From assembly GCF_001419985.1 (NCBI RefSeq), contig NZ_LJAL01000003.1, positions 1 to 64,000 on the forward strand: DNA of 64,000 bases, written 5' to 3'. Of the stretch, positions 1 to 64,000 are shown in pieces. Below the pieces are notes generated by a model that was given only the letters and a program-made list of their open reading frames with translations, made no database searches and was not told the DNA's origin. A program made the translations under genes and the position numbers. The first letter of the stretch is position 1; each line of letters begins with the position of its first letter. This DNA is from Loktanella sp. 5RATIMAR09 (GTDB taxonomy: Bacteria; Pseudomonadota; Alphaproteobacteria; Rhodobacterales; Rhodobacteraceae).

Positions 1-82
1 AGACAGGGATTCGAACCCTGGGTAGGCTTGCACCCACAACGGTTTTCGAGACCGCCCCGTTCGACCACTCCGGCACCTCTCC
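1..82 (-). tRNA. tRNA-Ser (CGA), 3' end cut off by window edge
   Basis: Read on the minus strand, the 5' acceptor strand GGAGAGG lies at 82-76. A D-arm, an anticodon loop with CGA (serine UCG codons), a long variable arm as expected for class II tRNA-Ser, and a T-arm with the GGTTCGAATCC core follow. The 3' acceptor strand and CCA lie beyond base 1, so the gene is partial. Confidence 0.93.
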
Positions 83-229
83 GCGGGGGTCAGGGCGGCG
101 TGTTACTGCGGCACGCGCGCCCGTGCAAGACCCAAAGCACGGATTGCTGACATTTACGTGGGGGGCCTTGGCAAAGGGGGGCGAGGGTGCATAACTTCTC
201 GCTAAGGTTTTGGATTGATAGGATACCGC

Positions 230-1063
230 ATGTTCCGTTTTGCTGCCCCCTTTGCTTTTGCCGCGACACTCGCCGTCGCACCGCTTTGGGCGCAGGGGAG
301 TGATGCCGAAAAAGTCGATCAGTTGTTTGATGCGCTTGGCATGCCCGAGATGATCGAAATCATGCGCGAAGAGGGGCTGGCCTATGGCGAGACGCTGGCC
401 ACCGATATGCTGCCGGGCGGGCGGTCTGCGGAATGGTCCATGGCGGTCTCTGCAATCTATGATGTCGAGATGATGACCGAAGAGGTCCGCGGCGTTCTGG
501 GCGAGGCGCTGGAGGGCGATGATGTTGACGCGATGCTTGCGTTTTTCACCTCGGAACAGGGCGCGCGTATTGTCGGGCTCGAGATCAGCGCCCGCCGCGC
601 GTTGCTTGATGATGCCGTGGAAGAGGCCAGCAAGGAGAATGCAGCGATTGCAATGATGGATGAGACCCCCCGATTTCAGATGGTGCAGGATTTTATCGAC
701 GCCAACGATCTGATTGAGGCCAATGTGACCGGCGCACTCAATTCCAACTATGCTTTCTACACCGGATTGATTGATGGCGGCGCGATGCCTGCCGGCGTCA
801 CCCCTGAAACTGCGCTGCAGGATGTCTGGGCGCAGGAACCGATGGTGCGCGCCGACACGATCGAGTGGCTCTTTTCGTTTCTTCTGATGGCCTATCAGCC
901 GCTATCGGATGAGGAGTTGGAAACCTATCTTGCCTTTTCACGCAGTGATGCGGGGCAGGATATGACCAATGCGCTGTTTGAGGCGTTCAACGGCATGTTC
1001 GACGACATTTCGCGTGCGCTCGGTCTGGCCTCTTCGCGTTTTATGTTGACGCAAGAACTGTGA
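230..1063 (+). CDS. Exported DUF2059-like protein
   Basis: 277 residues. The ATG at 230 is preferred over an upstream in-frame TTG (215) because a TAGGA ribosome-binding site sits 6-7 bases before it and the protein then opens directly with a signal peptide (about residues 1-22, ending near LWAQG). The mature part is acidic and mostly helical, with two roughly similar halves. The first contains 'FTSEQGARIVGLEISARRAL', which resembles the helix found in DUF2059 proteins; the second ends in a similar 'YLAFSRSDAGQDM' helix. Function unknown; likely periplasmic. The family assignment is from memory of the pattern and moderately sure; the gene itself is well supported. Confidence 0.75.
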   Translation: MFRFAAPFAFAATLAVAPLWAQGSDAEKVDQLFDALGMPEMIEIMREEGLAYGETLATDMLPGGRSAEWSMAVSAIYDVEMMTEEVRGVLGEALEGDDVDAMLAFFTSEQGARIVGLEISARRALLDDAVEEASKENAAIAMMDETPRFQMVQDFIDANDLIEANVTGALNSNYAFYTGLIDGGAMPAGVTPETALQDVWAQEPMVRADTIEWLFSFLLMAYQPLSDEELETYLAFSRSDAGQDMTNALFEAFNGMFDDISRALGLASSRFMLTQEL

Positions 1064-1132
1064 CCAGCACCTCTTGGAATCGCTGATTGGCAGGTTATGC
1101 TGGCGCCGTCATATCGATTAGAGGAGCCTGTC

Positions 1133-1537
1133 TTGCCTGCTTTCAAACCCGCCTTTTTTGCTCTTTTCCTGCTGGCCGCCTGCGATCAGACCGCAGCGAT
1201 TGCTCCGCAGCCGGATTTGCCCGCTGATGATCCGCGTCAGGCAGAACTGCTCGCGGCGGAATGCACGATCTATTTTGCGGCGGTGGTCAAACTGGAAGCA
1301 GAAGGGCGCGCGCCAAGCGGCAACCCGACACGCGGCTGTCCTGCTGATGCCGCCGCGATTGCGGCCGATATCAACCCGATGGTCAGCGTGCCATCAGTGA
1401 CACCGGGTTATCCGCAAACGTTGTATGATCGCATGGTCGCGCGTGGCATTCCCGCCGATCTGGCCGATGATATCGCGAAATCCAAGGCTTTCTGGGATCT
1501 GGTCGCCAAGCGGGACAGTCTGTTGGCAGGGTTCTAG
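1133..1537 (+). CDS. Small putative lipoprotein, unknown function
   Basis: 134 residues from a TTG start at 1133, chosen because an AGGAG motif lies just upstream and the protein then begins with a compact lipoprotein signal (FFALFLLAAC, lipobox LAAC). Starting at 1097 would put 12 extra residues before the signal. The mature part has two further cysteines (ECTIYF and RGCPAD) that could pair. I do not recognise the family. It follows the DUF2059-like gene by about 70 bases on the same strand and may be co-transcribed with it. Its TAG stop lies inside a CTAG shared with the convergent gene. Confidence 0.65.
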   Translation: MPAFKPAFFALFLLAACDQTAAIAPQPDLPADDPRQAELLAAECTIYFAAVVKLEAEGRAPSGNPTRGCPADAAAIAADINPMVSVPSVTPGYPQTLYDRMVARGIPADLADDIAKSKAFWDLVAKRDSLLAGF

Positions 1538-1881
1538 CCCCCATAAACCATGAGTGTCGTGACCAAGGCGTCCGGATTGGCCTGATAGAGCCCCAGATTT
1601 GACCGGAGCTGTATAACACGGGCAGGGCGGTCGCGTGGCGGGATGCCTGCGGCATCCATTGCGTCTGTCAGAACGGGCCCGCCACCTGAGGCGATGTCAA
1701 AAATGATCGCGTCGAAGTTGGATTTCACGATAACTTCGACAGTGCCGCGCCGCTGCGCATAGGCGGCATTGTCAAAAAGGGTGGTTGCCCCGGATACCGG
1801 TAACATCAGCGGATTGCCCAGATGCCCGCTGTCTTGCGCGCAGGCCGATGTCAGGGCGGTTGCGAAAACGAGCCAGCGCAT
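1534..1881 (-). CDS. Small putative lipoprotein, unknown function
   Basis: 115 residues, ATG at 1881, with a short hydrophobic N-terminus and a possible lipobox (LTSAC, Cys at residue 14). The rest has alternating beta-like segments (TVEVIVKSNFDAIIFDI) and a Gly-rich turn, with no motif I recognise. It converges on the preceding lipoprotein gene; both TAG stops come from the same CTAG tetranucleotide. Upstream (1882-2057) lies the divergent rplU promoter region, so the two genes could share regulatory DNA. The call as a gene rests on length, codon use and the signal-like N-terminus. Confidence 0.6.
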   Translation of the reverse strand: MRWLVFATALTSACAQDSGHLGNPLMLPVSGATTLFDNAAYAQRRGTVEVIVKSNFDAIIFDIASGGGPVLTDAMDAAGIPPRDRPARVIQLRSNLGLYQANPDALVTTLMVYGG

Positions 1882-1903
1882 CGGGATTAATCCTTCTTTT
1901 ATG

Positions 1904-1932
1904 TTGACTTATGGGCGCATTGGTCAGATATA
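1904..1932 (+). promoter_or_regulatory. Probable sigma-70 promoter of rplU-rpmA
   Basis: TTGACT (1904-1909), a 17-base spacer, and GATATA (1927-1932). It lies about 125 bases before rplU, leaving a leader of roughly 120 bases. Seen directly in the sequence; activity inferred. Confidence 0.55.
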
Positions 1933-2057
1933 GCGCGCACTCTGCAAGGGATTTGCAGGGTGATATGCGAAAACTCGCCCACGGGCGCGCTGTCCAAAGG
2001 TACCAAACGCCGGATGAAACCGGGGCCTCAGTGACGCGAAAGATGAAGGAAATACAT

Positions 2058-2759
2058 ATGTTTGCGGTTCTCAAAACCGGCGGCAAGCAGTACAAAGTGG
2101 CCTCTGGCGACGTACTTCGTGTCGAAAAGCTTGCAGCAAAAGCAGGCGACAAAGTTCAATTCAACGAGATTCTCATGGTCGGCTCCACAGTGGGCACACC
2201 AACAGTCGCGGGCGCTGGCGTTCAGGCCGAAGTGATTGACCAGATCAAGGGTGAAAAGACGATCAACTTCGTCAAGCGCCGCCGTAAGCACGGCAGCCAG
2301 CGTACAAAGGGCCACCGTCAGCAACTGACACTGGTCCGTATCGCCGAGATCCTTGAAAAAGGTGCCGACAAGTCCGGCGTGATGGCGGCTGTTTCCGGTG
2401 CCGGTACTGCTTATGTAACCGGTGCGAATGGTGCGCCAACATCCAAGAAAGCTGCGGCATCTGCTGAGCGTGCATCGACACCGAAGGCTGAAAAGCCAAA
2501 GGCCGCTCCAAAGGCGAAAGCAGAGCCTAAAGCAAAAGCAGAGCCGAAAGCGGCTGCTGGCGCGGACGATCTGAAAAAGCTGTCTGGCGTTGGTCCGGCG
2601 CTTGAAAAGAAATTGCTCGAAGCTGGTGTAACAACATTCGCCCAGATCGCAGCATGGACGGAAGCTGATGTGGCTGCTATGGACGAGAAACTGTCGTTCA
2701 AAGGCCGTATCGAACGTGAAGGCTGGATCGCGCAAGCGGCCGAGCTGGCAAAAGGCTAA
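2058..2759 (+). CDS. rplU: 50S ribosomal protein L21 with C-terminal HhH extension
   Basis: 233 residues. ATG at 2058, preceded by AAGGAAA; an upstream in-frame start at 1911 would add 49 non-homologous residues. Residues 1 to about 103 are normal L21 ([14 protein letters not shown], then the basic [17 protein letters not shown] patch that contacts 23S rRNA). Then come an Ala/Lys/Pro linker with [12 protein letters not shown] repeats and, from about residue 170, a domain with '[20 protein letters not shown]', a helix-hairpin-helix type nucleic-acid-binding motif. Bacterial L21 is usually near 103 residues, so this is more than doubled. Such extended L21 proteins are known in this bacterial group. 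First gene of the rplU-rpmA unit. Confidence 0.97.
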
Positions 2760-2770
2760 GGAGAGACCAA

Positions 2771-3040
2771 ATGGCACATAAAAAAGCAGGCGGTTCATCC
2801 CGTAACGGGCGCGACTCAGCTGGTCGTCGTCTTGGTGTAAAGAAATACGGCGGCGAAGCTGTCGTTTCCGGCAACATCATCATGCGTCAGCGTGGCACAA
2901 AGATGTGGCCAGGCATGGGCGTTGGCATGGGCAAGGATCACACGATCTTTGCAACCGTTGATGGCGCCGTGAAGTTCCACAAAGGCCTCAAGGGTCGCAC
3001 CTTTATTTCGGTCCTCCCAGTGGCGGAGGCCGCTGAGTAA
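2771..3040 (+). CDS. rpmA: 50S ribosomal protein L27
   Basis: 89 residues, ATG at 2771 with a strong AAGGAGAGA site overlapping the end of rplU. The N-terminus [20 protein letters not shown] is the conserved flexible tail that reaches the peptidyl-transferase centre, followed by the typical '[10 protein letters not shown]' and '[13 protein letters not shown]' segments. Starts 11 bases after rplU, so the two are co-transcribed. A rho-independent terminator follows at 3069-3097. Confidence 0.98.
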
Positions 3041-3068
3041 GCCGAAACATCCAAAAGATACAATTGGA

Positions 3069-3097
3069 GGGATCGGTGAAAACCGGTCCCTTTTTTT
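3069..3097 (+). terminator. Rho-independent terminator of rplU-rpmA
   Basis: Nine-pair stem GGGATCGGT/ACCGGTCCC (one G-T wobble) with a GAAA tetraloop, followed by seven T residues. Confidence 0.9.
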
Positions 3098-3124
3098 GTT
3101 CATATTTCTGCCATCAAATAGAAT
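3096..3124 (+). promoter_or_regulatory. Probable promoter for the GNAT-obgE-proBA run
   Basis: TTGTTC (3096-3101), 17-base spacer, TAGAAT (3119-3124). The -35 box uses the end of the rpmA terminator T-tract, so termination and re-initiation are back to back. Confidence 0.5.
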
Positions 3125-3166
3125 TAATGGGTGGCGTAGATCCAGTTGTTTTCGGGGAGGGAAACA

Positions 3167-3709
3167 ATGAGACATGAAGAGATTACCGTTCAGGAAACCA
3201 TAGAAGCTGCACGTTTCGTGCTGCGTCCGTGCCGCAAGTCTGATGCAGGCCTGATCGCAATGTATGCGAGTGATGACCGTGTCGCGCGCGGCACCCGTGC
3301 CATGCCCCATCCGTTGCCCCCCGGATCGGTTGAGGCAATGATCGAACGCGCAAGTCTGCCTGACCGTGACGAAGATGTCTGGGTCATTGATGGATCCGCC
3401 CATGGCCATGCAGAGGCGCTGGGGCTGATCAGCCTTGCGCGTATGGACCGCGCCCAATCCGAGATTTTCTATTGGATCGCGCCTGCCTTCTGGAACACCG
3501 GCTTTGCGACCGAGGCCGTGCGCACCCTGATCGCGGCGAACCCGCATCAGTCGGACCGCATCTTCGCAGAGGTGTTTCAGGATAACCCCGGATCGGCACG
3601 CGTGCTGACCAATTGCGGCTTTGACTATCTGGGTGACGCCGAAGCGTTTTCTGTCTCGCGCAAAGCCACGGTGCCGACATGGACCTATACCCTCAAACTG
3701 GGGTCATGA
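3167..3709 (+). CDS. GNAT-family N-acetyltransferase
   Basis: 180 residues. ATG at 3167 with a GGGGAGGG site; an in-frame TTG at 3146 is rejected because it lies before that site. The N-terminus ('[28 protein letters not shown]') and the C-terminal '[20 protein letters not shown]' with '[13 protein letters not shown]' match the RimJ/RimL-like GNAT fold, the second block being the acetyl-CoA pyrophosphate loop. The substrate cannot be read from the sequence. It sits between rpmA and obgE, a place where related genomes often carry one or two GNAT genes. Its stop overlaps by ATGA the start of a short remnant reading frame. Confidence 0.85.
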
Positions 3710-3819
3710 CTGTCCCGACATTGCGAACACAACGTTTGGTGCCGCAACGAGAGGTCGCGGGGCGCAACATGCGCCTGACACGCGCGTCATGGGACCGCTT
3801 GAGAACTGCCGCGCAGTAG
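3706..3819 (+). pseudogene. Possible remnant of a second GNAT gene
   Basis: The frame opens with ATG in an ATGA overlap with the GNAT stop, reads [16 protein letters not shown], and ends at a TAG after 37 codons. The first dozen residues look like the usual N-terminus of a GNAT protein (TxRLxLR); what follows does not. I infer decay of a second, translationally coupled acetyltransferase, with only its 5' end left before obgE. It could instead be a short coupled peptide with no history. Confidence 0.4.
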
Positions 3820-3857
3820 TTTATCGCGCTCATGAACAGCCTTGGAAGGCCACTGAC

Positions 3858-4907
3858 ATGAAGTTTCTCGATCTTGCAAAGGTCTATATCCGCTCCGGTG
3901 CCGGTGGCGCGGGGTGTATTTCGTTCCGGCGCGAGAAGTTCATGGAATACGGCGGTCCCGACGGGGGCGATGGTGGCCGTGGCGGCGATGTGGTGGTTGA
4001 GGCGGTCGACGGCCTGAACACGCTGATCGATTTCCGCTATCAGCAGCACTTTTTTGCGACCAACGGCCAGCACGGTATGGGTAGCCAGCGGACCGGTAAA
4101 GACGGTGAAACCAAGGTTTTGCGCGTGCCGGTCGGTACCGAGATTATTGACGAAGATGAAGAAACGGTGATTGCCGACCTCACCGAAGTGGGTCAGAAGA
4201 TTGTGATTGCCAAAGGCGGCAATGGCGGTTGGGGTAACCTGCGTTTTAAAACCGCAACGAACCAGGCGCCGCGTCGCGCCAATCCGGGCCAAGAGGCGAT
4301 TGAACGCACGATCTGGCTGCGTCTGAAACTGATTGCGGACGTAGGCTTGTTGGGGATGCCCAATGCGGGCAAATCGACATTTCTTGCCGCCACATCGAAC
4401 GCACGGCCCAAGGTCGCTGACTATCCTTTCACAACGCTGATCCCGAATTTGGGCGTTGTCGGTATTGATGAGGTCGAATTTGTCGTGGCCGACATTCCTG
4501 GTCTGATCGCAGGCGCCAGCGAGGGGCGCGGCCTTGGCGACATGTTCCTTGGTCACGTGGAACGCTGTGCGGTGCTCTTGCATCTGATTGACGGCACATC
4601 GGGCGATCCGGCGGCCGATCTGACAACGATCATCGAAGAGCTTGAAGCCTATGGTGGCGAACTTGCCGATAAGCCGCGCATCACGGTGCTGAACAAGATT
4701 GATACGCTCGATGAAGAAGAGCGCATTTTCCTGCGCGATGAAATTGCTGCGGTGGCCAAGGGCCCTGTGATGATGATGTCCGGTGTCAGCCGCGAGGGCA
4801 TTCCCGATGTGCTGCGTGCCTTGCGGGCCGAAATTGACGACAACCGCCTGCGCCACCGTAACGCGGAGGAGCAGGACGAAGGCGAGGATGCGCCATGGCA
4901 ACCCTGA
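3858..4907 (+). CDS. obgE: Obg/CgtA GTPase, ribosome assembly
   Basis: 349 residues from the ATG at 3858; an upstream frame extension to 3621 is not homologous. Residues 1 to about 158 are the glycine-rich Obg domain. The G domain follows with GMPNAGKS (166-173), DIPG (212-215) and NKID (279-282). There is no long C-terminal OCT domain; it ends with a short acidic tail. Obg proteins bind the 50S subunit and respond to guanine nucleotides, linking ribosome assembly with growth. Its 3' end overlaps proB by 13 bases, so these two are translationally coupled. Confidence 0.97.
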
Positions 4908-6001
4908 CGGCGTCCAAGCGCCTTGTCGTCAAGATCGGCTCGGCGCTGCTTGTTGATGCGGCCACCGGCGCGCTTCGCCAGAACTGGCTGACCTCACTGG
5001 CCGAAGATGTGGCGCGCATACGTGCACGCGGAACGGATGTGATTATCGTCTCGTCCGGCTCCATCGCTTTGGGGCGGGGCATTCTGGGGCTACCGCTCAC
5101 TTCGCTTGCGCTGGAACAATCACAGGCCGCCGCCGCCGTGGGGCAGATCCGTCTGGCACGCGCCTATGAAGAGGCCTTAACGCCGCATGGCATTATCACC
5201 GGACAAGTCCTTGTTACCCTTGAGGATTCCCAAGATCGCAGGCGCTATCTCAATAGCCGTGCCACGATGGAAACCATGCTTGGCCTTGGCGTCACCCCGA
5301 TCGTGAATGAAAACGATACGATCGCGACTGACGAAATCCGTTATGGTGACAATGACAGGTTGGCGGCACAGGTGGCCGTGACCGTGGGCGCCGACCAACT
5401 GGTGCTTCTGTCGGATGTTGACGGGCTCTATACCGCCAATCCTAAGATTGATAGTGCAGCAAAACACCTTGATATCATTGAAAAATTGACGCCCGAGATT
5501 GAGGCGATGGCAGGTGACGCCGGATCGGGCCTGTCCAAAGGCGGGATGATCACCAAACTGATCGCCGCGCGCATCGCGACCGAGGCAGGCTGTGCGATGG
5601 CCATTGCCTTGGGCACCGCGATGAACCCGCTTGCCAAGCTGGAAGATGGCGCAAGGGCCACGTGGTTTGCCGCGCAGACCGATCCGCAGGCGGCACGCAA
5701 ACGCTGGATTTCGGCAATGAAACCGCGCGGCATTGTCACGGTGGATGCCGGCGCACAGGACGCGCTGCACCACGGCAAGAGCCTGCTGCCTGCCGGTGTC
5801 ACCCAGATCAGTGGCAGTTTCGGTCGCGGCGAGGTGGTGACCATCGTTGATGCTGCCGGTGTGACGCTGGGACAAGGCCTGATCCGGTATACCAGCGCCG
5901 AGGCGCGCCAGATCATGGGGCGCCGTTCTGCCGAGATTGTGGAAATTCTGGGCTATGAGGGCCGTGCGGCACTGGTACACCGCGACGATATGGTACTGTG
6001 A
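4895..6001 (+). CDS. proB: Glutamate 5-kinase
   Basis: 368 residues. First step of proline synthesis: ATP-dependent phosphorylation of glutamate. The amino-acid-kinase fold runs from VVKIGSALL at the N-terminus through '[13 protein letters not shown]', '[11 protein letters not shown]' and '[12 protein letters not shown]' to '[12 protein letters not shown]'. A PUA domain fills about residues 275-360, the usual length and layout. Overlaps obgE by 13 bases and lies 12 bases before proA, forming one operon. In this family the kinase is normally inhibited by proline. Confidence 0.97.
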
Positions 6002-6013
6002 GGGGAAGAAAGC

Positions 6014-7276
6014 ATGGATGATCAAGACATTGGCGCGATGATGGCAAAGATCGGGGCGGATGCGCGTGCTGCGTCCACCGTGCTGGCCACTGCCGGATCA
6101 GAACGCAAATATGCGGCCCTCATTGGCGCGGCTGACGCGATTTGGGAAAACCGCATGGCGATCATGGATGCCAATGCCGAAGATCAGGTTTATGGCGAAG
6201 AAAAGGGCCTCAGCCCCGCCATGATGGACCGTCTGATGCTGGATGAACCCCGTATTCGAGCGATGGCCGACGGGTTGCGCAATGTCGCCGCCCAATCCGA
6301 TCCGGTGGGCGAGGTCATGACCGAATGGGATATGCCCAGCGGTCTGCATATCCAGCGCGTGCGCACACCGATTGGTGTGATCGGCGTGATCTACGAGAGC
6401 CGTCCCAACGTGACAGCGGACGCAGGCGCACTTTGCCTGCAATCGGGCAATGCCGTGATCCTGCGCGGCGGGTCCGAAAGCTTTCATTCCTCGACAGCAA
6501 TCCACGATTGCCTGCAAACCGGATTGAAACAGGCCGGCCTGCCTGCCGCCGCGATCCAGCTTGTCCCAACGCGCGACCGCGCGGCGGTCTCGGCGATGCT
6601 GACCGCCACAGACCATATCGACGTGATCGTGCCGCGCGGTGGTAAGGGGCTTGTCGGGCTGGTCCAGCGCGAAGCGCGTGTGCCTGTCTTTGCGCATCTT
6701 GAAGGCATTTGCCATATCTACGTGGGCGCGACGGCTGATCCTGCAATGGCGGTCGAGATCGTGCTGAACGCCAAGACACGGCGCACCGGTATATGCGGAT
6801 CCATGGAGTGTCTGCTGATTGACTGGCGTTTTTACACGCAACACGGGTCACTGTTGGTCGATGCACTGCTCAAGGCCGGCGTTGACGTGCGCGCCGAGGG
6901 TGAGCTGGCATCGATTGCGGGCACAACGCCTTCGCAACCTGATGATTTCGGCAAAGAATTCCTGGATATGATCTGCGCTGCCAAGCTTGTTGATGGTGTC
7001 GATGAAGCGATTGCGCATATCCGTAATTACGGCTCAAACCACACGGATGCCATCATTACCGCAGACGATCAGGCCGCGGCGCATTTCTTCAAAGAGCTGG
7101 ATAGCGCGATTCTGATGCGGAATGCTTCGACCCAGTTTGCCGATGGTGCCGAATTCGGGATGGGTGCCGAGATCGGGATTGCGACGGGAAAATTGCACGC
7201 ACGCGGACCGGTGGGGGCCACGCAATTGACCAGCTTCAAATATCTTGTGACAGGAAACGGGACCCTGCGCCGCTAG
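6014..7276 (+). CDS. proA: Gamma-glutamyl phosphate reductase
   Basis: 420 residues, ATG at 6014 with a GGGGAAG site. NADPH-dependent reduction of glutamyl phosphate to glutamate semialdehyde, the second step of proline synthesis. Aldehyde-dehydrogenase-like: '[14 protein letters not shown]' (121-134) and '[10 protein letters not shown]' contribute to the dinucleotide site, and the nucleophile is Cys261 in [12 protein letters not shown]. Directly follows proB. Its TAG stop is embedded in the CTAG that also gives the stop of convergent chpT. Confidence 0.97.
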
Positions 7277-7863
7277 AAGCGCGCGATCAGATGGTCACTC
7301 ATGTGGCGGAACTGCAGGGCACGCTGCGCTTGCGCCAGAACATCGGGCAGAAGCGCAAATTGCACATGCGCTGCCGTGTATCTAAAGCCGATCTGCGGTG
7401 CGCTGATATTGTCCCACATCTCCTGATCCACGGCCAGACGCGGCCCCTCTGCGCGCATGACCCATGTTTCGCCATCGCGCGTGATCTGGATATCCCCGCC
7501 CAGAGGCATCGTCGATTCCAGCGCCTGCAACATCAAAAGGGCTGCGCGCACAAGGCGGCGGGGCTGGTCCCCCTCGATTTTCCAGATATAGTTTATGCGT
7601 CCACCCCGGGCCGTCGCCGCAAGGATCGACAGAATTTCGGAGCGGCTCACAGATTGTTCTTCGTTGGCCGCCCCATAGGCGATGCGAAAATACCGGATGC
7701 GGGCGCTGGCGTTCTGAACGCTTTCGTTGATCAGATCCATTTCCGCGCCGGTATCGCCGTCCGTCGGCGCCAAAAGCTCGACGCCATTGCCGATCGCCCC
7801 AATTGGACTGATAAGATCATGGCAAATACGTGATCCAACCAAAGCCGCAAGATCAGGTTGCAT
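7273..7863 (-). CDS. chpT: Histidine phosphotransferase ChpT
   Basis: 196 residues. The phospho-accepting His is residue 15 in '[20 protein letters not shown]', the signature of ChpT, followed by a four-helix dimer segment and a degenerate HATPase-like C-terminal half. In alphaproteobacteria ChpT carries phosphate from the hybrid kinase CckA to CtrA. The ctrA gene lies about 16 kb away in this same window; cckA is not here. It is transcribed against proA and is divergent from the DUF3553 gene, with only 29 bases between the start codons. Confidence 0.93.
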
Positions 7864-7892
7864 AATGCAGCCTCCGTTGTAAGAGAGAAAAG

Positions 7893-8072
7893 ATGTCAGA
7901 TATAAATGCGATTTTTGAGCCTGGTGTGCTCGTCCGGCATCCCGACCAGCCGGATTGGGGCACAGGGCAGGTACAGTCCAATATTGGCGACCGGATTACT
8001 GTCAACTTCAGAGAGATGGGTAAAGTCGTCATTGATAGCAGGCGTGTTCTACTCGTACTGGTTAATGATTAA
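7893..8072 (+). CDS. DUF3553 small protein
   Basis: 59 residues, ATG at 7893 with an AGAGAGAAA site. It reads FEPGVLVRHPDQPDWGTGQV then 'DRITVNFREMGKVVI', a small beta-barrel-like pattern matching DUF3553, a short family common in Rhodobacterales. The sequence resembles the CarD/Tudor-type N-terminal barrel found in UvrD-like helicases (GxxVxHxxxGxGxV), so a protein- or nucleic-acid-binding role is possible, but that is inference. Divergent from chpT. Confidence 0.85.
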   Translation: MSDINAIFEPGVLVRHPDQPDWGTGQVQSNIGDRITVNFREMGKVVIDSRRVLLVLVND

Positions 8073-8186
8073 ATTACAACTTAAAGGTGAGTTGCGCAAG
8101 TCAGGTTTCGTCACTTGGTCAAAGTGTCGCGATATGGTTTCTAAATCGTTAATGTTCTTCATCCTGCGCCAAAATAAAGGCTGCCC

Positions 8187-8972
8187 TTGAATTTGTCTGT
8201 GCCGCCAAAACCTGTCTTTGAGACCCGCGTGACCCGCGCGCCCCATGATATCCGCGCTGCACAACGGCTCCGTTATGAGGTCTTTGTCGCCGAGCTTGGT
8301 GGCGATGGTCCGTTGGTTGATCACGCCGCGCGCTTGGAATGTGATATCTATGATGCCCATGCCGACCATATCGTGTTGTTGGACAAGTTGCGCCCGCAGG
8401 ATGATCAGGTCGTTGGTGTCTACCGTGTGATGACGGCTGAGATGGCGCGGGCGGCAGGCGGATTTTATTGCGAAACCGAGTATGACCTGACGCCGCTCTA
8501 CCAAACCGGGCAACGCCTGTTGGAACTTGGCCGCTCTTGCCTGCATCGCGACTATCGCGGGGGTGCGGGTATGCTGCATCTGTGGCAGGCCCTTGCTGGG
8601 TATGTTGACAGCCACCAGATTGCCGTGCTTTTCGGGGTGGCCTCTTTTCACGGGACTGACGTAAAGGTGCTTTCTGCCCCTTTAAGCCTTTTGTACCACA
8701 AACATCTGGCACCCAAGGGTCTGCGCGTCGCAGCCAAAGGGCCAACGGCCGTACCGATGAATATCCAATCCCTTGATACGATTGACCGCATCGCCGCCGT
8801 GCGCGGCATACCGGCCCTGATCAAAGCCTATCTCCGCTTCGGCGGGAAAGTAGCGCCTGATGCCTTTGTCGATCATGCGTTCAATACCGTCGATATCTGC
8901 CTGATCCTCGAGAAAGATGCGATTGACGGGTTGCAGCGGGCCATTCTGGCCAAAGGTGGGGCGCATGGCTGA
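8187..8972 (+). CDS. olsB: Ornithine N-acyltransferase OlsB
   Basis: 261 residues. A TTG start at 8187 with AAAGG about six bases upstream; no ATG fits the family N-terminus, so the start is less certain. OlsB transfers a 3-hydroxyacyl chain from acyl carrier protein to the alpha-amino group of ornithine, giving lyso-ornithine lipid. Family blocks are 'RAPHDIRAAQRLRYEVFVAELGG', 'ELGRSCLHRDYRGGAGMLHLWQ' and 'LFGVASFHGTD'. The next gene, the acyltransferase OlsA, overlaps by 8 bases and would complete the ornithine lipid. Confidence 0.92.
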   Translation: MNLSVPPKPVFETRVTRAPHDIRAAQRLRYEVFVAELGGDGPLVDHAARLECDIYDAHADHIVLLDKLRPQDDQVVGVYRVMTAEMARAAGGFYCETEYDLTPLYQTGQRLLELGRSCLHRDYRGGAGMLHLWQALAGYVDSHQIAVLFGVASFHGTDVKVLSAPLSLLYHKHLAPKGLRVAAKGPTAVPMNIQSLDTIDRIAAVRGIPALIKAYLRFGGKVAPDAFVDHAFNTVDICLILEKDAIDGLQRAILAKGGAHG

Positions 8973-9795
8973 GACTTGGCGAAGCAAAAGCGCGCCGCCG
9001 GATTGCCGTTTGAATGGTCTGGGCTGGCTCAGGGTTGTTTTCCGCGCGATCCCGTTGATTGTGCTCGTGTTTGGTGGATTGCTGATCTTGTTGGCTGTCC
9101 GCCTTGTTGAACGGCCGCTTTGCGGGCTGGGGCGACCGGTCACTCCTTATATCACACAGTTTGTGTGCCGGATGTCATTTGTGGTTCTGGGTATCAGATA
9201 TACCTCGGCAGGTGCGCCAATGTCCGGTGCGGGGGCCGTGGTGGCAAACCATACCTCTTGGCTGGATATTTTCGCGCTGAATGCCCGCAAACGCATATAT
9301 TTCGTCTCCAAAGCCGAGGTCGCCCGCTGGCCGGGCATAGGATGGCTGGCGCGCGCAACCGGAACCGTCTTTATCCGCCGCGACCGCAGCGAAGTGCAGG
9401 GCCAGATCGCCGTTTTCCGCGACAGGCTGACGGCAGGTCACAAGCTGCTGTTCTTTCCCGAAGGCACCTCAACCGACGGTCTGCAGGTGCTGCCGTTCAA
9501 GCCCGCGCTCTTTGCCGCATTCTTCGATCCATCCTTGCGCCAGACGCTTCACATGCAGGCGGTGACTTTGCAGTATCACGCGCCCGCAGGCGCGGACCCG
9601 CGGTTTTATGGCTGGTGGGGTGATATGGATTTCGGGCCGCATCTGCTGGCGACACTGGCCGCTGCCAAGCAGGGTGGTGTGCATGTGATCTATCATGCAC
9701 CCGTCAAGGTCGCGGATTACAGCGACAGGAAAGCGCTTGCCCAAGCGATGGAAGATCAGGTGCGTGCGGGCCTAACCCAGCATCGCGCGGCGTAG
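8965..9795 (+). CDS. olsA: Lyso-ornithine lipid acyltransferase (PlsC family)
   Basis: 276 residues, ATG at 8965 inside the end of olsB. PlsC-type membrane acyltransferase: a transmembrane segment at about residues 22-48, then the HX4D catalytic motif in NHTSWLD, FIRRDRSE, and 'FPEGTSTDG' (block III). In this operon position it most likely acylates lyso-ornithine lipid (OlsA), although some homologues also make phosphatidic acid. Acts at the inner membrane. Its last 24 bases overlap the convergent thiE-like gene. Confidence 0.9.
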   Translation: MAETWRSKSAPPDCRLNGLGWLRVVFRAIPLIVLVFGGLLILLAVRLVERPLCGLGRPVTPYITQFVCRMSFVVLGIRYTSAGAPMSGAGAVVANHTSWLDIFALNARKRIYFVSKAEVARWPGIGWLARATGTVFIRRDRSEVQGQIAVFRDRLTAGHKLLFFPEGTSTDGLQVLPFKPALFAAFFDPSLRQTLHMQAVTLQYHAPAGADPRFYGWWGDMDFGPHLLATLAAAKQGGVHVIYHAPVKVADYSDRKALAQAMEDQVRAGLTQHRAA

Positions 9796-10398
9796 GGTGC
9801 CAAGGGTTCCGGCGGGGTTATCCGTGCTCCAGACCTCGTCGCCGATCCCGAAAAAATCTGTGTGTGGTGCCAAGGCGCGGATCAGATCAGCATTCAGTGC
9901 GCCTTCGGCCACCACAGGTACTTCGATCATCATCGACCACCATTCAAACAGCTCCAACTCTGCCTGACGGCCGTCACCAAGGGCTGTCTGTCCTACGGGA
10001 CCAAAGCTGACGTAATCGGCACCCAGTTCGCCCGCTGTCATGCCGTCATGGCGCGAATTGGTGCAATAACTGCCCACGATGGCATCATCCCCAAGGTCCT
10101 TGCGCACTTGCCGGACCGAGCGCGCGCCGTCTTGCAGGTGGACACCATCAAGGCCAAGGCGGTTGACCAGTTGGATATGCGTATCAATCACCAAGGCCAC
10201 GTCGCGTGCGTGTGTCACTTCGCGCAGGGCGTCTGCGGCTTTGGCGATGCGCCCTTCATCCGTGGTGCCAAGGGCAAGCCGGACACAGGCCACTTCGGTG
10301 CTGTCCAGACAGGCCGCCAGTTCGGCAGGGAATGTCGAAAGGTCAAATTCCGAGGGGCTGATCAGATAGATTTGCGGGTGGTCTTGGGCGTCCGACAT
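9772..10398 (-). CDS. ThiE/TenI-like TIM-barrel protein
   Basis: 208 residues. The overall pattern is thiamine-phosphate synthase-like: 'YLISPSEFDLSTFPAEL', 'VDTHIQLVNRLGLDGVHLQD', 'GADYVSFGP' and a C-terminal 'TDFFGIGDEVW'. Key catalytic stretches are changed. HLGQED is HLQDG, the pyrophosphate loop GPIFPTxTK is FGPVGQTALGDG, and the phosphate-binding GGI is AEGAL. It may therefore be a TenI-like or repurposed paralogue rather than a working ThiE. No other thi gene lies nearby. The ATG at 10398 is divergent from the RNA methyltransferase gene. Confidence 0.75.
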   Translation of the reverse strand: MSDAQDHPQIYLISPSEFDLSTFPAELAACLDSTEVACVRLALGTTDEGRIAKAADALREVTHARDVALVIDTHIQLVNRLGLDGVHLQDGARSVRQVRKDLGDDAIVGSYCTNSRHDGMTAGELGADYVSFGPVGQTALGDGRQAELELFEWWSMMIEVPVVAEGALNADLIRALAPHTDFFGIGDEVWSTDNPAGTLGTLRRAMLG

Positions 10399-10539
10399 GA
10401 GGGCGTTCCGATATACTTGAATTCTGACGCGCTTTTAGCGGGGAAAATCGGGCTTGGCTATGGGGGTCGCACAGTCCGGGGTTCTTGCCTTGGTCCCGCG
10501 CGGCGCGTATCAGGCGGCGATCTTATCAAAGGAAGTCCT

Positions 10540-11280
10540 ATGCCCAGCGCCCAGCTTCAGCCTGCGTTTGTCCTGATCCGCCCCCAGATGGGCGAAAACA
10601 TCGGGGCGGCGGCCCGGGGCATGTGGAATTTCGGGTTGGACCGGATGCGGATCATTGATCCACGCGACGGCTGGCCCAACCAGAAGGCCGTGGCGATGGC
10701 CAGCGGAGCGGGGCGGCTGCTGGATGAGGCGCAGATTTTTGACGATACGGCGGCGGCGATTGCGGATTGCGATTACGTCTATGCGACAACGGCGCGCCCG
10801 CGGGGGCTGACAAAACTTGTGCTCACGCCCGAGGCCGCGATGCAGGACGCGCGGGCGCGGATCGGGCAGGGGCAAAAAGTGGCGGTGATGTTCGGGCCGG
10901 AGCGGTCGGGGATGGAAAACGATGATATCGCGCGGGCCAATGCGATTATCTCGGTGCCTGTGAACCCTGATTTTCCCTCGCTCAATCTGGCGCAATGTGT
11001 GTTGCTGACCGGCTATGAATGGCGGCGCGAGGCGGTTGAGGTTGATCCCTCACGCGTGGATGCTGTGGGTGATTGGGCCGAACAGATCGAGATTGAAAAG
11101 CTGAGCGATCATTATGAGGACCGGTTGCAAGAAGCGGGGTTCTTTTATCCCGAACACAAGGCCGAGAATATGAAGATGAACCTGCGCAATATGTGGTCGC
11201 GAATGCCCATGACGCGGGCGGATGTGCAGATGTTGCATGGCATGATGCGCCAGATGGTGCGCTGGAAAGAGCGCGGGTAA
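10540..11280 (+). CDS. trmJ: SPOUT RNA 2'-O-methyltransferase, TrmJ-like
   Basis: 246 residues, ATG at 10540 with an AAAGGAAG site; longer upstream frames run antisense through the thiE-like gene. SpoU/TrmH fold with the trefoil-knot motifs: 'FVLIRPQMGENIGAAARGM' at the N-terminus, 'VAVMFGPERSGMENDDI' in the middle, and 'NPDFPSLNLAQCVLLTGYE' forming the S-adenosylmethionine pocket. The helical C-terminal extension matches TrmJ (tRNA Cm32/Um32). An 11-pair inverted repeat begins at its stop codon. Confidence 0.85.
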   Translation: MPSAQLQPAFVLIRPQMGENIGAAARGMWNFGLDRMRIIDPRDGWPNQKAVAMASGAGRLLDEAQIFDDTAAAIADCDYVYATTARPRGLTKLVLTPEAAMQDARARIGQGQKVAVMFGPERSGMENDDIARANAIISVPVNPDFPSLNLAQCVLLTGYEWRREAVEVDPSRVDAVGDWAEQIEIEKLSDHYEDRLQEAGFFYPEHKAENMKMNLRNMWSRMPMTRADVQMLHGMMRQMVRWKERG

Positions 11281-11301
11281 GGTGGATTTCAATCCACCTT
11301 A
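11278..11301. repeat. Perfect 11-bp inverted repeat at a stop codon
   Basis: TAAGGTGGATT, two bases, AATCCACCTTA. The left arm begins with the TAA stop of the methyltransferase gene. There is no T-tract, so it is not a classic terminator; it may stabilise the transcript end, or be a member of a short dispersed hairpin family. Confidence 0.7.
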
Positions 11302-11375
11302 CATGTGGCACCCTGACGCTTGCGGCCCCCGCGCATGAGTTCTAGGTAACAGGCAAGATCAAGCGGAGACCGAAG

Positions 11376-12512
11376 ATGGCAACCAAGCGCACAATTTTCG
11401 AAGATGTCGGTGACACCCCCAAACACGCAGCCGCCCCCGGTGGAATCAACCGCGCAGGCCAAGGCGCGCGCCGTGCGATCCGCGTCTGGCTGATGGCGCT
11501 TTTTGCGCTGGTCGTCGTGATGATCGTTGTGGGTGGGCTGACCCGCCTGACAGATAGCGGGCTATCCATCACCGAATGGAAACCAGTGACAGGGGCGATG
11601 CCGCCGATGTCCGAGGCCGCTTGGGTGGAAGAATTCGACAAATATCGTGCGATCCCCGAATACCAGTTGCAGAACCGTGGCATGACCATGGCCGAATTCA
11701 AGGTGATCTACTGGTGGGAATGGGGCCACCGCCAGTTGGGCCGCTTTATCGGGCTGGTCTGGGGTTTGGGCTTTGTGGCCTTTGCCGTCACACGCAAAAT
11801 CCCCAAGGGCTGGACACCAAAGTTGTTGTTCATCGGCGCTTTGGGCGGTCTGCAAGGGTTTATCGGCTGGTGGATGGTGTCATCCGGCCTTGAAGAGGGC
11901 ATGTTGGACGTGGCCTCTTACCGCTTGGCCACCCATCTGGGGCTGGCCTTCGTGATCTTCGGCTTTATCGCGTGGTACGTCTATCAACTGGGCCGCAGCC
12001 AGGCCGATCTGCTACAGGCCCGCCGCAGCGGTAACGCGGGCCTTGCGCGATTAAGCAGCATCCTTGTCGGTTTTGCGTTCCTGCAAATCATCCTTGGGGC
12101 TTTGGTTGCAGGCATTGACGCAGGCCGCGCGTTCCCCGACTGGCCGCTGATGGCCGGTGGGTTCCTGCCGCCCGAGCCTTTGTCGCTGACCCCTGTGTGG
12201 CGCAACTTCTTCGAGGACGCGGGCCTTGTGCAATTCATGCACCGGATGGCGGGCTATGCGCTTTTTGCCTATGCGATTTTCGTATGGCTGCGCGCGCGCC
12301 GGTCGGCCAATGACACCACGCGCTTTACCTTTAACGCGATGATAGCAGTGATGACCCTGCAGGTCGTGATCGGCATTGTGACGGTCATGTATTCCGCCCC
12401 CTGGCAGATCGCGATTGTGCATCAGCTGATGGCAGTCATTCTTTGGGCGCTGATCCTGCGCGGGCGTTTCGTGGCGGGGTATCCCATCGCACAGACCATC
12501 AAAGGGGCGTAG
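11376..12512 (+). CDS. ctaA: Heme A synthase (COX15 family)
   Basis: 378 residues, an integral membrane enzyme that oxidises the C8 methyl of heme O to a formyl group to give heme A for cytochrome c oxidase. After a cytosolic N-terminus come about eight membrane helices. Conserved features are 'GGLTRLTDSGLSITEWKPVTG', EFKVIYWWEWGHRQLGR with the heme-ligand His, 'SYRLATHLGLAF', 'QFMHRMAGYALF' and 'IAIVHQLMAV', supplying the expected paired histidines. Upstream is 95 bases of intergenic DNA; the M32 peptidase gene starts 3 bases after its stop, so the two are probably co-transcribed. Confidence 0.95.
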   Translation: MATKRTIFEDVGDTPKHAAAPGGINRAGQGARRAIRVWLMALFALVVVMIVVGGLTRLTDSGLSITEWKPVTGAMPPMSEAAWVEEFDKYRAIPEYQLQNRGMTMAEFKVIYWWEWGHRQLGRFIGLVWGLGFVAFAVTRKIPKGWTPKLLFIGALGGLQGFIGWWMVSSGLEEGMLDVASYRLATHLGLAFVIFGFIAWYVYQLGRSQADLLQARRSGNAGLARLSSILVGFAFLQIILGALVAGIDAGRAFPDWPLMAGGFLPPEPLSLTPVWRNFFEDAGLVQFMHRMAGYALFAYAIFVWLRARRSANDTTRFTFNAMIAVMTLQVVIGIVTVMYSAPWQIAIVHQLMAVILWALILRGRFVAGYPIAQTIKGA

Positions 12513-12515
12513 GCG

Positions 12516-13985
12516 ATGACCGCATATACCGAGCTTATGGCGTTCCAGCGCGAGACCGAGGCGCTGTCCCAGATTGCTGGCCGTCTGGGTTGGGATCAGG
12601 AAACCATGATGCCCGAAGGGGCCACGCCCCAGCGTGCCGAGGAACACGGCGCGATGGCCAATATCCTGCACGCCCGCCGGATTGATCCGCGTATTGGCGA
12701 ATGGCTTGAGGCCGCGGAGGCCGCGGATGATGTGGCCGCCGCCAACCTGCGCCATATCAGGCGCGATTATGAACGCACCGCAAAAGTGCCCGCACGACTG
12801 GCCGCCGAACTGGCCAAGACCACCTCGCTTGCGCACCGCGTCTGGGCGCGTGCCCGCGCCGAGGAAGATGTCGCGTCCTTTCTGCCGATGCTGCAAAAGG
12901 TCGTTGACCTGCGCCGCGAGGAAGCCAGCGCCGTGGCGGGCGATACTGACCCCTATGACGCGCTTTTGGATGATTATGAACCGGGTGCCACGGGTGCCAG
13001 CCTGAGTGCGATGTTCAGCGCCTTGCGTCCGCGCCTTGTGAACCTGCGCGCGGCGATTTTGGATCGACCAGCGCCGACACCGCTGAGTGGCGCGTTCGAT
13101 GAGGCCGCGCAATTGGCGCTGTCGCAAAAGCTGGCACTTGGCTTTGGCTACGGCCTTGAAAACGGCCGGATCGACAAAGCCGTACACCCGTTCTCATCCG
13201 GTTCAGGCCTTGATGTACGGATCACCACGCGCACCAATCCTGTCGATCCGTTCAACTGCTTTTATTCCACTATCCACGAGGTTGGCCATGCCGCCTATGA
13301 GCAGGGGATTGATCACGCGCATCTGTTGACGCCCTTGGGGCGGGGGGTGTCGATGGGTGTGCATGAAAGCCAAAGCCGGATTTATGAAAACCAACTTGGC
13401 CGCAGCCGTGCTTTTACCGGTTGGCTCTACGGCCAGATGCGTGATGCCTTTGGTGATTTCGGGATCGCCGACGAAGAGGCGTTTTTCGCCACCGTCAACC
13501 GTGTGAGCGACGGGTTTATCCGCACCGAGGCCGATGAGGTGCAGTATAACCTGCATGTGCTGCTGCGCTTTGATCTGGAACGCGCGCTGATCGCGGGGGA
13601 TCTGGCGGTGAATGATCTGGAGGCGGCATGGAACGACCGCTTTGCCGCTGATTTCGGCTACGGCGTCGATAAGCCGTCCAACGGTGTGTTGCAGGACGTG
13701 CATTGGTCCGAAGGGCTGTTTGGCTATTTCCCGACCTACACCTTGGGCAATGTCTATGCAGGGTGCCTGCATGTCGCGCTGCGCGCGGCTGTGCCGATGC
13801 TGGATGATGATCTGGCGCGCGGCGATACGTCAAAGGCGACAGGCTGGTTGCGCGAGAACGTGCAGCAATTTGGCGGCCTGCGCACGCCGGTGGATACCAT
13901 CACCCTTGCGACGGGCGGTGCGCCGCACGAAGGGCCTTTGCTGGACTATCTGGAGCAGAAATTCAGCGCGATCTACCGATTGTAG
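12516..13985 (+). CDS. M32 metallocarboxypeptidase (Taq family)
   Basis: 489 residues, the usual M32 length. Zinc site: HEVGH at 254-258 and a downstream HES (283-285), the third ligand being Glu284. Also 'LGWDQETMMPEGA' near the N-terminus, 'HPFSSGSGLDVRITTR' before the metal site, and 'FPTYTLGNVYA' near the end, all family hallmarks. It is a cytoplasmic enzyme that removes C-terminal residues from peptides. It starts 3 bases after ctaA, without an obvious functional link. A dispersed GCCTCCGGCGGG element follows its stop. Confidence 0.93.
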   Translation: MTAYTELMAFQRETEALSQIAGRLGWDQETMMPEGATPQRAEEHGAMANILHARRIDPRIGEWLEAAEAADDVAAANLRHIRRDYERTAKVPARLAAELAKTTSLAHRVWARARAEEDVASFLPMLQKVVDLRREEASAVAGDTDPYDALLDDYEPGATGASLSAMFSALRPRLVNLRAAILDRPAPTPLSGAFDEAAQLALSQKLALGFGYGLENGRIDKAVHPFSSGSGLDVRITTRTNPVDPFNCFYSTIHEVGHAAYEQGIDHAHLLTPLGRGVSMGVHESQSRIYENQLGRSRAFTGWLYGQMRDAFGDFGIADEEAFFATVNRVSDGFIRTEADEVQYNLHVLLRFDLERALIAGDLAVNDLEAAWNDRFAADFGYGVDKPSNGVLQDVHWSEGLFGYFPTYTLGNVYAGCLHVALRAAVPMLDDDLARGDTSKATGWLRENVQQFGGLRTPVDTITLATGGAPHEGPLLDYLEQKFSAIYRL

Positions 13986-13993
13986 GCGTTGGA

Positions 13994-14026
13994 GCCTCCG
14001 GCGGGGATATTTTTGGGCCAGTAATA
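13994..14026 (+). repeat. Dispersed 3'-end element, copy 1
   Basis: Begins GCCTCCGGCGGGGATATTT and ends GGGCCAGTAATA, 8 bases after the M32 peptidase stop. Nearly identical to 48667-48699 (after mfd), and its core recurs in reverse at 62567-62590. It contains a short GCCTCCGGC self-complementary core. No coding potential. Confidence 0.8.
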
Positions 14027-14039
14027 ACGCAGGCGAGGG

Positions 14040-14822
14040 TCAGGACCAGTTGGGGTCGCGCTTTTCCAGAAAAGCGTTGATGCCTTCGTTGGTGTCATCC
14101 ACCAGCATATTCTGGACCATGACGTCACCGGTATAGGCATAGGCGTCTGCAGTGGTCATTTGTGCCTGCGCATAGAAGGCCTGTTTGCCGATCTTGACTG
14201 CTGAGGGCAGCTTTTTCGCGATGGCCTGGGCAAGCTCATTGGTGTCGTGTTCCAATGTATCGCCGGGGACGGCACGGTTGATGAGGCCCAGATCCTGCGC
14301 TTCGCGGGTGTTGATAAAGCGGCCTGTGGTCAGCATCTCAAACGCGGCTTTGCGGTTGATATTGCGGGTGAGCGCCACCATCGGGGTGGAACAGAACAGG
14401 CCGATATTCACACCATTGACGCCAAAGCGGGTGTCATCAGAGGCGACCGCCAGATCGCAGGTCGCCACAAGCTGGCATCCGGCTGCTGTCGCAATCCCGT
14501 GGACTTGGGCAATGACAGGTTGGGGCATGGATTGAATGCGCTGCATCATCGCCGCACAGCGATCAAAGAGATCCTTGAAATAGGCCGCACCGCCATCGGA
14601 GGATTGGCGGCCTGCCTGCATTTCTTTCAGGTCATGGCCTGCGCAGAACGCCTTGCCAGTGCCGCGCAGGATGACCGCATGAATGTCGCTGTCTTCCGCG
14701 ATGGCGTCAAAAGCTGCGTGCAACGCCGCCAGCATGGCGTCGGACAAGGCATTCAGACGCTCGGGGGCGTTCATCGTCAGGGTGGCGATATGGGCGGTGT
14801 CTTCGCGAAGCAGGATTGTCAT
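14040..14822 (-). CDS. Enoyl-CoA hydratase/isomerase family protein
   Basis: 260 residues. ATG at 14822 (MTILLREDTAHIATLTMNAP); an upstream extension of the frame runs across the divergent thioesterase gene and is rejected. Crotonase fold: 'GTGKAFCAGHDLKEM' forms the first oxyanion-hole strand and 'HGIATAAGCQLVATCDLAVAS' the second. In place of the catalytic Glu of classical hydratases there is a Gly/Ala-rich segment, so it may be an isomerase or ECHDC-like member. The next gene, on the other strand 51 bases away, is a hotdog thioesterase, which fits acyl-CoA metabolism. Confidence 0.88.
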   Translation of the reverse strand: MTILLREDTAHIATLTMNAPERLNALSDAMLAALHAAFDAIAEDSDIHAVILRGTGKAFCAGHDLKEMQAGRQSSDGGAAYFKDLFDRCAAMMQRIQSMPQPVIAQVHGIATAAGCQLVATCDLAVASDDTRFGVNGVNIGLFCSTPMVALTRNINRKAAFEMLTTGRFINTREAQDLGLINRAVPGDTLEHDTNELAQAIAKKLPSAVKIGKQAFYAQAQMTTADAYAYTGDVMVQNMLVDDTNEGINAFLEKRDPNWS

Positions 14823-14873
14823 TCTGTCCCTTTCGGTGTTGCTTGGGCCAACCGTAATGCAGCGCGAGGCGAG

Positions 14874-15296
14874 ATGGAACACAAGATGGATATACCGGCC
14901 CTTCAATCGTTTCTGATTGAGACCTTTCCGCAGGTTGCCGGAGAGATCGCCGTGACTGAACTGGCGGCGGACGGGGTGACGGTGCGTCTGAAGGTGCAGG
15001 ACCGGCATTTACGCCCCGGGGGCACGGTGTCGGGGCCAACGATGTTCATGCTGGCGGATGTGGCCGTTTATCTGGCGATCCTGTCGCGCATCGGGCCGGT
15101 GGCGCTGGCGGTGACCACGAATTGCAGCATTGATTTCATGCGCAAACCGGCGGCAGGGGCTGATCTGACTTGCGTTGCACATATGCACAAGGTGGGCCGG
15201 GTTTTGGCGGTCGGTGATGCGATGATTTATAGCGCCGGGCAGGCGGGTCCGGTGGCAAGGGCCAGTCTGACCTACGCGATACCTCCAAGCGCCTGA
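14874..15296 (+). CDS. PaaI-type hotdog thioesterase
   Basis: 140 residues with ATG at 14874 (GAGG four bases before); a second ATG at 14886 is possible. The hotdog fold shows in 'RPGGTVSGPTMFMLADVAVYLAIL', the central helix with a catalytic Asp, then strands 'ALAVTTNCSIDFMRKPAAGADLTC' and 'VGRVLAVGDAMIYSAG'. Likely hydrolyses an acyl- or phenylacetyl-CoA type thioester. Divergent from the enoyl-CoA hydratase gene, with which it may share a promoter region. Confidence 0.87.
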   Translation: MEHKMDIPALQSFLIETFPQVAGEIAVTELAADGVTVRLKVQDRHLRPGGTVSGPTMFMLADVAVYLAILSRIGPVALAVTTNCSIDFMRKPAAGADLTCVAHMHKVGRVLAVGDAMIYSAGQAGPVARASLTYAIPPSA

Positions 15297-15372
15297 ACAA
15301 AATCTCTTTGTCGATTAAATTTTCTGCCTTAGCATCTTGCGCATTCAAGCTAGGTATTAAGGAGAAATGAAT

Positions 15373-15879
15373 ATGGCCGAGACTTCTTTTGGCACAATAG
15401 AGCCGTCCCCAGACTTTCATGCGCAAATTGCAAAGGCCGAGGCCTTTTTGATGGGCAGCGTCAAAGAAGAACAGACGCTTTTGGGGATGCAGGCAGATCC
15501 TGCTGCGGCAACCCGCGCGGCTGGCTTTGATATCCCCGGTCAATTTGAATCCGAATTTAACAAAATGTTTGCGGTCACGATTGCACCTGATCTTGCCTTG
15601 GCGCGGGCGTCGCTGGAAAAGGGGCTGTTAAGTTGGCCCTCTGCAAAATGTTCTGCGTGTTCGATTGTTGTCTGGGCTGTGGCCGGCGCGATTGTTGTTG
15701 TCGGCGGCGTTGCCCTTGCAAGTCTGACGACAAGTTCGGGATGCGTTGTTGCACTAGCGCAGCTGGTGGGGTGCTCTGCAAAAGTGGCGCTGCTCTTTAT
15801 TCAGGGCCTTGGTACATATGTTGCAAAAGGTGTTACCGATGTCGCCCATGCGATTTGTACATGGACCGGCGCCTGCTAG
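15373..15879 (+). CDS. Orphan leader-core peptide, bacteriocin-like
   Basis: 168 residues from the second of two close ATGs (15367, 15373); AAGGAG at 15359-15364 gives 15373 the better spacing. Residues 1 to about 85 are hydrophilic and helical, with 'DPAAATRAAGFDIP', a phrase like nitrile-hydratase-type leader peptides. The last about 80 residues are strongly hydrophobic with six cysteines: a KCSACS pair, a long Val/Ala/Gly helix, SGC, VGC, and a terminal ICTWTGAC. As I recall it, the halocin C8 core also opens with CSAC and closes with Cys residues around Gly. No maturation or transport gene is adjacent, so the role is inferred. A membrane protein of unknown role is the alternative. Confidence 0.7.
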   Translation: MAETSFGTIEPSPDFHAQIAKAEAFLMGSVKEEQTLLGMQADPAAATRAAGFDIPGQFESEFNKMFAVTIAPDLALARASLEKGLLSWPSAKCSACSIVVWAVAGAIVVVGGVALASLTTSSGCVVALAQLVGCSAKVALLFIQGLGTYVAKGVTDVAHAICTWTGAC

Positions 15880-15956
15880 TCTGTCAGGCAAGCGCGTCAT
15901 TGAGTGGGGTATATTGATACCTAAATCATAAGATGCTGAAATACATAAATAATATT

Positions 15957-15986
15957 GGCGCAAACGCGCTTGACTGTGTTTGCGCC
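15957..15986. repeat. Inverted repeat embracing the rplM -35 box
   Basis: GGCGCAAAC (15957-15965) and its exact reverse complement GTTTGCGCC (15978-15986), with a 12-base spacer that holds most of the TTGACT -35 element. It could be a protein-binding operator or an RNA hairpin. The 15880-16048 interval holds no gene. Confidence 0.65.
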
Positions 15987-15997
15987 ACCTATATAAC
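15970..15997 (+). promoter_or_regulatory. Probable promoter of rplM-rpsI
   Basis: TTGACT (15970-15975), 16-base spacer, TATAAC (15992-15997), 51 bases before the rplM ATG. Confidence 0.6.
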
Positions 15998-16048
15998 GCC
16001 TCCATCGAATGACACGTGGCGCGAGCCACCCCAAACTTTTGGTGGAAT

Positions 16049-16510
16049 ATGAAAACCTTTACCGCAACTCCTGCGGATATCGACAAGAAATGGATCCTGA
16101 TCGACGCTGAAGGCGTTGTTCTGGGTCGTCTTGCGTCGATCATCGCAATGCGCTTGCGCGGCAAGCACAAGCCTTCTTTCACGCCGCACATGGATATGGG
16201 CGACAACGTGATTGTCATCAACGCCGAGAAAATCCAGATGACTGGTAACAAGCGTGATGAGAAGTACTACTGGCACACCGGCCACCCCGGCGGCATCAAG
16301 TCCAAGACCAAGGCAGAGATCCTTGAAGGGGCGCACCCCGAGCGCGTCATCATGAAAGCCGTTCAGCGTATGCTGCCCGGTGGCAAACTGTCCCGCCAGC
16401 AGATGACCCACCTGCGCGTTTTCGCAGGCGCTGAGCACGGCATGGAAGCCCAGAAGCCCGAAGTTCTGGACGTGAAGTCCATGAACAAAAAGAATACGAG
16501 GACTGCATAA
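16049..16510 (+). CDS. rplM: 50S ribosomal protein L13
   Basis: 153 residues, ATG at 16049 after a GGTGGA site; an upstream in-frame start adds 11 unrelated residues. Typical segments are '[18 protein letters not shown]', '[17 protein letters not shown]', '[19 protein letters not shown]' and '[16 protein letters not shown]'. L13 binds 23S rRNA early in 50S assembly. The stop TAA and the rpsI ATG overlap by one base (TAATG), so the L13-S9 pair is translationally coupled as in most bacteria. Confidence 0.98.
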
Positions 16511-17007
16511 TGGCCGATCAAGTAAACTCGCTCGAAGAGCTGGGCCAAGTTGCAACAGGTGCCGAGGCACCGACTGCAGCGGTCGAAACAACTGTCACAC
16601 GTGAACCCGTCCGCGACGCGCTTGGCCGGTCCTATGCCACAGGCAAGCGTAAAGACGCTGTTGCCCGCGTCTGGATCAAGCCGGGTTCCGGCAAGGTCAC
16701 GGTGAACGGCAAAGCGATGGACGATTATTTTGCGCGCCCCGTGCTGCAGATGATCCTGCGCCAGCCATTTCAGGTGGCCGGTGTTGTTGACCAGTTCGAC
16801 GTGATGGCAACAGTTGCCGGTGGCGGCCTGTCCGGTCAGGCCGGCGCGGTCAAGCACGGTGTGTCCAAAGCGCTGCAACTGTACGATCCAACACTGCGCG
16901 CCGCGCTGAAAGCTGCCGGCTTCCTGACACGCGACAGCCGCGTTGTTGAGCGTAAGAAGTACGGTAAGGCGAAAGCCCGTAAGAGCTTCCAGTTCTCCAA
17001 GCGTTAA
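16510..17007 (+). CDS. rpsI: 30S ribosomal protein S9
   Basis: 165 residues. The first about 35 residues are an acidic, lineage-specific extension ([20 protein letters not shown]). The S9 core then starts at [20 protein letters not shown] and ends in the basic tail [11 protein letters not shown] that reaches the P-site tRNA. S9 is about 130 residues in most bacteria, so the N-terminus is longer than usual. Coupled to rplM and followed by a strong terminator. Confidence 0.98.
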
Positions 17008-17031
17008 TCGCTGGATTGCAAAGATACGAAG

Positions 17032-17057
17032 GGGCGGTCCTTGGGACCGCCCTTTTT
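17032..17057 (+). terminator. Rho-independent terminator of rplM-rpsI
   Basis: Nine-pair perfect stem GGGCGGTCC/GGACCGCCC with a three-base loop, then five T residues. Confidence 0.92.
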
Positions 17058-17076
17058 GTTTGCCTTGGGTGCGTTC

Positions 17077-17595
17077 CTAGTCGAGTTGATAGGAAAATCT
17101 GATCCCCACAGTCTCCAACCCCGGGTTTACCTCGGATAGATTTGCGTTCGAGCGGTGATCCAGAAAAACGGACAGACTTCCGACATCACCAAACTTGATA
17201 CCGGCGCCGACCGACCCGCGCCATTGCAGCGGAAAGCCCAGATCGGGCCCATCGTCTTGTATATAGAGACCAGGCATGACGGAAGCTTCGATAAAGATCG
17301 GGCTGTCGCTGATGCGTTCACTGGACCATTTGGCACCGGCACCGAACCAGAGATCATCGTTGCTGGTCAGGCTGGCACCCACCGTCGGTTGGACCGCGCC
17401 AATACGCTTGGGCAGATCATAGCTGATGAATACCTCATCGCCGATCACCTCTTCCTGAAACAGGGTGTCGCCATATTGCACATGGACGCGCGCTGGTGCC
17501 TCGCTTTGTTGAAAGCAATCGGTCTGGCATTCGTTCAGATAGGTGTCGGTTGCGCTTACGATGATAAAAATCCAGGCAAATGTACTATCGGCCAT
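17077..17595 (-). CDS. PagL-like lipid A 3-O-deacylase
   Basis: 172 residues, ATG at 17595 with GAGG at good spacing; a GTG at 17607 is the alternative. A hydrophobic N-terminus suggests export, and the rest alternates like an outer-membrane beta-barrel ('WRGSVGAGIKF', 'GSLSVFLDHRSNANL', a terminal aromatic FSYQLD). The HxS pair in DHRSN and a Glu 12 residues after the Ser reproduce the His-Ser-Glu spacing of the PagL catalytic triad. It would remove a 3-O acyl chain from lipid A in the outer membrane. Overlaps tetR by 11 bases as last gene of the ppk2-tetR-pagL run. Confidence 0.75.
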   Translation of the reverse strand: MADSTFAWIFIIVSATDTYLNECQTDCFQQSEAPARVHVQYGDTLFQEEVIGDEVFISYDLPKRIGAVQPTVGASLTSNDDLWFGAGAKWSSERISDSPIFIEASVMPGLYIQDDGPDLGFPLQWRGSVGAGIKFGDVGSLSVFLDHRSNANLSEVNPGLETVGIRFSYQLD

Positions 17596-18220
17596 TGGGG
17601 TCCTCACTGTCGGGTGCGATCAGGCCAAGCCCGCGCAGATAAATCCCGATCCCTGTTTCAAGCAGGTCTTCGGGCGGAAACGGGCTTTTGGTGCCGGGGC
17701 TGGAACGGGCGAAAAGCTCGACCACGCCATGCGACAGGGCCCAGATGTGGGCGCTGAACATCTGGGGTGGGGGGCGTTTTTCTGCTGGAATATGTTGCGA
17801 CAGTTGTTCTGCCGCCTTTTCCAGAACGCCCATCGCGCGGGTGGCCACGGTATGCAGTTCTGACGAGCGGTTGATCGAAATACCGCTCTCGAACATCGCA
17901 ATGTAATGTCCCGGATATTTGCGCGCAAAGGCCAGATAGGCGCGTCCTGTGGCCTCGAACGCCTTGAGCGCCGAGGGCTGGCCATCGCCGTAGGCGTATT
18001 CCATCAGATCGCCAAACATCTCATAGCCTTGCAGCGCCGCAGCCGCGATCAGATCCTCGCGGCCCTCAAAATGCCGGTAAACGGCGGCGGGGGTCACACC
18101 GGCCTCGCGCGCGGCCTCGGACAGGGTAAAGCCCGTCGGCCCGCGCTTTTCGATCAGCGTCAGACAGCCGTCGATCAGCGCCTCGCGCAGATTGCCGTGA
18201 TGATACCCGCGTTTAGCCAT
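17585..18220 (-). CDS. TetR/AcrR-family transcriptional regulator
   Basis: 211 residues; ATG at 18220 ([18 protein letters not shown]) is chosen over an upstream in-frame start because the family begins here. The N-terminal helix-turn-helix is '[32 protein letters not shown]' (about residues 33-64). The C-terminal ligand-binding helices match the WHG-type TetR domain ([16 protein letters not shown]). Overlaps ppk2 by 8 bases and pagL by 11, so it is translated with both and probably controls its own operon. Confidence 0.93.
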
Positions 18221-19082
18221 GCCAGAGGTCGGGACCTCCCAAAATCTTGTCGTCAATGGGTGTGACAGCGGCGCTATCCTTCATCGGATAATCAAGCTGG
18301 GCCAGCAGATGCCGGATCACCTGCACACGGGCACGGCGTTTGTCGTCCGAGCGCACGATCGTCCAAGGCGCATGATCCGTGTGGGTCCGCTCAAGCGTCT
18401 CCGCGATCGCCGCGGTGTAGGAGTCCCATCTGCTCAGGCCCTCGACGTCGATCCAGCTGAGCTTCCATTGCTTTAGCGGGTCTTTCTCGCGGTCCAGAAA
18501 GCGTTTGAGCTGTGTTGCTCGTCCGACATTGAGCCAGAATTTGACAAGCGTGATCCCTTCATGAACCAGCATGTCTTCGAACTCGGGGACCTGTGCAAAC
18601 CAGCGGGCGCGTTGTTCTGGCGTGCAAAAGCCGAAAACATGTTCGACCACGCCGCGATTGTACCAGCTGCGGTCAAAGATCGTGATCTCGCCCTTGGCGG
18701 GTAAATGGGCGATATAGCGTTGAAAATACCATTGTGCGGCCTCTACATCGGTGGGCTTGGACAGCGCCACCAGTTTCGCACCGCGTGGATTAAGATTTTC
18801 GCGCAACCGTTTGATTGTGCCACCTTTTCCGGCTGCGTCACGCCCTTCGAAAACCACCGCGATCCGGCGCCCCGTCTCGCGCGCCCACGCCTGCATCCGG
18901 ACCAGTTCGATTTGCAGGGCTGCGAGTTCGGCCTCGTATTCACTGCGCTTCCAGCGGTCCCGATAGGGGTATGTAGGGTTGATGATGTCACCCTTGCCAG
19001 CGGCCTCTACCGCGTCACGCACGTCCGCAGGAGCATCTTCAGTGAAATAGCGGCTGATCCCGCCATCAAAAGGTAGATCCAT
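18213..19082 (-). CDS. ppk2: Polyphosphate kinase 2
   Basis: 289 residues. PPK2 transfers phosphate between polyphosphate and nucleoside diphosphates. Walker A is [10 protein letters not shown] (79-88), followed by '[20 protein letters not shown]', '[17 protein letters not shown]' and the Walker B-like [13 protein letters not shown] with the lid region after it, all classical for one-domain class I PPK2. First gene of a tight three-gene operon with a TetR regulator and a PagL-like deacylase, an unusual combination. Confidence 0.96.
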
Positions 19083-19109
19083 GAAAACTCTCCCGAACTT
19101 CGCACACCA

Positions 19110-19138
19110 TATATGGGGGTTTGTGTCTGGAAGCGCAA
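19110..19138 (-). promoter_or_regulatory. Possible promoter of ppk2-tetR-pagL
   Basis: On the minus strand, TTGCGC (19138-19133), 17 bases, CATATA (19115-19110), about 28 bases before the ppk2 ATG. Confidence 0.4.
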
Positions 19139-19163
19139 TTCGGCTTTCTGCTTCTGGAGATGA

Positions 19164-20150
19164 CTAAGGCTGTAGCCCTGCGCGCCGTGCCGCGCGGTCA
19201 ATCGCGCTGATCGCGGCAAGCGGGTCTGCGTGATGTGGCATGTGGCCCACGCCGGGCAGGCGGGTTGTGTTCACTTGCGGGACGATTTTTTCGATTTCTT
19301 CGGCGTGAATATGGATCGGCACAGTTGTGTCTTCCTCGCCGTGCAAAATTTCAATCGGCAGCGTCAGTTCCGGGTACCGCTGGGAGAGTTGCACGACATG
19401 CGGGCGCGATGTGTTTACCTGCCGCGTATTGGCGCGCATGCTGGACGGGCGTAGCGTCAGGCCCGCACCGATGTAGTCGGCATAGCCTTCGGGCGCGCTT
19501 TGCGGGGCAAAAGTCGCCTCAATACTGCTGTCGACCACCGCAGGCGGCACAAAGGCAGAGATCGCAGGGATTGTCACGACACCACCAAACGCGCTGCCAT
19601 TGACCGAATAATACCGGCCCAAGTCACCCGGCCACGGCATGGTGACGCCCGCAATGGAGACAACCGCTTTGGCATTTACGGGGCTGTCTTGATCCAGACC
19701 TGCAACCGCCCACGCATATGACACGATACCGCCAAAGCTGTGACCGGCCACAATGGGATCTGTGATCCCGATCTTTTCGGCCGCTTCGCGCAACATTGCG
19801 GCCTGCGCCTGCGGGCTATCGCCCTCGGTGGCGGTCAGACCAGTGGCGACGCCCGGCACGCGGTCGGTATATCCCAGACCGGGACGGTCAAAGGCTGTGA
19901 CGGTATAGCGATCCGTCAGGCGGCCCATCAGATCAAAGGTCCATTCACGCAGGTTGCCACCCGCCCCGTGCAAGAGGATCAGATGCGGGCCCGTCCCTTC
20001 TTGGACATAATGCACCTGTCCGCCGGTCACTTCGACAAACTGGCCCAGCGGGGGGTACTGGGTCGTTGCTTGCGCGGCGCGGTACTGTGCCAACAGGGCC
20101 GTTGCGACCGCCGTAAGCCCCAGCACGATGGAAACTGTTTTAAGTGCCAA
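19164..20150 (-). CDS. Alpha/beta hydrolase, membrane-anchored
   Basis: About 328 residues if it begins at the TTG at 20150, just before a membrane anchor ([16 protein letters not shown]). An ATG at 20204 is also in frame but would overlap metA by 65 bases; the start is uncertain. Hydrolase core: '[14 protein letters not shown]' (oxyanion region), 'DRPGLGYTD', the nucleophile elbow GHSFGG, a catalytic Asp in HGEEDTTVP and the His in GVGHMPHH. Substrate unknown. It follows metA with an overlap, so it is expressed from the same minus-strand run. Confidence 0.88.
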
Positions 20151-21057
20151 TTTTATCCAACTCAAAATGGGTGGTCTGGTAAATATCGTTGATCCAGTTT
20201 CCATATAGGAGATGTGCGTGACTTCTCCACCTGTTTTGAGGCGTGTTGTCGGGATTGTCATCGGGGTAGTAGTTCATCGGCACGTTGATCGGCGTGCCGT
20301 TGGCGATATCGCGGTCATATTCCTGCTTGAGCGTACCACTGTCATATTCAAAGTGATTGAAGATATAGAGCGCGCGATGTGCGCGATCCTCAACCAGCGC
20401 GGGGCCTGCATCATCACTGGTGATCAGTGTCGTCAGCCCGTCTGCCGCGTCGATTTCATCCTGCCGCATCTCGGTCCAGCGACTGACAGGGATCACGCAA
20501 TCATCCGAGAATCCGCGCAAGTAGGGCGAGGCGGGGTCGGTGATATGGTGCCGGAAACAGCCAAAGGCCTTGTGATCCAGCAGGTGTTTCTGGACGCCGT
20601 GGAAATAGTTGATCATCGCCATCCCGCCCCAGCAGACGCCAAAGGTGGAATGTACGTTGGTTTGGGTCCACTCAAACACCTCTGTCAGCTCATCCCAGTA
20701 GGTGACATCATGGAATGGCAGATGCTCAATCGGGGCGCCGGTGATGATCAGCCCGTCGAATTTTTCGTCTTTGACCTCCGAGAACGGGCGATAGAATTCT
20801 TCCATATGCTCGGCCGCCGTATTCTTGGTCTGGTGTTCGGACATCCGCACCAAGGACAGTTCAATCTGCAACGGCGTCGCCCCGATCAGACGCGCGAACT
20901 GGTTCTCGGTCTGGATCTTCTTGGGCATCAGGTTCAAAAGCGCAATCCGCAGCGGGCGAATGTCCTGACGGGACGCAGTATCTTCATCAAGCACCATGAC
21001 ACCTTCGTTCGAGAGAACGTTATAGGCGGGCAGGGCAGAGGGCAGTTTAATGGGCAT
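20140..21057 (-). CDS. metA: Homoserine O-acyltransferase (MetA family)
   Basis: 305 residues. Activates homoserine for methionine synthesis. Catalytic Cys142 ([10 protein letters not shown]), His235 and Glu237 (NHFEYD) are in place. In this family residue 111 sets the acyl donor: Gly for succinyl-CoA, Glu for acetyl-CoA. Here the segment is GAPIEHL with Glu111, which predicts homoserine O-acetyltransferase activity despite the common 'succinyltransferase' label. Lies 36 bases after the ATPase gene and overlaps the hydrolase downstream. No SAM-II riboswitch is visible in the short gap before it. Confidence 0.95.
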
Positions 21058-21093
21058 CGGTCAATTCCTGATAAGTGGGCAGAGATAGGCGGC

Positions 21094-21957
21094 TTAGCCG
21101 CGCATCTCAAGGGCGTCAGCGATCATGCTGACAAAGCCCTCCGTATCTTTGACATTCTCGACGGCGTGTTGCGGCACCGTAATGCCCCATTTATCGGCCA
21201 TCGCCTGATACCGTGGCTGGCGGTGCGCCAGCGCCTTGGCAAAGGCCCAGCGGATGAAATCATCAGGGTTCACGCGGTCGGGCGCCACGTTGAATTCGGC
21301 CAGATAGGCCTGCCACGTCGCCAGCATGAACGCCGGATCATAGGACATCGGTTTGGGTTCGTGATCAAAACGGCGGATCAGTTCGGCGGTATGCGCCTCG
21401 GTCCCTTTGATCCAGACCATCAGGGTCTTTGAGGCAAGCTCGCTCAGCACCGGATCATTGGGATCATCGGGATCGACCCATTCACAAATCGACCCACCCG
21501 TGTCGCAGACAAAATGCGGATATTGGTAAAGCGCCACCGAGCGGTCGATGAAATGGCTGGTATCCAGCAGGGCTGCGACCTCTGCGTCCTGAAATTCATC
21601 CTGACGGCGGGTGTATTCGTCCCATTCAAGACCACCAAGGGCAGGATCACCGGGTTTGCCCAGATAGGATGACATCGGTTTGAGATCATCGAACGAAATG
21701 TTCGAGCCGATATAGATTGAATTGGACCGAAGCAGATCGCGCAGGAACGGCACCTTCATCGCCTCGCGCTTGGCGTTATCGGCAATCTTTTCACCCATAT
21801 AGCGCGTGCCGATCCGGTAATCGATCGAGTAGTGAAACCAGTCACCGGTATCACGCAGCATTTTCGACAGATAGGTTTTGCCCAAACCTGACATGGCAAA
21901 GAACAAAACACGTTTTTGCGGCGCGTTACGCCAGTCGGATGCGGATTTGTAAATCAT
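21094..21957 (-). CDS. P-loop ATPase of unknown function
   Basis: 287 residues. A Walker A-like loop near the N-terminus (FFAMSGLGKTYLSKMLRD) marks a P-loop kinase or ATPase. The remainder ('HYSIDYRIGTRYMGE', 'FIDRSVALYQYPHFVCDTGGSICEWV') resembles small-molecule kinases with a lid, but I cannot name a substrate. It is 36 bases upstream of metA on the same strand, suggesting co-transcription. The 137 bases upstream (21958-22094) hold no gene. Confidence 0.8.
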   Translation of the reverse strand: MIYKSASDWRNAPQKRVLFFAMSGLGKTYLSKMLRDTGDWFHYSIDYRIGTRYMGEKIADNAKREAMKVPFLRDLLRSNSIYIGSNISFDDLKPMSSYLGKPGDPALGGLEWDEYTRRQDEFQDAEVAALLDTSHFIDRSVALYQYPHFVCDTGGSICEWVDPDDPNDPVLSELASKTLMVWIKGTEAHTAELIRRFDHEPKPMSYDPAFMLATWQAYLAEFNVAPDRVNPDDFIRWAFAKALAHRQPRYQAMADKWGITVPQHAVENVKDTEGFVSMIADALEMRG

Positions 21958-22094
21958 GGGGCTTTGGGTAACGGCGTAAACTGCAATCTGCCAGCAGATT
22001 TTTGCATCCGCGTCTTTTTATCTGCACGTCCTGCAAAGGCTTGGCACAATGGCGCGGACGCGGCTGTGAAACACAGACCCGCCCGCGATTGCGT

Positions 22095-22553
22095 TTACGC
22101 AAGCACGGCAGGCCAGTTGGCGTCCGCTGCTGCAATGTGCCCCGGAATATCCCGTTCCCATCGGCTGCGCACACCAGTGGAGAAATTCAGATAGAGCTTG
22201 TCATCCACAATCGACCACGCCTCTGGCACGGTGGACGCGGTATAACCCTGACTGACCGCATAGGCACAGTATCCGCCATATTGCGGGGCATAGCGGGCAG
22301 GGTCGGCGGCAAAGGCATCGCGGTTGGTCACAGAGGCGAAACGCCACGTTGCCCCCATATAGTCGGCGGTGATCGCAGGGTCGCCCGCGACAGGTGCGCC
22401 TTCGGTGAAATAGGCCACCACGTCCGATCCATCGACCGCAATTCCGTCCTCGGCGTAAACCTCGGGTGTGGCGGCCATTGCGCGCGGTGCAAAACCCGCA
22501 ACGGCGGGGGCTGCAACGGCAAGTGTCAAAAGGTGGCGGCGTGTGAGTGTCAT
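22095..22553 (-). CDS. YHS-domain protein with Tat signal
   Basis: 152 residues, ATG at 22553 after an AGGAG at ideal spacing; a longer frame upstream crosses into mnmA. The N-terminus MTLTRRHLLTLAVAAPAVAG is a twin-arginine signal, so the protein is exported folded. The mature part has the YHS pattern: 'DGSDVVAYFTEG', 'WRFASVTNRDAFAADPARYAPQYGGYCAYAVSQG'. YHS domains are linked to metal binding; this exported form is common in roseobacters, function unknown. Confidence 0.88.
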   Translation of the reverse strand: MTLTRRHLLTLAVAAPAVAGFAPRAMAATPEVYAEDGIAVDGSDVVAYFTEGAPVAGDPAITADYMGATWRFASVTNRDAFAADPARYAPQYGGYCAYAVSQGYTASTVPEAWSIVDDKLYLNFSTGVRSRWERDIPGHIAAADANWPAVLA

Positions 22554-22650
22554 ATCAAAGCTCCTGGCGCGGGGTGTGGTCCCAGTTGGGGCCATCATGC
22601 GCACAAAAGCTAGAGGGCACACAGACATGTGACCTTTCGTTGCAAAACAC

Positions 22651-23790
22651 CTAGGCGCCGCGCCAGATCCAGCCACCGCCCAACACGCGTGTGCTGTCGG
22701 GATCGTAGAACACGCAAGCCTGCCCCGGTGATACGCCTTGTTCGGCCACCAAGAGTTCCACCTCGGCCTCGGTGTCCGAGATCGGACGCAGCACCGCATC
22801 GGTAGGGGGCCGTGTCGAGCGTACGCGCACCGCAATCTGGCGTTCGCCCATATCCATCAGGTTCCCGCCGCCGATCCAGTTGATCTCACGGATCGGCACA
22901 CGGCGGGTGGCCAGGAGCTCCTTGGGGCCCACAACGACCTGTTTGGTGTTCACATCAAGTTTCACCACATAAAGCGGATCAGCCAGCCCGCCGATCCCCA
23001 AACCACGGCGTTGACCAATGGTGTAATGGATCACGCCCTTATGGGTGCCCAGAACGCGGCCTTCGGTATCGACAATCTCACCCGGGGCGGCAGAACCGGG
23101 GCGCAGTTTTTCGATCACGGCGGCATAATCACCGTTGGGCACAAAGCAGATATCCTGACTGTCGGGTTTATCCGCGACACTCAGCCCGTATTTGCCCGCC
23201 AGCGCGCGGGTTTCTTCCTTGGACGCATGATGGCCCAGCGGAAAGCGCAGGTAATCCAGCTGGTCTTGCGTGGTCGAGAACAGGAAGTAACTTTGGTCTT
23301 TCGTGGCATCAGCGGCAGAATGAAGCTCGGCCCCGTCAGCACCCATCTTGCGCTGAATATAGTGACCGGTGGCCATGCAATCGGCATCAAGGTCTTTGGC
23401 GGTTTCCAACAAATCCTTGAATTTCACCCGTTCGTTGCAACGGATACACGGCACAGGGGTGGCGCCGCCAAGATAGCTGTCGGCGAATTCATCCATCACC
23501 GCTTCGCGGAAGGTGTTTTCGTAATCCAGCACGTAATGGGGAAATCCCATTTCCTCGGCCACGCGGCGCGCATCATGGATGTCGCGGCCAGCACAGCACG
23601 CGCCTTTCTTGGCCAAAGCCGCGCCATGGTCATAAAGTTGGAGCGTCACCCCCACCACATCATAACCTTCTTCGGCCAGTTTTGCGGCCACAACTGAGCT
23701 ATCAACGCCGCCGGACATGGCGACGACGACGCGCGTTTGCGCGGGTGGTTTTGCAAAGCCGAGCGAATTGAGCGGCGAATCAAGTGACAT
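22651..23790 (-). CDS. mnmA: tRNA-specific 2-thiouridylase MnmA
   Basis: 379 residues. Thiolates U34 of Glu, Gln and Lys tRNAs. The PP-loop is [14 protein letters not shown] (about 24-37). The catalytic cysteines lie in [13 protein letters not shown] and in [12 protein letters not shown]. The central '[20 protein letters not shown]' and the C-terminal beta-barrel follow the family plan. ATG at 23790. Divergent from sciP across 132 bases. Confidence 0.97.
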
Positions 23791-23922
23791 ATCAGTGTCC
23801 CGGAAGCTTCGGTTACGTATCGAAATATAGGAAAATGCGATGCACTCTCAAGGCCCCCCTATACCACTCGTTAAACCCTTCACCCGATATTTACCCCCGG
23901 AGTGAGACAAAGGGGTGCAAAT

Positions 23923-24201
23923 ATGTACATTCGGAAAATCGAAGGACCAAGATCTGTGACCTTGCCTGATGGAACAATTATGACGCGGGCGGATTTGCCC
24001 AGTCAGAAAACAAGGCGCTGGGTTGCGTCCCGCAAGGCCGCTGTCGTGCGGGCTGTGGGCGGGGGGCTTATCACGCGCAGCGAAGCCTTGGAAACCTACG
24101 CGCTTTCAGAGGACGAGTTTTCAGAGTGGGAAACTGCCGTGGACCAGCACGGCGAGGCGGCACTGAAGGCCACTGCGCTACAACGCTATAGACAACTATA
24201 G
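23923..24201 (+). CDS. sciP: CtrA inhibitor SciP (DUF1153)
   Basis: 92 residues, ATG at 23923. Begins MYIRKIEGPRSVTLPDGTIM, then a helix-turn-helix with 'WVASRKAAVVRAVGGGLITRSEALETYALSEDEFSEWE', the DUF1153/SciP pattern. In Caulobacter SciP accumulates in G1 and blocks CtrA-dependent transcription. Here it lies 91 bases upstream of ctrA in the same direction, so regulator and inhibitor are neighbours. The 132-base gap to divergent mnmA should hold its promoter. Confidence 0.92.
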   Translation: MYIRKIEGPRSVTLPDGTIMTRADLPSQKTRRWVASRKAAVVRAVGGGLITRSEALETYALSEDEFSEWETAVDQHGEAALKATALQRYRQL

Positions 24202-24228
24202 GTTGTTTTGTGTTAAGGTACGTTGGGG

Positions 24229-24245
24229 GTAACGGCTAATTAACC
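24229..24245. promoter_or_regulatory. Candidate CtrA box upstream of ctrA
   Basis: GTAA, seven bases, TTAACC: seven of eight core matches to TTAA-N7-TTAA. A GGTTTAA (24252-24258) mirrors the TTAACC, giving a partial inverted repeat. It lies about 50 bases before the ctrA ATG, consistent with autoregulation. Confidence 0.45.
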
Positions 24246-24292
24246 TTTATTGGTTTAATTGAAGACTACCGAACTCATAGCGGAGAACTGCC

Positions 24293-25006
24293 ATGCGAGT
24301 CTTGCTGGTTGAAGACGACCCTACAACGTCCAAAAGCATCGAACTGATGCTGACCCACGCCAATCTGAATGTGTACGCAACAGATATGGGGGAGGAAGGG
24401 ATCGATCTTGCAAAGCTCTATGATTATGACCTGATTCTTCTCGACATCAATCTGCCCGATATGAACGGGCATGAGGTTTTGCGCCAGCTTCGGTTGAGCC
24501 GTATTGATACGCCTATATTGATCCTCTCAGGGGACGATGGGACAGAAAGCAAGCTAAAAGGCTTTGGTTTTGGTGCAGATGACTATCTGACAAAACCCTT
24601 CCACCGCGAAGAACTCGTGGCGCGTATTCATGCAATTATCCGGCGGTCCAAAGGGCACGCGCAATCCATCATCAAGACAGGTCAGATTGCCGTGAACCTT
24701 GATGCCAAAACAGTTGAGGTTGAAGGCAGCACCGTGCATCTGACGGGTAAAGAATACCAGATGCTCGAACTTCTGAGCCTGCGCAAAGGTACCACACTGA
24801 CGAAAGAGATGTTTCTTAACCATCTTTATGGCGGGATGGATGAACCGGAACTCAAAATCATTGACGTGTTCATCTGCAAACTGCGCAAAAAGCTGAGCGA
24901 AGCCACCAGCGGTGACAATTATATCGAAACGGTTTGGGGGCGGGGTTATGTCCTGCGTGATCCGGATCCGGTGACCACCCATGCGCCGATCGCCATCGGG
25001 GCGTAA
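24293..25006 (+). CDS. ctrA: Cell-cycle response regulator CtrA
   Basis: 237 residues, OmpR type. Receiver domain 1 to about 120 with acidic pocket EDD (7-9) and phospho-acceptor Asp51 in [10 protein letters not shown], plus Lys in [10 protein letters not shown]. The C-terminal winged helix carries '[18 protein letters not shown]' and '[13 protein letters not shown]', near-identical to known CtrA. CtrA receives phosphate through ChpT. In Rhodobacterales it is usually non-essential and controls flagella, gene transfer agents and competence. SciP is next door; a candidate CtrA box lies before it. Confidence 0.97.
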
Positions 25007-25080
25007 GACCAGCGCTTTTCATGCTTTCCGACTGCGGGCATCCGGCACTGGACGCCGCAGTGCAGCCCGCCTAATTATGA

Positions 25081-29354
<4,274 letters not shown>

Positions 29355-29382
29355 TAGCAGCAGTCACAAAATGTTCTCAAAT

Positions 29383-29397
29383 GTTCTATAAAAGTTC
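29383..29397. promoter_or_regulatory. LexA box (GTTC-N7-GTTC)
   Basis: GTTC (29383-29386), seven bases TATAAAA, GTTC (29394-29397): an exact match to the alphaproteobacterial LexA consensus. A third GTTC at 29373-29376 precedes it at N6 spacing. It covers the expected -35 area of a -10-like TAATAC at 29410-29415. Confidence 0.7.
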
Positions 29398-29436
29398 TTT
29401 ACAGGCGGTTAATACTGTGAGAACAAAGTAGCAACG

Positions 29437-29451
29437 GAACATGAGGAGAAC
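29437..29451. promoter_or_regulatory. Second LexA-type box (GAAC-N7-GAAC) over the ribosome-binding site
   Basis: GAAC (29437-29440), ATGAGGA, GAAC (29448-29451) is the reverse complement form of the LexA consensus. It overlaps the GAGGAG ribosome-binding site of the microprotein. Another GAAC half-site is at 29421-29424. Confidence 0.55.
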
Positions 29452-29457
29452 ATACCA

Positions 29458-29580
29458 ATGGCTGAAGAGATAAAATCCGTTATCGCACGTTCCCGCGACA
29501 CGATTGTCGCCGATGCGTTGGGTGTTGCTGCCCTCATGGTCATGCTGATTGTTGGATTGGCCTTGCCCGGGCTGATCTAA
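29458..29580 (+). CDS. SOS-type 40-residue membrane microprotein
   Basis: 40 residues, ATG at 29458 with GAGGAG at good spacing. An N-terminal cytosolic helix with mixed charges (MAEEIKSVIARSRDTIVADA) is followed by one membrane helix (VAALMVMLIVGLALPGLI) running to the end. Two LexA-type boxes lie in the 80 bases before it, so I infer SOS control. In Caulobacter, SidA is a 29-residue, LexA-controlled, single-span inhibitor of division; this gene has the same size class, topology and control but no clear sequence identity that I can show. Transcription probably ends at 29726-29761. Confidence 0.75.
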   Translation: MAEEIKSVIARSRDTIVADALGVAALMVMLIVGLALPGLI

Positions 29581-29725
29581 CCTGCCGAAGCGATCGCGCC
29601 CGGTCTGTCACATTGCCCTGTCCCAATAATGCAATGTTTGATGACCTGCCTGTCTGATATCCAAAGCGGGGGTTTTGCCTCTCCCCATGGAAAACTGGAC
29701 CGGGTCGTGATCGTTTTCAAACCTG

Positions 29726-29761
29726 CCGCCGCCATCTGCCCGGATGTGCGGCGGTTTTTTT
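29726..29761 (+). terminator. Rho-independent terminator
   Basis: CCGCCGC-CATC / GATG-T-GCGGCGG, a bulged 11-pair stem with loop TGCCCG, then seven T residues. It closes the transcript carrying the microprotein; the 145 bases between (29581-29725) hold no gene I can support. Confidence 0.85.
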
Positions 29762-30206
29762 ATGCGCTGGCCTGTTGGCTGTGCAGGGCGTCCAAGGTGG
29801 CATCAAAGGCAAGCATGATCGACGCGTGACGGTTCTTGTAATCCTTGGCGGGCTGCAACACCTCAAGATCGCCAAACGGGGCAGGCGGCACGGGGCCATC
29901 GGATTTCAGCATCGCACTCAGGGCATCGCGCCCCGCCTGCACCTGATCCAGCGTCAGCCCGACAATATTGGCCCCCACAACAGCCGCAGCCGCCTGACCC
30001 AAGGCGCAGGCTTTCACATCTTGCCCATAGTCGGTGATCACGCCATCGGTCACTTGCAGATCAACGGTCACGGTAGACCCGCACAAAGGCGCGCGTTTTT
30101 TGGCAGTGGCCGTGGGATGGTCCAAACGCGTGGTGCGCGGCATGTCAGCTGCAAGCGCCAGAATACGCCCCGAGTAGAGTTTGATCAGATCGTTTTCCGC
30201 TGACAT
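29760..30206 (-). CDS. NifU/IscU-like iron-sulfur scaffold protein
   Basis: 148 residues, ATG at 30206. Layout of the IscU/NifU N-terminal fold: 'DLIKLYSGRILALAADMPRT' at the start, then cysteines in APLCGSTVTVDLQV and KACALGQAAAA. The third cysteine of classical IscU is replaced (it ends KNRHASIMLAFDATL), leaving two Cys and a His as possible ligands. This shortened type is widespread in alphaproteobacteria and sits beside hisI here. Divergent from hisI by 66 bases. Role as a cluster scaffold is inferred. Confidence 0.85.
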   Translation of the reverse strand: MSAENDLIKLYSGRILALAADMPRTTRLDHPTATAKKRAPLCGSTVTVDLQVTDGVITDYGQDVKACALGQAAAAVVGANIVGLTLDQVQAGRDALSAMLKSDGPVPPAPFGDLEVLQPAKDYKNRHASIMLAFDATLDALHSQQASA

Positions 30207-30272
30207 CACGTTGCCCTTTTTCTTACACCTCATTAGATAGTGCCCACCGCCCCGCTTGCAAAGGTTTTTGAT

Positions 30273-30638
30273 ATGTCATTCGACCCCGCAACACTGCTTT
30301 ATAACGACGCAGGCCTGATCCCCGCGATTGCGCAAGATGCCAAGACCGGCGAGGTGCTGATGATGGCATGGATGAACGCCGAGGCAGTTATGCAGACGTT
30401 GGAAACGGGGCGCGTCACCTATTGGTCGCGCTCGCGGCAGGAATTCTGGATCAAAGGGGCCACCAGCGGACACACGCAGGAATTGGTTGATTTCCGTGTC
30501 GATTGCGACCGCGATTGCCTGCTTGTGACAGTGAACCAAACCGGCCCTGCCTGTCACACTGGGCGGCGTAGCTGTTTTTATACCGCGGTGCGTGATGGCG
30601 ACGAGGTCGAGATTGCGACCCCGATGGACGCCGATTAA
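30273..30638 (+). CDS. hisI: Phosphoribosyl-AMP cyclohydrolase
   Basis: 121 residues from ATG 30273; an upstream in-frame start at 30240 adds 11 unrelated residues. Third step of histidine synthesis, opening the adenine ring of PR-AMP. Conserved metal sites are 'DCDRDCLLV' and '[15 protein letters not shown]', preceded by '[10 protein letters not shown]' and '[14 protein letters not shown]'. A stand-alone HisI without the HisE domain, as usual in this group. Its end overlaps convergent gluQRS by 4 bases. Confidence 0.96.
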
Positions 30639-31489
30639 TCGCGCCAGCCGATCATGTCCTTGATATCCTGCACGGTCGCGCCTTCCGCGCGGTATTTGGC
30701 CAGCGCCTTGGAGCGGTCGATCTTCGCCAAACGTTTGCCGCCCGCGTCCGTGATCAGCGGATGATGGTGGTAAATTGGCGTGGGATAGCCCAGCAGGTTT
30801 TGCAGCAGCACATGTAAGGGCGTCAGATCACGCAGGTCCATACCGCGCACCACATGGGTGATATTCTGCAATGCGTCGTCGTGCACACAAGCCAGATGAT
30901 AGGCCGGATCGCGCGTGTCTTTGCGCCGCAGGATCGGATCGCCAATTGTATTGATCAGCAGATCATCGGTGATCGGGATGGCGTGGGATGTGCCCGTTTC
31001 GGAATACTGCATGGGTTGGGTACACGCGGCCAAAGCCTTGCGCACATTCAGCCGCACCCCGTCACCGGGCTTTGCATCCGCCATATCCCGATGACGACAG
31101 GTGCCCGGATAAACCAACCCGTCGGCACCCGGCACGGCGCCTGCATCGCTGATCTGGCGGCGGGTGCAGCTGCAGGGATAGATCAGGCCAGCGTCGGCCA
31201 ACCGATCAAGAACCGCATCGTAATCCCCGCCATGATCTGATTGGCGGCGCACCGGCGTGGGCCAAGATAGCCCCAGCCAAGCAAGGTCTTCGTAGATGGC
31301 GGTTTCATGCGCGGGGCGGATGCGGGTGCTGTCGGTGTCCTCTATCCGCAACAGGGCGGTACCGCCCAGATCGCGCGCCACCTTCCATACTGTCAGCGCC
31401 GAATAGGCATGCCCAAGATGCAGCGGCCCAGTGGGGGAAGGGGCAAACCGTGTGATCAAGCCGCGTTTTGCACCGTTTGTCCCAGCCAC
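30635..31489 (-). CDS. gluQRS: Glutamyl-Q tRNA(Asp) synthetase
   Basis: 284 residues with a GTG start at 31489; a TTG at 31459, within the stop of trmFO, is an alternative. Truncated GluRS paralogue that puts glutamate on queuosine of tRNA-Asp. The HIGH signature appears as HLGH in [19 protein letters not shown]; zinc ligands are in YPCSCT and YPGTC; the KMSKS loop is degraded to [10 protein letters not shown]; there is no anticodon-binding domain. Overlaps the end of trmFO by 34 bases, so two tRNA-modification genes are coupled. Confidence 0.94.
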
Positions 31490-32811
31490 GCTTGCCAGTC
31501 GATCTTGGCGCGGTCGGTATAGGCTTTGTAGCGGTCCTTGCGGCCTCTGCGCCCGCCTTTGACACCGTCAAGTGGCGGAAACAGCCCGAAGTTCACGTTC
31601 ATCGGCTGAAACGTTTTGGCCTCGGCCCCGCCAGTGATGTGGGTGACAAGCGCGCCCATCGCGGTCGTGTTGGGGACCGGCGCAAGGGCGTGTCCGGTCA
31701 TTTCCGCCACCGCCATGCGCCCCGCCAAAAGACCCATCGCCGCACTTTCGACATAGCCCTCAACACCAGTGATCTGGCCCGCAAAACGGATATTGGGACG
31801 GCTGCACAGGCGCATCTGATCATCAAGCAACGTGGGTGAATTGATGAAAGTGTTGCGGTGGATGCCGCCAAGCCGTGCAAATTCGGCCTCTTCCAAACCG
31901 GGAATCATTTTGAAAACAGCCTTCTGTGCGCCGTACTTCATCTTGGTCTGGAAACCCACGATATTGTAAAGCGTGCCCAGGGCATTGTCGCGGCGCAGCT
32001 GCACCACGGCATAGGGTTTGTTTTGCGGATCATGGGCGTTGGTCAGGCCCACAGGCTTCATCGGGCCAAAACGCAGGGTTTTGCGGCCGCGTTCGGCCAT
32101 CACCTCAATCGGCAAGCACCCGTCGAAATATCTGGCGGTTTCGCCTTCTTTGAACTCGGTCTTTTCGGCCTCCAATAGGGCATCAATAAACGCCTCATAC
32201 TGGGCCTTGGTCATGGGGCAATTCAGGTACGCCGTGCGCTCGGCCTCGGTTTCGCCCTTGTCATAGCGCGACTGCATCCATGCCACATCCATGTTGATGC
32301 TTTCGTGGTAAACAATCGGTGCGATGGCGTCAAAGAATGCCAAAGCCTCGGCACTGGTCTCGGCCTGAATGGCCTCGGCCAAGGCACCAGAGGTCAGCGG
32401 ACCGGTTGCGATGATCCAGTTCCCCTCGTCAGGCAGCGATGTAATCTCTTCATAAGACACGGAAATATTGGGATGCGCGGTTAGTGCGGCGGTCACGCTT
32501 TCGGCAAACGGATCACGGTCCACGGCCAGCGCGCCACCAGCGGGCAAACGGTGTTTGTACGCGGTGTTCATGATCAACCCGTTGGCCTGCATCATTTCCC
32601 AGTGCAGCAGACCCACGGCGTTTTGTTCGTGATCGTCCGAGCGGAACGAATTGGAACAGACCATTTCGCCCAGATTGCCCGTGCGATGCGCAAAGGTTTC
32701 GACCTTGGGGCGCATTTCGTGAATGACAACTTTCAGGCCCGCGTTCGCGGCCTGCCAAGCTGCCTCGGAACCGGCCATGCCGCCGCCGATGATATTGAGT
32801 GTTTTATCCAT
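31456..32811 (-). CDS. trmFO: tRNA (uracil-54-C5) methyltransferase TrmFO
   Basis: 451 residues; ATG at 32811 gives the family N-terminus '[21 protein letters not shown]', the FAD-binding Rossmann motif. An upstream start at 32859 is rejected. Further hallmarks are '[12 protein letters not shown]', '[12 protein letters not shown]' and '[20 protein letters not shown]'. Folate- and FAD-dependent formation of ribothymidine at position 54. Lies between gyrA and gluQRS on the minus strand, separated from gyrA by a strong terminator. Confidence 0.96.
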
Positions 32812-32843
32812 AACCCGTGATTTAATCCGCAGACCCGCAAAAG

Positions 32844-32873
32844 AAAAGGCCCGCGACAATCTGCGGGCCTTTT
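32844..32873 (-). terminator. Rho-independent terminator of gyrA
   Basis: AAAAGGCCCGC and GCGGGCCTTTT pair around an eight-base loop, giving T-runs on the minus strand. Starts 4 bases past the gyrA stop; the symmetry lets it work in both directions. Confidence 0.9.
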
Positions 32874-32876
32874 GCG

Positions 32877-35621
<2,745 letters not shown>

Positions 35622-35755
35622 GTGATCCGCCTGTTGGTTTTTGGACTGCTACATCTGGTTAGCGATACTCTATCAGACACTTGATATGGGGTGCAATGAT
35701 GGATGCAATCAGGCGTTAGCAGCCACAGGTACATGCTGCTAATATATTGTTTTTG

Positions 35756-35783
35756 TTGACATAATTTTATCCGGTGGAATCAT
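35756..35783 (+). promoter_or_regulatory. Probable promoter of usg
   Basis: TTGACA (35756-35761), 16-base spacer, AATCAT (35778-35783), 33 bases before the ATG. The AT-rich 35622-35816 interval between gyrA and usg holds no gene. Confidence 0.4.
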
Positions 35784-35816
35784 GGAACTGGGGCACATCT
35801 GAGCGAGGGAAACACC

Positions 35817-36083
35817 ATGCCGTCAGAAACCGAGTTGATGCTGAAAGGTTACGGACTGACCACAGCCGAGATGTTCTATCACATGCCGGATTACCCGCAT
35901 GTGCTGAACACCTTTGTCTGGCAGGACTATGATCTGGCACCCGATCACGACAAGCTTTTGAATTTCATCAGCTTTTGGCGCAAAGAACTGGAAGGGCCGC
36001 TGCATTCCGTACGATTTGTCCATCGCAAGATGATCAGCCCGGGTGAATGGCGGCATGTGACAGGCGAATTTACCTATCACTAG
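35817..36083 (+). CDS. usg: Usg protein
   Basis: 88 residues, ATG at 35817. 'GYGLTTAEMFYHMPDYPHVLNTFVWQDYDLAP' and 'FWRKELEGPLHSVRFVHRKMISPGEWR' match the Usg family, named for its place next to trp genes in some alphaproteobacteria. Here no trp gene is near; it stands between gyrA and ornithine cyclodeaminase. Function unknown. Its TAG and the CTA of the next, convergent gene lie in the inverted TAGGCCCTA. Confidence 0.9.
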   Translation: MPSETELMLKGYGLTTAEMFYHMPDYPHVLNTFVWQDYDLAPDHDKLLNFISFWRKELEGPLHSVRFVHRKMISPGEWRHVTGEFTYH

Positions 36084-36086
36084 GCC

Positions 36087-36203
36087 CTAGAATTGTCCGG
36101 GCGTCGGTTGTGGAACAAGCGGAATATCACGGGCAGGCGCGTTACAGGCCGCCAGTGCGAGAAGGCCGATAAGTGCGGTCAGGAGCAGGGTGCGTTTGTG
36201 CAT
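36087..36203 (-). CDS. 38-residue lipoprotein
   Basis: 38 residues, ATG at 36203 with AAGGTAAG at good spacing. A perfect lipoprotein signal (MHKRTLLLTALIGLLALAAC, lipobox LAAC, Cys20) is followed by an 18-residue Pro-rich tail (NAPARDIPLVPQPTPGQF). No charge after Cys+1 that would argue for inner-membrane retention. Size and layout recall small lysis- or entericidin-like lipoproteins, but I do not recognise a family. Confidence 0.65.
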   Translation of the reverse strand: MHKRTLLLTALIGLLALAACNAPARDIPLVPQPTPGQF

Positions 36204-36292
36204 GAAGACTTACCTTTTTCGTTCTTTGCCTACCCTTTAATTGCAGCAAATTCTTTCGAAAAGATAGATAATGCGTCTTCACAAAAAACCGC

Positions 36293-37339
36293 CTATCCCG
36301 CGCGCTTGATCATCCCGAAAAGATCACGCGGATCATCAGGATCGGCGATCAGATCCAGATCAAGATAATAAGGCGTATCCTGTATTTTGCGGTGGACATA
36401 GCGCAGCGCGCTGAAATCCTCGATGGCGAAACCGACACCGTCAAAAAGTGTCACTTCGCTGGCTGATTTGCGCCCCGTTTGTGCCCCTGTGATGACCTGC
36501 CAAAGCTCGGTGACGGGGTGATCCTCGGGCATCTGCTGAATTTCACCTTCAATTCGCGTTTGCGGGGGGTATTCCACAAAAATCGAAGACCGCGCCACGA
36601 TATCGCGGTGCAATTCCGTCTTGCCGGGGCAATCACCGCCAATGGCATTAATATGCACGCCCGCACCGACCATGTTATCGGTCAGGATCGTTTGCATGTC
36701 TTTGTCGGCGGTCGCCACAGTGATCACATCGGCACCTTCAATCGCCTCTTCCGGCGTGCTGCAAGGGGTGATGTGAAAGCCAAGCCCCGCGAGGTTTTTC
36801 ATACATTTTTCGGTCGCGGCACTGTCGATATCATAAAGCCGGATATTTTCGATGCCGCAAACGGCCTTGATCGCGAGGCACTGAAATTCCGATTGCGCCC
36901 CATTGCCGATCATCGCCATCGTATTGGCGTCAGGGGACGCCAGATGTTTCGTTGCGACGGCCGACATGGCACCGGTGCGCAGGGCGGTCAGAATCGTCAT
37001 TTCGGAAAAGAGTAGCGGGTAGCCGCTATAGACGTCCGAGAGGACACCAAAGGCGGTGACCGTTTGCAGGCCCTCTTTCATGTTCTTGGGGTGGCCGTTG
37101 ACGTATTTGAAGCCGTAGAATTTGCCATCGGACGTTGGCATCAATTCGATGACACCCACGTCCGAGTGGCTGCCCACACGTGGCGTTTTGTCAAACAACT
37201 CCCAGCGCGCGAAATCCGCTTCGATCTCGGCGGCGAGATCGGCCAGAAATGCCTCGATCCCGATGTGATGCACCAGACGCATCATGTTATCGACGCTGAC
37301 AAAGGGCACCATGGCCCGCTGCGATGCTTTCAAGCTCAT
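36293..37339 (-). CDS. ocd: Ornithine cyclodeaminase
   Basis: 348 residues. Converts ornithine to proline and ammonia with NAD. The Rossmann stretch reads 'TMAMIGNGAQSEFQCLA' and 'IRLYDIDSAATEKCMKNL', preceded by 'LLFSEMTILTALRTGAMSAVATKHLA'; 'HINAIGGDCPGKTEL' holds the catalytic Asp. Overlaps arginase by 4 bases (ATGA), so arginine goes to ornithine and on to proline in one operon. The divergent Lrp regulator upstream probably controls both. Confidence 0.95.
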   Translation of the reverse strand: MSLKASQRAMVPFVSVDNMMRLVHHIGIEAFLADLAAEIEADFARWELFDKTPRVGSHSDVGVIELMPTSDGKFYGFKYVNGHPKNMKEGLQTVTAFGVLSDVYSGYPLLFSEMTILTALRTGAMSAVATKHLASPDANTMAMIGNGAQSEFQCLAIKAVCGIENIRLYDIDSAATEKCMKNLAGLGFHITPCSTPEEAIEGADVITVATADKDMQTILTDNMVGAGVHINAIGGDCPGKTELHRDIVARSSIFVEYPPQTRIEGEIQQMPEDHPVTELWQVITGAQTGRKSASEVTLFDGVGFAIEDFSALRYVHRKIQDTPYYLDLDLIADPDDPRDLFGMIKRAG

Positions 37340-38265
37340 TTTTTGTCTCGTGTTGGGCGGTCAAAGACGCGACGGCCAAGAAGGGATGCGGTCAAATCGA
37401 CCATCAGGTTCGCGGTGGTGCCACGGTCATCAAGGAAGGGGTTCAATTCAACAAGGTCGAGCGAGGTGACAAGTTCACTGTCCGACAGGATCTCCATCAC
37501 CAGATGTCCTTCGCGCACTGTGGCACCGCCCGGTACGGTGGTGCCGACGGCAGGGGCGACAGACGGATCCAGAAAATCGACGTCCAGCGATACATGCAGC
37601 ATGCCATCCACGGCCGCGACACGTTCGAGGAACGCCTTGAGCGGGGTGCTTATTCCTTCTTCGTCAATGCGGCGCATATCGACCAGTTCGACATCACCGC
37701 CCGCAAGAACCGCATGTTCGGCCTCATCGACCGAACGCAGACCGATCATGCAGATGTTCTGTGTCTCAACCTTGGCGGGCAGGGGCGGGAAGGCATCGAA
37801 CCCGTCGCGTCCTGTCACGTAACCCACAGGTGTTCCGTGCAAATTGCCGCTGTCAGAGGTATCGGGCGTGTGAATGTCGCTATGGGCGTCCAGCCAGAGC
37901 GCAAAGAACGGACGCGCCATCTTTTGCGCGTGCGCGGCCATGCCGGCCACGGTGCCTGCGGCCAAGGCGTGATCACCGCCAAGGAAAATCGGCATCCCGC
38001 GCGGGGCTGCCTCTTGGGCGGCGGCCATCAGGGTCTGGGTCCAGCCAACATTTTCCGCCAGCTTATGCACCAGCGGGTTTTTCGGGGCGGCGACGGTAAT
38101 ATCGGCCGGTGCCAGATTACCGATATCTTCGACCGTATGACCAAGTTTCCTGATCGCCTCGGCGATGCCGGCGGTGCGGTAGGCGTCGGGTCCCATCAGG
38201 CAGCCTTGGCGACGTTTGCCACAGTCTACAGGGGCGCCAATCAATATGCAGTGTTTTTGTGTCAT
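37336..38265 (-). CDS. rocF: Arginase
   Basis: 309 residues; ATG at 38265 (MTQKHCILIGAPVDCG) is preferred over a start 24 residues upstream. The manganese ligands lie in GGDHALAAG, LDAHSDIHT and SLDVDFLDPSVAP, the three arginase signatures. Hydrolyses arginine to ornithine and urea. First gene of the rocF-ocd operon, 86 bases from the divergent Lrp gene. Confidence 0.95.
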   Translation of the reverse strand: MTQKHCILIGAPVDCGKRRQGCLMGPDAYRTAGIAEAIRKLGHTVEDIGNLAPADITVAAPKNPLVHKLAENVGWTQTLMAAAQEAAPRGMPIFLGGDHALAAGTVAGMAAHAQKMARPFFALWLDAHSDIHTPDTSDSGNLHGTPVGYVTGRDGFDAFPPLPAKVETQNICMIGLRSVDEAEHAVLAGGDVELVDMRRIDEEGISTPLKAFLERVAAVDGMLHVSLDVDFLDPSVAPAVGTTVPGGATVREGHLVMEILSDSELVTSLDLVELNPFLDDRGTTANLMVDLTASLLGRRVFDRPTRDKK

Positions 38266-38351
38266 GCTCAGAGTGTTGCCCAAAACAGGGGGTGGGTTAA
38301 GCCTGCAAATTGTGCAAAATGTAAAAGGATTGGACAAAATGGATAATGTGA

Positions 38352-38771
38352 ATGGACGAATTGGATGCTCACCTGATCGCAGCGCTGAAACGCAACGGGC
38401 GTGCCGCGCTGTCAGAGCTTGCCGCGCAGCTTGGCGTCACCCGCAGCACGGTGCGCGTGCGTCTTGACCGGTTGGTCCAAGGGGGCGAGATCGCAGGGTT
38501 TACGGTGCTGACACGGTCAGACGTGCGGCCGGACCCCGTACGAGGTCTGATGATGCTGGAGATTGCTGGGCGCGGGGCCGAAAAGGTAATGAAGCAACTG
38601 CAAAGGATGCCAGAGGTGCAGGCCGTCCATTCCACGAATGGCACATGGGATCTGATTGCCGAGATCGGGACCGACACGTTGGAAACATTCGATCAGGCGC
38701 TGTTTGCGATCCGGCGTCTGGACGGCGTCACGCGGTCCGAGACGAACCTTTTGTTGTCGACGCGCCGCTAA
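38352..38771 (+). CDS. Lrp/AsnC-family regulator
   Basis: 139 residues. N-terminal helix-turn-helix 'DELDAHLIAALKRNGRAALSELAAQLGVTRSTVRVRLDRL' and a C-terminal RAM ligand domain ('VQAVHSTNGTWDLIAEIGTDTLETFDQAL'). By position, divergent from rocF-ocd, it is most likely the arginine- or ornithine-responsive regulator of that operon. Its last 44 bases overlap convergent dsbB. Confidence 0.93.
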   Translation: MDELDAHLIAALKRNGRAALSELAAQLGVTRSTVRVRLDRLVQGGEIAGFTVLTRSDVRPDPVRGLMMLEIAGRGAEKVMKQLQRMPEVQAVHSTNGTWDLIAEIGTDTLETFDQALFAIRRLDGVTRSETNLLLSTRR

Positions 38772-39219
38772 GACGGACTGCCATGATCCAACCGATCACC
38801 AGACAAAGCGAGAAAATCGCGTTCCAGCTTGCCATCGAGAGCGAAAACAGCTCCCAGCTGACCTCATCGCACATCACAATGCGCGGGCCTGTCACGGTGA
38901 GCAGGTCTGCACCGCTCAGACCTTCAAGGCTGATCGCACCGGTACAGCTGCTGGGGCCTTCCCACCAGTCACGTTCTACGCCGGTATGGAACACGCCGAT
39001 CGCTGCAGTTGTTGCGGCTGCAAGTGCCCCGAGCAAAGGCAGAACACGGCCCGGAAACCGCAACGCCAACACACCGATCAGGATAGCGGCTGCATGGGGC
39101 CAGCGTTGCCACAGGCACATCGCGCAGGGCGGATAGCCAAGCGCCTGAAACAGGAAAGCGCCTGCCAGCAATGCGGCAGATCCACCCGCAGACAACAAGA
39201 TCATCAGGTTTCTGGTCAT
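38728..39219 (-). CDS. dsbB: Disulfide bond formation protein B
   Basis: 163 residues, ATG at 39219. Four membrane helices; the first periplasmic loop has CxxC in YPPCAMCLWQRWPH, the second a Cys pair (SSCTG and IVMCDEV) as in DsbB, which reoxidises DsbA using ubiquinone. Overlaps the VTT-domain gene by 4 bases (ATGA) in one operon. Confidence 0.93.
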   Translation of the reverse strand: MTRNLMILLSAGGSAALLAGAFLFQALGYPPCAMCLWQRWPHAAAILIGVLALRFPGRVLPLLGALAAATTAAIGVFHTGVERDWWEGPSSCTGAISLEGLSGADLLTVTGPRIVMCDEVSWELFSLSMASWNAIFSLCLVIGWIMAVRLSGASTTKGSSRTA

Positions 39220-39794
39220 AACAGCCCTATCATAGCGAATCCCCCGATCAGGAGCACGCAAAATACGATGAACACCAATCCGAGCCGACGTTCGATAAAG
39301 TCGCGGATCGGTGCGCCGAATTTCCACAAAAGTGCGGCGACAAGGAAGAACCTGAGCGCGCGCGCAAAAATGGAAGACACAATAAAGACCGACAAGGGCA
39401 GGCCGGTGACACCGGAGGCGATCGTAATCACCTTGAACGGCAAGAAGGTCACACCCGCCACCACCACGGCCCATGCGCCATATTCGTTAAACACCGCCGA
39501 CATCTCGGCGAAACTGGCGTCTTTGCCATAAAGCGCAAGGATCGGCTGGCCGATCGTTTCCATCAGTACAGCACCGATGTAATAGCCGAAAAGACCACCC
39601 GCGACAGATGCAACGGTGGCGATAGCCGCAATCACAAATGCGCGCGAAGGCCGCGCAATAATCATCGGGATCATCAGCACATCAGGCGGGATGGGAAAAA
39701 ACGAGGACTCAATAAAGGACACAAACGCCAGAACCCAAAGGGCATAGGGCGATTGCGCGCTCGATATGGTCCAGTTGTAAAGCCTGCGTAACAT
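39216..39794 (-). CDS. YqaA/DedA-like membrane protein (VTT domain)
   Basis: 192 residues, ATG at 39794. Hydrophobic throughout, with 'FIESSFFPIPPDVLMIPMII', 'GGLFGYYIGAVLMETIG' and 'FLPFKVITIASGVTGLPLSVF', the VTT-domain signature of the YqaA branch of the DedA superfamily. Family members move lipids or act in envelope homeostasis. Upstream partner of dsbB; divergent from the metallopeptidase gene by 110 bases. Confidence 0.9.
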   Translation of the reverse strand: MLRRLYNWTISSAQSPYALWVLAFVSFIESSFFPIPPDVLMIPMIIARPSRAFVIAAIATVASVAGGLFGYYIGAVLMETIGQPILALYGKDASFAEMSAVFNEYGAWAVVVAGVTFLPFKVITIASGVTGLPLSVFIVSSIFARALRFFLVAALLWKFGAPIRDFIERRLGLVFIVFCVLLIGGFAMIGLL

Positions 39795-39904
39795 CGTCTG
39801 CCCGGTCGTTTTCTGCCTTAGGCCACGAAGCGCCGCTATCGTCAAGCTTGCGTCGTTGAGGGGAGTATCTAAACTGTTGGCAAATGCCCGGCAGGAGATA
39901 ACCG

Positions 39905-40756
39905 ATGAAGTGGCAGGGACGACGTGGAAGCGGCAATGTCGAAGACCGTCGGCGGCGCAGCGGCACCCGGCGGGCAGGGGGGATCGGGGGTGTCGCAGGG
40001 GTCCTGATTTTGCTTGCAGGCCTCTATTTCGGGGTGGACACGAGCCAACTGGTCGATCTGGGCGGCGCGGGTGTGCAGAGCAGCGCAGAATCCGAAATCA
40101 CACCCGCCGATGAACGTGCGGCACAGTTCGTGTCGGTCACGCTTGCGGATACAGAAGAGGTCTGGACCGATATTTTCGCGCGCCAGCTCGGGCAGACTTA
40201 TGATCCGCCGACGCTCGTGCTGTTCAAGGGTCAGACGCGTTCGGCCTGTGGCGGGGCATCTGCGGCAACCGGTCCATTCTATTGCCCGCCGGAACGCAAG
40301 GCTTTTCTCGACACGGCCTTCTTTACGACAATGGAGGATCGTCTGGGCGCCGGTGGAGACTTTGCCGCCGCTTATGTGGTCGCCCATGAAGTCGCCCATC
40401 ATGTGCAGAACGAATTGGGCATCCTCGGTCAGGTCAACCAGATGCGCGCGCAAATGAGCGCGGCTGATTCCAATGCCATGTCCGTGAGGGTCGAGCTTCA
40501 GGCGGATTGCTTTTCAGGGATATGGGCCCGCATGGCGCAGGAAAAATTCGGCAGCCTTGAACGCGGTGATATTGCCGAGGCGATGAACGCCGCTGCACAA
40601 ATCGGCGATGACACCCTGCAACGCAATGCAGGGCAGCGTGTGCGACCCCACACCTTTACCCATGGTACCAGCGAACAGCGGCAGCGCTGGTTCCAGCGTG
40701 GATTGGACAGCGGCAACCTTGCGGATTGCGATACGTTTTCCACCAGCAGATTGTAG
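39905..40756 (+). CDS. Neutral zinc metallopeptidase (YpfJ family)
   Basis: 283 residues. Arg-rich N-terminus, a membrane anchor at about 27-43 (GIGGVAGVLILLAGLYFGV), then the peptidase domain with HEVAHH, the conserved 'RSACGGASAATGPFYCPPERK' and 'VRVELQADCFSGIWA', and C-terminal 'HTFTHGTSEQRQRWFQRGL'. This is the YpfJ/putative neutral zinc metallopeptidase family; the substrate is unknown. Probably inner-membrane anchored and facing the periplasm. Confidence 0.93.
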   Translation: MKWQGRRGSGNVEDRRRRSGTRRAGGIGGVAGVLILLAGLYFGVDTSQLVDLGGAGVQSSAESEITPADERAAQFVSVTLADTEEVWTDIFARQLGQTYDPPTLVLFKGQTRSACGGASAATGPFYCPPERKAFLDTAFFTTMEDRLGAGGDFAAAYVVAHEVAHHVQNELGILGQVNQMRAQMSAADSNAMSVRVELQADCFSGIWARMAQEKFGSLERGDIAEAMNAAAQIGDDTLQRNAGQRVRPHTFTHGTSEQRQRWFQRGLDSGNLADCDTFSTSRL

Positions 40757-40805
40757 TAAATCGCGATTGACGCGCCGCGGCTTGCACATTAGGAGAAGCG
40801 CTGTT

Positions 40806-40891
40806 GCCGATGTGGCGGAATGGTAGACGCAGGGGATTCAAAATCCCCCGATAGCAATATCGTGAGAGTTCGAGTCTCTCCATCGGCACCA
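40806..40891 (+). tRNA. tRNA-Leu (CAA)
   Basis: 86 bases. Acceptor strands GCCGATG (40806-40812) and CATCGGC (40881-40887), discriminator A and encoded CCA. The anticodon loop TTCAAAA reads leucine UUG, and a long variable arm is present as in class II tRNAs. The T-arm GAGAGTTCGAGTCTCTC is perfect. Confidence 0.96.
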
Positions 40892-41270
40892 CTGGTCTTG
40901 CTTGTATGACCGGTCCGCGTTTCTCCACCAAGGGTTGTGACTTTCTGCAGGAAAGACACAACATGAGCATATTTTAGCCAAATTTATAATGTTAGGTGCC
41001 CAAGGGTCTTTCCTTTAACGGATGATCTATGTCTTTGTGCGTACATAGTATTTTGGCCGTTGGGACGCCTGCAAAATCTCGATTGTGGCGCGCTCAGAAT
41101 AGACAAGAGGCAGAGGTCGGGGACCGGATGCTGGCTTGTCGAGCTGCGCGGTAATAATGGCCTGCGTATGGGCGTGGTTAGTGAGTTGGAATTGCAAGGG
41201 CCCATTGTTGGGGCCGCCGCAACGATGAGAAGAGTGGTTGGATGCCCGTGGTTTTTGAGGCTGGTTTGAA
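40892..41270 (+). other. 379-base non-coding interval after tRNA-Leu
   Basis: No gene I can support. It is more AT-rich near the tRNA and has a TATAAT at 40985-40990 without a matching -35 box. A 69-codon frame (41060-41269) lacks any family likeness or a convincing ribosome-binding site. I looked for a repeated tRNA 3' end marking an integration site and saw none. Confidence 0.6.
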
Positions 41271-41969
41271 ATGACACGTGACACGCACAACAGGCTGTCA
41301 TCCACCATAGATGCCAACAATCCGGATTCGGATGCAGGCACTGGTTGTCCCACCACCTTGCCCGAAGCCACGCGCGTTGTTCCATGTTTTACACCGGGAA
41401 CACTGATCGCAACCCCTCGGGGCGAAGTAGCGGTTGAAACGCTAAAGGCAGGTGACCGTATTCTGACCCGCGATAATGGGATTCAAGTGATAAACTGGGT
41501 CGGTCAAAAGCGGCTCGATTTTATGGAACTGAAAAAAGCACCGCAACTGCGCCCGATCGTCATTGCCGCTGGCGCGCTTGGCGACGGGATGCCGGAACGG
41601 GACATGATGGTGTCGCCCACACACCGGATGCTGATCACGTCGCACAAGGCCGAACTTTATTTTGGCCAATCCGAGATTTTGATACCCGCCAAATATATGT
41701 TGGATTTAGCGGGGGTCTCGGTCTCGGATCAGCCCTATGTCACCTACGTTCACATGATGTGCGACAATCACGAGATCGTTCTGGCAGACGGCGCTTGGAG
41801 CGAGAGCTTCCAGCCTGGCGACCACACCCTGAAAGGCTTTGACGCGGATCAGCGCGAAGAGCTCTTTACGCTCTTCCCCGAGTTGGCAACCGACGCGGGG
41901 CTTGCCGCCTATCGTGCCGCACGTCGGACGTTGGGCAAGCGCGAAGCGGCCCTACTGTTCAAGTCCTGA
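41271..41969 (+). CDS. Hint-domain protein
   Basis: 232 residues. Begins with about 35 polar residues, then the Hint (hedgehog/intein) fold: 'VVPCFTPGTLIATPRGEVAVETLKAGDRILTRDNG' with Cys as possible self-cleavage nucleophile, 'MMVSPTHRMLI' as block B, and 'YVHMMCDNHEIVLADGAWSESFQPGD' near the end. The C-terminal His-Asn of splicing inteins is absent, so at most N-terminal cleavage would be possible. Such proteins are common in Rhodobacterales, often in Ca-binding exoproteins; here the domain stands almost alone without RTX repeats. Confidence 0.85.
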   Translation: MTRDTHNRLSSTIDANNPDSDAGTGCPTTLPEATRVVPCFTPGTLIATPRGEVAVETLKAGDRILTRDNGIQVINWVGQKRLDFMELKKAPQLRPIVIAAGALGDGMPERDMMVSPTHRMLITSHKAELYFGQSEILIPAKYMLDLAGVSVSDQPYVTYVHMMCDNHEIVLADGAWSESFQPGDHTLKGFDADQREELFTLFPELATDAGLAAYRAARRTLGKREAALLFKS

Positions 41970-42561
41970 CCTGCGTGCGCCGCCATGCGTCCCAGTCTTC
42001 GGGCGTATCAAGATCAAAGCGGGCGCGATTATCCGCAAGGGCGACCAGATGCGTTGCGTTGTCGTGCTTTTGAACCAGCGTATCCGCGCCTTTGTCGCCC
42101 GCAAGTCCCGCAAAATCAGGCCGCAATGATGCATCAAACAAAATGGGATGCCCCGGTTTTCCGTCAGCGGTCGTACCCCGCCAAATTATGGCATCAGGGG
42201 CAGCATCGCGGGCACCCAGAACCGCCACAAGATCTGCGGTCTCAAGTGCAACCAGATCGCCCAGCATAATCATAAAGGCCGGTGCATCAGGCAATTGTGC
42301 GACGCCGCTGCGCAGACTTGCGGACAAGCCTTCATCCGCATCGGCAATCATCAAAGCTGTTGCTTTGTTTTCGTCAATGATCGCCCGTCGCGCCACGAGA
42401 TCGGGGGGGACGGCGACAAAAACCGGCTGACCTGTGCCTTGTGCCATTTCAATCTGGCGGCGCAATAGCGGCAGGCCGCCGACATCTTCCAATAGCTTGT
42501 CACGCCCGCGCATCCGGCGGGACCGGCCAGCCGCAAGGATCAGGATCGGGACCATGGCCAT
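41959..42561 (-). CDS. MobA-like nucleotidyltransferase (MocA type)
   Basis: 200 residues, ATG at 42561 with GAGGAG at good spacing. 'PILILAAGRSRRMRGRDKLLEDVGGLPLLRR' is the MobA/MocA nucleotide-binding signature, then 'MIMLGDLVALETADL' with the metal-binding Asp and 'GKPGHPILFDASLRPDFAGLAGDKGA'. MocA adds CMP to the molybdenum cofactor for xanthine-dehydrogenase-type enzymes; MobA adds GMP. Arrangement favours MocA. No other molybdenum gene is near. Converges on the Hint gene with 11 bases overlap. Confidence 0.85.
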   Translation of the reverse strand: MAMVPILILAAGRSRRMRGRDKLLEDVGGLPLLRRQIEMAQGTGQPVFVAVPPDLVARRAIIDENKATALMIADADEGLSASLRSGVAQLPDAPAFMIMLGDLVALETADLVAVLGARDAAPDAIIWRGTTADGKPGHPILFDASLRPDFAGLAGDKGADTLVQKHDNATHLVALADNRARFDLDTPEDWDAWRRTQVRT

Positions 42562-42800
42562 CTCGGGTACTCCTCATTGCGGCGTCATAAAGACCGCGCC
42601 GGAAAACTGCTGACGGTTCGGAAAACGACCGCGGGTGTCGGCGGGCGGCTATTGCTAAAACGTCCAACGATGAAGCGGATTGGACGGCCAAAAAACGACG
42701 CCGCAGGCACGGCTGTTGCCGTTTTGATCCTTGGCAGGCCGCATCGCGGTGTTGTTCTGGCGGAGCCATCCGTCGACCCCGCCGGAAAGCGGTGGCGTGC

Positions 42801-43358
42801 TTATGGAATGATGCGCGTGTATTTGGTGCCTTCCAACGTGGCACCAAGGCGCAAACCTGTTTGTGCAAAAACCACTGCAATCACCGGGGCCAATGAGGTT
42901 GTGGTTTCGGCGCGGATCATTTCGCTTTGGTCGCGGAAGGCATATTCCATATCCGCACCTGCGGCCCAACCGGGGCCCTGGCGGAATTCCATCAACGCCT
43001 CTGGGGTCATAAAGAACAGAACATGGCTGAATTGTTGTGCGCCGATCTGGAAACCCGCGCTGCCGGATGTGGCCGAATAGTAATCAACGGTCGACCCGCC
43101 GACGCGCAATGCGCCCCGTCCGAATGATCCGCCCAAACCGAGGCCCACTTCGGTCACCAATGGCATCACCAACAACCCCGAAGACCGCGCTGCAAGATCG
43201 CGCGTGCCGGGAAATTGCTGGTACATGCCGTTCAAGGTACTGTCGACACGCGCGTCGATTGTCGCACCACCGGGGCTGCCGATGCCATTGCTGCATGCTG
43301 CCAGAGTTGACGCTGCCAATGTTCCCAGCGCAAAACTGCGCCTTGTCAAATTGCTCAT
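42801..43358 (-). CDS. SYLF/Ysc84-domain lipoprotein
   Basis: 185 residues, ATG at 43358. N-terminus MSNLTRRSFALGTLAASTLAAC joins a twin-arginine motif with a lipobox (LAAC). The mature part has the SYLF pattern: 'SSGLLVMPLVTEVGLGLGGSFGRGALRVGG', 'QIGAQQFSHVLFFMTPEALMEF', 'GADMEYAFRD'. SYLF domains bind phosphoinositides in eukaryotes; the bacterial role is unknown. A good minus-strand promoter lies at 43413-43441. The 239 bases downstream (42562-42800) hold no gene. Confidence 0.88.
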   Translation of the reverse strand: MSNLTRRSFALGTLAASTLAACSNGIGSPGGATIDARVDSTLNGMYQQFPGTRDLAARSSGLLVMPLVTEVGLGLGGSFGRGALRVGGSTVDYYSATSGSAGFQIGAQQFSHVLFFMTPEALMEFRQGPGWAAGADMEYAFRDQSEMIRAETTTSLAPVIAVVFAQTGLRLGATLEGTKYTRIIP

Positions 43359-43412
43359 GATAAATCCGCCTATTGCCTGTGATGGGGCCGTTTTCCGACC
43401 CTTATGGCTAAT

Positions 43413-43441
43413 TTTATAGGGCAGGATCACTGCGGTGTCAC
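43413..43441 (-). promoter_or_regulatory. Probable promoter of the SYLF lipoprotein gene
   Basis: On the minus strand, GTGACA (43441-43436), 17-base spacer, TATAAA (43418-43413), 55 bases before the ATG. Confidence 0.5.
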
Positions 43442-43516
43442 CCTTGAACGTACCATGCGGGCCGAAGTTCGCCCTTGAACCAAGCCACGTGATGTCTCGG
43501 CTGCGCCTGATTATGG

Positions 43517-44515
43517 CTAACCGTTCAGGACTTTGGCTGCGGCAGGCGCAAAATAGGTCAGAATTCCGTCACATCCGGCGCGTTTGAAGGCCAACAGGCT
43601 TTCCATCATCACCTTCTCACCATCAAGCCATCCGTTTTGGGCTGCGGCCTGCAACATCGCGTATTCACCGCTGACTTGATAGGCGTAGGTAGGCACACCG
43701 AAGGTGTCTTTCACACGGCGGCAGATATCCAAGTATGGCATCCCCGGTTTCACCATAACCATATCGGCACCCTCGGCCAGATCACGGGCCACAAGGCGCA
43801 AGGCCTCGTCACTGTTGCCGGGGTCCATCTGATAGGTTTTCTTGTCGCCTGTCAGTGCAGAAGACGCGCCAACCGCATCACGGAAGGGGCCATAAAACGC
43901 CGAGGCATATTTGGCCGTATAGCTCAGGATCGTCACATTGTGATGCCCGTCGGCTTCGAGGGCTGCGCGCATCGCCCCGATCCGCCCATCCATCATGTCG
44001 GACGGGCCGAGAATATCGGCACCCGCATCGGCTTGCGCCAGTGCCATTTTGACCAAAGCATCAACCGTGCGGTCATTCACGATCTCGCCGTTTTCGACAA
44101 AACCGTCGTGCCCGTTGATGTTATAGGGATCAAGCGCGATATCGGTCATGACTGCAATATCCGGGGCGGCATCCTTGATCGCGCGAATGGCCTGATTGGT
44201 CAGGTTGTCAGGGTCCCATGCCATGGCGCAATCTTCGGTCCGGGCCTCCATGCCCGTATAGGGAAAGATACAAATCGCAGGAATACCAAGGTCTTGCGCC
44301 TCTTTTGCGGCGAGCGCCACGCGATCCACGGTGCGCCTGACGACGCCAGGCATCGAGGCGATCGGTGTTTCCGCATCCTTGCCGTCCATCACAAAGACCG
44401 GCCAGATCAGATCATCCACCGTTAGCGTGTTCTGACGGGATAGAGCGCGCAGGGCAGGGCTTTGGCGCATCCGGCGCAGACGGGTGGCGGGAAAAGGTGC
44501 AACGGTCGGTTTCAT
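43517..44515 (-). CDS. hemB: Delta-aminolevulinic acid dehydratase
   Basis: 332 residues, ATG at 44515; the frame extends 34 codons upstream without homology. Condenses two 5-aminolevulinates to porphobilinogen. Active-site lysines are in SYTAKYASAFYGPFR and MVMVKPGMPYLD. The metal region reads 'DIALDPYNINGHDG', with Asp/Asn in place of the zinc-binding cysteines, so this is the magnesium-type enzyme found in many alphaproteobacteria. Confidence 0.97.
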   Translation of the reverse strand: MKPTVAPFPATRLRRMRQSPALRALSRQNTLTVDDLIWPVFVMDGKDAETPIASMPGVVRRTVDRVALAAKEAQDLGIPAICIFPYTGMEARTEDCAMAWDPDNLTNQAIRAIKDAAPDIAVMTDIALDPYNINGHDGFVENGEIVNDRTVDALVKMALAQADAGADILGPSDMMDGRIGAMRAALEADGHHNVTILSYTAKYASAFYGPFRDAVGASSALTGDKKTYQMDPGNSDEALRLVARDLAEGADMVMVKPGMPYLDICRRVKDTFGVPTYAYQVSGEYAMLQAAAQNGWLDGEKVMMESLLAFKRAGCDGILTYFAPAAAKVLNG

Positions 44516-44640
44516 GGTTTGTGGCCTCAAATAAACTGGATTTCTTGGTGCCACGGATTTTGCGCTATCACAAGGCTGGGCAAGTGCGGTCTCGGGCGCT
44601 AGGTTCCGGCCAAACATGCAAAAACAAATGGATAAGACGC

Positions 44641-45165
44641 TTGGAATCGACGATTGCGCTGCTCCGGTTACTTGATTTTCAAACCTTCGACAGCCTTTGG
44701 TACTGGATGGCGGTGATGGTCACCTATGCGGTAGCAAGCAACTGGTTGCTTGGCGTCCCGTTTGATGTGCTTTTTCGCGCGCGCAAATTGGCCAACCCGC
44801 ATCTGGCCGACCTTGAAACACTGGTGGATGTGAATGTCCGGCGGATCGTCGAGATCAACGCCTATCTTGGCGTCGCCATTACCATCATGGTCGCCTTCAG
44901 CCTGAGTGTTCTTGTGGTTCTGAGCCTGTTTTACGGTGTCGAGCTTGCACAGGGGCTTTTGGCGCTGGCTGCGCCGCTGACCTTGATCATGGTCATGAAT
45001 ATGCGTCTGGCGCATCAGTTGGACGCGGCACCTTTGCAGGGGCGGGAACTGGTGGACCGGCTTTTTCGGGTGCGGTTGTGGACACAGATTGTCAGCATGA
45101 TCGCGCTGTTTTTTACCGCGATGTACGGCATGTACGTCGTGATTTCATCGCAGCATTTCTTCTAA
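44641..45165 (+). CDS. Membrane protein, 'component of SufBCD complex' type
   Basis: About 174 residues if TTG at 44641 is used; no better start precedes the conserved 'LLDFQTFDSLWYWMAVMVTYAVASNWLLGVPFDVLFRARK' region. Four membrane helices with a charged loop (LANPHLADLETLVDVNVRRI). Rhodobacterales databases label this family 'component of SufBCD complex', but nothing visible supports an iron-sulfur role and no suf gene is near. It lies 38 bases before mfd on the same strand. Confidence 0.75.
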   Translation: MESTIALLRLLDFQTFDSLWYWMAVMVTYAVASNWLLGVPFDVLFRARKLANPHLADLETLVDVNVRRIVEINAYLGVAITIMVAFSLSVLVVLSLFYGVELAQGLLALAAPLTLIMVMNMRLAHQLDAAPLQGRELVDRLFRVRLWTQIVSMIALFFTAMYGMYVVISSQHFF

Positions 45166-45203
45166 GCAGTTGACACGGCGGGCGCGCGGGGTAGGTCAGC
45201 GGA

Positions 45204-48200
45204 ATGTCTGATCCAAATCATATTACCGTCAGCGGCGCGCCCGAAGGCTACGACGCCCAGCTTGTGCTTGCCGAACTGGGCAAGGGGACGCCCGTTCTGC
45301 ACGTCGCACGCGATGACAAACGGCTTGCGGCGATGCAGGCGGCTTTGGCGTTTTTCGCCCCTGATATTCCGGTTTTTGTGTTTCCCGCATGGGATTGTTT
45401 GCCCTATGACCGTGTGTCGCCCAACACCGATATTTCTGCCGCGCGCATGGCCACGCTTGCGGGGCTGGTGCACGCGATGCCGGAACATTTCATTATCCTG
45501 ACCACGCTTTCGGCGGCCACCCAACGCGTGCCCGCCCGCAGCCTGCTGCGCGAAGCGGCGTTCAAGGCCACCGTCGGCCACCGCATGGACGAAGAGGCGC
45601 TGCGTCATTTTCTGGTGCGCATGGGGTTCACCCAAAGCCCGACAGTGATGGAGCCGGGTGATTACGCCATTCGCGGCGGCATTATTGATATCTATCCGCC
45701 GGGGCAATCGGGGCCGGTGCGGCTTGATCTGTTTGGCGACGTGCTTGACGGGGCGCGGCGCTTTGATCCGGCGACGCAACGCACCACAGAAAAGCTGAAT
45801 GAGATCGAACTGGCGCCTGTGTCCGAGGTGATCCTTGATGAGGCCGCGATTACGCGGTTCCGCCAGAATTACCGGCTTGAATTCGGGGCCGCCGGCACGG
45901 ACGATCCGCTTTATGAGGCTGTCTCTGCGGGGCGCAAACATGCGGGCGTGGAACATTGGCTGGGGTTCTTTCAGGACGATCTGGAAACGCTCTTTGATTA
46001 TCTGCCAAAGGCCACGGTGACGCTGGATGACCAGATGACCCCGATGCGGATTGCGCGGTGGGACAGCATAGCCGACCAATACGGCACGCGGATGCATGCG
46101 CTGACCCAAAAGGGGCGGATGGATAGCGTTTATAAACCGGCCCCGCCGCAGTTGCTCTATCTGGATGATGCGGCATGGGAAAAGGCGGTGTCCAACCGCC
46201 GCGTGATGCAGTTTTCGCCGCTCAAACAGGCGACGGGCCTTGGCGTGATTGATGCAGGCGGGCGGATCGGGCGCAATTTCCTGCCTGAACGCCAACAAGA
46301 ACAAATCAGCCTTTTCACTACTTTGGCCGCTCATATTAAGGCCAAACTGAACGACGGCCCCGTCGTGATCGCGTCATATTCCGAAGGCGCACGCGAACGT
46401 CTGGAAGGGTTGATCGAAGACGAAGGGATCGGCGAGACGATTTCCGTTTCCGATTTCACACGCGTGGGCAAACGCGGTGTGCATCTGGCGGTCTGGCCGC
46501 TAGATCACGGGTTTGAAACAGCGGGCCTGACGGTGATTTCCGAACAAGACGTGCTGGGCGACCGTCTGATCCGGCAAACCAAACGCAAACGGCGCGCCGA
46601 AAATTTCCTGTCCGAGGCCAATAGCCTATCCCCCGGTGATCTGGTGGTGCACGTCGATCATGGTGTCGGGCGTTATATGGGCATGGAGGTGGTCACGGCA
46701 CTGGGGGCCGCGCATGAATGTCTGTTGCTTGAATATGCCGAGGATTCAAAGCTTTACCTTCCGGTCGAAAATATCGAGCTGCTGTCGAAATATGGCCATG
46801 AAACCGGCCTCTTGGATAAACTGGGCGGTGGGGCATGGCAGGCCAAAAAGGCCAAACTGAAAGAACGTATCCGCCAGATTGCCGAACGCCTGATCCGCGT
46901 GGCGGCAGAGCGTGAACTGCGCACCGCACCCGCGCTGGACCCGCCTGACGGACTTTGGGATCAGTTTCTGGCGCGGTTTCCTTACGTGGAGACCGACGAC
47001 CAACTGACCGCGATTGCCGATGTGCTGGAGGACCTCGCGTCGGGCAAACCGATGGACCGTCTTATCTGCGGTGATGTGGGCTTTGGCAAAACCGAGGTCG
47101 CAATCCGCGCGGCGTTCATCGCAGCCTTATCGGGCGTACAGGTGGCGATCATTGCGCCCACGACGTTGCTGGCGCGGCAGCACTATCAGAACTTTGCTGA
47201 ACGGTTTCGCGGGTTTCCCGTGAAGGTACGGCCGTTGTCGCGCTTTGTGTCGGCCAAGGACGCGAACCTGACGCGTGAGGGCCTTGCCGATGGCACCGTG
47301 GATATCGTGGTGGGCACCCATGCGTTGCTGGCCAAGGGCGTGAAGTTCAAGAACCTTGCGCTGCTGGTGATTGATGAAGAACAGAAATTCGGGGTGCAGC
47401 ATAAAGAGCGCCTCAAACAGTTGCGCACCGATGTGCATGTGCTGACGCTGACGGCCACACCGATTCCGCGGACCTTGCAACTGTCGCTATCGGGCGTGCG
47501 CGATCTGTCGATCATCGGCACACCGCCTATCGACCGTCTGGCGATCCGCACCTATGTCAGCGAATTCGACACCATCACCGTGCGCGAGGCGCTGTTGCGC
47601 GAACACTATCGCGGCGGGCAGTCTTTTATCGTCGTGCCGCGCATCACCGACATGGCAGAGATGGAAGAGTTTCTCAAACGCGAAGTGCCGGAAGTCACTT
47701 ATATTTCCGCCACAGGGCAGATGGCGGCGGGCGAGCTGGATGACCGTATGAACGCGTTTTATGACGGCAAGTATGACGTGCTGTTGGCCACCACGATTGT
47801 GGAAAGCGGGCTGGATATTCCCACTGCCAACACCATGATCGTCTGGCGCGCGGATATGTTCGGGCTTAGCCAGCTGTATCAGATCCGTGGCCGCGTAGGG
47901 CGGTCCAAAACCCGCGCCTATGCCTATCTGACGACAAAGCCGCGTCAGAAACTGACCGACACCGCGCAGAAACGGCTGCGCGTGTTGGGCTCGATTGATA
48001 CGCTGGGGGCGGGCTTTACGCTGGCCAGTCAGGATCTGGATATTCGCGGTGCGGGCAACCTGCTGGGCGAAGAACAATCGGGCCAGATGCGCGAAGTGGG
48101 CTATGAGCTTTACCAGCAAATGCTGGAAGACCAGATTACGGCGATCCGGTCGGGGCAGGCGGAAGGCATTATCGACGACGGGCAGTGGGCGCCGCAGATC

Positions 48201-48656
48201 AATCTGGGCGTGCCTGTGTTGATCCCCGAGGACTATGTCCCTGATCTTGATGTGCGCTTGGGCCTTTACCGGCGTTTGTCCGAGCTGACCACCAAGGTTG
48301 AACTGGAAGGCTTTGCCGCCGAGTTGATCGACCGCTTTGGTAAATTGCCGCGCGAGGTGAATACCTTGATGCTGGTTGTACGGATCAAGGCGATGTGCAA
48401 ACGCGCAGGCATTGCCAAACTGGATGCCGGACCCAAAGGGGCCACAATCCAGTTCCACAATGATAAATTTGCCTCTCCCAGAGGGTTGGTTGATTTTGTG
48501 CATGCCCAGAATGGCACCGCGAAAGTGAAAGACAACAAGATCGTGGTCCGCCGTGACTGGGACAAAGAGCGCGACAAGATCCAAGGCGCGTTCAATATCG
48601 CACGCGATCTGGCGCAGAAACTGGCCGATGAGAAGAAATCGAAGGCCCAGGCATAA
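45204..48656 (+). CDS. mfd: Transcription-repair coupling factor
   Basis: 1150 residues. N-terminal UvrB-like module, then the RNA-polymerase-interaction domain ('LSPGDLVVHVDHGVGRYMGME'), the RecG-like translocase with Walker A ICGDVGFGKTEVA and Walker B VIDEEQKFGVQHKE, 'TATPIPRTLQLSLSGVRDLS', 'TTIVESGLDIPTANTMIV' and QIRGRVGRSKTRAY, and a C-terminal TRCF domain. Removes stalled RNA polymerase and recruits UvrA. Complete. A copy of the dispersed 3'-end element follows the stop. Confidence 0.98.
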   Translation: MSDPNHITVSGAPEGYDAQLVLAELGKGTPVLHVARDDKRLAAMQAALAFFAPDIPVFVFPAWDCLPYDRVSPNTDISAARMATLAGLVHAMPEHFIILTTLSAATQRVPARSLLREAAFKATVGHRMDEEALRHFLVRMGFTQSPTVMEPGDYAIRGGIIDIYPPGQSGPVRLDLFGDVLDGARRFDPATQRTTEKLNEIELAPVSEVILDEAAITRFRQNYRLEFGAAGTDDPLYEAVSAGRKHAGVEHWLGFFQDDLETLFDYLPKATVTLDDQMTPMRIARWDSIADQYGTRMHALTQKGRMDSVYKPAPPQLLYLDDAAWEKAVSNRRVMQFSPLKQATGLGVIDAGGRIGRNFLPERQQEQISLFTTLAAHIKAKLNDGPVVIASYSEGARERLEGLIEDEGIGETISVSDFTRVGKRGVHLAVWPLDHGFETAGLTVISEQDVLGDRLIRQTKRKRRAENFLSEANSLSPGDLVVHVDHGVGRYMGMEVVTALGAAHECLLLEYAEDSKLYLPVENIELLSKYGHETGLLDKLGGGAWQAKKAKLKERIRQIAERLIRVAAERELRTAPALDPPDGLWDQFLARFPYVETDDQLTAIADVLEDLASGKPMDRLICGDVGFGKTEVAIRAAFIAALSGVQVAIIAPTTLLARQHYQNFAERFRGFPVKVRPLSRFVSAKDANLTREGLADGTVDIVVGTHALLAKGVKFKNLALLVIDEEQKFGVQHKERLKQLRTDVHVLTLTATPIPRTLQLSLSGVRDLSIIGTPPIDRLAIRTYVSEFDTITVREALLREHYRGGQSFIVVPRITDMAEMEEFLKREVPEVTYISATGQMAAGELDDRMNAFYDGKYDVLLATTIVESGLDIPTANTMIVWRADMFGLSQLYQIRGRVGRSKTRAYAYLTTKPRQKLTDTAQKRLRVLGSIDTLGAGFTLASQDLDIRGAGNLLGEEQSGQMREVGYELYQQMLEDQITAIRSGQAEGIIDDGQWAPQINLGVPVLIPEDYVPDLDVRLGLYRRLSELTTKVELEGFAAELIDRFGKLPREVNTLMLVVRIKAMCKRAGIAKLDAGPKGATIQFHNDKFASPRGLVDFVHAQNGTAKVKDNKIVVRRDWDKERDKIQGAFNIARDLAQKLADEKKSKAQA

Positions 48657-48666
48657 GAGATTTTAT

Positions 48667-48699
48667 GCCTCCGGCGGGGATATTTAGGGGCCAGTAATA
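48667..48699 (+). repeat. Dispersed 3'-end element, copy 2
   Basis: GCCTCCGGCGGGGATATTT followed by AGGGGCCAGTAATAG, starting 10 bases past the mfd stop. Differs from 13994-14026 at only two positions over 33 bases. Confidence 0.8.
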
Positions 48700-48704
48700 G
48701 ACGC

Positions 48705-49919
48705 TCAGGTTTCGCCCGGCCGTTTGATCCGCGTGGTCAGCCATAGGGCGATGGAGGCCAGCACCAGTGATCCGATGGCAGCGGGCAGGGGTGTGCCGTC
48801 GAAAAGCAGCGCGATTGGAACTGCGATCAGCACACCGCCCACAGTGGCAACGGACGTCAGGACAGAGGCGGCAAGCCCTGCCATATGTCCCATTTCCTCC
48901 ATGCCGAGTGCGTTGAGATTGCCGATACTCAAGCCCGCCTGAAAGAAGTTGGACAGCACCCACAGCACATAAATCGGAAAGGCGATGTGGTCTGGTGTGC
49001 CTGCGAGAAGCACCGCAATCAGGGTGACTGTCATGAAGATTTGCGCTGTGTACATCGCCTTGATGATCGCACGCATCCCGAGCCTGACAACAAGGCGCGC
49101 GTTCAGAAAGCCTGATGAAGACGCCACAACCGCGATGCCGCCAAACCACAGGTGAAAGTTGTTGCCTTGCCCATAGGTCAGATCAAAAATGGGCTGGGTC
49201 GAGGACAGGATGCTGTAGAGCATCGCGAAGGTAAGCGTCTGGATCAGGATCGACAGGCGCGCGGTCGGGTGAGTGAACATCTCGATCAGGGCGTGCCAGA
49301 GCGCGCGACCGCTGAGCGGTCGGCGGTTCTCAGGGTTCAAGGTTTCCGGTTGACGGATCAGTAGCCAAGTCGTCGTGATGAATGAAAACACGATGCAGGC
49401 CACAAAGATCGCGTGCCAGTCAAAGGCCGCAACAATGTAGTGGCCCATTGTGGGCGCCATCGCGGGGACCAAGGTGAAGATGATCATCACGAATGACAGG
49501 ATCCGCGCCATTTGTGGGCCCGCATAAAGATCGCGGATCAGCGCCATCGCCACCACGCGGGGCCCAGCGGCACCCAGCCCTTGCAGCACGCGTGCGGCCA
49601 ACATCACTTCAAGCGTTTGTGCCTGCCATGCGGCGGCACTCCCCAGCATGTAGATAATGGTGCCGCCGATCATGACGGGCTTGCGCCCGAAAGCATCGGA
49701 CAAGGGGCCGGTAAAGAAAGTACCCACACCCAGCCCCAGAATAAAGCTGGTGATGATCAGCTGGACGCGGTTGAAATCATCCGGTGACAGCGCCTGCGCC
49801 ATTTCCGGCAGGGCGGGTAGCATCGCATCAATCGAAAACGCCACGGTCGCCGAGACCATCGCCATCAGCGCGATAAATTCACCTTGCGGCAATGCGCGGG
49901 CCTTCGGTGGCACGCTCAT
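48705..49919 (-). CDS. Bcr/CflA-type multidrug MFS transporter
   Basis: 404 residues, ATG at 49919. Twelve membrane helices; motif A-like 'GPLSDAFGRKPVMIGGTIIYMLG' after helix 2, and 'ARVLQGLGAAGPRVVAMALIRDLY' in helices 4-5, as in the Bcr/CflA drug:H+ antiporter subfamily. It overlaps the FrnE gene by 4 bases (ATGA) and ends an operon that starts with a CoA ligase. Substrate not predictable. Confidence 0.93.
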   Translation of the reverse strand: MSVPPKARALPQGEFIALMAMVSATVAFSIDAMLPALPEMAQALSPDDFNRVQLIITSFILGLGVGTFFTGPLSDAFGRKPVMIGGTIIYMLGSAAAWQAQTLEVMLAARVLQGLGAAGPRVVAMALIRDLYAGPQMARILSFVMIIFTLVPAMAPTMGHYIVAAFDWHAIFVACIVFSFITTTWLLIRQPETLNPENRRPLSGRALWHALIEMFTHPTARLSILIQTLTFAMLYSILSSTQPIFDLTYGQGNNFHLWFGGIAVVASSSGFLNARLVVRLGMRAIIKAMYTAQIFMTVTLIAVLLAGTPDHIAFPIYVLWVLSNFFQAGLSIGNLNALGMEEMGHMAGLAASVLTSVATVGGVLIAVPIALLFDGTPLPAAIGSLVLASIALWLTTRIKRPGET

Positions 49920-50560
49920 TCGTCGGCGGCAATCTGTGCCATGATATCCTTGATGACACCCACCCACATTTCGGGTGGCTGCGCGCCGGGTACCGCATGT
50001 TGGTGGGCGACAATAAATGTAGGTACCGAGTTTACACCCATCTCGCGGCTGTGCTTGTCACGCGCGCGGATATCGTCGGTATCGGCGTCCGAGGCGAGCA
50101 GTTTCGTGACCATTGCCGCATCCATTTCGGCGGTGTCGGCGATATCGGCCAGGACTTCGTGATCGCTGATATTGCGGCCATCAACGAAATAGGCTTTGAA
50201 CAAGAGGTCCACGACAAACGACTGGCGCTGTTCGATGCCTGCCCAGTGGATCAAACGGTGTGCGTCGATTGTGTTCGGTGTGCGCTGGATGGCTTCAAAG
50301 TTGATATGCGCGCCCGATCTTTCGGCATGTGCGACGACGGGTGCATAGGCTTTGACAGCACCTTCCTTGCCGCCGAATTTGCCCTCGAGATAGGCGCGGC
50401 GGTCCATGCCTTCTGCTGGCATGTCAGGGTTGAGCTGGAACGGGTGCCATTCGATTGTGAACGGATGGTCGGGGAATTGGAGCAGCGCCTTATCAAGGTT
50501 CGTTTTGCCGATATAGCACCAAGGGCAGATCGGATCGGATATGATATCAAGCTTGACCAT
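49916..50560 (-). CDS. FrnE-like DsbA-family oxidoreductase
   Basis: 214 residues. 'DIISDPICPWCYIGKTNLDKAL' gives the CPWC active site of the FrnE branch of thioredoxin-fold proteins; 'EMGVNSVPTFIVAHQHAVPGAQPP' supplies the cis-Pro loop. No signal peptide, so cytoplasmic, unlike true DsbA. FrnE-type proteins have been tied to polyketide synthesis and oxidative stress. Start overlaps the CoA ligase by 14 bases, its end the MFS gene by 4. Confidence 0.92.
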   Translation of the reverse strand: MVKLDIISDPICPWCYIGKTNLDKALLQFPDHPFTIEWHPFQLNPDMPAEGMDRRAYLEGKFGGKEGAVKAYAPVVAHAERSGAHINFEAIQRTPNTIDAHRLIHWAGIEQRQSFVVDLLFKAYFVDGRNISDHEVLADIADTAEMDAAMVTKLLASDADTDDIRARDKHSREMGVNSVPTFIVAHQHAVPGAQPPEMWVGVIKDIMAQIAADE

Positions 50561-52043
50561 AAGTGGTCTCCCATTCGGCGCGCAGTACGCGACGCAAAAG
50601 TTTATTGTTGGCCCCGCGGGGAAGTCTGTCTCGGGCGATCAGCAGGCGCGGCATCTTATACGTAGCCAGACGTGCAGCTGCGAAATCACGGAGTTCCTCT
50701 TCCTCTATCACGTCTGTGGCGACGTAAAACCCCGCAATGACATGAACCCCTGTGCGCAGTTGCACAGCACAGGCCGCAGCCTCGGCGATCAGCGGATGTG
50801 CGGTTAAGGCCTCTTCGACTTCAATCGGGCTGACACGGTGGCCGCCTGCGTTCATCATGTCGTCAGCGCGGCCTGCATAGGTAATCGCACCGCTTTCGTC
50901 CATCGTGGCCAGATCGCCGGTCAGAAACCAGTCGCCCTGATAACGCGCATCAGTGTCAACGGGGCGGTCAAGGTAGCCGAGCATCAGGCCGGGGTCGTCT
51001 TTGTGCACCGCGATCATCCCGATTGTGCCGCGCGGGACGGGGCCATCCGGCCCGATCAGCGCGACGGTGCGCCCGCGTTGGACAAAGCCGGACGTGTGAT
51101 CCGGTGCAGGAAGGGCAGGTGAGGATGAAATGAAGGTTGAACATTCGGACATGCCAAAGGCCTCATAAACCGGTGATCCGGTGGCCGCGTTCCATGCAGC
51201 TCTGACAGATTGCGCCATCTTCTCGCCAGCAGAAAGGCCATGGCGCAGGTGTGGCAGCGGCGGTATGTCCGCGCGCAAGAGCCTGCGGTAAACGCCGGGT
51301 GCTGCCGCGAAAATCGTGGCTTTGTGGGCCTGCATAAGCGCGGGCAAGTGGGCTGGCGTGACATCCTGTGCAGGGATCAGTGCCGTCGCCCCGAGCGCCC
51401 AAGGATCCAGCAATCCGGTCCCCAGTGTATAGGTCCAGTTGAAAGCGCCCGCATGCAACAGGCGGTCGTCTTCGCGCAGCCCGTACCAGCCGTCCCACAT
51501 CATTTGGCGTGCCCAGATCGCGCGGTGGGCATGGACCACAGGCGTTGGCCTGCCGCTCGTACCCGAGGTGTAGATGATATACGCGGGACGGTCAGGGTCG
51601 CCCATTGCGATGTCAGCAGGTGGAAGGTCCCAGAACGCACGCAAACGGGCCTTGGTGGCGCTGTCGTTACTGCGCAATTCCAAGGCAGGGCGGATTGTTT
51701 CAACCACCTCCCTATACTCAACCTCAGTAAGCGCGCTGGAGACTGACACAGGCACAATCCCTGCGGCGATCGCACCGAGAAAAGCAATCGGAAACTCGGG
51801 TGTGTTCCCGAGTTGCAGGATGATCCTTTCTTCAGGACGAACGTCCTGCAAGAGGCCCGTTGCGGTGCCAAGGATCGCCTGTTTCAGGGACCGATAGTCA
51901 ATCCGTTCACCTTTGCCTGCTGCGTCCATGATCCGCAGCGCGGTCTTGTTGCCCAGACGATCCGCATGCGCCAGCACAAAAGCGGCCATGCTGAACTGGC
52001 GCGGCGCGGGGGGAAACGTATCTGATTGCACAAGCGACAGCAT
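50547..52043 (-). CDS. AMP-dependent acyl-CoA ligase
   Basis: 498 residues. ANL superfamily: P-loop 'AYIIYTSGTSGRPTPVVHAHRA', adenine-binding 'VYEAFGMSECSTFISS', 'WFLTGDLATMDESGAITYAGRADDMMNAGGHRVSPIEVE' and a catalytic Lys near the end (PRGANNKLLRRVL). Resembles benzoate- or acetoacetate-type CoA ligases; substrate unresolved. First gene of the ligase-FrnE-MFS operon and divergent, by 64 bases, from an XRE-cupin regulator that is the likely controller. Confidence 0.93.
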   Translation of the reverse strand: MLSLVQSDTFPPAPRQFSMAAFVLAHADRLGNKTALRIMDAAGKGERIDYRSLKQAILGTATGLLQDVRPEERIILQLGNTPEFPIAFLGAIAAGIVPVSVSSALTEVEYREVVETIRPALELRSNDSATKARLRAFWDLPPADIAMGDPDRPAYIIYTSGTSGRPTPVVHAHRAIWARQMMWDGWYGLREDDRLLHAGAFNWTYTLGTGLLDPWALGATALIPAQDVTPAHLPALMQAHKATIFAAAPGVYRRLLRADIPPLPHLRHGLSAGEKMAQSVRAAWNAATGSPVYEAFGMSECSTFISSSPALPAPDHTSGFVQRGRTVALIGPDGPVPRGTIGMIAVHKDDPGLMLGYLDRPVDTDARYQGDWFLTGDLATMDESGAITYAGRADDMMNAGGHRVSPIEVEEALTAHPLIAEAAACAVQLRTGVHVIAGFYVATDVIEEEELRDFAAARLATYKMPRLLIARDRLPRGANNKLLRRVLRAEWETTYGQA

Positions 52044-52107
52044 GTCTCACCGCTACCCACACCGGGGTGCTGTTGCAAGATCCAAGCGGTCTGCTTAAGA
52101 GAAGTGC

Positions 52108-52731
52108 ATGACACAGAATGGGCCCAAGGACATGATCCGCGTCGCGCGGGAAAGTGGTGAGGCAAGCGTTGCACAACCGCTTGATCTTGGCGCGCGTGTG
52201 CGTGAATTGCGCAAAGCCCGCGACTGGACGCTCGAACAGGCGGCCCAGCAGGCAGGGCTCGCACGTTCGACACTGTCCAAGATCGAGAACGGTCAGATGT
52301 CACCTACCTATGACGCGCTGAAAAAGCTGGCGGTCGGGCTTGAGATTTCGGTGCCGCAGCTGTTCACGCCGCCCTCGAAGGGGCAGGTCAACGGGCGTAT
52401 GGCGGTTACACGCAACGGCGAAGAGACGGCGAAAGTGACCACCACTTACGAGCATGCTATGCTGGCCGAGGCGCTGACCACGAAAAAGATGCTGCCCTAT
52501 CGTGCCCGTATCCGTGCCCGCAAGATCGAGGATTTTGACGGCTGGGTGCGCCATGACGGCGAAGAGTTTCTTTATGTGCTCACCGGTCACATCCGCCTCT
52601 ATACCGAGTTTTACGAGCCTATTGAGCTGAAACGCGGCGACAGCGCCTATTATGACGCTGCCATGGGGCACAATGTTGTTTCAGTCAGTGCCGAGGATGC
52701 GACGATTCTTTGGGTCACGTCGCTGGTCTAA
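52108..52731 (+). CDS. XRE-family regulator with cupin domain
   Basis: 207 residues. Helix-turn-helix at about residues 28-82 ('VRELRKARDWTLEQAAQQAGLARSTLSKIENGQMSP') and a C-terminal cupin ('GEEFLYVLTGHIRLYTEFYEPIELKRGDSAYYDAAMGHNV') that should bind a small ligand or metal. Same architecture as PuuR-like regulators. Divergent from the acyl-CoA ligase operon, probably its regulator. Its stop overlaps that of the convergent gene. Confidence 0.93.
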   Translation: MTQNGPKDMIRVARESGEASVAQPLDLGARVRELRKARDWTLEQAAQQAGLARSTLSKIENGQMSPTYDALKKLAVGLEISVPQLFTPPSKGQVNGRMAVTRNGEETAKVTTTYEHAMLAEALTTKKMLPYRARIRARKIEDFDGWVRHDGEEFLYVLTGHIRLYTEFYEPIELKRGDSAYYDAAMGHNVVSVSAEDATILWVTSLV

Positions 52732-53075
52732 CCCGTGCGGTCGATGGGAGGCTGGGGCGCAAGATCGTCGCCGAAACGCCGGTCATCATCTGACGGATCT
52801 TCGCCCGCAGGAATGTTTTCGGTCGTGGCGCTGATCTGTGAGTTATCACGCGTGGGGTCCATCACCGCATCTGCAGGCTGTTCGCCCATCAACCATTCAT
52901 CTAGCTCGCTTTTCGCGGTGACTGTGTCCTGATCTTTGAACGAGGCAAGATAAGTCACAAAAGCATCCTGATCTCCGTCGATGGCAATGACTTCGTTTTC
53001 GTCAAGTTCGGGCCAGCGTGTCATGATCTGGGGGACAAAAGAGCTCCAGTGTGATGCGACATCGTTCCATTTCAT
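52728..53075 (-). CDS. Small acidic soluble protein, unknown function
   Basis: 115 residues, ATG at 53075 with GGAAAG-like site upstream. The first about 70 residues ('MKWNDVASHWSSFVPQIMTRWPELDENEVIAI') look like a three-helix CsbD-type module known in stress proteins. The C-terminal 45 residues are Asp/Pro-rich and probably disordered. I would guess a general-stress protein; the family link is weak. Confidence 0.65.
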   Translation of the reverse strand: MKWNDVASHWSSFVPQIMTRWPELDENEVIAIDGDQDAFVTYLASFKDQDTVTAKSELDEWLMGEQPADAVMDPTRDNSQISATTENIPAGEDPSDDDRRFGDDLAPQPPIDRTG

Positions 53076-53163
53076 AATTCGGCTTCCTTTCTTGGTTGGA
53101 AAGGAAACGATCAAAACACCGGTTTGGTTCCGAAATGCCCGCAGAGATCACGGTTCTGGATGA

Positions 53164-53195
53164 AAATAGGGCGCGGTGACACCCGCGCCCTATTT
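53164..53195 (-). terminator. Rho-independent terminator of the binding-protein gene
   Basis: Thirteen-pair perfect stem AAATAGGGCGCGG / CCGCGCCCTATTT with a six-base loop, giving a T-run on the minus strand, 10 bases past the stop at 53206. Confidence 0.88.
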
Positions 53196-53205
53196 GCAAA
53201 ACCTG

Positions 53206-55020
53206 TTATTCCGCATACCACCAGACATCGGGCTGCCAGCCGGGCCAGTCCCCAAAGATCGGCAGTTCTTCAGGGAACTTCAGTTCCTTGGCATGGGCCA
53301 GTCGGCTGATGTTCCATTGATAGATCGGGATCACATAGCGGCCCGCAGTCAGGGCCCGGTCCAGCGCTTTGACGGCCGCCACGAAATCATCCTGACTTTC
53401 GGAGGTCAGCAAGCGCCCGATCATCGCATCCACCGCAGGGGATTTGACGCCCATCAGGTTACTGCCGCCGGGTGTGTCGGCGGCCTCGGACCCGTAATAG
53501 ACAAATTGTTCGTTGCCGGGCGATAGCGACACCCCGCGCCGGTAATAGGTCATGTCGAAATCGAAGGCATCGGTGCGTTCGGCAAATTGTGCGCTGTCGA
53601 CCACGGCAACGGTGGGGGTCACGCCGATCCGCGCGAGCGATCCCGTATACATGTCGATGATCGCCTGATTTTCCGACCCACCCTGCGGGAGCAGAATTTC
53701 AAAGGTGAAAGGCTGGCCTGCGGCATTGGCCATGACGCCGTTCTGCACGGTCCAGCCTGCGGCCTCCATCTGTGCCAGCGCCGCGGCGGTGCCCGCACGG
53801 TTGCGTTCGGAGCCGTCGCTGACGGGCAGGGAATACCCCTCAAGCGTGCCGGGGGTCAGATCGGCGGCGAAGGGTGCGAGGAATTCGGCCACGCGCCCTT
53901 CGGCGGGGCCGTGCGACATGCCCAAGGGCGAATTGGACCAATAAGAGGTGATGCGCGGTTGGGCCGACCCTGTCATCGCCTCGTTGATGAACTCAAAATT
54001 GAAGGCGTGGATCATCGCGTCGCGCACGCGCCAGTCTGCAAACTGATCGCGGCGGGTGTTCATCACAAAGCCCGTCATCCCCGAGGGGCGTTCATGCGGG
54101 AGGATCGACAGCACCACATCCCCGTCCTGCACGGCGGGGAAATTGTACTGGCTTTCCCAGCGGGCCACGTTGAATTCACGGTTCGAATTCACCTCGCCCA
54201 CCTTGAAGGCCTCGAATGCCGCTGTTTCATCGCCGAAAAACTCCAACCGGACCTCATCAAGGTTGTTGGTGCCCACACGAAACGGCACATCTGCGCCCCA
54301 GTAATCGGGATTACGGCGCAGCGAGACAAACCGCCCCGGGTCATAGTCGGCAATCACGTAGGGGGCCGATGTGATCGGCACGACCTCGGTTGTGCTTTCG
54401 GCAAAGTCCACGCCGTCCCACTGCGCCTTCTTCAGGATCGGGCGCAGGCCTGCGAGCAAGGCCAGTTCGCGGTCTTCTTCGGTGAAGGTAAACCGCACAG
54501 ACCGTTCGCCGGTTTGTTCCATACTGGCGACCTTGGCCCAGAAACCGAGATAACGGGGGTGGCCCACGGTGCCCAGAGTTTCATAAGACCACATGACGTC
54601 TTCGATGGTCACGGGGCTCCCGTCCGAAAATTCTGCGCCTTCGCGCAGGGTGAATTCTACCCATTCACGGTTCGGTCCTGTCTCTACCGATTCGGCCAGA
54701 ACACCATAAAGCGAGAAGGGTTCATCCAAGGACCGGCCCATAAAGCTCTCGCCCAGGAAGAACCGCAATTGCCATGGTGTCGATCCTTTGCGGATAAACG
54801 GATTGAGGCTGTCAAAGCTGCCAACCTCTGCCGTGACGATCTGGCCGCCCTTGGGCGCGTCGGGGTTGGCGTAGGGGAGGGACACAAAATCAGGTGGTAG
54901 GGCAGGATCGCCATACATAGCTATGCCATGCCGGGGGTCGGCAAAGCCTGTTTGCCCTGCCAGTCCCAGCAGCACTGCGATGGCCGTACTGCGGATTGCT
55001 CGGCGCGAAAGTCGTCTCAT
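53206..55020 (-). CDS. Peptide-type ABC transporter substrate-binding protein
   Basis: 604 residues. Signal peptide at about 1-27 (RRLSRRAIRSTAIAVLLGLAGQTGFA). SBP family 5: 'GIAMYGDPALPPDFVSLPYANPDAPKGGQI' is the N-terminus of YejA-like oligopeptide-binding proteins, then 'GAEFSDGSPVTIEDVMWSYETL' and 'VRDAMIHAFNFEFINEAMTGS'. Periplasmic. No permease or ATPase gene is adjacent in the window; its terminator shows it is transcribed alone. It may therefore serve a transporter encoded elsewhere. Confidence 0.93.
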   Translation of the reverse strand: MRRLSRRAIRSTAIAVLLGLAGQTGFADPRHGIAMYGDPALPPDFVSLPYANPDAPKGGQIVTAEVGSFDSLNPFIRKGSTPWQLRFFLGESFMGRSLDEPFSLYGVLAESVETGPNREWVEFTLREGAEFSDGSPVTIEDVMWSYETLGTVGHPRYLGFWAKVASMEQTGERSVRFTFTEEDRELALLAGLRPILKKAQWDGVDFAESTTEVVPITSAPYVIADYDPGRFVSLRRNPDYWGADVPFRVGTNNLDEVRLEFFGDETAAFEAFKVGEVNSNREFNVARWESQYNFPAVQDGDVVLSILPHERPSGMTGFVMNTRRDQFADWRVRDAMIHAFNFEFINEAMTGSAQPRITSYWSNSPLGMSHGPAEGRVAEFLAPFAADLTPGTLEGYSLPVSDGSERNRAGTAAALAQMEAAGWTVQNGVMANAAGQPFTFEILLPQGGSENQAIIDMYTGSLARIGVTPTVAVVDSAQFAERTDAFDFDMTYYRRGVSLSPGNEQFVYYGSEAADTPGGSNLMGVKSPAVDAMIGRLLTSESQDDFVAAVKALDRALTAGRYVIPIYQWNISRLAHAKELKFPEELPIFGDWPGWQPDVWWYAE

Positions 55021-55099
55021 TTCGGTGTGCCCTTTGCGGTTTTATCTGCTCTCAACATCGGATCGTAGAGAGGGTTACCAACCTTTTCAAACTTTTAGC

Positions 55100-55128
55100 T
55101 TGGAGGCGGGCAAGGGATTGCTTATAAA
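55100..55128 (+). promoter_or_regulatory. Promoter of the small RNA candidate
   Basis: TTGGAG (55100-55105), 17-base spacer, TATAAA (55123-55128). Start of transcription would be near 55135. Confidence 0.5.
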
Positions 55129-55134
55129 GGGGAC

Positions 55135-55210
55135 ACTGCTCGATAGGTTTCTTGCCTGTATGAAACCTGCCTCAATAACTTTACGCCCGCCTTGTGCGGG
55201 CGTTTTTTTT
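55135..55210 (+). ncRNA. Candidate small RNA, about 75 nt
   Basis: Between the divergent binding-protein gene and the 3-hydroxybutyrate dehydrogenase gene is a complete promoter-to-terminator unit without a gene. The RNA would have a first hairpin AGGTTTC/GAAACCT (55145-55151 and 55162-55168) with a ten-base loop, a single-stranded CTCAATAACTTTA linker, and an intrinsic terminator. The only reading frame runs through the terminator and lacks a ribosome-binding site. Family not recognised. Confidence 0.6.
55184..55210 (+). terminator. Rho-independent terminator of the small RNA candidate
   Basis: CGCCCGC/GCGGGCG stem, five-base loop, eight T residues. No protein gene on the plus strand lies upstream within 2.4 kb. 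Confidence 0.88.
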
Positions 55211-55291
55211 ATGGCTCACGTAACCGTAACGTGGCTTTCGCAGTTGCAGCATATAAGGTGAGTCGCAAAGCAGCAGAATCGGAGCCAAACT

Positions 55292-56065
55292 ATGTCCCTG
55301 TCAGGAAAAACCGCCGTTATTACCGGATCAAACTCGGGCATCGGTCTTGGAATTGCCCGTGAATTGGCCAAGGCCGGGGCCAATGTCGTGTTGAATTCGT
55401 TCACCGACACAGAAGAGGATCACGCGCTTGCCGCGGAAATCGCGGATGTGACGGGCGTAGATGCAAAATACGTGCAGGCCGATATGTCCAAAGGCGAGGA
55501 TTGCCGCCGTCTGATCGTGGCCGCCGGTGGGTGCGATATTCTGGTCAATAATGCCGGTATCCAGCACGTCGCACCCGTTCAGGATTTTCCAGCCGCCAAA
55601 TGGGACGCAATCATCGCGATCAACCTGACGTCCGCTTTTCACACCACCGCTGCCGCCGTCACCGGCATGCGCGAACGCGGGTATGGCCGGATCATCAACA
55701 TCGCCTCGGCGCATGGTTTGACAGCGTCGCCCTATAAATCCGCCTATGTTGCCGCGAAACACGGCATTGTCGGGTTTACCAAAACCATCGGTCTGGAAAC
55801 CGCACGCGATCCGATCACCTGCAACGCGATCTGCCCGGGCTATGTGCTGACACCGCTTGTCGAGGCGCAGATCCCCGACACGATGAAGGAATATAACATG
55901 TCCCGCGAGGACGTGATCAAGAACGTCATGCTGGAACGCCAGCCATCCAAGGAATTTGCGACAACCGAACAGTTGGGTGGCACAGCGGTCTTTTTGTGCT
56001 CGGATGCGGCGGCACAGATTACCGGCACCACCATTAGCGTGGATGGCGGTTGGACAGCCCTGTGA
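55292..56065 (+). CDS. 3-hydroxybutyrate dehydrogenase
   Basis: 257 residues, short-chain dehydrogenase. NAD site TGSNSGIGLGIAREL at the N-terminus, NNAG (about 87-90), catalytic Ser in IASAHG and the YVAAKHG Tyr-Lys pair. 'QHVAPVQDFPAAKWD' and 'CPGYVLTPLVEAQIP' are typical of D-3-hydroxybutyrate dehydrogenase, the entry of polyhydroxybutyrate breakdown products into acetoacetate. Its stop overlaps the GTG start of the patatin gene (GTGA), so they are coupled. Confidence 0.92.
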   Translation: MSLSGKTAVITGSNSGIGLGIARELAKAGANVVLNSFTDTEEDHALAAEIADVTGVDAKYVQADMSKGEDCRRLIVAAGGCDILVNNAGIQHVAPVQDFPAAKWDAIIAINLTSAFHTTAAAVTGMRERGYGRIINIASAHGLTASPYKSAYVAAKHGIVGFTKTIGLETARDPITCNAICPGYVLTPLVEAQIPDTMKEYNMSREDVIKNVMLERQPSKEFATTEQLGGTAVFLCSDAAAQITGTTISVDGGWTAL

Positions 56066-57093
56066 AGCGGATCAATCTTGCACTCCAAGGCGGGGGCGCG
56101 CATGGCGCCTTTACCTGGGGTGTTCTCAATCGGTTGTTACAAGACGAAGATATTGAGATTGCCGCTATTTCCGGCACATCGGCGGGTGCGCTGAATGCGG
56201 CGGCGCTCAAATCCGGCTGGGTCGCGAACGGGCGTTCTGGCGCACTGGCGAACCTTGATTGGCTTTGGGAACAGATCGGCGCGGTCAATGATCCGCAGTT
56301 TGCCCCATGGATCGGCGCCGCATCGCCCACCGCCGAACTCTGGGCCAAGGCACTGAAATATTCACCCGCCTACACGGCTTTTGACATGACCACGCGGATG
56401 TTTTCGCCTTATGTCTACGGCCCCGCGATGCAAAACCCTTTGGCGAAAATCGTGAAAAAATTCCACTACGATGCGGTCTGCGCGAGCGACGGTCCTGCAT
56501 TGCACATCTGTGCCACGAACGTGCGCTCGGGCAAGATCCGCGTTTTTACCGGAGACGAAATCATGCCCGAAGTCATCATGGCCTCAGCCTGTTTGCCCAG
56601 CCTGTTTCAGGCCGTGGAATTCGAGGACCCGCAGACCGGCACGGTCGAGGCGTTCTGGGACGGTGGCTACACCGGAAACCCCGCACTTTTTCCGTTGTTT
56701 GCCGGTGACTTGCCCGATGACATTCTGATCGTGAACATCAATCCGCTCTACCGTGAAGAATTGCCGATGGACAGCCAGTCCATCGAAAACCGTGTCAACG
56801 AGATCAGCTTTAACAGTTCATTGTTGCGCGAGTTGCGCGCCATCGAATTCGTGAAACGCCTGCTGGCCGACGGGTCGATCACCCGCGGAACAATGAAGGA
56901 CGTGCTGGTGCATATGATCGCGGATGACGCGCTGATGAACGGGCTGAATGTCGCGACCAAAACCATCCCGACACCAGTGATCCTTGCGCGCCTGAAAGAA
57001 GCGGGTGAGGCGGCAGCGGATGCCTTTCTTGCACAGCACAAAAAAGACATCGGCAAACGCAGTTCGGTCAATCTGACCGAGATGTTCAGCTAA
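56062..57093 (+). CDS. Patatin-like phospholipase
   Basis: 343 residues from the GTG at 56062, which overlaps the stop of the upstream gene; a TTG at 56050 is the alternative. Patatin signatures: oxyanion GGGAHGAFTWG, nucleophile elbow SGTSAG, and catalytic Asp in DGGYTGNPALFPL. A lipid acyl hydrolase of the RssA/PHB-type group. Coupled to 3-hydroxybutyrate dehydrogenase; a pairing of these two is common in PHB-metabolising alphaproteobacteria and suggests a lipid or polyester turnover link. Confidence 0.93.
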   Translation: MKRINLALQGGGAHGAFTWGVLNRLLQDEDIEIAAISGTSAGALNAAALKSGWVANGRSGALANLDWLWEQIGAVNDPQFAPWIGAASPTAELWAKALKYSPAYTAFDMTTRMFSPYVYGPAMQNPLAKIVKKFHYDAVCASDGPALHICATNVRSGKIRVFTGDEIMPEVIMASACLPSLFQAVEFEDPQTGTVEAFWDGGYTGNPALFPLFAGDLPDDILIVNINPLYREELPMDSQSIENRVNEISFNSSLLRELRAIEFVKRLLADGSITRGTMKDVLVHMIADDALMNGLNVATKTIPTPVILARLKEAGEAAADAFLAQHKKDIGKRSSVNLTEMFS

Positions 57094-57688
57094 GTAATTT
57101 GATCGCAAGCGCCCACATCAAAAGGCCAATCAGCACATCCAAGACCCGCCAAGCACGGGCAGATTGCATCACTGGCGCAAGCAACCGCGCGCCATAGCCA
57201 AGGCTGAAAAAGAACAGGAACGACGGAAGCATCGCACCAAGTGCAAAGGCGATCTTTTGCGAAACCATGGTGAATTCAGTCGAGATGGCACCCAATAAGA
57301 CAATTGTATCGAGGTAAACATGCGGGTTGAGCCAAGTGAAGGCTGCGCAGGTGGCAAGTGCCGCCCATAACCCCACAGGTTTACCCGCTATTTCAATGGC
57401 GTATTGATTGATCCACACGGCCCGAAAGCGCAACGCGCCATAGGCAACGAGGAACGCGGCACCGCCCCATGTCATGATGGTCGGAAGCGATGGAAACATC
57501 TCGACGATCACTCCGAAACCGGCAACGCCGGCTGTGATGAGGATCGCGTCGGACAGCGCGCAAAAAAGTGCCAACGGGAAAACATGCGACCGGGCAAGGC
57601 CTTGGCGCAGAATGAAGGTATTTTGCGGACCAATGGCCAAAATGAAGGCGGCGGAGGCTGAAAAACCCGTTAAGGCAGGAACAATCAT
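57086..57688 (-). CDS. argO: LysE/ArgO-family amino acid exporter
   Basis: 200 residues, six membrane helices. 'AFILAIGPQNTFILRQGLAR' is the LysE/ArgO motif after helix 1, and 'AAFTWLNPHVYLDTIVLLGAI' the second conserved motif. Exports arginine or lysine. Converges on the patatin gene with 8 bases overlap; 3 bases separate it from the upstream DUF502 gene. Confidence 0.93.
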   Translation of the reverse strand: MIVPALTGFSASAAFILAIGPQNTFILRQGLARSHVFPLALFCALSDAILITAGVAGFGVIVEMFPSLPTIMTWGGAAFLVAYGALRFRAVWINQYAIEIAGKPVGLWAALATCAAFTWLNPHVYLDTIVLLGAISTEFTMVSQKIAFALGAMLPSFLFFFSLGYGARLLAPVMQSARAWRVLDVLIGLLMWALAIKLLS

Positions 57689-57691
57689 ATA

Positions 57692-58417
57692 CTATGCAGC
57701 GGGGTTAGTGACGGGCAGGGCAGTCTTGTCGTTGGGATAGACAAGACCTGCGGAAATCACAAGCTTGGCTGCGTCCTCGACCGTCATATCCAGTTCCTTG
57801 ACGTCGCGCTTGGGCAGGAACAGCAAGAAACCTGATGTCGGGTTCGGCGTCGTCGGCAGGAAAACGGTCACGAAAGGTTCACCGTCGTTCAGTTTGGTAT
57901 CAATCTCGCCCTTGGCATTGATCGAGATAAAGGCAATCGCCCAGATGCCCTTGCGCGGATATTCGACGAGACAGGCCTTGTCGAACGATGTCTCGCGCTG
58001 CGAAAAGACCGTTTCCGCAATCTGTTTGACCGCGTTGTAGATGGACCGGACAACCGGCATCCGGTCGACAAAGCGTTCCCCGATGCCAAGAAACGAACGC
58101 CCGATCAGCCCCTTGCCGGCCCAACCGACGATGATGGTAAAGATCAGGAAGATCACAACGCCAACACCGCGGACGTTGACCTCGATCTGGTCTTCGCCTT
58201 CCAGCCCCAAGAGGCCATTCAAAAGCGCAGTGGGCTGATAGGCTTGCGGAATAAAGGGCCAGACCCAGCTATCGACCCAGCCGACAGCCGTCCAGATCAA
58301 CCAGATGGTCAACCCGATGGGGGCCACAATGATCAGACCCGCCAGAAAATTACTGCGCAATCTGGCAATGATGCCCGGCTTGTGGCGCCGCTTGTCGTCT
58401 GATTGTGGGTCGATCAT
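57692..58417 (-). CDS. DUF502 membrane protein
   Basis: 241 residues, ATG at 58417. A cytosolic basic start, two membrane helices ('FLAGLIIVAPIGLTIWLIWTAVGWVDSWV' and 'GVGVVIFLIFTIIVGWAGKGLIG'), then 'PVVRSIYNAVKQIAETV' and the beta-rich 'VFLPTTPNPTSGFLLFLPKRDV' domain of DUF502. Function unknown in bacteria. Followed immediately by argO on the same strand. Confidence 0.93.
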   Translation of the reverse strand: MIDPQSDDKRRHKPGIIARLRSNFLAGLIIVAPIGLTIWLIWTAVGWVDSWVWPFIPQAYQPTALLNGLLGLEGEDQIEVNVRGVGVVIFLIFTIIVGWAGKGLIGRSFLGIGERFVDRMPVVRSIYNAVKQIAETVFSQRETSFDKACLVEYPRKGIWAIAFISINAKGEIDTKLNDGEPFVTVFLPTTPNPTSGFLLFLPKRDVKELDMTVEDAAKLVISAGLVYPNDKTALPVTNPAA

Positions 58418-58497
58418 TTTGATGGTCTCGGACTCTCTTGCCGAACACTTAGGTGTTGCGCGGCCTTGCAGCAAGCAGTCATCGGACCGTGCTGGCG

Positions 58498-59403
58498 CTA
58501 TTTCGTCATTGCGATGGCAATTTGTGCAGCTAGCCGCGCATTGTTCCGCACAAGTGCAATATTTGCAGTCAATGAACGCCCTTCGGTCAATTCAAAGATA
58601 CGTCCCAGCAGGAAGGGTGTGACGGCTTTAGCGGTGATCCCTTGTGCCTCGGCCTCTTGCAGGGCCTGCGTGATGATCGGATGCAGCACCTCGGCGGGAA
58701 TTTCATCTGCTTTCGGGATAGGATTGGCCACCAGCTGTCCACCCTGCAGGCCCATTGCGGTGCGGGTTTGCTGCGACTTGGCGATGTCTTCGGGCGTATC
58801 CATCCGCAAAGGGGCAGGCAGATCAGAGCTGGCAGACCAGAAAGCGGGCAGGCGGTCTTGCCCGTAGGCAATCACAGGAACACCCAGTGTTTCCAGCACT
58901 TCGAATGTTTTCGGCAGATCAAGAATGGCCTTGGCGCCCGCGCCGACAACCGTGACAGGGGTTTGTGCCAATTCGTGCAGATCGGCAGAGATATCAAAAC
59001 TCAGTTCCGCACCGCGATGCACGCCGCCAATCCCGCCTGTTGCAAAGACATGGATACCTGCCAGATGTGCGGCAATCATGGTTGCGGCAACTGTCGTTGC
59101 TCCTGTCCCACCCGTTGCGATGCAGGCCGCCATGTCGGCACGCGACAGTTTGGCAACATCCCGGGCCTGACCCAATGCCTCAAGCGTCTCGGGCTCCAGC
59201 CCTACGTGCAGCTTGCCGTCCAGCACGGCGATCGTGGCAGGCACGGCACCGGCCGCGCGCACATCATCTTCGACCAGCCGCGCGGTTTCAACGTTCTGCG
59301 GAAAGGGCATACCGTGGGTGATGATGGTGCTTTCCAGCGCCACGATGGCCGCGCCGGATGTGCGGGCGGCGGCGACTTCGGTGCTATAGTGGATCGGGAT
59401 CAT
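58498..59403 (-). CDS. psuG: Pseudouridine-5'-phosphate glycosidase
   Basis: 301 residues. 'IVALESTIITHGMPFPQNVETA' at the N-terminus, 'ATGGTGATTVAATMIAAHLAGI', 'FATGGIGGVHRGAELSFDIS' and 'ILDLPKTFEVLETLGVPVIAYG' are the PsuG pattern with the active-site Lys. Cleaves pseudouridine 5'-phosphate to uracil and ribose 5-phosphate. ATGA overlap with the upstream kinase forms a two-gene operon. Confidence 0.96.
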   Translation of the reverse strand: MIPIHYSTEVAAARTSGAAIVALESTIITHGMPFPQNVETARLVEDDVRAAGAVPATIAVLDGKLHVGLEPETLEALGQARDVAKLSRADMAACIATGGTGATTVAATMIAAHLAGIHVFATGGIGGVHRGAELSFDISADLHELAQTPVTVVGAGAKAILDLPKTFEVLETLGVPVIAYGQDRLPAFWSASSDLPAPLRMDTPEDIAKSQQTRTAMGLQGGQLVANPIPKADEIPAEVLHPIITQALQEAEAQGITAKAVTPFLLGRIFELTEGRSLTANIALVRNNARLAAQIAIAMTK

Positions 59404-60293
59404 AAGGGTGTTTCTCCGGAAACATAGGTGGCGGCGGCGTTCAAAGCCCGCGTCAGAGATGCGGCACGGTCCATGCCTTGCGCCTCTGACGCGATATGCG
59501 CGGCCATAAAGGTATCGCCCGCGCCGGTCACGCGTGTGACCATGACGGCAGGCGGGGTTTGCGTGATAATATCGCCGGCGGTGCCTTCGGATGCGAATTT
59601 GCCACCATCGGTCACCAGCACACGGTGCGCGCCGCGTTTGATCAAGGCTGCGGCGGCATCGGCAGATGACTCGAATGCGGTCTGACAGAGAAGACCGGCC
59701 TCTTCGAGGTTCACATAAAGCGTGGCAGAGGGATGGTCGATAAGCGCCAAAAGCCGCTCCGCCTTGCCGGGCGAAGCAGGTGCTACGCGCAGATCAGTGG
59801 CCGCAAAAAGTGGCGACCTGGCAATGACTTGCAACAATTCCTCGGTCAGGTTGCCATCAAGCGCAACAAGCCCTGCGAACGGGGTCTCGGCAGATCCCAA
59901 ACGGCCGTCTGCCAAAGGGCGCAGGATCTTTTCCCCCGCGGCCTCAAGCGAATGGGCATCTGCGATTGCGGCGACCAGACCATTGGCCCCCTCAATCGCC
60001 ATATAGACATCGGTGGGCAGGTCTTCCGAACGGTACATATAGTCGCAAATCATACCCATGCGGACCGCTTCACCCATGAGCTCTTCGCCCTCGGCATCGC
60101 GGCCGACGGTGGTCAGCAGGGCAGGGATCATGCCAAAGCGGCGCAACGTCATCGCGATATTCATGGCCACACCGCCCGGAAGACGGGTGATCCGGCCCGG
60201 CACATCAGAGCCCACACGCATGTGGCTGGCTGCGCGCCCGATCACGTCCCACAGGACGGACCCGATGCATAAAATATCAGGTGTCTTGGTCAT
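59400..60293 (-). CDS. psuK: PfkB-family pseudouridine kinase
   Basis: 297 residues. PfkB fold: N-terminal 'ILCIGSVLWDVIGRA' and GGVAMNIAMTLRRFG, C-terminal 'VTRVTGAGDTFMAAHIA' with the anion hole and catalytic Asp. Paired with psuG, so it should phosphorylate pseudouridine. ATG at 60293. Confidence 0.93.
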   Translation of the reverse strand: MTKTPDILCIGSVLWDVIGRAASHMRVGSDVPGRITRLPGGVAMNIAMTLRRFGMIPALLTTVGRDAEGEELMGEAVRMGMICDYMYRSEDLPTDVYMAIEGANGLVAAIADAHSLEAAGEKILRPLADGRLGSAETPFAGLVALDGNLTEELLQVIARSPLFAATDLRVAPASPGKAERLLALIDHPSATLYVNLEEAGLLCQTAFESSADAAAALIKRGAHRVLVTDGGKFASEGTAGDIITQTPPAVMVTRVTGAGDTFMAAHIASEAQGMDRAASLTRALNAAATYVSGETPL

Positions 60294-60331
60294 GCACGCC
60301 TTCTGACCGAGAGCCGCGCCAAGGACAAGCC

Positions 60332-61132
60332 CTAGTCGGGAACAGCAAACGTCAGATTGGCCCAGAGCGTTTCCCAGACAGCACCGGATTGTTCAGCCAA
60401 GCGTTCATCGGGTTCGCGCAGCACAACCGCATCCACCATATAGCTATAGCCGGGCCGCACCGGGAACGTCGCGATGCCGTTCTCATCGGTTTGATAAAGC
60501 GCGATTGAAACCTGTGAATCAGCCGCTTTCTCAAAGACTTCGACCTGTGTGTTCGCGCGCAGGTCACTGCGGTAATAGACCTGCACCTGAAAGCCGCCGC
60601 TCAGATCATCAGTATAGGGATTAGTCAGGGCCACGATCTCGGTCTCCAGCCCCAGCCGGCGATCGGCACCTGCGCTGTTGCCGACACCGATGAGTGTTTT
60701 GGCATAACGCGAATAGATCTCTTTGAAATCTTCGAGCGGCAGGCCGCGTGCCTCATGCTGGGACAGCACATCACCAAAGTCCTTGTGATCCACAAAACGT
60801 TGGAATTTCTCCCAATTCTCGTAGTCCACCGTCGCAATATTAGCCTGATAGGCCGCGATGTTTAGCCCCTCTGCCACCGCTTCCTGTTGCAAAGCGGGGG
60901 TATCACCCGGCCGCCCGCTCACACGGGCAGAGGCATCGCCGGCGAAAAGTACAAAGTTTACAAAACGCTGCGGCAGATAGGCCAGCTTGACGCCGGCAAA
61001 CTCTTCCCCATTGACAATATCTGCCTCAAGGCTACCGTCGGCCTCCACCTGATACGCGGTTGGCTCGATCCAGAATTCGTGGGCCGCTGCAGGTGCTGCA
61101 AATACAATGAAAGCGAAGGCAAGAATGCGCAT
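60332..61132 (-). CDS. Exported DUF4198-family protein
   Basis: 266 residues; ATG at 61132 with AAGGGGA seven bases before. Signal peptide at about 1-17 (MRILAFAFIVFAAPAAAHE), mature start HEFWIEPTAYQVEADG, a hallmark of DUF4198, an exported family sometimes tied to nickel uptake. C-terminal 'FQVQVYYRSDLRANTQVEVF' is a carbohydrate-binding-like beta sandwich. The start lies head to head with that of the HupE-like gene within an eight-base palindrome. Confidence 0.88.
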   Translation of the reverse strand: MRILAFAFIVFAAPAAAHEFWIEPTAYQVEADGSLEADIVNGEEFAGVKLAYLPQRFVNFVLFAGDASARVSGRPGDTPALQQEAVAEGLNIAAYQANIATVDYENWEKFQRFVDHKDFGDVLSQHEARGLPLEDFKEIYSRYAKTLIGVGNSAGADRRLGLETEIVALTNPYTDDLSGGFQVQVYYRSDLRANTQVEVFEKAADSQVSIALYQTDENGIATFPVRPGYSYMVDAVVLREPDERLAEQSGAVWETLWANLTFAVPD

Positions 61133-62543
61133 GGATATTTCCCCTTTTACACGTGCGAGGGTGGCCTTTCTGCGGTTGTTGTCAAGCGCTCTCCTCATCT
61201 GCCTCACGACACTGTCAACTGCGCAGGCCCATGAGGTGATCCCTGCGATCGCCGATATGCGCGCTGTTGAAGGTGAGTTGAGATTCGAGGTTCGTGCGAA
61301 TATCGAAAGCTTTATCGCTGGTGTGAATCTGTCCGAAACAGAGGATATCAACGAAAGCGACCGCGCCGAGATATATGATAACTTGCGCGCGCTTCCACCC
61401 GCCGAGCTTGCCGCGCAATTCGAGGCGTTCTGGCCGCAGATGGCCCAAGGGATCACTCTGACGGCAGACGGCGCGCCGTTGGTCCCCACCTTCCGGTCTG
61501 TCGCGGCCGATCCCGTCGGGAATGTCGAGGTTGTCCGCTTTTCCGTCTTTGAATTCAGCGCCCAACTGCCCGAAGGCGCCCAGACCGTCCAGATGGGATG
61601 GGTGCCCGAATTCGGTGTGCTTGTGTTGCGCCAGATGGATGTCCCTCTGCCCTATGACGGCTATCTTGCCGAAGGTGCGTTATCGGACCAGATTTCGCTG
61701 GCGGGGGGGGGGCAAACGACCTGGTGGGTCACCTTTGCCAACTATATCCCTGTCGGTTTTGACCACATCGTGCCCAAGGGGCTGGATCACATTCTCTTTG
61801 TGCTGGGGCTGTTCTTTCTGGCCGCGCGGTTTCGTCCGCTTTTGTTGCAGGTATCGCTTTTTACGCTGGCCCACACGATCACACTGGCGGCGGCGGCCCT
61901 CGGGTACACCGATTTCATTGACAACTTTACCCAAGATGCCTTCGGTGTCGCTTTTATTGATATTGTCGAGCCGCTGATTGCACTGTCCATCGCCTATGTC
62001 GCAATTGAGAATATCTTTACCAAAGGCATCAGCCCCTGGCGGCCCTTCGTGATCTTTATCTTCGGTCTGTTGCACGGGCTCGGCTTTGCATCGGTGCTGG
62101 CCGAATTCGGGCTGCCGGAAGAAACCTTCGTCGCCGCCCTGATCGGCTTTAACGTCGGTGTCGAGGTGGGACAGCTTGCCGTGATTGCGGTGATGTTCTT
62201 TTTTGTCTGGCAGGCGTTGCGCATTGATCGCGGTGCGAACGAGACCACGCGGGGGCTTGTCCTTTACGGGTTTCTTGCTGTAACCGGCGTGCTGCTCATC
62301 GCGTTCGACAGCGCGCAGATCCCGGCGGTGCTTGCGTCTCCGCTTCTGCTTCTCGATACGCCTGCGCTGCTTTTTGCTGTCACATTTGTTGCGATGGCGG
62401 CGCTGTGTATGATCTCGATCGTGCTGCGTGACCGGATCGACGCCTACCGCCTTTTCGTGGCGGTTCCCGCCTCGGTCGTCATCGCCGCCATTGGCCTTTA
62501 CTGGTTCATCGTGCGGTCATATGGCACGATCGTGGGGATATAA
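61131..62543 (+). CDS. HupE/UreJ-family membrane protein
   Basis: 470 residues if ATG 61131 is used (61125 adds two; a GTG at 61161 is less likely for lack of spacing to a ribosome-binding site). Signal peptide, an exported beta-rich domain to about residue 195, then the HupE/UreJ_2 membrane part: 'GFDHIVPKGLDHILFVLGLFFLAARF', 'TLAHTITLAAAALG', 'FGLLHGLGFASVLAEFGLPE', 'GFNVGVEVGQLAVI'. The histidines in helices fit metal (nickel or cobalt) transport. Head to head with the DUF4198 gene. Confidence 0.88.
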   Translation: MDISPFTRARVAFLRLLSSALLICLTTLSTAQAHEVIPAIADMRAVEGELRFEVRANIESFIAGVNLSETEDINESDRAEIYDNLRALPPAELAAQFEAFWPQMAQGITLTADGAPLVPTFRSVAADPVGNVEVVRFSVFEFSAQLPEGAQTVQMGWVPEFGVLVLRQMDVPLPYDGYLAEGALSDQISLAGGGQTTWWVTFANYIPVGFDHIVPKGLDHILFVLGLFFLAARFRPLLLQVSLFTLAHTITLAAAALGYTDFIDNFTQDAFGVAFIDIVEPLIALSIAYVAIENIFTKGISPWRPFVIFIFGLLHGLGFASVLAEFGLPEETFVAALIGFNVGVEVGQLAVIAVMFFFVWQALRIDRGANETTRGLVLYGFLAVTGVLLIAFDSAQIPAVLASPLLLLDTPALLFAVTFVAMAALCMISIVLRDRIDAYRLFVAVPASVVIAAIGLYWFIVRSYGTIVGI

Positions 62544-62566
62544 TGCGGGTCTGTTTATCATCTTGC

Positions 62567-62590
62567 CCTGAAAACTCCCGCCGGAGGCAT
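62567..62590 (-). repeat. Dispersed 3'-end element, reverse core copy
   Basis: On the minus strand ATGCCTCCGGCGGGAG then TTTTCAGGGC, sharing the first 12 bases of the two other copies. Lies 24 bases past the HupE-like gene's stop and before the rpsB promoter. Confidence 0.55.
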
Positions 62591-62598
62591 CCTGAGGC

Positions 62599-62627
62599 TT
62601 GCGCAAGGGCGCAACCCCCGCTATAGC
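62599..62627 (+). promoter_or_regulatory. Probable promoter of rpsB-tsf
   Basis: TTGCGC (62599-62604), 17-base spacer, TATAGC (62622-62627). Leaves a leader of about 110 bases, GC-rich, that could carry S2 autoregulation; I do not see a clear conserved fold. Confidence 0.55.
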
Positions 62628-62744
62628 GCGCTCACTTAATCCCGCAGGCGGGGGCGGGTCCGATGGGGAGACATCCCAAAGGATCCACCGGTTGGCATTA
62701 CGCTGATCCCCCGCTGAGGCTTGAAACCGGAAAAGGAAAACGAC

Positions 62745-63515
62745 ATGGCTCTTCCCGAGTTCTCCATGCGTCAGCTGCTTGAAGCAGGCGTACACTTTGG
62801 CCACCAGACAGCGCGCTGGAACCCAAAGATGGATCAATATATCTACGGATCGCGCAACGGCATCCACATCATGGACCTGACACAGACGGTTCCTATGCTG
62901 GACCAGGCACTGCAAGTCATCCGTGACACCGTCGCCAAAGGCGGCCGCGTGCTGTTCGTCGGCACCAAGCGTCAGGCAGCCAAGCCGATCATGGAAGCCG
63001 CCGAGAAATCTGCGCAGTTCTACATGAACCACCGCTGGTTGGGCGGCACACTGACAAACTGGCAGACAGTTTCGCAGTCCATCAACCGCCTGAAGGCAAT
63101 CGACGAAGCCTCTGCAAACGGTTTTGCCGGCCTGACCAAGAAAGAGCGTCTTGGCATGGAGCGTGAGCAAGGCAAACTGCAGGCATCGCTTGGCGGTATC
63201 CGCGAAATGGGCGGCGTGCCTGACCTTTTGTTCGTCATCGACGTGAACAAAGAAGATCTGGCCATCGCCGAAGCCAACAAGCTGGGCATCCCCGTTGTTG
63301 CGATCGTTGACACCAACTGCTCGCCTGCTGGCATCGACTATGTCATCCCCGGCAACGACGACGCGGCACGCGCCATCGCGCTCTACACCGATCTGGCCGC
63401 ACGTGCAGCCCTTGACGGTATGACCGCACAGATGGGCGCCGCTGGCGTTGACATGGGCGAGCTTGAAGAGCTGGTCGAAGAGGTTGTTGCCGAAGAAGCA
63501 GCACCAGCCGAATAA
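62745..63515 (+). CDS. rpsB: 30S ribosomal protein S2
   Basis: 256 residues, ATG at 62745 after AAAAGGAAAA; an upstream in-frame start at 62721 is rejected. '[22 protein letters not shown]', '[15 protein letters not shown]', '[11 protein letters not shown]' and '[27 protein letters not shown]' are conserved. Acidic C-terminal tail ([18 protein letters not shown]). Followed by tsf, the usual pair. Confidence 0.98.
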
Positions 63516-63591
63516 TCCATTCGACACCCTTTAGGGCAGGGGGCCTTGGTCCCCGCCCATCCCTATTATTTACCTCCAAAGGAGACGTAAC

Positions 63592-64000
63592 ATGGCAATC
63601 ACCGCTGCAATGGTGAAAGACCTGCGCGACAGCACAGGCGCAGGCATGATGGACGCCAAGAAGGCGCTGACCGAAACTGATGGCGACATGGAAGCGGCAG
63701 TCGATTGGCTGCGCACCAAGGGCCTTGCAAAAGCCGCCAAGAAATCCGGCCGGACCGCTGCAGAGGGCCTTGTGGCTGTTGCTGTATCCGGTGGCAAGGG
63801 TGTGGCTGTGGAAGTCAACTCCGAGACCGATTTCGTTGCGAAAAACGCAGACTTCCAGAAAATGGTTGCGGGCATCGCAAATGTGGCCTTGGGCACATCC
63901 GATATTGACGGACTGAAAGCGGCCGACATGGGCGGCAAAACCGTAGAACAGACCGTGACAGACGCAGTCGCCGTGATCGGCGAGAACATGTCCGTGCGCC
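63592..64000 (+). CDS. tsf: Elongation factor Ts (3' end outside window)
   Basis: First 136 residues seen. ATG at 63592 with AAAGGAGA. '[38 protein letters not shown]' is the N-terminal UBA-like domain, then '[30 protein letters not shown]' begins the core. EF-Ts exchanges GDP on EF-Tu. Cut by the window edge at 64000. Confidence 0.97.

Follow-up and report, generated by a model that had tools for sequence, protein, structure and literature searches.

The window, by which we mean the whole 64,000-nt stretch of Loktanella sp. 5RATIMAR09 DNA under analysis, contains a 696-aa open frame that we take, from its own sequence, to be recG, and directly after it a compact array of promoter-like elements, a 40-codon frame, a conserved structured RNA and a terminator (Table 1). 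The original prediction had described a GTTC-N7-GTTC box with a third GTTC, a frame of 40 codons behind a good ribosome-binding site, one C-terminal membrane helix and a terminator downstream, and each of these is borne out by the letters. The box and the further half-site are both there, with copies of GTTC at 29373, 29383 and 29394; AGGAG precedes the ATG, the frame encodes a single C-terminal hydrophobic span, and a hairpin with a T-run follows. A simple terminator scan reported none, but the fold of the locus does show the hairpin, about 145 nt past the microprotein stop and ending near 29761. The position just after recG was also correct. The frame was also said to fall below the size threshold of many gene callers; some sources annotate it as 'hypothetical protein', so that it is not always overlooked. 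The structured RNA 3' of the microprotein frame was absent from that prediction and was found here.

Table 1. Features of the recG-adjacent locus, in coordinates of the window
Feature	Position	Strand	Remarks
Open frame taken to be recG (ATP-dependent DNA helicase)	27264..29354	+	696 aa; conserved upstream neighbour
Extra upstream GTTC half-site	29373..29376	+	10 bp before O1; spacing kept in 80/90 loci
Operator O1, GTTC-N7-GTTC, likely LexA site	29383..29397	+	90/90 loci; abuts -35-like element
Predicted -35 element, TTTACA	29398..29403	+	TTTACA in 63/90 loci; rest mostly TTTAC- or TTG-type variants
Predicted extended -10, TGA-GAACAA	29418..29426	+	T and G each in 87/90 loci; no T at -7
Operator O2, GAAC-N7-CAAC, degenerate second likely LexA site	29421..29435	-	GAAC-N7-xAAC in 90/90 loci
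GAAC-N7-GAAC (second box of the original prediction)	29437..29451	-	overlaps ribosome-binding site; unconserved
Ribosome-binding site, AGGAG	29444..29448	+	AGGAG is the commonest leader 5-mer, 37/90 loci
40-residue microprotein, one predicted membrane span	29458..29580	+	ATG at 29458, stop codon ends at 29580; homologues, pS versus pN, helix model
Conserved structured RNA	29582..29723	+	long closing stem, internal hairpins, repeated CUGCC/CUGUCC loops
Intrinsic terminator, GCCGCCGCC...GGCGG then T-run	29725..29761	+	RNA fold of locus

Ninety loci were examined, 30 of them (the window included) supplied by a family search and 60 chosen from its listed matches. In every one, GTTC-N7-GTTC (O1) lies 69–115 bp ahead of the ATG, and in 88 a same-strand match to recG is present upstream. 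The look at relatives that the original prediction had proposed thus recovered both the microprotein and a LexA-type box beside recG. Shuffling the upstream sequences 200 times yielded O1 in 0.19 of the 90 loci on average and never in more than 3. Other spacings of the half-sites, from N3 to N15 within 150 nt, were found in 0–5 of the 90 loci each, except for N6 (81 of 90), which reflects the third GTTC. The bare pattern alone is not significant, with three occurrences in the 64-kb window against 1.68 expected, and it is the conservation across loci that makes O1 significant. Across the Loktanella sp. 5RATIMAR09 genome, the bare pattern occurs less often than its reversed control does (93 and 145 matches, respectively), so that LexA regulon predictions made there from the box alone, without conservation, would be mostly noise.

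Aligned on O1, the promoter reads roughly TTGTTCnCAAAT-GTTCTnAAAAAGTTC-TTTACA-N14-TGAGAACAAAGnnGCAACA, with O1 directly before TTTACA and a 17-bp spacer between the predicted -35 and -10 elements. A T at -7 is absent from most of the alphaproteobacterial sigma-70 promoters analysed in PMC8407463. A second operator-like site, O2, overlies the -10 region and the predicted transcription start. The variable position x of its general form is C in 82 loci, T in four, A in two and G in two, and in 84 of the 90 loci it is offset from O1 by 38. The stricter form GAAC-N7-[CG]AAC was observed in 84 of 90 loci, against 0.61 of 90 in shuffles. The second box of the original prediction lies elsewhere; its exact GAAC-N7-GAAC is indeed present, but any such box within 220 nt occurs in only seven of the 90 loci (the window among them) and at differing places, and it was rejected as a conserved operator. 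When genomes were scanned blindly for the promoter, at least 119 places were returned, 118 with the microprotein after them and 118 with recG before them; the two exceptions are both cut by the end of the stretch. By reckoned transcription start, the leaders of the 90 loci are 15–61 nt long. Their commonest words are ribosome-binding-site-like, and none is found in more than 37 of 90 loci. A conserved leader peptide from the RTGAGAACAAAG motif was considered and discarded, as several genomes, including that of the window, have an in-frame TAG.

The exact box also precedes lexA, recA and uvrA in Loktanella sp. 5RATIMAR09, two radical SAM genes of the same genome (one a putative DNA-repair gene, the other of the PA0069 family) and a frame with a weak match to ImuA (E = 5e-4). 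The binding of GTTC-N7-GTTC by alphaproteobacterial LexA, on which the original prediction relied, matches the LexA box of Caulobacter, where about 97% of SOS promoters have one box (PMC12700426). On this sequence evidence, we strongly infer that LexA controls the microprotein promoter. Two sites at that promoter would imply tight repression, which is what one would expect of a product that stops growth. The main text of a LexA prediction for D. shibae does not mention recG (PMC6473078).

Several further boxes were noted in the Loktanella sp. 5RATIMAR09 genome. At locus L159 (contig 8, around 147271), GTTC-N7-GTTC with a further GTTC precedes, by 84 bp, a frame judged by eye to be TadG-like. 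Its place beside a Tad-pilus-type frame recalls the D. shibae pilus sites predicted in PMC6473078. At locus L176 (contig 16, around 2101), an exact GAAC-N7-GAAC lies between a frame that by eye resembles lepA and an 87-residue frame with cysteine pairs, which is a candidate further SOS gene and gave no NCBIfam match. A box at locus L167 (contig 10, around 88978) adjoins the start of a frame that by eye resembles a DNA-repair protein of the MmcB kind; the piece searched gave no NCBIfam match.

A single-sequence search with the 40-residue protein returned 86 homologues at E-values up to 1, and a profile search gave 386 matches among 7993 scored candidates (120 listed). Among sampled genomes of the same family, taken as Rhodobacteraceae from the named homologues and contigs, the microprotein was matched in 245 of 295 (E up to 0.01), with one copy in each genome listed except for two genomes with two. 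In a class-wide sample, seven of 385 genomes gave a match; five belong to the same family, and the other two matches are partial, falling inside larger frames of 290 and 495 aa, and were not accepted as members outside Rhodobacteraceae. As far as tested, the family thus appears to be found only in Rhodobacteraceae. Fifty same-family genomes gave no protein match; among the 20 of them that were listed, recG could be located in 17. In the 600 nt that follow recG, 14 of the 17 contain a box in one or the other orientation (the exact GAAC-N7-GAAC in nine) and 11 a frame matching a wider profile (E up to 0.05), while three have neither box nor frame. Since boxes and frames follow recG in these unmatched genomes, the gene probably reaches further than the 245 of 295. 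Presence of lexA, seen in 17 of 20 genomes, led nowhere as a correlate. Outside the family, 25 of 27 recG loci have neither box nor profile match; one (L326) has a box and a profile match on the opposite strand at E = 0.29, and another (L343) has a box and is without a profile match. The L343 box, whose genome is small, AT-rich and from a different family, reads GAACAAAAATAGAAC and lies 48 nt after recG, with no matching small frame. Two AT-rich loci of the window's own family (L202 and L203) keep such a box together with very diverged small frames.

The frame shows the mark of coding selection, with a mean pS of 0.65 against a pN of 0.20 over 62 pairs of at least 70% identity. The window protein had no matches among Pfam, NCBIfam, PHROGs and PADLOC profiles, and 71 family members gave four single-member matches, all at E = 0.1 or worse. 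A search of the PDB with the microprotein had a best E-value of 5.2. Two protein alignments were built, one from the window and 36 of the 86 proteins of the single-sequence search (A1), the other from the window plus 70 of the remaining 89 loci (A2). Longer forms of 66–69 aa (P0002, P0075 and P0086) were set aside as likely wrong starts, because their extra N-termini read as translated promoter and leader and because it is the ATG of the 40-residue form that lines up among family members.

AlphaFold2, run on 71 sequences, modelled helices at residues 2–11 and 13–39 with a mean pLDDT of 93.4. Taken together, hydropathy and this model predict a small single-span inner-membrane protein. In the family alignment, D19, G22, L34 and P37 are invariant, and M1, R11, T15, L26, L30 and L36 nearly so. 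Conservation over residues 2–39 is periodic at 100 degrees (p = 0.00075), and one helical face therefore appears to be constrained. Periodicity of the membrane half alone (residues 18–38) is weaker (p = 0.025) and peaks at 125 degrees. A helix with such a conserved face fits packing against a membrane partner, and would suit any such partner. Lysine and arginine average 2.6 in the first 20 residues of the 71 sequences, while the last 20 residues hold a single one in total across all 71. This concentration in the N-terminal half favours an N-in orientation, which is no more than favoured because the net charge of the first 20 residues is close to zero (mean +0.13).

Two words, CTGCCTG and CTGTCCC, recur in the first 150 nt downstream of the frame; each is found in 67 of 88 loci, whereas in 20 shuffles no 7-mer exceeded 16. 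The fold of 29581–29775 in the window has an energy of -78 kcal/mol (z = -4.19), which none of 200 shuffles equalled. We built an RNA covariance model (R1) from 13 seed sequences chosen for likeness, the window excluded. At E-values up to 1, R1 matched 61 of 100 other loci, all 61 behind the microprotein promoter and on the same strand, and gave no match in the remaining 39. On the window, it scored E = 3.3e-4, the sole match below E = 1.9 in the Loktanella sp. 5RATIMAR09 genome. Covariation was counted on 57 aligned matches (A6, 58 sources), the alignment having been fitted to the model. Every modelled pair (23 of 23) shows changes on both sides, against 13.8 in shuffles, and cells with both-side changes number 168 against 35.9, while slid structures collapse. 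A comparison free of any alignment, in which the arms of the closing stem were swapped between RNAs, gave -27.0 kcal/mol for own arms and -19.6 kcal/mol for swapped ones, and own arms beat all 20 swaps in 33% of cases, compared to 5% expected. Compensatory base changes thus go beyond the controls, as they do in a structured RNA.

Of 208 tails, 142 have a recognisable terminator-like end. The loop-word count drew on 130 of the 142; 121 were long enough, of which 112, the window included, are non-redundant. The word YUGYCY occurs 4.0 times per RNA against 0.56 expected, and these words are 73% unpaired compared with 36% elsewhere in the RNA. Values of z below -2 (mononucleotide shuffles) were obtained for 27 of 31 RNAs with the terminator and for 26 of 45 trimmed RNAs without it. 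An alignment made from sequence only (A3) yielded a consensus structure for the terminator alone, whose hairpin is present in 40 of 40 sequences, these being drawn from tails with a recognised terminator-like end. In 84 of 112 RNAs, the antisense fold is at least as stable as the sense fold, which, like the counts for trimmed RNAs, the terminator-only consensus and the loci without a covariance-model match, speaks against the RNA reading. Despite these stable antisense folds, we assign the predicted structure to the coding strand because G-U cells outnumber A-C cells in the sense-strand helices (64 against 20) and because of the terminator and the promoter.

A second covariance model (R2), under strict filters, placed the RNA in 64 of 198 same-family genomes. 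For 54 of the 64 places, microprotein coordinates were listed; every one of the 54 is on the strand of the microprotein and 4–75 nt (median 13) beyond its final matched codon. In 96 further loci, 27 of them the recG loci outside the family, 26 of the 27 R2 matches are behind the promoter pattern, and 69 loci gave no match at E up to 0.5. Across the class, R2 matched three of 190 genomes, and each of the three belongs to the window's family. Rfam gave no gathering-level match in the locus, the best E-value at low threshold being 1. The RNA tail is probably co-transcribed with the microprotein frame.

Most simply, the locus would be an SOS-controlled message in which the frame of a membrane microprotein is followed by a structured RNA. 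The reading that we prefer, and to which we assign a probability of roughly 0.5, is that this recG-adjacent unit is a LexA-repressed message whose single-span microprotein stalls division and whose 3' end forms a conserved structured RNA. LexA would occupy O1 and O2 and block polymerase, as suggested by O1 abutting the -35 element and O2 covering the -10 element and predicted start, and DNA damage would release the promoter. The 40-residue protein would then span the inner membrane once with its N-terminus in the cytoplasm, and the helix face with R11, T15, D19, G22, L26, L30, L34 and P37 would pack against a membrane partner. Such a partner could be, for example, the FtsW/FtsI/FtsN complex, binding to which would stall division while DNA is repaired, and the C-rich loops of the 3' RNA could bind protein or other RNAs. 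The microprotein and its RNA tail would together be likely to hold back cell division while repair proceeds. The target is not named by anything in the sequence; the divisome would be the likeliest membrane partner because of the analogies with SidA (FtsW/FtsN) and YneA (FtsW). The label 'SidA/SulA-like' given in the original prediction denotes a resemblance in plan, namely a LexA-type box and one predicted membrane span.

A more elaborate version, which we hold only tentatively and consider doubtful, is a bifunctional transcript in which a two-operator SOS switch, common to the family, governs both a division-arresting 40-residue membrane microprotein and a multibranched RNA, the repeated CUGCC/CUGUCC loops of which sequester an RNA-binding protein or silence messages. 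If this were true, damage would act on the septum and on gene expression through one message, and Rhodobacteraceae would have gained their missing SOS checkpoint together with a new RNA family; if the RNA is functional, a dual-function message joins the SOS response. Titles and abstract openings returned by literature searches held nothing on division arrest under DNA damage in Rhodobacteraceae (Rhodobacter, Ruegeria, Paracoccus and the marine roseobacters), and those of the open-access literature do not name the microprotein gene or the RNA, which does not mean that they are unpublished. A single candidate that combines a precise promoter with a structured RNA and a helix of which one face is conserved makes the question of division directly testable in laboratory strains.

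The microprotein could instead be induced by SOS to modulate another membrane protein, for which a transporter, a membrane protease and the CckA component of the CtrA phosphorelay are examples. Damage would then be coupled to gene transfer agents or the cell cycle and not directly to the septum. Gene transfer agents are common in Rhodobacteraceae, and the finding of the microprotein in one bacterial family only, as far as tested, would suit such a role. It would also be in keeping with Rhodobacter capsulatus, in which LexA feeds into CckA/CtrA (summarised in PMC6473078). No sequence evidence points to any such partner, however, and we regard this role as unlikely.

A short hydrophobic span, LexA-type boxes and RNA structure directly after the frame would likewise be expected of an SOS membrane peptide of the TisB/DinQ kind, which would depolarise the membrane and slow growth while the RNA tail controlled translation or stability; dinQ, too, has two putative LexA operators (PMC3567139). 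Such a peptide is nevertheless improbable here, since the conserved helix face with its four invariant residues (D19, G22, L34 and P37) suggests a specific partner and since the leaders are short (15–61 nt), with commonest words that resemble ribosome-binding sites. Toxin-antitoxin loci are typically patchy in distribution, unlike the microprotein gene, which is widespread and syntenic.

The extent of covariation in the RNA (23 of 23 modelled pairs) and the excess of mostly unpaired loop words (4.0 per RNA against 0.56 expected) could also mean that the main product is an SOS-induced small RNA with C-rich loops, to which the microprotein is an accessory or a processing partner. This seems decidedly improbable, because purifying selection acts on the protein and because more genomes yielded the protein (245 of 295) than yielded the RNA with its model (64 of 198, under strict filters). 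A promoter so strikingly constant across loci and a -10 motif unique to this promoter in the genome (up to 2 mismatches) would also be accounted for by some regulator, different from LexA, that recognises direct repeats of GTTC. Such a regulator is very improbable indeed, as lexA, recA and uvrA are preceded by half-sites of identical sequence and spacing and as GTTC-N7-GTTC is the published Caulobacter LexA motif (PMC12700426).

The LexA-repressed, division-stalling message that we prefer would resemble SidA of Caulobacter crescentus, also an alphaproteobacterium, in its LexA-type box and in the very small size and membrane location of its product. SidA is a small membrane protein that acts on FtsW/FtsN (PMC4211646), and a Caulobacter lexA deletion forms filaments because of sidA (PMC12700426). 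In contrast to sidA, the microprotein locus occupies a fixed position behind recG, has a pair of conserved operator-like sites and a conserved structured 3' RNA, and was found in Rhodobacteraceae only, as far as tested. YneA of Bacillus subtilis and SosA of Staphylococcus aureus are SOS-induced division inhibitors, the role proposed here for the microprotein. The single span of YneA directs the protein to the divisome and YneA interacts with FtsW (PMC13396833), but YneA has an extracellular LysM domain whereas the microprotein ends at the membrane. A single-span SOS peptide can also be a membrane-depolarising toxin, as is DinQ (PMC3567139). DinQ and TisB of Escherichia coli are like the microprotein in size, hydrophobic span and LexA control, the last presumed for the microprotein; they are type I toxin-antitoxin loci with antisense RNA. 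In CcaF1-CcsR of Rhodobacter sphaeroides, a small-protein frame shares its message with RNAs that come after it and whose repeated loops are rich in pyrimidines; that system is controlled by a stress sigma factor and its loops are of the CCUCC type. The microprotein locus differs from it in having a LexA-type promoter, CUGCC/CUGUCC loops and one multibranched RNA.
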